Of a stretch of DNA of 28,584 bases, positions 1-28,584 are shown one piece after another (within the stretch, counting starts at the first letter, position 1; every line of letters begins with the position of its first letter). This DNA comes from a virus. A program made the translations under genes and the position numbers. The stretch is taken from positions 1-28,584 of IMG/VR virus record IMGVR_UViG_3300049733_000101. The stretch is one strand, 5' to 3'. Below the pieces are notes generated by a model that was not told the DNA's origin, did not search any database, and worked only from the letters and a program-made list of their open reading frames with translations.

Positions 1-16
1 GAGTGCGTGATTTGAA

Positions 17-72
17 TTTCGTGGGGATGTCGCGCAAGCGACCGCCCCGATGGGCGACTCGTCCCCACGAAA
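17..72 (+). ncRNA. candidate structured leader element (three-way junction)
   Basis: Two 11-nt arms (TTTCGTGGGGA at 17-27 and TCCCCACGAAA at 62-72) are perfect inverted repeats. Between them sit two further perfect hairpins: GTCGC/GCGAC (29-33 with 38-42) closed by a GCAA tetraloop of the GNRA class, and CGCCC/GGGCG (43-47 with 52-56) with a CGAT loop. Only T28 and ACTCG (57-61) stay unpaired at the junction. The fold lies 87 bases upstream of the PEP-CTERM start codon on the same strand. No U-tract follows on either strand, so it is not a standard terminator. I do not recognise a known riboswitch or ribozyme consensus. It could be a cis-regulatory RNA or a DNA cruciform. Confidence 0.5.
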
Positions 73-127
73 AACTCAATACCCAACCTCGCAAACCTCG
101 ACAAACGACCAATCCTGCGATAAGGTT

Positions 128-157
128 CCGGCCTTCAACAGACAACTGAAAGGCCGG
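128..157 (+). promoter_or_regulatory. hairpin abutting the start codon of the PEP-CTERM gene
   Basis: CCGGCCTT (128-135) pairs perfectly with AAGGCCGG (150-157), giving an 8-bp stem with a 14-nt loop. It ends two bases before the ATG at 160. The only purine-rich, Shine-Dalgarno-like bases (AAAGG, 149-153) lie in the 3' arm, so the folded form would hide the ribosome site. Together with the structured element at 17-72 this looks like a translational expression platform, which is an inference. Confidence 0.4.
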
Positions 158-159
158 AC

Positions 160-750
160 ATGCGGGCAGCCACCTTCGCTGGAATCGTTTCCGTTCTCAT
201 CTGCAGCTCACTCTCTGCCTACGCCATCCCTGTCACATACAAATACGTGGGGACGCCATTCACGGAAGTCGGTGGGGTAAATGATGAGCCTTCAGCCTTC
301 AGCACATCCGACTTCATCACGGCCACGGTCATCTTGAATCTGGCGTTGGGTACACCCGCCACAGACATCGCGCCCGCTTGGTGGAAAATGAAGACCCTGG
401 CTACCGGCTGGGGTCCCGGTGGCAGCTTCGAGAATGATAGCGATTGCAGCCTGTACGGAAGTCCGGACTGCGAGTGGTTCAATCGATCCGAGTTCACCGT
501 TGATGCCAACGGCAACATCACCGACTGGGATCTGTACTTCGAAACCTATTTCTACCCGTACCTGGCATTGGGAATTTCCAGTCACGGCGACTGGGCCTTC
601 GAAGATCAGGATGGTGGAACCTATGGGGCCAACGGGACGCCTGGGACGTGGTCGCTGGTCGCGGTACCGGAACCGGGCACGCTCATGCTACTCAGTCTCG
701 GGCTGGCCTTAATTCCCGGCCTTAGCCGCACCGTGCGAGTCCGAAGGTAA
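160..750 (+). CDS. PEP-CTERM sorting domain protein
   Basis: A 196-residue exported protein. Residues 1-22 form a Sec signal peptide with a likely cut after SAYA. The C-terminus, from about residue 169, has the PEP-CTERM layout: VPEPGT, a hydrophobic helix (LMLLSLGLALIPGL), then an arginine-rich tail (RTVRVRR). In this family exosortase (EpsH/XrtA type) recognises the tail and removes it in the inner membrane, releasing or anchoring the protein in the envelope or exopolysaccharide. The body (23-165) is acidic and rich in aromatics and glycine, with one Cys pair near residues 96-103, and matches no enzyme I recognise. The gene is convergent with the lysis operon and overlaps its last gene by 29 bp. 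It may be a host gene at a prophage edge or a phage-carried cargo gene. An exosortase gene would be needed elsewhere in the cell. Confidence 0.85.
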   Translation: MRAATFAGIVSVLICSSLSAYAIPVTYKYVGTPFTEVGGVNDEPSAFSTSDFITATVILNLALGTPATDIAPAWWKMKTLATGWGPGGSFENDSDCSLYGSPDCEWFNRSEFTVDANGNITDWDLYFETYFYPYLALGISSHGDWAFEDQDGGTYGANGTPGTWSLVAVPEPGTLMLLSLGLALIPGLSRTVRVRR

Positions 751-1120
751 AGATCCTCTTTAACTGGCAGCCGATCCCGTTGCGTTTCTTCGTCGCCGCG
801 TCGAAGAGATCTTTATACGTTCTCGCCTTGTCGCGCTCCAGATCGCGTTCGCGCTCGATCGCAGCGTTCAATGCCTTCTGCGCCTCAATTTCTCGGGCGG
901 CTACTGCGCGTTCCCGGTCCCCGAGTTCGCGCTCACGCTCGAGCTGATCGACAGCCAGGTTCAGCCGGACGCGAAATTCCCCAAGCTCGAAGAGTCGCAG
1001 TAAAATCTCGCGTTCTTCATCGGGCGTGAATGGCTGTTCATTTGTCGGGACCTGTCCGTAGCTCGGCCAGCACAGCACGAATACTAGGACGCAGTTCGCT
1101 AATCGGAACCTGTAAAACAC
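722..1120 (-). CDS. exported coiled-coil protein of the lysis cassette (possible outer spanin)
   Basis: A 132-residue protein with a probable GTG start at 1120. GGGAGG sits 8-9 bases upstream, and the next residues form a signal-peptide-like segment (CVLVFVLCWPSYG, about residues 10-22). From about residue 28 to 105 it is a charged coiled coil rich in E and R (many RERE and ERD runs). It ends in a basic, hydrophobic tail with two cysteines (GCQLKRIFTFGLARCG). It overlaps the 3' end of the inner-spanin gene by 83 bases in another frame, as Rz1 genes overlap Rz. However, no clean lipobox precedes either N-terminal cysteine and the protein is not proline-rich, so a classical lipoprotein Rz1 is not supported. 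It is the last gene of the operon and its stop lies inside the convergent PEP-CTERM gene. Confidence 0.6.
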   Translation of the reverse strand: MFYRFRLANCVLVFVLCWPSYGQVPTNEQPFTPDEEREILLRLFELGEFRVRLNLAVDQLERERELGDRERAVAAREIEAQKALNAAIERERDLERDKARTYKDLFDAATKKRNGIGCQLKRIFTFGLARCG

Positions 1121-1457
1121 GGCTGTTATCCTCCCGAGCCCGCGCTTCGATCGCTCCCAATTGCGCCCGATATTGAGACTCGGCCGCGGACCGGTCGCGC
1201 GTAACCGCCTGGCGCTCCGTGGAAACGCGGGCCAGCATCGTCGCGATCTCATCGCGTTGTTTCGCAATCGCGGCCTCGCGCTCGGCCCATTCCTTTTGTT
1301 TCGCGGCTTCGATTTCCTCGGCAGCCTGAAGTCTGCCGCTCGCGATGCCCTGGTTGTAGGCGCGGTTCGTCGCGTAGCGATAGGCGAAGAGCAAAAGCAG
1401 AATCAGCGCTCCGGCACCGGCGAAGCGCCAGTATTTGACGAGCCATAAAAGCATCAT
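1038..1457 (-). CDS. inner-membrane spanin-like protein (Rz-like)
   Basis: A 139-residue protein with one N-terminal transmembrane helix (about residues 10-26, RFAGAGALILLLLFAYRY) and a long periplasmic coiled coil (about 40-115, rich in A, E, Q and R). It ends with a short proline-containing tail (VPISELRPSIRAVLAEL). This is the topology of Rz-type i-spanins, which link to an outer-membrane partner and fuse the two membranes at the last step of lysis in Gram-negative hosts. The start is one of two adjacent ATGs at 1457 and 1454. The first overlaps the upstream stop as ATGA, which suggests translational coupling. An in-frame extension to 1568 would run inside the upstream gene and is not used here. 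The assignment rests on topology and context, not on recognised sequence similarity. Confidence 0.75.
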   Translation of the reverse strand: MMLLWLVKYWRFAGAGALILLLLFAYRYATNRAYNQGIASGRLQAAEEIEAAKQKEWAEREAAIAKQRDEIATMLARVSTERQAVTRDRSAAESQYRAQLGAIEARAREDNSRVLQVPISELRPSIRAVLAELRTGPDK

Positions 1458-1699
1458 GGTTCCTTCGGTTTCTCGGCGTGACCGTTCGCCGACCATCGGG
1501 ATTTGGATATAGCATCGACGAGGCTTTGCCCTCCGATCGTGAAGAAGCCCGAGAAGCCCACAATCCATAAGGCATTCGTAGCGACTTCGTTCGGTGTGCC
1601 GAGCTTCGTCGTGACGGTGACGAGAGCGAGAACTCCGAGAACAACGACGACGAAGGCGAGAATTTTGCGCGAGCGCATACTAGGCCTGACGTCTGTCAT
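1454..1699 (-). CDS. small membrane protein with two TM helices, holin candidate
   Basis: An 81-residue protein with a basic N-terminus (RPSMRSRK), a first hydrophobic helix at about 12-30 (ILAFVVVVLGVLALVTVTT), a second at about 42-60 (NALWIVGFSGFFTIGGQSL), and a charged hydrophilic tail (KSRWSANGHAEKPKEP). Size and topology match class II holins, which form the inner-membrane lesion that starts lysis. It lies between endolysin and spanin genes and overlaps the genes on both sides by ATGA. Because two other membrane proteins are encoded nearby (2336-2470 and 2467-2769), which one is the holin and which might be an antiholin cannot be decided from sequence. Confidence 0.6.
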   Translation of the reverse strand: MTDVRPSMRSRKILAFVVVVLGVLALVTVTTKLGTPNEVATNALWIVGFSGFFTIGGQSLVDAISKSRWSANGHAEKPKEP

Positions 1700-1896
1700 G
1701 GAATTAAATCTCCGTTCTTGTCATAGCTCCGCGGCCGTTCGGTGACCTTGTCGTGTCGCCGGTATGCTTCGTCGCGGGCCTTCATCACGTCGCGAGCGAG
1801 GTCTGGGTTGTGCTGGATCGTGTCAGGGTGATCGTGGATGCATTTATCAAGGTCATCGCCGAACGCGCGCAGGTCGGCAGGATTTGCTTTTGTCAT
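1696..1896 (-). CDS. small hypothetical protein of the lysis cassette
   Basis: A 66-residue, highly charged protein (MTKANPADLRAFGDDLDKC...) with no signal peptide or membrane segment. It is rich in D, R, K and H and contains one cysteine. Its start overlaps the endolysin stop (ATGA at 1893-1896) and its stop overlaps the next start (ATGA at 1696-1699), so it is almost certainly translated with the lysis genes. I do not recognise a family. A cytoplasmic role, for example in lysis timing or as a late accessory protein, is only a guess from context. Confidence 0.6.
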   Translation of the reverse strand: MTKANPADLRAFGDDLDKCIHDHPDTIQHNPDLARDVMKARDEAYRRHDKVTERPRSYDKNGDLIP

Positions 1897-2339
1897 GTGC
1901 TGAAAATACTCCCTGTCTGATCGAATTGCTGTCGGGCTTGGGCCAACGTCATCTCGGCCGGCTTAACCTGGAAGTGAGGAAAGTCTGGGAATGATTTCCA
2001 CTCCGCGCCCGCTTCCGCGCCGGCCGCCTTACCAGCTCGGATGATTTCTTGCCAGATTGGGTCTTTCTTATTCCAAACAGGCTTTCCACCGACCAAGCCG
2101 ACCACGTCCCAAGCACAGCGGTAGTTGTGCCAGCTTTTGCCGCCACGAGCTTTGGTGACCGGCGAGCGGTCCATGTCCTTCGTTCGGCCGATCGCATATA
2201 GGTTCTCCTGCGCGTCGAAATCACGCCAGGTCGAAGTGACGAGCAGTTCGATACCGCGATCCTTACAAAGCTCGATATGTCGTCGGCAGACTTCCTGCGC
2301 AACAGGGTCCAGGTCGCCGATGTTTCTGGAATCGATCAT
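1893..2339 (-). CDS. endolysin, M15-family peptidase (D-Ala-D-Ala carboxypeptidase / L-Ala-D-Glu endopeptidase type)
   Basis: A 148-residue zinc peptidase that would cut the peptide part of peptidoglycan at the end of infection. Visible M15/VanY-type features are an N-terminal helix ending in TSTWRD (residues 35-40), the zinc motif S-x-H-x6-D (S69, H71, D78), and the C-terminal block EWKSFPDFPHFQ (113-124), which supplies the third zinc ligand H122 and a likely catalytic acid. Length is normal for single-domain phage M15 endolysins. There is no signal peptide, so release through a holin is expected. The ATG at 2339 is chosen because it overlaps the upstream 44-residue gene as ATGA. The longer in-frame extension to 2507 would read through that gene in another frame. 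Confidence 0.85.
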   Translation of the reverse strand: MIDSRNIGDLDPVAQEVCRRHIELCKDRGIELLVTSTWRDFDAQENLYAIGRTKDMDRSPVTKARGGKSWHNYRCAWDVVGLVGGKPVWNKKDPIWQEIIRAGKAAGAEAGAEWKSFPDFPHFQVKPAEMTLAQARQQFDQTGSIFST

Positions 2340-2470
2340 ATCGCCCACCGCATAATCAAAATCACTCCCGCGACTAACAACAGCATCAGGATCGCGCACC
2401 ACGCGAAAACAAAAGCTCCAAACAATGTGAGGTCCAGGATCTGCCGCAATTTCGAACGGTGACGGATCAT
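2336..2470 (-). CDS. 44-residue single-TM membrane peptide, holin-like
   Basis: A very short ORF (ATG at 2470, TGA at 2336-2338) translating to a basic head (MIRHRSKLRQ) and one long hydrophobic stretch (about residues 12-40: LTLFGAFVFAWCAILMLLLV continuing to VILIM), ending in RWAI. It fills what would otherwise be a 127-base gap. Its start overlaps the stop of the upstream gene (2467-2470) and its stop overlaps the endolysin start (2336-2339), both as ATGA. Linkage to the endolysin and composition make it a holin, pinholin or antiholin candidate. It is too short for most gene callers. Confidence 0.6.
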   Translation of the reverse strand: MIRHRSKLRQILDLTLFGAFVFAWCAILMLLLVAGVILIMRWAI

Positions 2471-2769
2471 TTGCGGCCCTTTCTGCGCATAAACCCCTCA
2501 GCCTCATCCGGCGACATCCCGTGGAAAAAATCTTCCAATGTCACCAAGCGCTCCAGTGTTCGCTCACTGAGGCGGATTTGTTCTGCGAGAAGACGCTCGG
2601 TCGCCTGCATCTCCTGAATCAGCTGACCGTGCATCTTGATTTGCTCTTCCGCCATCGTGATCCTGTGCTCAATCGACTGTGAAAAGATGAATGCGCCCGC
2701 GATCAGGCCGACCATCTGAATGATCGCGGGTAGCCAGTCGCGTCTCGTCAATGGCGCTTGAGTAGTCAT
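2467..2769 (-). CDS. membrane protein with TM helix plus coiled coil, lysis-associated
   Basis: A 100-residue protein with one transmembrane helix near the N-terminus (about 12-32, WLPAIIQMVGLIAGAFIFSQ) followed by a coiled coil (about 35-80: MAEEQIKMHGQLIQEMQ, RLLAEQIRLSERTLERLVTLE). The tail is basic (FMRRKGRK). It starts in an ATGA overlap with the upstream gene (2766-2769). This layout recurs in small phage membrane proteins next to endolysins, some annotated as holins or hemolysin-like accessory proteins. No diagnostic motif is visible, so the role is inferred from position. Confidence 0.55.
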   Translation of the reverse strand: MTTQAPLTRRDWLPAIIQMVGLIAGAFIFSQSIEHRITMAEEQIKMHGQLIQEMQATERLLAEQIRLSERTLERLVTLEDFFHGMSPDEAEGFMRRKGRK

Positions 2770-3185
2770 TGCTTTGTCTTTTCCTTTTTGAAGATTGTCT
2801 TGCCCTTGCTGTGGACTTCCAATTCATCAAAGGTCCAGGCGAATTTGTCCGCGCCCGGAATGAGATGGGTTGCAAATAAATCCTCCAATGCTTCCTGCGT
2901 GAACACAAAGTTCGGGTTTCCGTTAACGTCGCAAAATAGCTGACTGAACAACGGCTCCCGAATGGTGATGATTGCCCCGTTACCGCGCCGATCTGGATCG
3001 ATCCAAAACTTGCCGGACGAATCGAGCCCGCCGAAAGCAATCGTAAAGTGTGCGAGCTTTTGCAAGTGGTCGATGGTCATCGCGACGACCTGCACCTGAT
3101 CCACATCGAGGACTTCCGCTTTGCGGTCTTGCTTGTTCGTGACGGCCGCCATCGTGTCGAGGCTCTTAACGAGACTACCCTTCAT
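2766..3185 (-). CDS. hypothetical protein at the head of the lysis cassette
   Basis: A 139-residue soluble-looking protein (MKGSLVKSLDTMAAVTN...) with no signal peptide or membrane segment. The middle (45-75) reads like a beta-rich segment (HFTIAFGGLDSSGKFWIDPD) and the C-terminus is lysine-rich (KGKTIFKKEKTKQ). GGGAG lies 9 bases before the ATG at 3185. It is the first gene after the short divergent intergenic gap 3186-3242, so it may also be the first gene of a lysis transcript. I do not recognise a family. Confidence 0.6.
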   Translation of the reverse strand: MKGSLVKSLDTMAAVTNKQDRKAEVLDVDQVQVVAMTIDHLQKLAHFTIAFGGLDSSGKFWIDPDRRGNGAIITIREPLFSQLFCDVNGNPNFVFTQEALEDLFATHLIPGADKFAWTFDELEVHSKGKTIFKKEKTKQ

Positions 3186-3203
3186 TTATTCATTCTCCCG
3201 TTT

Positions 3204-3232
3204 TTGCGTTCGTTGGCGAGGTTTGCTAGGAT
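3204..3232 (+). promoter_or_regulatory. possible sigma70-type promoter for the secreted plus-strand gene
   Basis: TTGCGT (3204-3209), a 17-base spacer, then TAGGAT (3227-3232), preceded by TGC as in an extended -10. It lies in the 57-base gap between divergent genes. The predicted transcript start would be near 3238-3240, only a few bases before the ATG at 3243, which would make the mRNA nearly leaderless. The match to consensus is partial (3/6 and 4/6), so this is tentative. Confidence 0.3.
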
Positions 3233-3242
3233 TCATTTCTCT

Positions 3243-3584
3243 ATGAGATACGTGCTCGCTTTGCTGTTCGTCATCATCGCCGTTACGGCCTATGCACAGT
3301 TCGGCGATCCACGACAAAATCCCTACGTTCCGTCAACGCCCGCGTTGATACATCCGCTCGGCATTGTCGTTGCCAGCGAAAACTTTGAACTCGAACGTCA
3401 GATTCGAGAACAACTCGCAACGGCAACGACGGATTTAGAAGTCCTACGAATTAACAACCAACGCACCGAAGAGGCGCAACGTCGTCTGATGCAATTTCTG
3501 ATTTATCAGGCGAACACTCACCCTGAAGACCTTCGTCGCTTCGGGCTTGCCATACTGCGAGAACCGGGCGGATCACTTCCCTAG
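3243..3584 (+). CDS. small secreted protein encoded against the late operon
   Basis: A 113-residue protein with a clear signal peptide (MRYVLALLFVIIAVTAYA, cut before QFGDP). A proline-rich linker (NPYVPSTPALIHPLG) follows, then a helical segment (about 47-95, FELERQIREQLATATTDLEV...). It is on the opposite strand to its neighbours, between tail tip and lysis genes. Its TAG stop (3582-3584) shares the palindrome CTAG with the stop of the tail-tip gene. The ATG at 3243 is chosen because the upstream frame extension lies inside the divergent gene and lacks a signal peptide. A weak AGGA lies 12 bases upstream. Such isolated plus-strand genes are typical of morons (cargo genes with their own promoter). 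The function is unknown; an envelope or periplasmic role is inferred. Confidence 0.65.
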   Translation: MRYVLALLFVIIAVTAYAQFGDPRQNPYVPSTPALIHPLGIVVASENFELERQIREQLATATTDLEVLRINNQRTEEAQRRLMQFLIYQANTHPEDLRRFGLAILREPGGSLP

Positions 3585-6500
3585 ACCAAATACAAATACC
3601 GTTTTGCGCCCGTGCCGAAATCGGAGTTGTCGAATGCGACCCGGCGTAATGAGCCGTCACCCTGGATCAGCACGCCAGTATTCACGCCTGAGTCTGCACC
3701 ATCCGCCTGAAGGCCGATACCGCTGCTGCCATACAGCTCTGCGGCGCCAGAGGGCAGGGCGATTGATGCATTGGCCGAAGCATTGGCGAGGCCGTTTCCA
3801 TTATTAACGATGAAATTAATCGCGTTCTGAGCTTGAACGCCCGACGCATTGACAAGCAACCGATTTGTGCCACCGATTGCGAATTGAGCCGCAGAGCTTC
3901 CCAGGACTAAACTTACATTTAACGTAGAATCGCCCAGGCCCAACAGGGTGCCTTGCGCCTGTACGGCAGTCGTAAAAATCTTTCCTGCGTTACTTCCGCT
4001 TATAGCAATTTGAGTTTGTAAGGTTCCGCCCGTATCGAAAGCACGTAGCCCATTGGTGGAGTCAAGTGCGACGCGGCCGCCACTCGTCGCAGTTTGCAGC
4101 GTTGCCCCGGTAATCGTCCCGCTCGCTGTGATCGTCTGCGCGAAGATGTCCGTCAGATCGGCCTTCGCCGCAGTCACCGCATTCGCATTCAACTTCGGGG
4201 TAGTGACCGCACTGCTCGAAATCTTCGTCTCGGTGATGGCGTTCGTGTCCACCTTCGCCGAGATGATTGCCGAGTCCCGAATCTGACTGCTCTTGTATCC
4301 CAGAAACGTCTTGTTGGGCGGTGAGCCGGTCACTTTGCCGTGCCCCCATAGATTGTTGAGTGCAACCCAGGCGTACATTTGCGGCGCGCCTGCTTCGATT
4401 GTGACCTTACGTTTCGCGCTGCGTTGCTCGGACAGCGCGGTTATTCCCTCATTGGTGATGACCGCGTGCAGATTGATCTTGTCGTAGAAATGATTCCCTG
4501 GCGTGACAATGTAGTACTTGCATCCCGTCAGCGTGTGCGTGATCCGGTTGAACGGCAGTTCAAAGGTGATTTCGGTCGCCGTATTCGAAATGATGGGCGC
4601 GATATAAATAACACCTTCGTAGTCCCACGTCGGCGAACCGCCGCGCTTCGTCGAGAACACAACCAGGTCTTTGCCCGCCCATTGGTTCGTTGTCCATGCC
4701 TTGCCGCTATCGGTGAGCTTATTCTCGCCCGCATTGATCGCGCCGCCCGTTCCGGTCTCATCCGTGGTCGCGGTCGGCAAGGTGCTTGCCGAATGAACCA
4801 TGATCGTGTAGCCCCAATAGCTCTGCGCTTGCTGCGATGGGACACTGAATTCGAGTTCAAATTGCGTGCCGCTCAGATAGGTTTTACCCGTGTCCGTGTC
4901 GATATACATCGTCACGGTCGGTGCTGCCACCAGATCCGTATCCTGGGCAGCGTCCGCAATTGCCGTGGTTCGAACTAACGTGCTCGACCAGGCGCTTTCG
5001 CCGAACGAATTCCGGACGAGCGCGCGGAAATAATAGGTGTCTGGGCTGTTAACCCGGAAGCGCGTCGTCACCTTCTCGGTGATCGAAAATTCGCGATCGA
5101 ACGGAGTCGTGAAGCCAGCATCGAGCGCAACCTGCAGGCGAGCCAAATAGACGCCGCTCCAGTTCACAGCGCCGCCTGGCTTGTCGATGCCGACGACCCA
5201 TTCATACTCGTTTGTGTTGAGAGATGAATAATTGAGGAATGTGCCGATCGTGGGAGCGGTCGGAACGTCGGTATCCGCGCCCGCGCTGGAGGAGCTCGTT
5301 GCGGTCAACGCGCTCGTGGCTGTGCCTTCGACATTCAGGATCGATAGACCCTTGATCCAGTAATAGTACGTAGTGGATGGGTCGACAGAGGCATCAATGA
5401 ACAGCGTTCCGTCGAGAGTCGCAATCTTCGTCGCGGTACCAAGGTCGTTGACCGTGTTCCGGTAGACATGAAACGCCTTGAACAGCTTGAGATTCGTGCC
5501 GGTGTAGGCATCCCATTTCAGCGTGACTAATTGACTACCCAGGAAAATTTGCGGATTCCCAGGCGCGGCCAACGTATCCGTCATTCCATCGACCAGCACC
5601 GAGAACCGCGGATACTTGAAGTTGCCGTTTGCGAGCTTCGTCCCGACGTCCATCGCGTGACCGCTGAGCGCCCGCGATACGGCGCAGAAATGTTGGATGG
5701 TTCCGGTAACCGGGTAGTTGTCGATGATCTCGCCGCTATTGTAAAGGTCGCCGATGTATTGCCAGGCGCCCTCCACGGGCGATCCGCCGCCGTCATCGTT
5801 CGTGACATGCAGCGCGACGGATTTGAAATTGTCCTTCGGGTTAGGATCGGTCCAGGTGAATGTCAGGCGAGTACTCGGCTTGTTGTTCGCATCAAAGATT
5901 CCCGATTCCGCAACACTGAAACCGGTAACGGCCGGCACTTCGGCATCGGGCGGATACGGTGCGTCGATCCGGTCGTATTTTGAAACCGTCAGCGCCGTAT
6001 CGTCGTAAATCCCGTTGCTGTGCAGCACGGCCTCGACTTCCTTCGCGAAGACGAATCCACCATCATCCACCTGAAGCAATTCATGCGAAATATACGTAAC
6101 GCGGAAGTACTGCTCTCCGTTGGCCGCGCTCAAGAGATCGTCTTCGACTTCAATAACGTCGCCGATCTCTAAATCCTCGACCGCACGATAGAACGCCTTG
6201 AACGTGACTTTAAGATTGTTCGAAAGCCCGCCCTGGCCGAACTCGCCGGCGCGCAACAGCAACGTCGCTAGCCGGGCGGCCTCGTCGAGTGACGACGTTC
6301 CCGGCAAGTCGACGACTTTAGTAATGGCTCTCCGGCTGTTATCGCCGAGCTTCGTACCGAGATCGGTCTGTGCTTCGCGATCGGCGACCGTCAGTGAGAC
6401 CTTCGCATAATCGGAGATATCGACATAATTGACGCGGATCTCGTTGGGAATTTCCGCAATCGAGCGACGCTGCTTGACGAGGCTCGATTGGTTGCCGTTC

Positions 6501-8353
6501 CAGATGATGTTCCTGTTGGCTTCGGTCGAGTTCTTGCTAGAAAAGAACGGGAGGCCGGATAGGGTTTCCGACTTGAGCGCCTTGACCTTGAGCTTGCCGT
6601 CTTTGTCCATGAACGGCGGCAGCGAGTAGCAGCCGATCGCGATCCGATGGATCCATTCGGCGTATCCCTGGCGCGTATCAAGAATGCCGTTGAAACTCCA
6701 GCGTGGAACAGAAGAGCCGTCAAACGTGCTCGTGACGGTCGCACTGCAATGAGAAGCGAGATCGATAAAGGATTGCACGTTGAGCCGAGATTCATGATCG
6801 AGGCCGCCGCCGGCACGCTTGGCCGTCATCACGTCCATCAGTACCCATGCCGGATTCGTTGTCGCCTTCCGGGTGAACGTGCTCGGAGCTGCAGTGTAGA
6901 CACGCACAACTCGACCGAACGCAACCTCAAAAGCGCCAGTGATCGACTGACCTTTGACGTCGACGGAAGGATTGTTCTTTGTGTTGATCCGGAAGATGAC
7001 GCGAGCCGTCCCCCAAAAGCCGAGGTTATTCGTCGAGAAGTCGGTAATACCGGTGATGAACACAGATGCCGGTTCCGGCTGATCCTGCGTGCCGTTATAG
7101 GACTCGATGCCGAATCCCGGCCGCGGATCGTGCCGGCTCACGCCATTGACGAAAATCTGCTCGACGCCGCTCACCTTAACATAGGCATCGCCGGGCGTGG
7201 CTTGATCGTCGTTCGTCGTATTGGTCGCGAGGACGCCTTCCGCAACAGCCCACAGCGTTGTCAGGAAATCACCTTCAGGCTTCGCCAGGAGTAGGACCGG
7301 GTCCGCGATCCGGACCTTGCCATAGACGAGCGGCAGGGCGCGCCCGTATGCGCTCTCATTGCCACTAAACACGAGCCGTAGCGGTTTGGCGCGCTCGCCC
7401 GACTTCGAGCGGAAGTTTCCAAACTGCCAACCGACGACGAACGGAAAGCCACCAAAGTAATTTCTCTTCTTGCTTCCGCCGCTATAGGTGTCTGACGTGT
7501 TGTTGCCATACATCCCTCGGCGAGTACAGGCGACCGTGTCGTACTGGCAATTGGCGAAGAGGATGGTGGCTAGGTCTGAGTGCGAGGCTGCCGTTGTGCC
7601 TTGATAGGCCCGCGTAACCGTCAACGTCTGATCACCGTTGCCATCCGGATCGGCTGGGCTATTCGTGATCAGCATCTTCTCCGAATCGATCTTAATCACA
7701 TCGCTTTTCTTGAACTTCGCGCCGGCGCTCACGAGTCCCGCAGTCCATCGGCCGACGATACTCGTCACGGAATTATTGATTCCGCCGTTTAGCGCGGCGA
7801 CGAAGCCGACCGTCGACACACGCTGATACGGACACTCGGCACCCTCGAAGTCTTTGAAGTTCACCCAGGACGCGGTATGTCCGAAAACATGCGTGCAAGG
7901 AATACCGATCGTTCGCTGAGGAATTTGAACGTGAGGATTCGAGACGGCAGGATAGGCTTGCAGTGTGGCGTATTCGGCGGTTAACTCGGAAACGTCATCA
8001 CACCATCCGGACCAGGGGATATAGAAGGAATCAATCCCAGGTAGGTAGGCAAGTACTTCGCACCGCTCGCCAGCGAAGGATTCGGCACGGTCGAGCGTCG
8101 TTATCTGACCGTCGACGTTCGCGAGTGTGATCGTGATAGGACCAGCTTCATCCGGGCCGAACTCGAAGCCGCTAATGCTGCGGATTCGCGCTTCGTAGGT
8201 CTGGGAAGGTGTCCCGTCATTGAAAGTGGGATTGCGTTCGGACCAACGCAGAAAGCTTCCGTCTTTGCGCCGGATTCGAACGCAGTAAACGGGTGCGCCA
8301 AGTGTCGTGCTGTCGAGTTCGGTCTTCTGACCGGCAGTGAGGCCGCGTGGCAT
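3581..8353 (-). CDS. giant tail tip / central fibre protein
   Basis: A 1590-residue structural protein expected to close the tail tip and contact the host. The first ~310 residues resemble the lambda gpL / tip-hub type N-terminal domain, with four cysteines (C153, C174, C269, C276) and the motif RNYFGGFP (297-304). In lambda gpL such cysteines bind an iron-sulfur cluster. Here an approximately 90-residue beta-rich insert (about 180-265, ending in LTVTRAYQGTTAASHSD) splits the cysteine set. The middle (about 320-800) looks like a J-like hub with LEIGDVIEVEDD and similar blocks. Fibronectin-III-like repeats follow (about 810-1130: VTLKWD, FHVYRN, YYYWIKGLS, TYYFRALVRNSFGES). After residue 1352 a trimer-forming hexad region appears (AIISAK, AITETK, AVTTPK, AVTAAK at about 1362-1397), then a glycine/alanine/serine-rich C-terminal fibre. 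It appears to fuse functions that are separate genes in lambda. The start is directly after the upstream TAG. Confidence 0.85.
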   Translation of the reverse strand: MPRGLTAGQKTELDSTTLGAPVYCVRIRRKDGSFLRWSERNPTFNDGTPSQTYEARIRSISGFEFGPDEAGPITITLANVDGQITTLDRAESFAGERCEVLAYLPGIDSFYIPWSGWCDDVSELTAEYATLQAYPAVSNPHVQIPQRTIGIPCTHVFGHTASWVNFKDFEGAECPYQRVSTVGFVAALNGGINNSVTSIVGRWTAGLVSAGAKFKKSDVIKIDSEKMLITNSPADPDGNGDQTLTVTRAYQGTTAASHSDLATILFANCQYDTVACTRRGMYGNNTSDTYSGGSKKRNYFGGFPFVVGWQFGNFRSKSGERAKPLRLVFSGNESAYGRALPLVYGKVRIADPVLLLAKPEGDFLTTLWAVAEGVLATNTTNDDQATPGDAYVKVSGVEQIFVNGVSRHDPRPGFGIESYNGTQDQPEPASVFITGITDFSTNNLGFWGTARVIFRINTKNNPSVDVKGQSITGAFEVAFGRVVRVYTAAPSTFTRKATTNPAWVLMDVMTAKRAGGGLDHESRLNVQSFIDLASHCSATVTSTFDGSSVPRWSFNGILDTRQGYAEWIHRIAIGCYSLPPFMDKDGKLKVKALKSETLSGLPFFSSKNSTEANRNIIWNGNQSSLVKQRRSIAEIPNEIRVNYVDISDYAKVSLTVADREAQTDLGTKLGDNSRRAITKVVDLPGTSSLDEAARLATLLLRAGEFGQGGLSNNLKVTFKAFYRAVEDLEIGDVIEVEDDLLSAANGEQYFRVTYISHELLQVDDGGFVFAKEVEAVLHSNGIYDDTALTVSKYDRIDAPYPPDAEVPAVTGFSVAESGIFDANNKPSTRLTFTWTDPNPKDNFKSVALHVTNDDGGGSPVEGAWQYIGDLYNSGEIIDNYPVTGTIQHFCAVSRALSGHAMDVGTKLANGNFKYPRFSVLVDGMTDTLAAPGNPQIFLGSQLVTLKWDAYTGTNLKLFKAFHVYRNTVNDLGTATKIATLDGTLFIDASVDPSTTYYYWIKGLSILNVEGTATSALTATSSSSAGADTDVPTAPTIGTFLNYSSLNTNEYEWVVGIDKPGGAVNWSGVYLARLQVALDAGFTTPFDREFSITEKVTTRFRVNSPDTYYFRALVRNSFGESAWSSTLVRTTAIADAAQDTDLVAAPTVTMYIDTDTGKTYLSGTQFELEFSVPSQQAQSYWGYTIMVHSASTLPTATTDETGTGGAINAGENKLTDSGKAWTTNQWAGKDLVVFSTKRGGSPTWDYEGVIYIAPIISNTATEITFELPFNRITHTLTGCKYYIVTPGNHFYDKINLHAVITNEGITALSEQRSAKRKVTIEAGAPQMYAWVALNNLWGHGKVTGSPPNKTFLGYKSSQIRDSAIISAKVDTNAITETKISSSAVTTPKLNANAVTAAKADLTDIFAQTITASGTITGATLQTATSGGRVALDSTNGLRAFDTGGTLQTQIAISGSNAGKIFTTAVQAQGTLLGLGDSTLNVSLVLGSSAAQFAIGGTNRLLVNASGVQAQNAINFIVNNGNGLANASANASIALPSGAAELYGSSGIGLQADGADSGVNTGVLIQGDGSLRRVAFDNSDFGTGAKRYLYLV

Positions 8354-8752
8354 CTAGAATTTCTTGATGGTGAAGGAAGGCTTTTGATAATAGCCGTCGA
8401 TGTCGTCCCACCGGTAGCCGTGTCGCATATACCAGCCGGTCTCCGTCATTACGGCGTAGAAGTCCGGGTTGCCGCGCCACCACTCACCACGATCCGGAAT
8501 CGGCAGCGGATGCTCGAATAATTCGGCACCTTCTTCATTCGGTGCGCAGGGTTGCCAAAAATGTCCAGTGAAGCGATACCAACGCACATAGAGCCGCGCA
8601 TTGCCATCGACCTTGACCGGCGGCTTCCCGAAATATGCCGTCTCGGCGCGCTCGACGAACCGAAAGAACGTCCAGTCGCGATGTGTCTCGTTCAGGATCG
8701 GCGGCCGGAACTCCGGCGGAATATAGCTGGCACGGATCAATCGGTGGCTCAC
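8354..8752 (-). CDS. hypothetical tail protein upstream of the tail tip
   Basis: A 132-residue protein beginning at GTG (8752), which overlaps the upstream stop as GTGA. It is unusually rich in aromatic residues (many W, Y and F: WTFFRFVER, RWYRFTGHFW, EWWRGNPDFYAV, MTETGWYMRHGYRW), with no signal peptide and no membrane helix. It lies between the gpM-like protein and the tail-tip gene, the slot where lambda has gpL and gpK. It shows no NlpC/P60 or Mov34 motif of gpK. A minor tail role is inferred from position only. Confidence 0.65.
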   Translation of the reverse strand: MSHRLIRASYIPPEFRPPILNETHRDWTFFRFVERAETAYFGKPPVKVDGNARLYVRWYRFTGHFWQPCAPNEEGAELFEHPLPIPDRGEWWRGNPDFYAVMTETGWYMRHGYRWDDIDGYYQKPSFTIKKF

Positions 8753-9177
8753 GAACGGACCTCGATCAGTCGAAGCGAAACTGAATGTAGTTTATTAAAC
8801 ACACGCCTGTACCGAACGGTGCCAGCTTCGATTCTGACGAGATAGCGGCCGGTCGTATCAGCTCCGGTCAAATCCGGTGTGCTGCGCTCCGCGCTGTTAT
8901 AGAAATAGAAGGAAGCAATCCAGTGCGCATCAATGAAGGCCTTCAGCTTGTTGAACTCCTGATTAGCGTCAGCGTTGGCCATTTTTACTATGTCGTAAGC
9001 AATATTGAATGCGCAGAGGCCGACATGCGACGTGACGCCGCCCATCAAATCCGCGTGGGTGAAGGCCTGGCTTTTTTGGGCGCGCTGTTCATAACCGTCA
9101 CCGAAAGATGCGACAACGACGGAAATTAGAGGATCTATTTCTTGCGCGGTAGGATGGATCGGCCAAACGTCAGGCAT
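8749..9177 (-). CDS. minor tail protein, lambda gpM-like
   Basis: A 142-residue protein with the hallmark block SFGDGYEQRAQKS (about residues 24-36), characteristic of the phage minor tail protein family that includes lambda gpM. The rest is beta-rich with a helix near NADANQEFNKLKAFIDAHW. In lambda, gpM joins the tail-tip complex beneath the tape measure, and the gene order here (tape measure, this gene, tip) fits. The ATG at 9177 is chosen because the 5' extension to 9240 runs through a strong hairpin and encodes an unlikely N-terminus. The Shine-Dalgarno is weak. Its stop overlaps the next start as GTGA. Confidence 0.8.
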   Translation of the reverse strand: MPDVWPIHPTAQEIDPLISVVVASFGDGYEQRAQKSQAFTHADLMGGVTSHVGLCAFNIAYDIVKMANADANQEFNKLKAFIDAHWIASFYFYNSAERSTPDLTGADTTGRYLVRIEAGTVRYRRVFNKLHSVSLRLIEVRS

Positions 9178-9199
9178 GTGCTGTCGTGGTAAAATAAGC

Positions 9200-9231
9200 G
9201 AGCCGCCAAGGTCTGAACACCAAGGCGGCTC
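9200..9231 (-). terminator. hairpin between truncated HNH gene and gpM-like gene, terminator-like on the minus strand
   Basis: GAGCCGCC (9200-9207) and GGCGGCTC (9224-9231) are perfect inverted repeats. After two A-A mismatches the stem resumes (GGT/ACC), leaving a 6-base loop. On the minus strand the stem is followed by GCTTATTTTACC, a weak T-rich tract, so it may reduce read-through from the tape measure into the gpM-like gene. On the plus strand it would sit in the leader of the truncated HNH-type gene. Efficiency is uncertain. Confidence 0.4.
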
Positions 9232-9263
9232 TAACCACAACCTGTCTGTTGAGGAGACAAATT

Positions 9264-9584
9264 ATGGCTGACTCCAAAGCTATCAAACGCGCCCACAACT
9301 TCAAAGACCGGGCCGGCCAAAAGTTCGGGAGACTTACCGCTATCTCCTTTGTCAAGACCGGCCCTAAGACTGTTGCATGGCATTGCCAATGTGAATGCGG
9401 CAACATGGTTTTAATCACTGTCAGTAACATCAGAAAAACATTTAGCTGCGGCTGCTACCACCGAGAGCGCGTCCTGGAACACCACACGACTCACGCAATG
9501 ACAAAAACTCCTGAATATCGGGCGTGGCAGAACGCAAAGAAGCGATGCTTTGATGAGAACAATAATCGCTACTACGCAGCCTAG
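9264..9584 (+). CDS. HNH/AP2-type DNA-binding protein, C-terminally truncated
   Basis: A 106-residue plus-strand protein with GAGGAG upstream of the ATG at 9264. It contains the N-terminal module of a common phage HNH/AP2 endonuclease-like family: DRAGQKFGRLTAIS (15-28), a Cys-rich zinc ribbon (WHCQCECGNMV with C41, C43, C45; FSCGC with C62, C64), and the linker KTPEYRAWQNAKKRCFDENN (81-100). In full-length members the text goes on with a YGGRGI..VC.RW block and the nuclease or AP2 region. Here it stops after NRYYAA, so the catalytic part is missing. Its stop shares CTAG with the tape-measure stop (9581-9584). It is therefore probably a decayed homing-type element, or a domesticated DNA-binding remnant, sitting inside the tail operon. 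Confidence 0.7.
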   Translation: MADSKAIKRAHNFKDRAGQKFGRLTAISFVKTGPKTVAWHCQCECGNMVLITVSNIRKTFSCGCYHRERVLEHHTTHAMTKTPEYRAWQNAKKRCFDENNNRYYAA

Positions 9585-11269
9585 AGATCGTCGTCCATCA
9601 TTGTTGCCGCAACGTTCCGCCGGAATTGATTCGACGAGTTGAGGGCGCCCGGAAGTCCCTCCGCGACAACATAACTTGCCGGCTTTGCAGAGAATCGATC
9701 AACAGCGCGACTGAACTTGTCCGCAGCCTCAGCCATCGTGGTGAAAAAGAAAATAGACCGGCTTTGCTCAATCGCGTTCGGGTCCTGCGTGAATGGTGCT
9801 TCCGGCCTCTTGCGGCCGAATAGCCACTTACCCAGGAGAAACGCTCCTGCAGCGATTCCGCCGATTACCGGAATTGTTGCTGCCCCAAGACCGAGCAGGC
9901 CTGCGCCGCCACCAAAGCCGAGCGAGGCACCGATACCGCCGCCGAAGGCTGGAGCCGCTAGCGCTGGCGTGACCGGATTGATCAGCGTCGCGCTGCCAAT
10001 CGTCGCAATCGACGCACCGGCGCCGCCACTGAATAACCCCGCTAGCCCGGTCCCGATACCAAGCGACGAGCCGAGATTACCGGCAAAACCGGCCAAGCCT
10101 CCACCACTCCCCCGTGCGCCTGTAAACAAGCCCGTAGCGAAATTCTGAAAGAGCGTCCGGCCAGCGGCGTTGAGGAGACTCAACGCGGACAGCCCGCGCG
10201 AAGTGAAGGCGTCCCAGGCCTCGCCGGCGCCCTGCCGGAAGTCTCGAAAGAACTCTTCGTTTTTCTTTCGCAGTTCTTCAGCGTTGCGGATGATCGCTTG
10301 AGCCGCACGATCGGCCGCCTGCTCGCCGGCCCGGACATCGTCACCGCCGCCCGCTGTTCGATTGCGGAAGTCGGAGAGTTGCTGCTCCCAATAAGTGAGA
10401 TTTTTAAGCTGCTCTTCGGCATGCTTGCCGCGCTCTTCTAGGGTATCAATATAATCACGTGAAGCACGCGCGAGCGCATCATTACCGGTACGGACAGCCT
10501 CAAGTAATTCGGCCTGATTCCGCCGGATGATATCCGTGATCGTCTTACTCGCTTTCTCGACTTCCTGAGCACGATCCTTGATGGACTTTTGCGTTTCCTC
10601 TGCTCCGAGCAATTGAAGTTGACGATTCAGCGCACGGACTTCTTCGGCGGCCTTATTCGCGGCTTCCTGAAAGGCTTCGGCTTCTGCAATGATTTCCTTG
10701 CCGCTCCGTCCTCCAAAGAGGACGCCCTTCTCGCGAACTTGCTGCTCCAGGGCTGAGAATTCGTTACGACGGCTGACCGCCAGACGCTGATTTTCCTCTG
10801 CGCGCCGCTGGGCGTCGGCAAGCTGAACCTGCAAGCCGGCGCGACTGCCGCCTTGAATCTCAGCCAGCTTGGCTTGAAATTTAGTCAGATCCTCGACGGC
10901 CTTGCGATTGTTCTCCAGAAAGTTCGCATAGGCCTTCTGTGAGGCTTCATCCCATCCGGTGACCTTCTCTTTTAATTTGTCGAAGAGTGCTGGTAATTGC
11001 CCAAGCGCTGCGATAAATCCAAAGATCGCGACCCCGCTGAACGCCGTAGCCAAAGCTGGGCCAACGAGTCGAGACTGCGCAATGATCTTGGTCAGTTCTC
11101 GCGGAAGATGAATACCAAGCGTGTCTTTCAGTATGTCGGCCGAGTCCTTTGCCTGACCCATCGAGGCTTTCGTAACGCGGCCGAGCTCGATGACGTCGCG
11201 CTTCGCCTGGTCGGTCAGCTTCGAGTACTGATCGCGGCTTCGAATGAGGATTTCGGCAACGGTTGGCAT
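9581..11269 (-). CDS. tail tape measure protein
   Basis: A 562-residue protein directly after the G/GT chaperone region, the standard slot for the tape measure. It has a helical N-terminus (1-60), a short hydrophobic segment (about 73-95, PALATAFSGVAIFGFIAALGQ), a very long charged coiled coil (about 100-370), and a glycine/alanine-rich hydrophobic region (about 385-485, including PVIGGIAAGAFLLGKWLFG). That is the usual mix of a rod that sets tail length plus segments that may enter the host membrane. With the often-used 0.15 nm per residue it would suggest a tail of roughly 85 nm, a short siphovirus tail. The ATG at 11269 follows immediately after the stop of the frameshifted GT product. No peptidase or lysozyme domain is visible. 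Confidence 0.85.
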   Translation of the reverse strand: MPTVAEILIRSRDQYSKLTDQAKRDVIELGRVTKASMGQAKDSADILKDTLGIHLPRELTKIIAQSRLVGPALATAFSGVAIFGFIAALGQLPALFDKLKEKVTGWDEASQKAYANFLENNRKAVEDLTKFQAKLAEIQGGSRAGLQVQLADAQRRAEENQRLAVSRRNEFSALEQQVREKGVLFGGRSGKEIIAEAEAFQEAANKAAEEVRALNRQLQLLGAEETQKSIKDRAQEVEKASKTITDIIRRNQAELLEAVRTGNDALARASRDYIDTLEERGKHAEEQLKNLTYWEQQLSDFRNRTAGGGDDVRAGEQAADRAAQAIIRNAEELRKKNEEFFRDFRQGAGEAWDAFTSRGLSALSLLNAAGRTLFQNFATGLFTGARGSGGGLAGFAGNLGSSLGIGTGLAGLFSGGAGASIATIGSATLINPVTPALAAPAFGGGIGASLGFGGGAGLLGLGAATIPVIGGIAAGAFLLGKWLFGRKRPEAPFTQDPNAIEQSRSIFFFTTMAEAADKFSRAVDRFSAKPASYVVAEGLPGALNSSNQFRRNVAATMMDDDL

Positions 11270-11874
11270 TTATTCAGCCATCAGTAAAAGAATTTCACTG
11301 AGTAGGTACGGCGTCGGATCGGCCTTCATGTGCGCGGCCGCGTCAAGGACACGTCGTATCCGTTCATCGCGTTCTTCCCTGGCAATACGCAACACGTGAA
11401 AATTCAGGCTACGGTCGAAGGGTCCGAGGCTGAGGAGTTCGTGCGGGAGTCTGCCGAACTCTCTGGCGATAGCGTAGGCTTCCCGGACCCATTCCCGTTT
11501 TTTATTAGATCCTTCAGTTTCCGACTGCTCTCATCGTCCAGTCCGGAAAATTTCAGGATCTCATCCGAGAGGAAGCCTTGATCTGGCGCGATCCAGTTTG
11601 CATTGATTTTTCCGTCTGGCGTCGCCGCTTCATCGCCGAAAAAGACATCAGCCCCTTTTTCCAGGCTGTATTGAACTGCATCGATGATCCGGGTTAAAAA
11701 TCGCGGTTCAACGAATTCCGTCGCGTCGTCCGCTGGGAGCAGCGTGCTCACTTGATGGCGGTTGAAATCGACCTGATCAATTCTACGGATAAGATATTCG
11801 TTGCCAGTAATCGGACTGGTAACGATCTTCCTCGATGCCGACCGGATTTGGTCTATTGGAGTTGGAGTTGTCAT
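11270..11874 (-). CDS. tail assembly chaperone GT, -1 frameshift product
   Basis: If ribosomes slip -1 at AAAAAAC (11497-11503), the first 126 residues of the G-like protein are joined to 75 more, for 201 residues in all. The extension (REWVREAYAIAREFGRLPHE, then about 55 more, ending LLSEILLLMAE) is a well-formed charged helical protein, has no start codon of its own, and ends in TAA at 11270-11272 directly before the tape-measure ATG. This is the classic layout of gpG/gpGT-type chaperones, where the T domain bridges tape measure and tube subunits. The slippery heptamer fits X XXY YYZ in the correct frame. Confidence 0.82.
11404..11874 (-). CDS. tail assembly chaperone G (unshifted form)
   Basis: A 156-residue product of normal decoding. 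Residues 1-125 look like a folded, moderately charged domain (MTTPTPIDQIRSASRKIVTS..., ending LDDESSRKLKDLIKN). After the slippery site the last 30 residues turn into low-complexity G/S/T/P text (NGNGSGKPTLSPESSADSRT), as expected when a reading frame past the shift point is not under selection for folding. It is the abundant G form that coats the tape measure during tail assembly. Its start overlaps the upstream stop as ATGA (11871-11874). Confidence 0.8.
   Translation of the reverse strand: MTTPTPIDQIRSASRKIVTSPITGNEYLIRRIDQVDFNRHQVSTLLPADDATEFVEPRFLTRIIDAVQYSLEKGADVFFGDEAATPDGKINANWIAPDQGFLSDEILKFSGLDDESSRKLKDLIKNGNGSGKPTLSPESSADSRTNSSASDPSTVA
11497..11503 (-). other. programmed -1 ribosomal frameshift site AAAAAAC
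   Basis: Read on the minus strand in frame as ATA AAA AAC GGG. The heptamer A AAA AAC matches the X XXY YYZ rule and lies between tube and tape-measure genes, where tailed phages carry this device. Downstream the -1 frame is open for 75 codons. Confidence 0.82.
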
Positions 11875-12299
11875 GCATATCCTTTGGACTTCATATGACG
11901 TTCGAAACTCTGCACGAAGGCGCGTTCCATTGTCGGTCGCAAGGCGCGGCCGACGAGTTCGAACATCTTCCGTGCCGGTTGATGCCTGGTGCCGGTCTCG
12001 CCGAATCGTGCGATATGCGCACGGTCGCCGCGCACCTTGATGGAACCGTTCACTAGGCCGCTATGCCGCTCGACCCAGAACTTCGCTTTGATCTGGGCGC
12101 GCGTTCGGCCGGTTCGCGTGCCCAGCATCCCGACCGGTGCCTTTGGTCCTTGAAACGACAGCGCACCGCGCATCGCTGGAATGGTAATGGTTCGAGCAAC
12201 GTCTCGAGCGGCGGCCAGTTCAGCCGCGCGGATATCTCTGGTCAGTTGATTCAAATTGCCCGCTTGGCTGAAATCGATTTTCCATTCGATCTCGATCAT
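11871..12299 (-). CDS. HK97 gp10-like neck/tail component
   Basis: A 142-residue basic protein resembling the HK97 gp10 family of head-tail joining proteins: an N-terminal strand and helix (IEWKIDFSQ, then NLNQLTRDIRAAELAAARDV), a central strand-rich part with RTGRTRAQIKAKFWVE, GSIKVRGDRAHIARFGETGT (about 84-103, the family's typical iR.G...Ia.f.E.GT block), and a C-terminal helix (LRPTMERAFVQSFERHMKSK). Such proteins seal the neck or tail entrance. Placement after the tail tube rather than before the tail terminator is less usual. Its stop overlaps the chaperone start (ATGA). Confidence 0.7.
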   Translation of the reverse strand: MIEIEWKIDFSQAGNLNQLTRDIRAAELAAARDVARTITIPAMRGALSFQGPKAPVGMLGTRTGRTRAQIKAKFWVERHSGLVNGSIKVRGDRAHIARFGETGTRHQPARKMFELVGRALRPTMERAFVQSFERHMKSKGYA

Positions 12300-12303
12300 G
12301 TTT

Positions 12304-13260
12304 CTAGATCACCGTGGTGATGCGATTCTTTATGGTCGCGCTCATTTCGTTCGCCAGGCCGACCGCCGTTTCATAGGCCCGGAACGGCAGGCGCAGCGGC
12401 AACACGCCGGGACTGCCGGCCGTCGGAGTTTGGCCGCTGAAGCGCACCCGAGGAAAGCTAAAGGCGAGCGAGAAGTTCTGGCCGCTTTCGATAAGGGCAC
12501 CAGTCCAAGTGGCCGTAATCGCGGCGTCGGTAGCGTTCTTGAACTTGTTGTATTGCGTGGTCGAATCGTAGTCGAGTTCAATCACGCCTTCCACCAAGCG
12601 GACGGCGGTGCGCTCCGGCTCTTTGATGTCGCGCCCGGCAGCATCGGGCCGGTCTTCTCCTGAGAGTTGATTATCGAGGGAGAAATCGAAGGAGTTGATC
12701 CCGACCGTGACCGCGTCGATCTGCACGACGAGCTGCGCGCTACCGATCGGCAGAAGGGCCGGATACGTAGGCGTGCTTGCAGACACTAAGGTTTCAATAC
12801 GGCCGATATACTCGAAGTCGCATTGCAGGAGAGAATTCGCGCGAATCGAAAAGCCACCCCTGCGAATTTTCATGTCCGAATAGAGGTGGGATTGCAAGCC
12901 GCCCTTGTTGATCTCGACCGATGCTCCAGGACTCGGCAAATCGTCGGTGAGCGCGAAGGTATGCAGACGCGCATTCGTCGCGCCGCCCGGCGTGGTGATG
13001 GTGTCCTGGCCGAAAAGATCTTTGAAGAAATACTCGAGGCCTTCATAGTTGCCATCGACGGCGAGCGCTCCGTTCGAGAATCGCAGGCCCTGTTCGACGA
13101 CCTGCTGCGACGGTGCCAGGCGCGCGGAATTGATCACCCGGTTGACTTCCTCGATTGATTCCGAGTTGAAGCGCGAGAAGACGGTGCGCGCGACGACCGT
13201 GCCGAGCGTGCTCTGCCGGCCGGCGCCAAAGAATGATTTATATCCCTTTGCATTCGGCAT
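12304..13260 (-). CDS. major tail tube protein
   Basis: A 318-residue beta-rich protein with the tube-family opening (KGYKSFFGAGRQSTLGT, about 5-21), followed by SRFNSESIEEVNR and a series of strands, and two later domain segments (SAQLVVQIDAVTVGINSFDF; ERTAVRLVEGVIELDYDSTT). Length and text match the phage tail tube proteins of siphoviruses, which stack as hexamers to form the tail tube. GAGGA lies about 8 bases before the ATG. Position upstream of the chaperones and tape measure agrees. No sheath gene is found, which supports a non-contractile tail. Confidence 0.8.
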   Translation of the reverse strand: MPNAKGYKSFFGAGRQSTLGTVVARTVFSRFNSESIEEVNRVINSARLAPSQQVVEQGLRFSNGALAVDGNYEGLEYFFKDLFGQDTITTPGGATNARLHTFALTDDLPSPGASVEINKGGLQSHLYSDMKIRRGGFSIRANSLLQCDFEYIGRIETLVSASTPTYPALLPIGSAQLVVQIDAVTVGINSFDFSLDNQLSGEDRPDAAGRDIKEPERTAVRLVEGVIELDYDSTTQYNKFKNATDAAITATWTGALIESGQNFSLAFSFPRVRFSGQTPTAGSPGVLPLRLPFRAYETAVGLANEMSATIKNRITTVI

Positions 13261-13264
13261 GGAT

Positions 13265-13424
13265 TCAGTCCTCTACTTTCTCGAATTCTTCCGGGCGCTC
13301 CCTGAGAAATGCTTCCGCCATCGCCCGCGGTAGCGCGACCGGCTTACCGCGCAAGATGCGGATTCCGTTTTCCGTTATCAACTCTGGAAAGCCGCCACTA
13401 TAAACAACCGTGATTGTGTCCATG
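13265..13424 (-). pseudogene. small gene between tail terminator and tail tube, split by one base
   Basis: ATG at 13424 (AAGGAGA just upstream) reads MDTITVVYSGGFPE and then stops after 26 codons. One frame over, from the same point, the text continues sensibly (LITENGIRILRGKPVALPRA, then MAEAFLRERPEEFEKVED) to a TGA at 13265-13267, four bases before the tube start. Removing one T from the TTT at 13380-13382 joins both parts into one 52-residue protein whose second half (G-x-R-I-L-R-G-K-P-V) looks like small tail-region proteins of other phages. It may be a real frameshift mutation, an assembly error, or recoding; no canonical slippery site is present. Confidence 0.55.
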
Positions 13425-13431
13425 ACTCTCC

Positions 13432-13905
13432 TTACATATCCGCCGTCGTGACGAGATACTTGATGAGTACCGTCATGCGGAATTGAGCGATGCTATTTTC
13501 AACCATCTCGAACTTGTACGGCTCGACGAGATCGATCGAGAGATCGAGCGGTAGGCGTTTTCCGAGGTCCGTGCCTTCGCGATTCGTGAGTAAAGCCTTC
13601 TCCACGTCGTTGCGCAGGTCATAGCCGGCCTTCCGCGGATTTACGGAGTCGCCCGGTATGAGTGTCAGCGTCCATGCCCATAGCCGCTCGAAGGCGTTGC
13701 CGACCTGGCCGCCGAATGTTTCGCGCGCTGGGGAGTCGGAGCCGACCGAAATCAGAACGGCTGGAGTCTGGACGCGGCTGAGGTCGATACCTTCGTCATG
13801 GGTAAACTCGACGGTTTGAACGGTCGTGCGCCATCCGGTCGACGTTTTAATCGCTTGCAAGGCCGCGAGCAGTGCGGCCTCGATGGTTTCTTGTGGAGTT
13901 GCCAT
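13432..13905 (-). CDS. probable tail terminator / tail completion protein
   Basis: A 157-residue protein with an N-terminal helix (MATPQETIEAALLAALQAIK) followed by strands including QTPAVLISVGSDS (about 47-59) and a central WAWTLTLIPGD segment, ending in a strand that reads RMTVLIKYLVTT. This is the layout of phage tail terminator proteins (lambda gpU-like), small alpha/beta proteins that cap the tail and make it ready for head joining. It starts at the base after the connector's stop (TAAATG) and precedes the tube. The assignment is by fold impression and position. Confidence 0.6.
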   Translation of the reverse strand: MATPQETIEAALLAALQAIKTSTGWRTTVQTVEFTHDEGIDLSRVQTPAVLISVGSDSPARETFGGQVGNAFERLWAWTLTLIPGDSVNPRKAGYDLRNDVEKALLTNREGTDLGKRLPLDLSIDLVEPYKFEMVENSIAQFRMTVLIKYLVTTADM

Positions 13906-14502
13906 TTATAAGAGAAACCGTTTGTCTCGCGAGTACTCTAAAAATTCCTGGACCTTCGGAATGAACCGGCTGCGTGGCAGGTATTGCACGCTGCCGTCCT
14001 GCAGCGAGCGCGAGGTGACGCCCGTAATATTCTTGTCCCATTCCTGATAGTCCCAGGTGAGCTGATCGAGGAAATGCTTTTGATACGTCGGCCAGTCGAC
14101 ATCGGCTGCCTGGAATCCCACCGACATCGTGATCAGAATGTTGCGTTCGCCGCAAAGGAAGATATCTTCGAGCAGACCGAACAGGCCAAGCCGTTTGTCT
14201 TTAATCACGAACTTCGCCGTGTCGGTGATGGTTTTATAGACCGTCTCGTCGCGGTAACGAATATCGACCTTTGTCACCGCTTGGACCGGAACAAACGGCA
14301 GGAGTATCGAGCATTCACCGTTCCCGTCGATTCGATAATCCGTTAAGGTTTGCTGCTTGACCTTGCGGCCTGTGGCCGTTTCGAACTCTGTCGAAAGCGA
14401 GTTGATCATGCGCTCAATGACGGAATCGGTTTCCTCGGAAGTGATTTTTAGATAACTCTTCGCTTCCGGCATGGCGAGAAGTGCGTTCGCATTGAGTGCC
14501 AT
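13906..14502 (-). CDS. head-tail connector (gp6-like adaptor)
   Basis: A 198-residue protein. The N-terminal half (EAKSYLKITSEETDSVIERM, then INSLSTEFETATGRKVKQQT) is the helical bundle of the HK97 gp6 / YqbG-like adaptor family, in which the phrase YLKI....D..I...I......E..TGR is typical. A beta-rich part follows (LTDYRIDGNGECSILLPFVP, VTKVDIRYRDE) with ALA/LEU helices near the C-terminus. These adaptors form a ring under the portal and hold the neck proteins. The length is long for gp6 alone, with an extra C-terminal region (TSRSLQDGSVQYLPRSRFIP) whose role is unclear. Confidence 0.75.
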   Translation of the reverse strand: MALNANALLAMPEAKSYLKITSEETDSVIERMINSLSTEFETATGRKVKQQTLTDYRIDGNGECSILLPFVPVQAVTKVDIRYRDETVYKTITDTAKFVIKDKRLGLFGLLEDIFLCGERNILITMSVGFQAADVDWPTYQKHFLDQLTWDYQEWDKNITGVTSRSLQDGSVQYLPRSRFIPKVQEFLEYSRDKRFLL

Positions 14503-14814
14503 TCAGTCCCGTACCTCGAAATATTCGGTTTCGCTCGTTGGGCCGCTGAAGCCGGCGGCAAATGCGATAAAGCCCTCATACGTCCAAAAACCAGACTGGT
14601 CGAGAAACGCGACTTCGACCGCATACTCGATTTTTCCGTCAACGCCATTCGTCGTAAACGTGGCGGTTTTCGTGACCGTCGTGCCGTCCGGTTTGGTGAA
14701 TCGGATTTGCTTGGTTGCGGCTAGGCTGACGTCGACCGGCATATCGGTTCCGCTTTCGACAATTTGCACGCGGATGATGATGCCGGACGCATTCTTGCGA
14801 AGGATGCTATGCAT
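14503..14814 (-). CDS. small Ig-like phage structural protein
   Basis: A 103-residue all-beta protein. It has a clear strand pattern (GIIIRVQIVESGTDMPVDVS, TKQIRFTKPDGTTVTKTATF, GKIEYAVEV, GFWTYEGFIAFAAGF). The phrase FTKPDGTTVTKTATF, followed by a D-G-K-I-x-Y turn, is seen in BppU/Ig-like domains of phage baseplate or head-decoration proteins. No signal peptide. It sits between the repeat protein and the connector. The exact location in the virion cannot be told from sequence. Confidence 0.6.
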   Translation of the reverse strand: MHSILRKNASGIIIRVQIVESGTDMPVDVSLAATKQIRFTKPDGTTVTKTATFTTNGVDGKIEYAVEVAFLDQSGFWTYEGFIAFAAGFSGPTSETEYFEVRD

Positions 14815-14820
14815 TATCGT

Positions 14821-15495
14821 TTAACTGACGAGTTCCAATTCGCTCTCGATGAGCCCCTCGATCGCTAAGGTGGACTCGACGAGGCGCGTGATCGCCAGCT
14901 GGGCTTCGATCGGCGGCTGCGGCGGAAGAATCGCCGCGCCGATCCAGTTCGTTATTGCGGGAACCGTTGTTGTGAGTACGCCATTCTCGGTTGCAGTTGC
15001 ACCAATGAAGGACGTGACGGCCGGAACGGTCGCACTGAAACTTCCGATGCTGAAGCTGAAGCCGACGAGCGCGGTCGATGCTGGAACCGTCGTCGCGAAA
15101 ATCCCTGCGACAATCGAACTCCCGACGAAAGCGGCCGTGGCCGGAACCGTTGCCGTGAATGTCGCCGTGGCAATCGAACTGCCGACAAATCCGGTTGTCG
15201 CTGGAACCGTCGTCGTGAACACGCCGGCCGCGATCGCCGCCCCGACGAGAGCGGTATCGATTGCCCCCGTCGTTTGGAGAACGCCGCTCGCGATTGCGGC
15301 GCCGACCAGGCTCGTATCGGCTGGAGCGGTTGCCGCGAATCCACCCGTCGCGATCGCTGCCCCAACAAGCGAGGTCGCTGCCGGAACGGTAGTACTGACT
15401 TCTCCTGCTGCAATCGCCGCCCCAACAAAGGACGTCGTGACGGTAACGGTAGAAGTGAGAACGCTACCGGATTGACCGAATAGTAAGAGCAGCAT
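14821..15495 (-). CDS. 20-residue tandem-repeat protein
   Basis: A 224-residue protein made mainly of nine imperfect 20-21-residue repeats (residues 15-195) of the form TTVPA-x-T-S-[LF]-VG-AAIA-x-G-x-[FL]-x. It has almost no charge in the repeat part, which suggests a beta-solenoid or a stacked, fibre-like surface. The head is hydrophobic (MLLLLFGQSGS) and too short to be called a signal peptide with confidence. The tail (IEAQLAITRLVESTLAIEGL, then IESELELVS) is acidic and helical and may be an oligomerisation or attachment element. It starts directly after the upstream TAA. I recognise no family name. A head fibre or decoration role is inferred. Confidence 0.65.
   Translation of the reverse strand: MLLLLFGQSGSVLTSTVTVTTSFVGAAIAAGEVSTTVPAATSLVGAAIATGGFAATAPADTSLVGAAIASGVLQTTGAIDTALVGAAIAAGVFTTTVPATTGFVGSSIATATFTATVPATAAFVGSSIVAGIFATTVPASTALVGFSFSIGSFSATVPAVTSFIGATATENGVLTTTVPAITNWIGAAILPPQPPIEAQLAITRLVESTLAIEGLIESELELVS
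14911..15453 (-). repeat. nine in-frame tandem repeats of about 60 bp
   Basis: The nine 20-residue protein repeats correspond to 60-bp DNA units, one copy having a 3-bp insertion. Key features per unit are a conserved ACCGT[TC]CCxGC (TVPA) and the GTxGGxGC (VGAA) region. Third positions differ between copies, so the repeats are old or held at protein level. The array is prone to copy-number change. Confidence 0.75.
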
Positions 15496-17889
15496 TTAAC
15501 GCAGGATTCTTCCGCGCCCGAGCTGGTTCGGCGTGACGACGAAGTCTATGGTGTCTGATCCGGCTGCTGTCGTATACGTCAGAGTGCGCACGCCTGGCGC
15601 GGCTGTCGTGGTCAGCGTCAAAGTGACTTCAGCAACCGTTCCGCTGATGACGTTCACGCTTCCAGCGCTGACGCCGGACCCGCTAACCGAAACGCTCGGA
15701 CTCATTCCGTCGAGATCGGTTCCGTTGATAGTGATCACCGGTGCATTGCCGCGCAGGCCCGTTGTCGGTGAGATCGAAGTCACCGACGGCCCCGCTGGCC
15801 CCGTGATCGTGAACGGCAGCGGGTTGCTGGTCTTTGTTCCGCTATCCGTCACAACTTTGATATCCCAATCGCCGAGGGTCGCGCCCGCAGTCGCAGCGAT
15901 ATCCACGGTGAGCGCACTGTCCGAGGCAATCTGTAGATCAGAGATGGTGACGCCACTTCCGCCGGATTTGGTTGCGGTCACCTGGGTCGAAGCTCCCATG
16001 TCTGACCCCAGGAAGCCGAGGCCCGTCAGAGCGGCATTGTTCGTCGTCGTATTCTGTGCGCCAGTGTTCGGCGTCAGGCCTTCCAGGTTCAACTGTGGGT
16101 TGCTCGTTAGTGGGTGCGGATAGGTGTACGGCGTGTAGAAGAGCGTCCACATATCCGTCGCCGTGCATTTGTACATCCGGCCATCGGCGCCAGCATTCGC
16201 CGCCCACCATTCACCTTCATCAGTCGCCCAATACATGACGCCCGTGGTGCACGTCTTCGGTCTGGCGCCAATTGTGCCGACACCGATGCTGCTGCGATTG
16301 GCCGCGATCGTTCCGTCGAACGTCAGTGATGAATCGTAGTCTAAATAGTGCTCATTTTTTCGCGTCACGGATGGCGCAGAATTGTTTGTGAGGATGTTGG
16401 CGCCGCCTTCGCCCGTGTTCAGCCACTGCAGGACCGGAAAGTCTTCCTGATTGTCACCACCTTCGGTCCAGCCCGCCGGTACAGGGGGCTGCGTGTTTGC
16501 ATCGCCCCCGGTAATCAGAGCGGTCGTCGCGCCCCGGCCGGGCTGATCCAGGGTTTCACGAAGCTTGTTGATTTCGAAGGTGTCGCCTGGGCTGAATACC
16601 ATGTTCGCGCCCTGGCCGCCAGAGTTCGCAAAGGTGAGCGTCGTGCCAGTGTTCGATGTGATGATCGAGTGACAATTGACCTTGTCTTTACGAGTTGGAC
16701 ACGTATCCGCGCCGGATGGAGACAGCTTACGAATGACATAGTTCGTCAGGTCGCCGAAGTTCGCATTATCGACGGTGACACTAAGAGTTCCAACCGAGTC
16801 GACCGCGCAAGTCCGGCTTGGACATTCCGCGCTCACATCGAAGGGACTGCCTGGATCGTTGTGGTCCCATTTGCCTTTGCCGCTCGCATAGTCCCACGGA
16901 CCAAAGTCGGCGGTCGGCCGGTACGGATCCAGTTGGACAGGTGAGCCATTTCCCGCGCCTGAAAAGTTCGTGCCCGTATTCCCCCACACTAGAGCGGAAC
17001 CACTGCGAAGGAGCACGAACTGCGGGTCGCCGTTCTTGAGATCCCAATTCAGGTTTTTGTAGACCTCGAACGCTCGGCCGCCACGACGCCGACCGCCGGA
17101 GTCCGTGCCATGCGTGACGAAGTTGCAGCCGGTAATGATGTTGAACCGCCAGACGACACGCTGGCCGTCCGTGCCATCCAGGCAAGCTCGGCCTTGGCCG
17201 TCATGGATGATGGTATTCGTTTCGATGAATAGAAATTGCGGACCGCCCCACGTGACACCGTCGAACCAGGAATTATCGCCGCCATTGATGGCGGGGATTG
17301 TGTCGACACCCTTCCAGTCCGGCTGATGTGTCGCGAAAGCTTGATGCGCGGAGCCTGTTGCGGTCAGGCGAAAGATATTTTCATAGAAGACACCGAGTGC
17401 ATTTGTGGTCCAAACGCTAATGCCTTCCAGGTGATCAAATTCGTTATGGTGGACGATGACGGTCGATTGAATATTCCCGCCGCCGCTGTCCGCTGCGCCA
17501 TCACCGTTGAAACGAATGACGCCGTTGAAGTTGAATGTGGACCGGCCGCCATTCTCAAATTCAATATAGGCGAGTTCGTGTGTGGCATTGTCGGTGAGCG
17601 TCCACACCAGTAGGCCATTTTGTGCGCTCGTGCCGTCCTGAATAACCGTCTGCCCGACGCCCGCACCCAGAATCTTCAACGGCTTCGTGATCGATACTGG
17701 CGTCGACCATACTTCCGGTGCGCCAGAAGACACATGCACTGTATCGTTCGGACTGGCATCTGTGACGCACTGCTGGAAGCTCGCGCGGTCCGGCGTCGTC
17801 GTCCACGTCGGGCTGGACCCCGTGCAGGCGGCCTCGGCGAGGACGGCGCCGAGGAACAGCAGCACGACTGTGGCAGCGATACGCTTCAT
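15496..17889 (-). CDS. exported beta-helix protein with TIG-like domains
   Basis: A 797-residue protein. The ATG at 17889 is used because it overlaps the upstream TAA as TAATG; an in-frame TTG at 17898 is the alternative. It starts with a Sec signal peptide (MKRIAATVVLLFLGAVLAEA, cut before ACTG). Residues about 40-330 read as a right-handed parallel beta-helix: SFQQCVTDASPNDTVHVSSG, then repeated short strands with N and G turns (TVIVHHNEFDHLEGI, FIETNTIIHDG, WRFNIITGCNF). This is the fold of pectate-lyase-like and phage depolymerase proteins. Two Ig/TIG-type domains follow near the C-terminus (about 625-705 and 708-788: PSVTSISPTTGLRGNAPVIT, INGTDL). Catalytic residues are not recognised. 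A secreted depolymerase, adhesin or appendage role is possible; the signal peptide makes an ordinary tailspike less likely. Confidence 0.7.
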   Translation of the reverse strand: MKRIAATVVLLFLGAVLAEAACTGSSPTWTTTPDRASFQQCVTDASPNDTVHVSSGAPEVWSTPVSITKPLKILGAGVGQTVIQDGTSAQNGLLVWTLTDNATHELAYIEFENGGRSTFNFNGVIRFNGDGAADSGGGNIQSTVIVHHNEFDHLEGISVWTTNALGVFYENIFRLTATGSAHQAFATHQPDWKGVDTIPAINGGDNSWFDGVTWGGPQFLFIETNTIIHDGQGRACLDGTDGQRVVWRFNIITGCNFVTHGTDSGGRRRGGRAFEVYKNLNWDLKNGDPQFVLLRSGSALVWGNTGTNFSGAGNGSPVQLDPYRPTADFGPWDYASGKGKWDHNDPGSPFDVSAECPSRTCAVDSVGTLSVTVDNANFGDLTNYVIRKLSPSGADTCPTRKDKVNCHSIITSNTGTTLTFANSGGQGANMVFSPGDTFEINKLRETLDQPGRGATTALITGGDANTQPPVPAGWTEGGDNQEDFPVLQWLNTGEGGANILTNNSAPSVTRKNEHYLDYDSSLTFDGTIAANRSSIGVGTIGARPKTCTTGVMYWATDEGEWWAANAGADGRMYKCTATDMWTLFYTPYTYPHPLTSNPQLNLEGLTPNTGAQNTTTNNAALTGLGFLGSDMGASTQVTATKSGGSGVTISDLQIASDSALTVDIAATAGATLGDWDIKVVTDSGTKTSNPLPFTITGPAGPSVTSISPTTGLRGNAPVITINGTDLDGMSPSVSVSGSGVSAGSVNVISGTVAEVTLTLTTTAAPGVRTLTYTTAAGSDTIDFVVTPNQLGRGRILR

Positions 17890-18665
17890 TATTGCCAACC
17901 CGCTCCGAACCAGCCGACGCCAGCTGTCGGAGGGGCTTCCTTAAATCCAAACTGGACTCCGATGTTGATCGCATCGACGGTTGAAGTAGTAGAGTGCGTC
18001 CGGCTTCCCGTCGCGGCCCCACTACTGGCACCCGAGTAGCCAAAGATGGAACAGTCCGTACCGGTAGGCACTTCCAGATCCCATCGATTCGTATATGTCG
18101 GATCAGTCCCAGATATCGAACCGGCCGTTGTTAGATCCTCGTTGTAAAATCCAATAGCAACGACAAAGGCATTTGTTTCTGTTGGATCAAAAGTGGCATA
18201 GGTGACGTCATCCGCTGAGGCGTTATTGCTGATCGATTCCGCTGTTGCATCCAAAGCATCCGCGCAGGTGCCCGTTGTCAATGCTCCAGACCATTGGCTG
18301 ATGACTCCAGCGAACAGTAGATTGTTATCCGTTGATTTCGTGAAACCAAACGTATCGCCGTCTGCATCGTCGCCCGTGGCGCGGGCGCAGGCGAGCGTGA
18401 ATCTCTGATTCGCGGTATTGTTGCCCTCGGCAAAGATCGTCCACGCGCCCATGTTCCCCTGGGCGCCTGGCGCGGTAATCTGCAGGTTATCCTTTCCGTT
18501 GATGGCCGCGATTAGAATGTCGTTGGTTGCATAGCCCGTGCCCGGAGACACGATATTCAGCGTCGTCGTCGTCGCGTTCCCTACAATGGATCCGACGCTT
18601 TTGAATGCAACCGCCGCGTCTAAACGAGCGGCCAACAGCAAAATCAGGAACAGTATCTTTTTCAT
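17889..18665 (-). CDS. exported beta-rich protein of the late operon
   Basis: A 258-residue protein with a signal peptide (MKKILFLILLLAARLDA, cut before AVAFKS). The mature part is a beta-sandwich-like text with GYATNDILIAAINGKDNLQI (about 46-65), AWTIFAEGNNTANQRFTLAC, NAFVVAIGFYNED and a G/S/T-rich C-terminus (YSGASSGAATGSRTHSTTST). Similar domains occur in phage and bacterial surface proteins, but I cannot name the family with confidence. Its start overlaps the stop of the upstream gene (ATGA) and its stop overlaps the start of the beta-helix gene (TAATG), so the two exported proteins are translationally linked. Confidence 0.65.
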   Translation of the reverse strand: MKKILFLILLLAARLDAAVAFKSVGSIVGNATTTTLNIVSPGTGYATNDILIAAINGKDNLQITAPGAQGNMGAWTIFAEGNNTANQRFTLACARATGDDADGDTFGFTKSTDNNLLFAGVISQWSGALTTGTCADALDATAESISNNASADDVTYATFDPTETNAFVVAIGFYNEDLTTAGSISGTDPTYTNRWDLEVPTGTDCSIFGYSGASSGAATGSRTHSTTSTVDAINIGVQFGFKEAPPTAGVGWFGAGWQ

Positions 18666-19006
18666 GCGTTCGGCTCCACTAGTATGCTCGCCTGAACGGT
18701 TCCCACGAGTGACGCGCAGTTGATCACATCGACATGCGAAGGATCTTCAAACGTCACCGGGATAGCGGAGAGATCGATGACGATCGGCTGTCCGGCGGCC
18801 ACGAACACTTGCTGCTGCGTCCACACATCGTCCTCGGCAAATATGCGCAGTTCAACGAGGGCAGCAACGGACGCCGACAACAACACAATCAGTTTCTTTC
18901 GGCCTGCCAATGAGCCGCTCGCCGCAAGGATGGTATTCGTCGCTATCGGATTTAGTAAGGTTCCGGTTTTCGGTCCCTCTGTGTTCCATTCTTCAGCAAA
19001 AGCCAT
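18662..19006 (-). CDS. hypothetical structural-type protein
   Basis: A 114-residue, mostly beta protein (TILAASGSLAGRKKLIVLLS, ALVELRIFAEDDVWTQQQVF, QPIVIDLSAIPVTFEDPSHV) with no signal peptide. It looks like a small decoration or jelly-roll type protein. It is co-translated with the exported gene downstream (ATGA at 18662-18665) and lies four bases after the preceding stop. No family recognised. Confidence 0.55.
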   Translation of the reverse strand: MAFAEEWNTEGPKTGTLLNPIATNTILAASGSLAGRKKLIVLLSASVAALVELRIFAEDDVWTQQQVFVAAGQPIVIDLSAIPVTFEDPSHVDVINCASLVGTVQASILVEPNA

Positions 19007-19010
19007 AATC

Positions 19011-20420
19011 CTACGGTGCGCAGAACCCTTGAATATCTAGGCCGTGTGCAATCGCGCCAGTCGTGGTCACCGAGATTAAAGTTGCGGAGTTTGTTTGTTT
19101 TTTAGGCGTCGTAAAAGATATGGCTAAGCCGCGGCCGGCAACCGCCTCGAGATAGTACGGCCCGAGGATCGTCGTCGTCGTACTGTCTTCGATCTTGATG
19201 CTGGCGGCGGTGGCAGCATTCGTCGAAAAAACGATGTCGGTGATGTAGTTGAACTGGCCCGTTCCACATGAGGCATGAACGGTTGTATCCGTGAGCGCGC
19301 TCGACGAGTCCTCGTGATAGGTCCACTGTGTCGGATGCTGCCCGGTGTTCATCACCGCGCCATAGCGGTCCAGCGCCATCATGGCATAGCGACCATCGGC
19401 ACCTGAGGCTTCATACGCCGGCGTGCCGTCCGCATCATTGCGCACGCCGAGGATGGCGACACCTCTATCTGCTGTCGTGTGGGCGGTATCCTCGTCCTTG
19501 CCCAGATGTGTGGCGCCGTTGCCGGGATTGACGCTTGTGCCGATCGTCGCGATATTGCCGGTCGAGTCGTTCGCGAGTGTGACGCGCTGCACACCAGTAC
19601 CGGCCGCGCCGTTATTCATCGTGACCGCCACACCGTTCATTTGCGCGACGTTGAAAGGTTCGTTATCGGGGAAAGCGCCGACGGTCACCGTACCGCTCAC
19701 GGGCTGCGTCGTTGCACTTGCATCCACGACGAGCGCGTTTCCTGCAGTGACATTAACGCCGCGTTCATTGCCGGCGGCGTCCCGGATCGTCGTATATTGA
19801 TTTCGGTTCGCCGACATCCGCAAAAACCCGAAATTATTCTCCGTGATCGACGTCGGCGTAGTGTCGTCGAACACACCCGCAGCGGCAGTATTCAGTCCAG
19901 CATTCGCTGAGGCGCTATTCATCGTTGAGACCGGCGCCGTCGCGGATAGCGGATTCACCGAGAACGCCGTGTTATCCGAGGCGATTGTCACGCGCTGGCT
20001 GCCCGTGCCCGTCACGCCATTGCCTGTCGCGATACCCACGCCGCTGATCGTATTAACATCAACTTCGGCGCGCCCTGATGCGTTGACGCGCAGGTCTCGG
20101 ATATTGCCCGATCCCTCCTTGCCTGCGATCCTGACCGGGTTTCCAGTGGCGGCCGCCCCATTTGCATCCGGTCCGGCCACAATGCAGCGCGTATCGGTTG
20201 CGCACACTACAGAATCCGAGTTCACGCCCGTCTGTGGCCCGCTCGGAGTTGCAGAAATTGCAGAGACGTTGACGTGCTGGTTGCCATCGGTGACAGTCGC
20301 GCAGTTCGTGATCGTCGTGGAATCACACGGAATCGTCGGCTGAGTCGTTGTCAGCTTTTGAGGCGCGACCGCTGGCAGAAGCGGCAGCATTGCAAAGAGA
20401 ATTTCTATAATCAGATTCAT
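19011..20420 (-). CDS. exported G/T/A-rich phage surface protein
   Basis: A 469-residue protein with a probable signal peptide (NLIIEILFAMLPLLPAVAP, residues 2-20). The mature chain is low in charge and rich in T, A, G, V and N, with recurring beta units of the type GTGVQRVTLANDSTG and GTGSQRVTIASDNT, and NPVRIAGKEGSGNIRDLRVN. These units are common in phage fibre and appendage proteins that begin with similar N-terminal modules. Four or five cysteines (PCDSTTITNC, VCATDTRC, ASCGTG, GFCAP) suggest disulfides, which fits export. GAGGTAA lies just before the ATG. The exact role is unknown; a surface-exposed or virion-appendage protein is inferred. Confidence 0.65.
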   Translation of the reverse strand: MNLIIEILFAMLPLLPAVAPQKLTTTQPTIPCDSTTITNCATVTDGNQHVNVSAISATPSGPQTGVNSDSVVCATDTRCIVAGPDANGAAATGNPVRIAGKEGSGNIRDLRVNASGRAEVDVNTISGVGIATGNGVTGTGSQRVTIASDNTAFSVNPLSATAPVSTMNSASANAGLNTAAAGVFDDTTPTSITENNFGFLRMSANRNQYTTIRDAAGNERGVNVTAGNALVVDASATTQPVSGTVTVGAFPDNEPFNVAQMNGVAVTMNNGAAGTGVQRVTLANDSTGNIATIGTSVNPGNGATHLGKDEDTAHTTADRGVAILGVRNDADGTPAYEASGADGRYAMMALDRYGAVMNTGQHPTQWTYHEDSSSALTDTTVHASCGTGQFNYITDIVFSTNAATAASIKIEDSTTTTILGPYYLEAVAGRGLAISFTTPKKQTNSATLISVTTTGAIAHGLDIQGFCAP

Positions 20421-20423
20421 AAC

Positions 20424-21023
20424 TTACCTCTTGAAGACGGCGGTAATGGTGTACTGCGGACCGGTCGGCGAGCCACTAACGCCTGAGACTTTTTCTCGCA
20501 CGCGAATGCGATCCCCCCAGGGACCTTGGCGCACGTTACCGGCAGTAAGCGTCTCTTGTTGCGCCGCGCTCCCTTGCACTTGTGTGGTTGCGAGCCTGCC
20601 AGCAATTGAAAAAATTTGAGTGATCACAGGCGCGCCGAATGTGAAGTTATTGCTTGCGACGAGATCGTTCCAAGTCGTGCCGCCGTCAAAACTGTCTTCT
20701 AAGAACAATTGAAGTGTTCCAGTGGCCGCGCCGCCGTTGGTGATATTGATTAAGATTTGGATATCGCAGTACTTGCCCAAGCCGGTTGTGGTTGTGCGTG
20801 TCGTGGTCCCGTTTGAAGTCGCGGCGGTCTGTGATGCCTGCAACGTCTTGGAGCTGTCATCGCCGAGTTCGACCGGGAGGCGGCTGCCGGCGGCATCCGC
20901 GACCAGCGTCGCCGCACCATCCACGCCGAATGCTGGCTTGATGAGCTGAAAATGGCGATTACTGACATCGTCGGTCGCTACAGCCGGCCCGGCCCCTGCG
21001 TTTATTTGGATGTCGTCGGCCAC
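20424..21023 (-). CDS. head/appendage protein with Ig-like fold
   Basis: A 199-residue protein starting at GTG (21023). The opening (MADDIQINAGAGPAVATDDV, then HFQLIKPAFGVDG) is the short N-terminal module found in many phage surface and appendage proteins. The remainder is beta-rich (YCDIQILINITNGGAATGTL, QLFLEDSFDGGTTWNDL, PQYTITAVFKR), like a jelly-roll or Ig-like domain. No signal peptide. It lies between the Gp80-like protein and the first exported protein. Function inferred from text pattern only. Confidence 0.6.
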   Translation of the reverse strand: MADDIQINAGAGPAVATDDVSNRHFQLIKPAFGVDGAATLVADAAGSRLPVELGDDSSKTLQASQTAATSNGTTTRTTTTGLGKYCDIQILINITNGGAATGTLQLFLEDSFDGGTTWNDLVASNNFTFGAPVITQIFSIAGRLATTQVQGSAAQQETLTAGNVRQGPWGDRIRVREKVSGVSGSPTGPQYTITAVFKR

Positions 21024-21028
21024 GGCTA

Positions 21029-21640
21029 TTAACTCGCGGTGATCGTGCTAGAGGTTGGAATGCGCGGCGTGATTCCGTTGCCGCAGACTATGTTTGGCGT
21101 CAGTGCGCCGGAAATTAGAATTTTCCCCGTACCGCTGAACGCCGTGCCGATCGAGGCATGTGTCGCCGTCCCGCTGCCGCCCGTGCCGGCCGGGAAGTCC
21201 ACATTCGCCGCTGGATTCGCGACGTCGCCGGTTATCGTGAAGCCGCCCGATGTCCGGTTGACCGAGACGCGCGTATAGCTCGTGTAGGCGATCTCGCTCG
21301 TCTGTTGGTTGCCGGTCTGCGGATCGGCTGTATGGAGCGCCCAATGCAATTGCGTTAGCGGCGAGCTCGCGGCGTTGTCGGCAATATTGGCGATGGCTGT
21401 CGCCTGCAAAATCAATTTGAGCAGGTCATTGGCAAAGGTATCGCCCCAGGATCCGCCACGGATTGGTAAGACGTGCCAGGCGAAGTAGACGCAATAGGAG
21501 TTGATCCGCGGGCAAATCGGCTTGATGAACTGGCCGGCGCGAATCAGAAAGCGAACGAGCGCCCGCTTGAACCGGTTCGCTCGAGAACTGAATCCCGGGA
21601 GTTGGCCTTGGAAAATGCCTTCAACGATTTTCGTTTGCAT
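21029..21640 (-). CDS. Gp80-like phage tail/appendage protein with extra N-terminus
   Basis: A 203-residue protein. Residues about 65-200 match the pattern of mycobacteriophage Gp80-like proteins, often annotated as tail fibre proteins: FANDLLKLILQATAIANIAD, HWALHTADPQTGNQQTSEIA, YTSYTRVSVNRTSGG, NVDFPAGTGGSGTATHASIG, then GKILISGALTP. In the usual family the protein begins near FAN.LL.LIFNATAIA. Here about 65 extra residues precede it, basic and with cysteines (SRANRFKRALVRFLIRAGQF, CPRINSYCVYFAWHVLPIRG), which are not part of the family as I know it. No strong ribosome site precedes the ATG at 21640, so a shorter or fused form is possible. Confidence 0.65.
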   Translation of the reverse strand: MQTKIVEGIFQGQLPGFSSRANRFKRALVRFLIRAGQFIKPICPRINSYCVYFAWHVLPIRGGSWGDTFANDLLKLILQATAIANIADNAASSPLTQLHWALHTADPQTGNQQTSEIAYTSYTRVSVNRTSGGFTITGDVANPAANVDFPAGTGGSGTATHASIGTAFSGTGKILISGALTPNIVCGNGITPRIPTSSTITAS

Positions 21641-21652
21641 GGTTTTTCTCGC

Positions 21653-21883
21653 TTAGGTAGTCGGTTTCTTTCCTTTGTTTGGAACTTTCGGCGCGGCTTT
21701 ATCCTCGGCCTTGTCCTTTGCTTTCGTTTCAGGCTCGGCCGGCTTGTCCTGCTTCGTCGTTTCCGGTATCGGATCCCCAGACGCGCAGGCGAGGAAGGCG
21801 CCGCGTGGGTCGCCTTCCTCGACGAGTTCAGTGCGGTCGGCGTTGAAATACAGCCGCCGGTCCGCTTTCGGTCGGTCGGACAT
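21653..21883 (-). CDS. small lysine/proline-rich head-region protein
   Basis: A 76-residue protein. The ATG at 21883 is chosen over the in-frame ATG at 21922 because AAGGAG lies 6 bases upstream of it. Residues 1-35 form a short ordered-looking module (DRRLYFNADRTELVEEGDPR, GAFLACASGD). The rest is a disordered, charged K/P/E/A tail (KQDKPAEPETKAKDKAEDKA). This resembles small proteins that follow capsid genes and bind head or tail surfaces. No family name can be given. Confidence 0.6.
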   Translation of the reverse strand: MSDRPKADRRLYFNADRTELVEEGDPRGAFLACASGDPIPETTKQDKPAEPETKAKDKAEDKAAPKVPNKGKKPTT

Positions 21884-21929
21884 GGGTTGCTCCTTCTCGA
21901 GGCGGTGGAGTGTGAGGCTCACGAGATCG

Positions 21930-22406
21930 TTACGGCGTCATGTCGACGACGCGATACCACACTTCGATGTTCAGGTCGGAATCACCGGTCGTGATTTCAC
22001 CCACGAGCAGGTGCAGCACGAGCGCGGCGCTGTCTACCGGTGTGATTGCTGAATTGAGAGACGCGGCGCGATGGCCCTGGACGAACCGCACCTGGTTGGT
22101 AGTTTGATCGAGGAAGCCGGTCGTTTCACACTGCGCGACTTCCGCCCCGGATCCATCGGTATACTTCACCGACAGATCTTCGCCGGCAGCGATACCGCCA
22201 TATGCCGTACCGGAAGGCTTTCGAATGACGGCACCTTCGAAAATATTGGCGAGGCCGGCACCAGGCGCCGGAACGAGCTCGCGCGGCGTCGCATTGAGCG
22301 CGAGCAACTGCGCCGCGGTAATTGTGACCTTTCGGCGGAAGATCCGAAATTGAGCGCCATCGATCTCGCTGCCGAACACGGGCTTGTTGTTTTCAATGAC
22401 TGGCAT
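21930..22406 (-). CDS. probable head decoration / capsid accessory protein
   Basis: A 158-residue protein (MPVIENNKPVFGSEIDGAQF...). The start at 22406 is fixed by AAAGGAG 8 bases upstream; a longer frame to 22451 would run into the terminator stem. The text is beta-rich (RKVTITAAQLLALNATPREL, LVPAPGAGLANIFEGAVIRK, AYGGIAAGEDLSVKYTDGSG) and continues with LVLHLLVGEITTGDSDLNIE. The phrase LLALNATPRELVPAPG is typical of a family of small phage proteins found next to capsid genes. It is the first gene after the terminator, probably expressed at a lower level than the capsid protein. Confidence 0.6.
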   Translation of the reverse strand: MPVIENNKPVFGSEIDGAQFRIFRRKVTITAAQLLALNATPRELVPAPGAGLANIFEGAVIRKPSGTAYGGIAAGEDLSVKYTDGSGAEVAQCETTGFLDQTTNQVRFVQGHRAASLNSAITPVDSAALVLHLLVGEITTGDSDLNIEVWYRVVDMTP

Positions 22407-22430
22407 GGACTTGACTCCTTTCCCAAAAGG

Positions 22431-22459
22431 AAAAAGGGGTGGAAGGCCCACCCCTTTTT
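22431..22459 (-). terminator. intrinsic terminator after the major capsid gene
   Basis: AAAAAGGGGTGG (22431-22442) and CCACCCCTTTTT (22448-22459) form a perfect 12-bp stem with a 5-base loop. Read on the minus strand the G/C-rich stem is followed by UUUUU and then CC. It lies 19-47 bases after the capsid stop codon and just before the ribosome site of the next gene. It should make transcription drop after the capsid gene. The palindrome also works on the plus strand. Confidence 0.85.
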
Positions 22460-22477
22460 GATGAAGAACGACAGCGA

Positions 22478-23953
22478 TTAGAGACCGGTCACACTACAAA
22501 TTGCCGCAGGACGGAAAACGACGAACGCATCGCGCATGTCAGCGCGGATCGTTCGCTTGCCTTCCTTGAATTGATCGCCAACGTAGCCGACCTGCACATC
22601 GATGCCGCGGCGCTCAAACAGAGACATCCACTGCGGCAAGGCCGAGATCACATAGCCGGTGCCGGCCGAATCGATGTCGCATTGCACGACTTGCAAACCC
22701 CACATACGTTCCGGGCCTGCTTCCGATGGATTGCCCCAAATGTAGATGCCGTCCGCCGTTCGCAGCAAACGCACGGATTCCCAATTGGTCGGATGAATAA
22801 TGTGATGCGTGGGCATGACCCGGCCCGTCACCCGCAGCTTCGTCATGGCCTTGAAGAACGCGTCCGGAATCGGATCGGCGCCCTTTGCCTGAGTCTGGAT
22901 CCCAACGATATTCTTGATGCCGCGCAGGTTCGGCGCGCTGCCGTCACCGATGAGCACCTGCGTATCCAGGCGCTGCCGCAGGCCGAAGGTGAGGCGGCCG
23001 TTGACGTAGCTGGATACGAACGGCACATCTTCCAACTGTTCATCCGTGACCGGCAACGAATCGGTAATCTTGCGGACGCTGGATTCACGCTCCGTCAGCG
23101 CGAACGCAGACTCAGCAAAAGCCACGCCTTCTGCTTTTTCTGCCGCAGAGTGCGTGCGCGTGGTTTCCTCCATGTAGACCACTTTTTCCATGCCGGTCTG
23201 GCCCATCGGCAGGATGTCGAGCAATTGAATCGGACGAGTGACCTTATCGACAACGAGACCAGGAATACGGATGGATTCCGGCGCCCAGCCGGCCGTCGTT
23301 TCCATCAGCGTCTTGAAGTGTGCGCCTGCCGCCAGTATGTCGCTTGGCCACAGATCCGGGAAGTTCATCACGAGGCCGGCAGCGTCCTTCCGCCGCTCTT
23401 TGATGAAATGCTGCACGTATTGGTCGTTGGTGATCAGGTCGCCGATCGCCTTGATTTGCTTCTGCCGGCGATCGCCCATGTCGGGATCCGGATCCGGATG
23501 GCGCAGGCCCTTGAGCCTGTCGAGTGTTCCGGCGGCCTTCTCGGCTTCGACCAGTTTCATGCACTCATCGTGGAGATCGTTGAGTTCGGTGTTCATACTG
23601 CGCACCTTCTCGGCGATCGCCACGGTGGTCAGGCCTGTACCGAGGCAGGCGACCTTCCGGAAATCCAGTTCGCCGGCGGGCGTCTTTGCCTCTTCGAAGA
23701 CCTTCTCGAGTTCCTTTTGCTTCGCCTCGAGTTTCTTGCGCGCCTCAATCAACGCGACATTTGGCACGATCGCCAGCACCGTACCGGCTTCGCCGGCCGT
23801 CGTAGCAGCGAACGTAAAGACTGTCAGAATCAGCATGGCAATAAGCACCAAGCCGAGACCGAAGAGCATGTTCGGATTGTGAACGGGCGTCGCCGTGTAG
23901 CCGCGGCAGCACTCGAGCGCCCAAATTCGCTTTTTGTCGGATTTTGGAATCAT
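22478..23953 (-). CDS. major capsid protein, HK97 fold, with N-terminal transmembrane segment
   Basis: A 491-residue protein. AGGAG lies 9 bases before the ATG at 23953. From about residue 205 the text follows HK97-type capsid proteins: LMETTAGWAPESIRIPGLVV, DKVTRPIQLLDILPMGQTGM (N-arm and E-loop start), KVVYMEETT, then PVTDEQLEDVPFVSSYVNGR (spine helix), VLIGDGSAPNLRGI, HHIIHPTNWESVRLLR, GLQVVQCDIDSAGTGYVISA and the C-terminal RTIRADMRDAFVVFRPAAI. Residues about 64-190 form a charged coiled-coil delta (scaffold) domain that the prohead protease would remove. Unusually, residues 29-51 are a strongly hydrophobic helix (MLFGLGLVLIAMLILTVFTF AAT), preceded by a basic, Cys-containing stretch. It would anchor unprocessed subunits in the membrane. 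No good internal start downstream of this helix is visible. Confidence 0.9.
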   Translation of the reverse strand: MIPKSDKKRIWALECCRGYTATPVHNPNMLFGLGLVLIAMLILTVFTFAATTAGEAGTVLAIVPNVALIEARKKLEAKQKELEKVFEEAKTPAGELDFRKVACLGTGLTTVAIAEKVRSMNTELNDLHDECMKLVEAEKAAGTLDRLKGLRHPDPDPDMGDRRQKQIKAIGDLITNDQYVQHFIKERRKDAAGLVMNFPDLWPSDILAAGAHFKTLMETTAGWAPESIRIPGLVVDKVTRPIQLLDILPMGQTGMEKVVYMEETTRTHSAAEKAEGVAFAESAFALTERESSVRKITDSLPVTDEQLEDVPFVSSYVNGRLTFGLRQRLDTQVLIGDGSAPNLRGIKNIVGIQTQAKGADPIPDAFFKAMTKLRVTGRVMPTHHIIHPTNWESVRLLRTADGIYIWGNPSEAGPERMWGLQVVQCDIDSAGTGYVISALPQWMSLFERRGIDVQVGYVGDQFKEGKRTIRADMRDAFVVFRPAAICSVTGL

Positions 23954-23958
23954 GGAAT

Positions 23959-24945
23959 TTAGCTCCTGTTGGATTGCCGCGCGGCCTTCGTCGAAATCTC
24001 GAGGAACGCGGCGTATGCTTTCTCTGCATCTGTACCGGTATCCGGAGACGTTTCCGTGAGGAATGCCCCAAGATCGGCGTGAAGAGTGTTCAACCGGTCC
24101 CAGTTCGCACGCGATAGGGCCCGGCCTTCTTTCTCGCGTCGGGCAGAGCGCACCTTACTCCGACGTTTTAGCTGCTCGATTGCGTTCACCGCAGAGTCGA
24201 GATGTTCGGCGTAGTCGAGCCCTTTCAGGCTCACTACAAGATCGAGTTGAACTTCCTGCCTATTCGACAGCGTCACGCTGCCGTCTCCATTCAACGTCCA
24301 GTCGAATTGATAATAAGAGTCGAGCCACTGCGTCCCGTCCCACTTCATGCTGACGACAATGATCGTGTCGTCGAGTGTGGCCTCGAGGTAGCAATATGGA
24401 TCGTTAAGGACTGTACTGGCGGCGTTGCGCAGTGCGCGTTGAATCGCTTCCCAGCTGCCGGCCACCTCGGCCCAGGCCTTATTGCCGCGCTTTTTGACGG
24501 ATAATGTGCCGGTATCGATGCCGGCGCCGAGCAGGACCGGCGAGACTTCGATGACGCGGAGTTCCTTCAGGAACAGAACGCGCTCCCCTTTGAATTCGCC
24601 TTTATCGGACTTTTTGATCTCGTAGCCGTAGCTGTATTCCTGTAGCGGTTTGCCCGCGTCAAAATCGAACTTGATCGCCGAATACCACTTCTGCGCGTCC
24701 GGGATGTCGAGGTTGAAGCGCATCTTGGCAACGACGTCGTCGCCCTTCTCGCTGATCACGGCGCGTCCGAGCGGAACAGAGCCCCAGTCGTGCGTCGGCA
24801 CAATTTGCGCTTCCTGCTCACCAAAGGCACCCTTTAACGTGACGTCGCCATCGTGATCTTTCACGTTAAGCGTGGCAATTACGGCCGACACCTCGCCTTT
24901 AGCGTCGTCAATTGACTTGATTCGAAACGTCTTCGTCAGCTTCAT
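23959..24945 (-). CDS. HK97-type prohead protease with scaffold-like extension
   Basis: A 328-residue protein from the ATG at 24945 (GGAG 6 bases upstream); in-frame ATGs at 24957 and 24972 are alternatives inside the portal gene end. The protease part (1-150) shows the U35/S78 pattern: VIATLNVKDHDGDVTLKGAF, the catalytic His in PTHDWGSVPLGR (H52), the serine in LQEYSYGYEI (S105), and the conserved ELRVIEVSPVLLGA (E133). It would cleave scaffold and the delta domain of the capsid protein. Residues about 160-250 form an additional alpha/beta domain (SWEAIQRALRNAASTVL, IIVVSMKWDGTQWLDSYYQF), and about 260-328 a helical, basic tail (RREKEGRALSRANWDRLNTL) like that of fused protease-scaffold proteins. 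The gene follows the portal and precedes the capsid gene. Confidence 0.82.
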   Translation of the reverse strand: MKLTKTFRIKSIDDAKGEVSAVIATLNVKDHDGDVTLKGAFGEQEAQIVPTHDWGSVPLGRAVISEKGDDVVAKMRFNLDIPDAQKWYSAIKFDFDAGKPLQEYSYGYEIKKSDKGEFKGERVLFLKELRVIEVSPVLLGAGIDTGTLSVKKRGNKAWAEVAGSWEAIQRALRNAASTVLNDPYCYLEATLDDTIIVVSMKWDGTQWLDSYYQFDWTLNGDGSVTLSNRQEVQLDLVVSLKGLDYAEHLDSAVNAIEQLKRRSKVRSARREKEGRALSRANWDRLNTLHADLGAFLTETSPDTGTDAEKAYAAFLEISTKAARQSNRS

Positions 24946-26176
24946 TGTCGTCTCCATTGATGGGCTTTCCATCTGGCGTTACGAGAATCATGTTCGGATT
25001 CATGATGTAGACTTCGTCGTCGGCCGTTACCGGCAATCGGACGCCGCGCCGCGCCTCACTGCGCTTGATCCAGCCGCCACGCACGCCGATATCGAGCCGG
25101 CGCGCCCGCTCGACCTCGTTCTCCTGGAGCGCCTGGACCATCGCTTCATCGAAGAAACACTCAAACGTGTCCGGATTGCCTTCGAAGTCCACTAGTAGTT
25201 GATTCTCGAGATCGCCGGCCATGGCGTGTTGCATCGGAATGATTCCGCTGATCCAGGCGAGTTGCACGAGTTCACGCATCGTCGCCCCAACTTTCGTTTG
25301 CTGCAGGCCGCTCCCGAATCCAACGACGGCGGCCGGAATACCGAGAATTGCGCAGACTCGCTCTTCCGAGACATCGCGGACGCTCGAGAGTTCCAATTGC
25401 GCCGGCGACCAGGCGAACTGATGCACGTCCGTCGCGCCGCGCATGACGATGGCTTTGCCGCGGCGGTCGCCGCCAAAACGTTGATCAAAGATCTTTTCTG
25501 CATCCTGCGCATCAGTGGCACTGATGCTCGTGGTCTTCGGCGAGATGATCACGCCCGGCACGCCCATATTGCGCAATAAAGAAGCCGTGAAATTCGAAGC
25601 CTCGTCGTCGCTGAAGACTTCCCGAAGGACGGAATGGAGATCAGACATGCCCAGCCGCGGATTACGCGGATCCAGGCCGTTGCGAAGATGAACCACTTCC
25701 GATACCGGCACATCGACGGCCTGACCGCCCACCATGTATTCGTAATGCGTGATGAATTCGTTCTTCGCTGGATCGTGCTTTGGCGTCATCAACCAGGGCG
25801 GAATCCACCAGAGTTCAGCGACGCCCAGGAGCCGGCTTCGGACTTTGAGCCAATAGGCGTTGCCGTCGAGGATGTAGCAGGCGATTGTCGCGCGCCAGAG
25901 CGCGTTGCCGCTGTAGTGCGTATTCGGGTGCGCAATCAACCGAACCAGCGCATGATCCTCGACCACACTGTCGAGTTGAAATTTCTTGCGGATTTTGAGT
26001 GGCGCTTCCGGGAAGACGCGCTGGATGAACTTGACCGGCGCCATCACCACGGAGGAGCCGTAGCCGCGGCCGACTTCGCGCGCGTAGTCGTACTTCGTGC
26101 GCGGAAGCAAGCTGAAGATGGCGGCCGCGCCGGCGTGGATCATCCGCGAAAATGCTTTTCGCAGCCACTGGATCAC
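24908..26176 (-). CDS. portal protein, HK97 family
   Basis: A 422-residue protein starting with GTG (26176) in a GTGA overlap with the terminase stop. It follows HK97-type portals: an N-terminal basic helix, ALVRLIAHPNTHYSGNALWR (about 76-95), DGNAYWLKVRSRLLGVAELW (about 104-123), DVPVSEVVHLRNGLDPRNP (about 155-173), NMGVPGVIISPKTTS, then ERVCAILGIPAAVVGFGSGL (about 273-292) and QQTKVGATMRELVQLAWISG, all characteristic positions of the family. It forms the dodecameric ring through which DNA enters and leaves and to which the tail is attached. Its C-terminus is acidic (NGDDNEADEDVSNQVN) and overlaps the protease gene start region. Confidence 0.88.
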   Translation of the reverse strand: MIQWLRKAFSRMIHAGAAAIFSLLPRTKYDYAREVGRGYGSSVVMAPVKFIQRVFPEAPLKIRKKFQLDSVVEDHALVRLIAHPNTHYSGNALWRATIACYILDGNAYWLKVRSRLLGVAELWWIPPWLMTPKHDPAKNEFITHYEYMVGGQAVDVPVSEVVHLRNGLDPRNPRLGMSDLHSVLREVFSDDEASNFTASLLRNMGVPGVIISPKTTSISATDAQDAEKIFDQRFGGDRRGKAIVMRGATDVHQFAWSPAQLELSSVRDVSEERVCAILGIPAAVVGFGSGLQQTKVGATMRELVQLAWISGIIPMQHAMAGDLENQLLVDFEGNPDTFECFFDEAMVQALQENEVERARRLDIGVRGGWIKRSEARRGVRLPVTADDEVYIMNPNMILVTPDGKPINGDDNEADEDVSNQVN

Positions 26177-27885
26177 CAGGTCTCACCCGCGCCGACTGGA
26201 ATGAAATCGTCTTTCTGTTCGGTCTCAGCCGGCTTCGCTTCATCCGTCGAGGACCCAACCGGGCCCCAGCCGGATTGCAGCGCGCCGGCCTTGATCGCAT
26301 CGTTACGCGCTTCGTTCGATAGTACGCCGGCCATGGCTAAATCAATTTTGTTTGGCGAATCCGATCGCTCTTTTTCGATCAGCCAAAGCGCCTTACCGGT
26401 ATCGGCGTCTTTCTCGTTCAAGTACCGCTTGTGCGCGTTGCCGATATGCCGCGCGAGATCGCCGTTTCCGTCGTGTGAGAGCGCGCCTTCCTTGATCGCC
26501 GTGTCATAGGCTTCGAGCGCGTAACTCATCGGCTTGCGCCGGTTCGTCCACCATTCGATAAATACCTTATCGCCGTACTCCCCGGCCCATTTGGAAACCC
26601 AGCTTTGCCAGTACGGCGGGTCCGCGTAGACGCGAATCACGTTGTAAGCCTGAAAGAGCGCCCGGAATGTGTCGTCGACTTCATGCGCCGGCACGCGCCA
26701 CTCTTTTGCTTGTGTTCCATACGGGCATTCCCAAAGCCCAGGCACCCACTGAAAGCCGGTTGCGAGATGTGTCGCAACAATCCCAGTACTATCGTCGGTC
26801 TGCGAACCGTCAAAGCCGAGCGCGATTGAGTCGCCCGGCTGAACCGGATTCGGCGCGCGCAAGGATTTGAATTTCTGAACGTCGAACGCCTTCCGCGTTG
26901 AGCGCATCAGCCGGTTGCAGTAGACGCGCGCCGCGTAAGCCAAGTCGGTCGTTGGATCAGCGAAGAGTTGCACAATCGATTCAATATCGCGCCAGACCGC
27001 AGCTGGGCCAGAAGCCTCAATCACTGCGGCCCGGACGGCTTCTTGATTTCGAAGGTTGTACTTCGCCGGCGTCTCTGCCTTGATGTCGTAGCGCTCGTCG
27101 GCTTGCCGGTGAAAGAAAAAGAGGCGCTCGTCTTTAACCTTACCGCCGTCGACCTGGCGCGCGTATTCAAACGTCGCCTCAGCAACAGACCCGCTACCGG
27201 GTTCCGGTGCCGTAGTTGTTTCGAGCGTCCAGGCGTCGGCGAGTTTTCGTTTGGGAATATTGGCCAACATCGTCTGATGCGCGCGCTTCAGTCGCTCGAG
27301 CGTCCACCAGTGGGTTTCATCGCAGACTTGGAATGTCGTCCGCGCACCGTCTCGTGCATTCGGCGCGCCGGCAATAGACACAGCCTTTCCGTCGCCCTTG
27401 GCCCGCATGATCCGATCGAGACCGATATCGAAATCATTCACAAGCGGACTGTTCTCGAGAACGGCCTTGAGTGCACCGTAGCAGAGTTCGTCCGACTGCT
27501 CTTCCGTGTAAGCCGACAGGACAATGAAAGGATCCGTCACCGGTCCACCGATCGGCTCGCTACCCTTCCAGCCGACGCAGCGGACCGGCGCGCTCGGATG
27601 TAGCTCGGCGGCGGCAATCCAAGCCGCGAATTCCGTCTTCGCCGTTCCCTTCGCGAGCGAAATTCCGGCACGCTTGAATCGGCGTCGGCCGGCTTGCGGA
27701 TGTTTTTTCGGAAAGACTTCGTAAAGCCGCCACACGAGCCAGCGCTTTTCATCGTCGAGCTTCGCCGGCAGTCCGCGGAGATCGCCCGGCCCGTAAACAA
27801 GATTTTCTTCGATCCATTGACAGACTTGCGCGCCGAGGCTCGGCCAGACTTTCCGGCGGTCATCCGGAACCATCAGCACGCTCAT
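26173..27885 (-). CDS. terL: terminase large subunit
   Basis: A 570-residue DNA-packaging motor. The ATPase part shows a Walker-A-like loop SLAKGTAKTE (76-85) and Walker B VCDE (186-189) with the following THWW. The RNase-H-like nuclease part carries acidic residues at GFDGSQTDD (D358), YADPP (D421) and NKIDLAMA (D514), as in TerL of HK97/P27-like phages. It would cut concatemeric DNA and pump it through the portal. The Walker A is unusual (S-L-A-K-G-T-A-K-T, no GxGKS). The N-terminal segment (WIEENLVYGPGDLRGLPAKL) fits other large terminases. The start overlaps the HTH protein stop (ATGA). Confidence 0.9.
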   Translation of the reverse strand: MSVLMVPDDRRKVWPSLGAQVCQWIEENLVYGPGDLRGLPAKLDDEKRWLVWRLYEVFPKKHPQAGRRRFKRAGISLAKGTAKTEFAAWIAAAELHPSAPVRCVGWKGSEPIGGPVTDPFIVLSAYTEEQSDELCYGALKAVLENSPLVNDFDIGLDRIMRAKGDGKAVSIAGAPNARDGARTTFQVCDETHWWTLERLKRAHQTMLANIPKRKLADAWTLETTTAPEPGSGSVAEATFEYARQVDGGKVKDERLFFFHRQADERYDIKAETPAKYNLRNQEAVRAAVIEASGPAAVWRDIESIVQLFADPTTDLAYAARVYCNRLMRSTRKAFDVQKFKSLRAPNPVQPGDSIALGFDGSQTDDSTGIVATHLATGFQWVPGLWECPYGTQAKEWRVPAHEVDDTFRALFQAYNVIRVYADPPYWQSWVSKWAGEYGDKVFIEWWTNRRKPMSYALEAYDTAIKEGALSHDGNGDLARHIGNAHKRYLNEKDADTGKALWLIEKERSDSPNKIDLAMAGVLSNEARNDAIKAGALQSGWGPVGSSTDEAKPAETEQKDDFIPVGAGETW

Positions 27886-28073
27886 GCCGCTATCGATCCC
27901 TTCAGGCGTTCGACGTCCGCACGTAAGAACCGAAGCCGCTTTTGCTTGCTACCCGGAAACAGGTGGCCGCGAATCCGAAGTCCCTGTTCATTCTCACCGT
28001 TAATGTACTTGCGGCGAAAATGCCGGCGCGATAGTCCGATGAGCGCCGCGGCCTCGTCGATGTCTAGCCACAT
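27882..28073 (-). CDS. small helix-turn-helix protein between the terminase genes
   Basis: A 63-residue protein reading MWLDIDEAAALIGLSRRHFR, then RKYINGENEQGLRIRGHLFP and RFLRADVERLKGS. The pattern (DEAAALIGLSRRHFRRK, then a beta wing, then R-F-x-x-A-D-V-E-R) is that of MerR/excisionase-like winged HTH proteins. It lies exactly between small and large terminase genes, overlapping terL by ATGA and following terS by 4 bp. It may help recognise the packaging site or regulate the late operon. Excisionase is less likely because no integrase is nearby. Confidence 0.7.
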   Translation of the reverse strand: MWLDIDEAAALIGLSRRHFRRKYINGENEQGLRIRGHLFPGSKQKRLRFLRADVERLKGSIAA

Positions 28074-28077
28074 ATAG

Positions 28078-28521
28078 TCATTTGTTGAACTTCAAAAGCT
28101 TCCGCGGATCCGTGCCGGTCGGCGTGGTCGAGGCTTGCGGCGCCGGCTTCTTGTCGGTCGCTTCCGTCACCGTCCAGTTCATTCGATTTCGGTCCCAATT
28201 CGAGAGGCCGAAGCGCGCCGTTTGCTGCCGGATCTCCGCGGCGAGTTCGCGCCGCTCTTTGGCGTTCCCTGCAAGGTAGAAGTCGTCGACGAGTAAGGCG
28301 ACAAAGCCGAGTTGATCTCGATCCGAATTCAGGTAGCGCGGCGCCATCGGCGAGCGCCAGACATTACGCCACCATATTTTTGTGAGCTTATGCCATTTCC
28401 GCTTATCCGGATTCGGTATCGCCGGCACGCGGACATCGGTCGGCGCCGTGAGTTCGGTAGCCTCGGCTTTTTTGTTTCGACGTTGACGGACTGCCGGATC
28501 CTTCGGCGGCGGCCCTGGCAT
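28078..28521 (-). CDS. terS: terminase small subunit (P27-like)
   Basis: A 147-residue protein with the signature opening MPGPPPKDPAVRQRRNKKAE of P27-family small terminases, a basic HTH-like stretch, KWHKLTKIWWRNVWRSPMAP (about 42-61) and DRDQLGFVALLVDDFYLAG, all normal for the family, and the C-terminal GTDPRKLLKFNK. It recognises the pac or cos site and loads the large subunit. AAAGGA lies just upstream of the ATG at 28521. It is the first complete gene at the right edge; the 63 bases beyond it hold nothing I can support. Confidence 0.85.
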   Translation of the reverse strand: MPGPPPKDPAVRQRRNKKAEATELTAPTDVRVPAIPNPDKRKWHKLTKIWWRNVWRSPMAPRYLNSDRDQLGFVALLVDDFYLAGNAKERRELAAEIRQQTARFGLSNWDRNRMNWTVTEATDKKPAPQASTTPTGTDPRKLLKFNK

Positions 28522-28584
28522 TTAAGTCCTTTGCGATTGCATAAAGAACGCGTTTTTAGGAACTCGTACGCGGTTTTTTCCACC

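Follow-up and report, generated by a model that had tools for sequence, protein, structure and literature searches.

The delta domain of HK97-type major capsid proteins (MCPs) lies inside the procapsid (PMC3185693). HK97 gp5 and the MCP of Pseudomonas phage D3 (annotated from locus position 934, MSDFEKQIGELNASL) both begin at this N-terminal domain, which is removed by a phage protease encoded adjacent to the MCP. In phage T4, prohead assembly begins on the inner membrane via a separate membrane protein, and a 2011 review gives T4 as the only phage for which membrane association of the prohead had been demonstrated (PMC3185693). Virions of Mesorhizobium phage vB_MseS-P1 have been purified, and mass spectrometry found 15 virion proteins, including g5, which occupies the MCP position (PMC11409702). 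The window analyzed here, a 28,584-nt stretch of viral DNA (IMG/VR record IMGVR_UViG_3300049733_000101, positions 1 to 28,584), encodes an HK97-type MCP with a signal-sequence-like module ahead of its delta domain. As far as we found, this module is a variant without an earlier description in the literature searched; no paper on an MCP whose N-terminus is a signal peptide or spans the membrane was found, subscription papers and preprints aside.

The head genes of the window are all on the minus strand and follow the ordinary arrangement: terminase large subunit (TerL; 26173..27885; PF20441, phrog_9), portal protein (24908..26176; PF04860, 5.3e-45), S78 prohead protease (23959..24972, 337 aa; PF04586, phrog_80) and MCP (22478..23953, 491 aa). 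The protease is directly upstream of the MCP, and its stop codon falls 5 nt before the MCP start. It has an apparent extra domain at about residues 165-260, which is also found in L005, a contig from a separate metagenome. A small protein follows the MCP (21930..22451, minus) both among the window's open reading frames (ORFs) and in L005; a head decoration role would be a guess. The MCP matches PF05065 (Phage_capsid) over residues 244-488 (E 1.2e-26, 94.2 bits vs a cut-off of 24.2) and phrog_10 (6.4e-32). An AlphaFold model made from a 58-sequence alignment (mean pLDDT 79) has the HK97 fold beyond residue ~240, and the top Foldseek matches of this model are the D3 prohead (E 2.7e-22) and HK97 prohead I (E 1.8e-21). 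A helical delta domain lies between the N-terminus and the capsid domain. By fold and gene order the protein is a member of the HK97-type family, and it has all the defining features open to testing here.

The MCP carries an N-terminal extension of ~64 residues. The MCP family profile, aligned with full-length HK97 gp5, begins at gp5 residue 6 and spans its delta domain; thus, the extension precedes everything that HK97 gp5 has. Residues 1-19 (MIPKSDKKRIWALECCRGY; 23897..23953, minus) form a basic, conserved N-terminus that is identical in L005 at 18 of 19 positions. The model places a helix at residues 5-16, within the stretch of residues 1-62 that is of low confidence except for a helix at 28-51. 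The hydrophobic helix that the original prediction placed at residues 29-51 (23801..23869, minus), immediately ahead of the delta domain, is real. Hydrophobicity and charge were computed by script. For residues 30-48 the Kyte-Doolittle mean is 2.64 and the plain sum on the Hessa biological scale -3.55, as expected of a membrane-type helix; both the model and L005 agree. TerL, portal and protease of the window have a hydrophobic maximum of 1.71 anywhere, clearly below the MCP helix. A linker (residues 52-64; 23762..23800, minus) then leads to the delta domain, and it is in this linker that relatives start, as judged from the alignment and their start sites. The delta, or scaffold, domain (residues ~65-213; 23315..23761, minus) was delimited from the model and the HK97 profile alignment and has coiled-coil helices at 66-89 and 110-150. 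By alignment, cleavage is expected near residue 213, and the mature capsid domain would comprise residues ~214-491 (22478..23314 with the stop codon, minus). The good ribosome site claimed for the MCP start was confirmed by direct reading, as AGGAG (23963..23967, minus) 9 nt ahead of the ATG. L005 has its own site, AAGGAG, 7 nt ahead of the ATG.

The MCP of L005 is 78% identical to that of the window and retains the entire extension in frame, with one codon added. Three further contigs (L002-L004) have an MCP gene identical to the window's and add no independence. Between the window and L005, codons 1-19 differ by seven synonymous and one nonsynonymous changes (Fisher p 9e-6), and codons 1-28 by 13 and eight (Fisher p 3.8e-6; pS 0.70, pN 0.12, pN/pS 0.17). 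Codons 1-28 are under purifying selection. When the three forward frames were compared, only the MCP frame was stop-free in both sequences with synonymous divergence well above nonsynonymous. The helix differs at 8 of 21 residues, and its hydrophobicity is 2.56 vs 2.57. In a neutral simulation, random mutation at equal load gave a mean hydrophobicity of 1.37 and reached the observed value with p = 0.011. The substitution pattern and the simulation indicate that the MCP is translated from the ATG and that the helix has been maintained as a hydrophobic helix.

These comparisons bear directly on whether the extension could come from an error of sequencing or assembly, or from intergenic DNA that became fused in frame without selective effect. 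In most relatives, 55-400 nt of non-coding DNA separate protease and MCP (5 nt in the window; an overlap of 17 in L005), so intergenic DNA would be available for such a fusion. However, an independent lineage keeps the extension with the low pN/pS given above, the three further contigs are identical, and the same architecture arose elsewhere. An artefact is already contradicted, would need a read-level error common to two metagenomes, and is in our estimate most improbable. A version of it, named with the original prediction as something that would overturn it, is that the helix is a separate small protein joined to the capsid gene by a sequencing error. L005 keeps the in-frame fusion independently, which speaks against this version, and in relatives the interval from protease to MCP contains no small membrane ORF.

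The same N-terminus was looked for in related capsid genes. It is present in L005 (and in the identical L002-L004), but ~75 other MCPs from IMG/VR and GTDB genomes (39-66% identical) do not have the helix. They start near window residue 55-75, mostly after a good ribosome site, and no stretch in their delta region exceeds about 1.2 in hydrophobicity. Among IMG/VR and GTDB contigs, residues 1-79 of the window MCP have no other match, and named phages and plasmids gave no significant match to residues 1-64. Two candidate extended relatives were rejected: in L089 the upstream frame is open by chance and encodes no hydrophobic segment, and in L138 the upstream frame is interrupted by a stop. The capsid and delta regions of Sinorhizobium phages StopSmel and Aussie and Microcystis phage Mwe-Yong1 are 57-58% identical to the window MCP, with the match running from window residue 85. 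In StopSmel, the annotated MCP has room for only ~22 residues upstream of the match, and hence no extension. Relatives that start after residue 60 had been put forward as grounds for dropping the predicted helix; nearly all relatives do start there, but the extension is lineage-specific and the helix is not refuted by them.

The starts of these distant relatives raise the question of whether functional translation of the window MCP also begins near residue 59-63, at GTG codons, with the upstream part being a separate product or a minor one. It is there that all distant relatives start, L005 shares the GTG at codon 59, and synonymous divergence falls to low values around codons 50-65. Against this, neither GTG has a ribosome site ahead of it, codon 63 is GCG in L005, the ATG and its ribosome site have been conserved, and selection on codons 1-28 acts in the same, stop-free frame. 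Internal ATGs in the vB_MseS-P1 group, described below, likewise lack a ribosome site. Equally low synonymous windows occur elsewhere, and the dip at codons 50-65 is not exceptional, either as a mark of an internal start or as a hidden element. We give an internal start little credence.

N-termini of this kind are not confined to the window lineage. We surveyed PF05065 matches from 299 genomes (phylum of G001) and 195 genomes (phylum of G003) and inspected 104 MCP frames at their N-termini. At a Kyte-Doolittle segment threshold of 1.9, which was our own choice, three MCPs exceed it (L228, L218, L235) and three are near it (L221, L213, L191). Hydrophobic N-termini are therefore found in 3-6 of 104 MCPs, and some resemble textbook signal peptides. 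One search of named phages found vB_MseS-P1 (PP232116.1), whose annotated MCP starts MTRNIDRIFAFGLLGCIALAAALVFIGVDPVSAHAGT and has a segment with a Kyte-Doolittle value of 2.74 directly ahead of the delta domain. Among its IMG/VR relatives, 18 have a segment of at least 1.9 (L262, 263, 266, 277, 278, 281, 285-289, 293, 298, 300, 308, 314, 323, 332). Start sites were inferred from ribosome sites, and most of the analogous N-termini have their own. Several pairs show purifying selection on the N-terminus (p 1.3e-6 for L285/L298; 3.7e-5 for L266/L314). Signal-sequence-like N-termini immediately ahead of the delta domain can be seen in L258:754-2100, L262, L266, L278, L285, L287 and others, and in the prophage MCPs L228, L235 and L221, all of MCP lineages unrelated to the window's. 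In the vB_MseS-P1 group, an AHG/AHA motif recurs past the hydrophobic core.

The module is also missing from close relatives of MCPs that have it. L264 and L265, members of the vB_MseS-P1 group at up to 83% identity, start at the delta domain after a strong ribosome site. L264 is 83% identical to L258, and Acidovorax phage Aval, also without the module, is 69% identical to L228. The module is dispensable, because these close relatives (Aval, L264) have the same kind of capsid protein without it. We built a FastTree tree of 194 MCP cores from core columns only, leaving the N-termini out. The trait needs 18 changes on this tree, of which well-supported branches force at least 10, although FastTree is a quick method, some branches are long and the exact count is soft. 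The window and L005 are a pair nested in a supported 20-row set whose other 18 rows do not have the trait, and the module of the window lineage appears to have arisen independently. The MCP-core tree does not sit easily with a single origin. Signal-sequence-like helices have been gained or lost repeatedly on HK97-type MCPs, mostly in phages and prophages of Pseudomonadota.

The layout of a signal sequence is a basic N side, a hydrophobic core of 18-22 residues and a less basic C side. The window MCP has this layout, with a net charge of +3 before the helix and -1 after it, and a basic N-region 28 residues long. In 20 of 20 measured MCP N-termini, the N side has a net charge of +1 to +3, and the net charge over the first 20 residues past the core is 0 to -3. 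This is the design of a signal sequence and not merely that of a buried helix, and its recurrence points to contact with the membrane-insertion machinery. The positive-inside rule predicts an N-in/C-out orientation for such N-termini, that of the window MCP included.

One reading of the N-terminus is a true export signal. It might serve a minority of the MCP or another purpose, such as late membrane disturbance or a superinfection effect, with a fraction of the MCP or a cleaved peptide going to the membrane or periplasm and most MCP folding too fast for export. Many of the measured N-termini have acceptable signal-peptidase (-3,-1) sites past the core (VSA|H, ATA|H, VMA|H, AQA|A), which is the classic layout, although these motifs are short, loose and easily met by chance. 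Hundreds of hydrophobic peptides would also be freed per head at maturation. But exporting a major structural protein would be costly, and the 28-residue basic N-region of the window is unusually long for a cleavable signal. We regard an export signal as decidedly unlikely.

The main rival to membrane targeting is an oversized internal scaffold. The helices would bundle in each capsomer, or hold the protease or portal, and would be cut away with the delta domain without involving a membrane. The delta domain to which the helix is fused is internal to procapsids (PMC3185693). The delta region is enlarged, from 119-165 residues in relatives to ~212 (211-212), in the window lineage only, and the protease there, too, exceeds the usual length (337 aa vs a typical 240-265 aa in relatives). 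However, the signal recognition particle is expected to catch 20-residue stretches as hydrophobic as the MCP helix, and the charge layout found in all 20 N-termini would be unnecessary for an internal part. In the vB_MseS-P1 group the proteases are alike beside MCPs with and without the helix, and we found no membrane segment in the adjacent proteases of either kind. A purely internal scaffold seems to us unlikely, if not strikingly so.

The reading we prefer, tentatively and at somewhat less than even chances, is that the module is a targeting signal to the inner membrane that is removed with the delta domain. The MCP precursor would consist of a signal-sequence-like module (a basic N-terminus, a hydrophobic helix of ~20 residues and a neutral or acidic flank) fused before the delta domain. 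Through the module, MCP that is nascent or newly made would reach the inner membrane at its cytoplasmic face. Precursors would thereby be concentrated where procapsids are to assemble, possibly with a membrane-bound portal at the center. Full translocation would be blocked, perhaps by folding of the long coiled-coil delta domain and by capsomer formation. The prohead protease would discard the module along with the delta domain at maturation, and virions would be without it. Several points count against membrane targeting. An N-in/C-out orientation would export the capsid domain, a tether on each subunit would clash with the geometry of a shell whose delta domains are internal, close relatives do without the module, and model confidence is low for residues 1-62 outside the helix. 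The original prediction had the helix tether the procapsid to the membrane until the protease cut. Its premise of a membrane-type helix before the delta domain holds, and the helix is under selection and recurrent, but a simple tether of the shell to the membrane does not fit, because delta domains lie inside procapsids (PMC3185693) and the predicted orientation is N-in/C-out. Because of these obstacles of orientation and geometry, we favor targeting of nascent or unassembled precursors over tethered procapsids. Membrane tethering is plausible, if unproven. The module does not prevent head assembly, since vB_MseS-P1, with an analogous MCP, makes virions. The broadest form of the targeting proposal is possible but doubtful: that many HK97-type phages of Pseudomonadota repeatedly gained an MCP signal sequence, and that in these phages it is the MCP itself that nucleates procapsid formation on the inner membrane, a route that would be new for tailed phages.

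Exported proteins encoded downstream had been taken as a hint of envelope-linked assembly. Three ORFs of the structural operon, between the head and tail genes, do have signal-peptide-like N-termini (19011-20420, 17889-18665 and 15496-17898, all minus), but nothing links them to the MCP, and the idea has little support. The C-terminal half of the protein from 19011-20420 resembles hypothetical proteins of Microbacterium phages. The 800-aa ORF among the three had no family match, and 15496-17898 and 17889-18665 have no IMG/VR relative beyond one identical contig, so that the exported-type ORFs cannot be connected with the capsid. A match to an Rz-like spanin, the ordinary siphovirus gene set and the virions of vB_MseS-P1 also count against envelope-linked assembly. 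The spanin match, a weak one, is in the lysis region, where the frames 722-1267 and 1038-1568 (minus) overlap in an arrangement typical of nested i-spanin/o-spanin genes; it speaks for ordinary lysis. Elsewhere in the window, the opposite-strand gene 160-750 (plus) has, besides a signal peptide, a PEP-CTERM sorting motif (PF07589), which is unusual in a phage and may be a prophage host flank or a captured gene. Beside the head-tail connector gene, 14821-15495 (minus) encodes a hydrophobic, low-complexity protein of 224 aa with about nine TTTVPATTxxVGAAIA-type repeats.

Capsid precursors in phages of this kind may reach the cell membrane before assembly, something demonstrated in hardly any tailed phage. 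MCPs with their own signal-sequence-like helix make the question directly testable in vB_MseS-P1, which is cultured and inducible. If MCP precursors do reach the membrane, the view of where HK97-type heads assemble changes. If they do not, a protein that is abundant and bears a strong signal sequence must somehow avoid the export pathway, which would also be of interest. A practical side effect is that such MCPs may be mis-called as secreted proteins in genome annotation.

Compared with the described systems, the window MCP is closest to those of HK97 and D3, which are its best Foldseek and profile matches. They share its fold and a delta domain removed by the neighboring protease; unlike the window MCP, they have no hydrophobic N-terminal module before that domain. 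The MCPs of vB_MseS-P1 and its IMG/VR relatives do have a signal-sequence-like hydrophobic N-terminus directly before the delta domain. However, they belong to another MCP lineage, and their N-region is 5-8 residues long vs 28 in the window. Their extension is without sequence similarity to the window's, and the tree suggests an independent origin. The major coat protein of filamentous phages, pVIII, also has a membrane helix, but its fold is unrelated and its assembly is by extrusion (PMC3185693). In T4 the prohead is initiated on the inner membrane by a membrane scaffolding protein with the connector. Unlike in the window, that protein is separate from the MCP (PMC3185693). The likeness is one of working only, and by that analogy T4 would be the nearest functional precedent for an MCP that is itself brought to the membrane.
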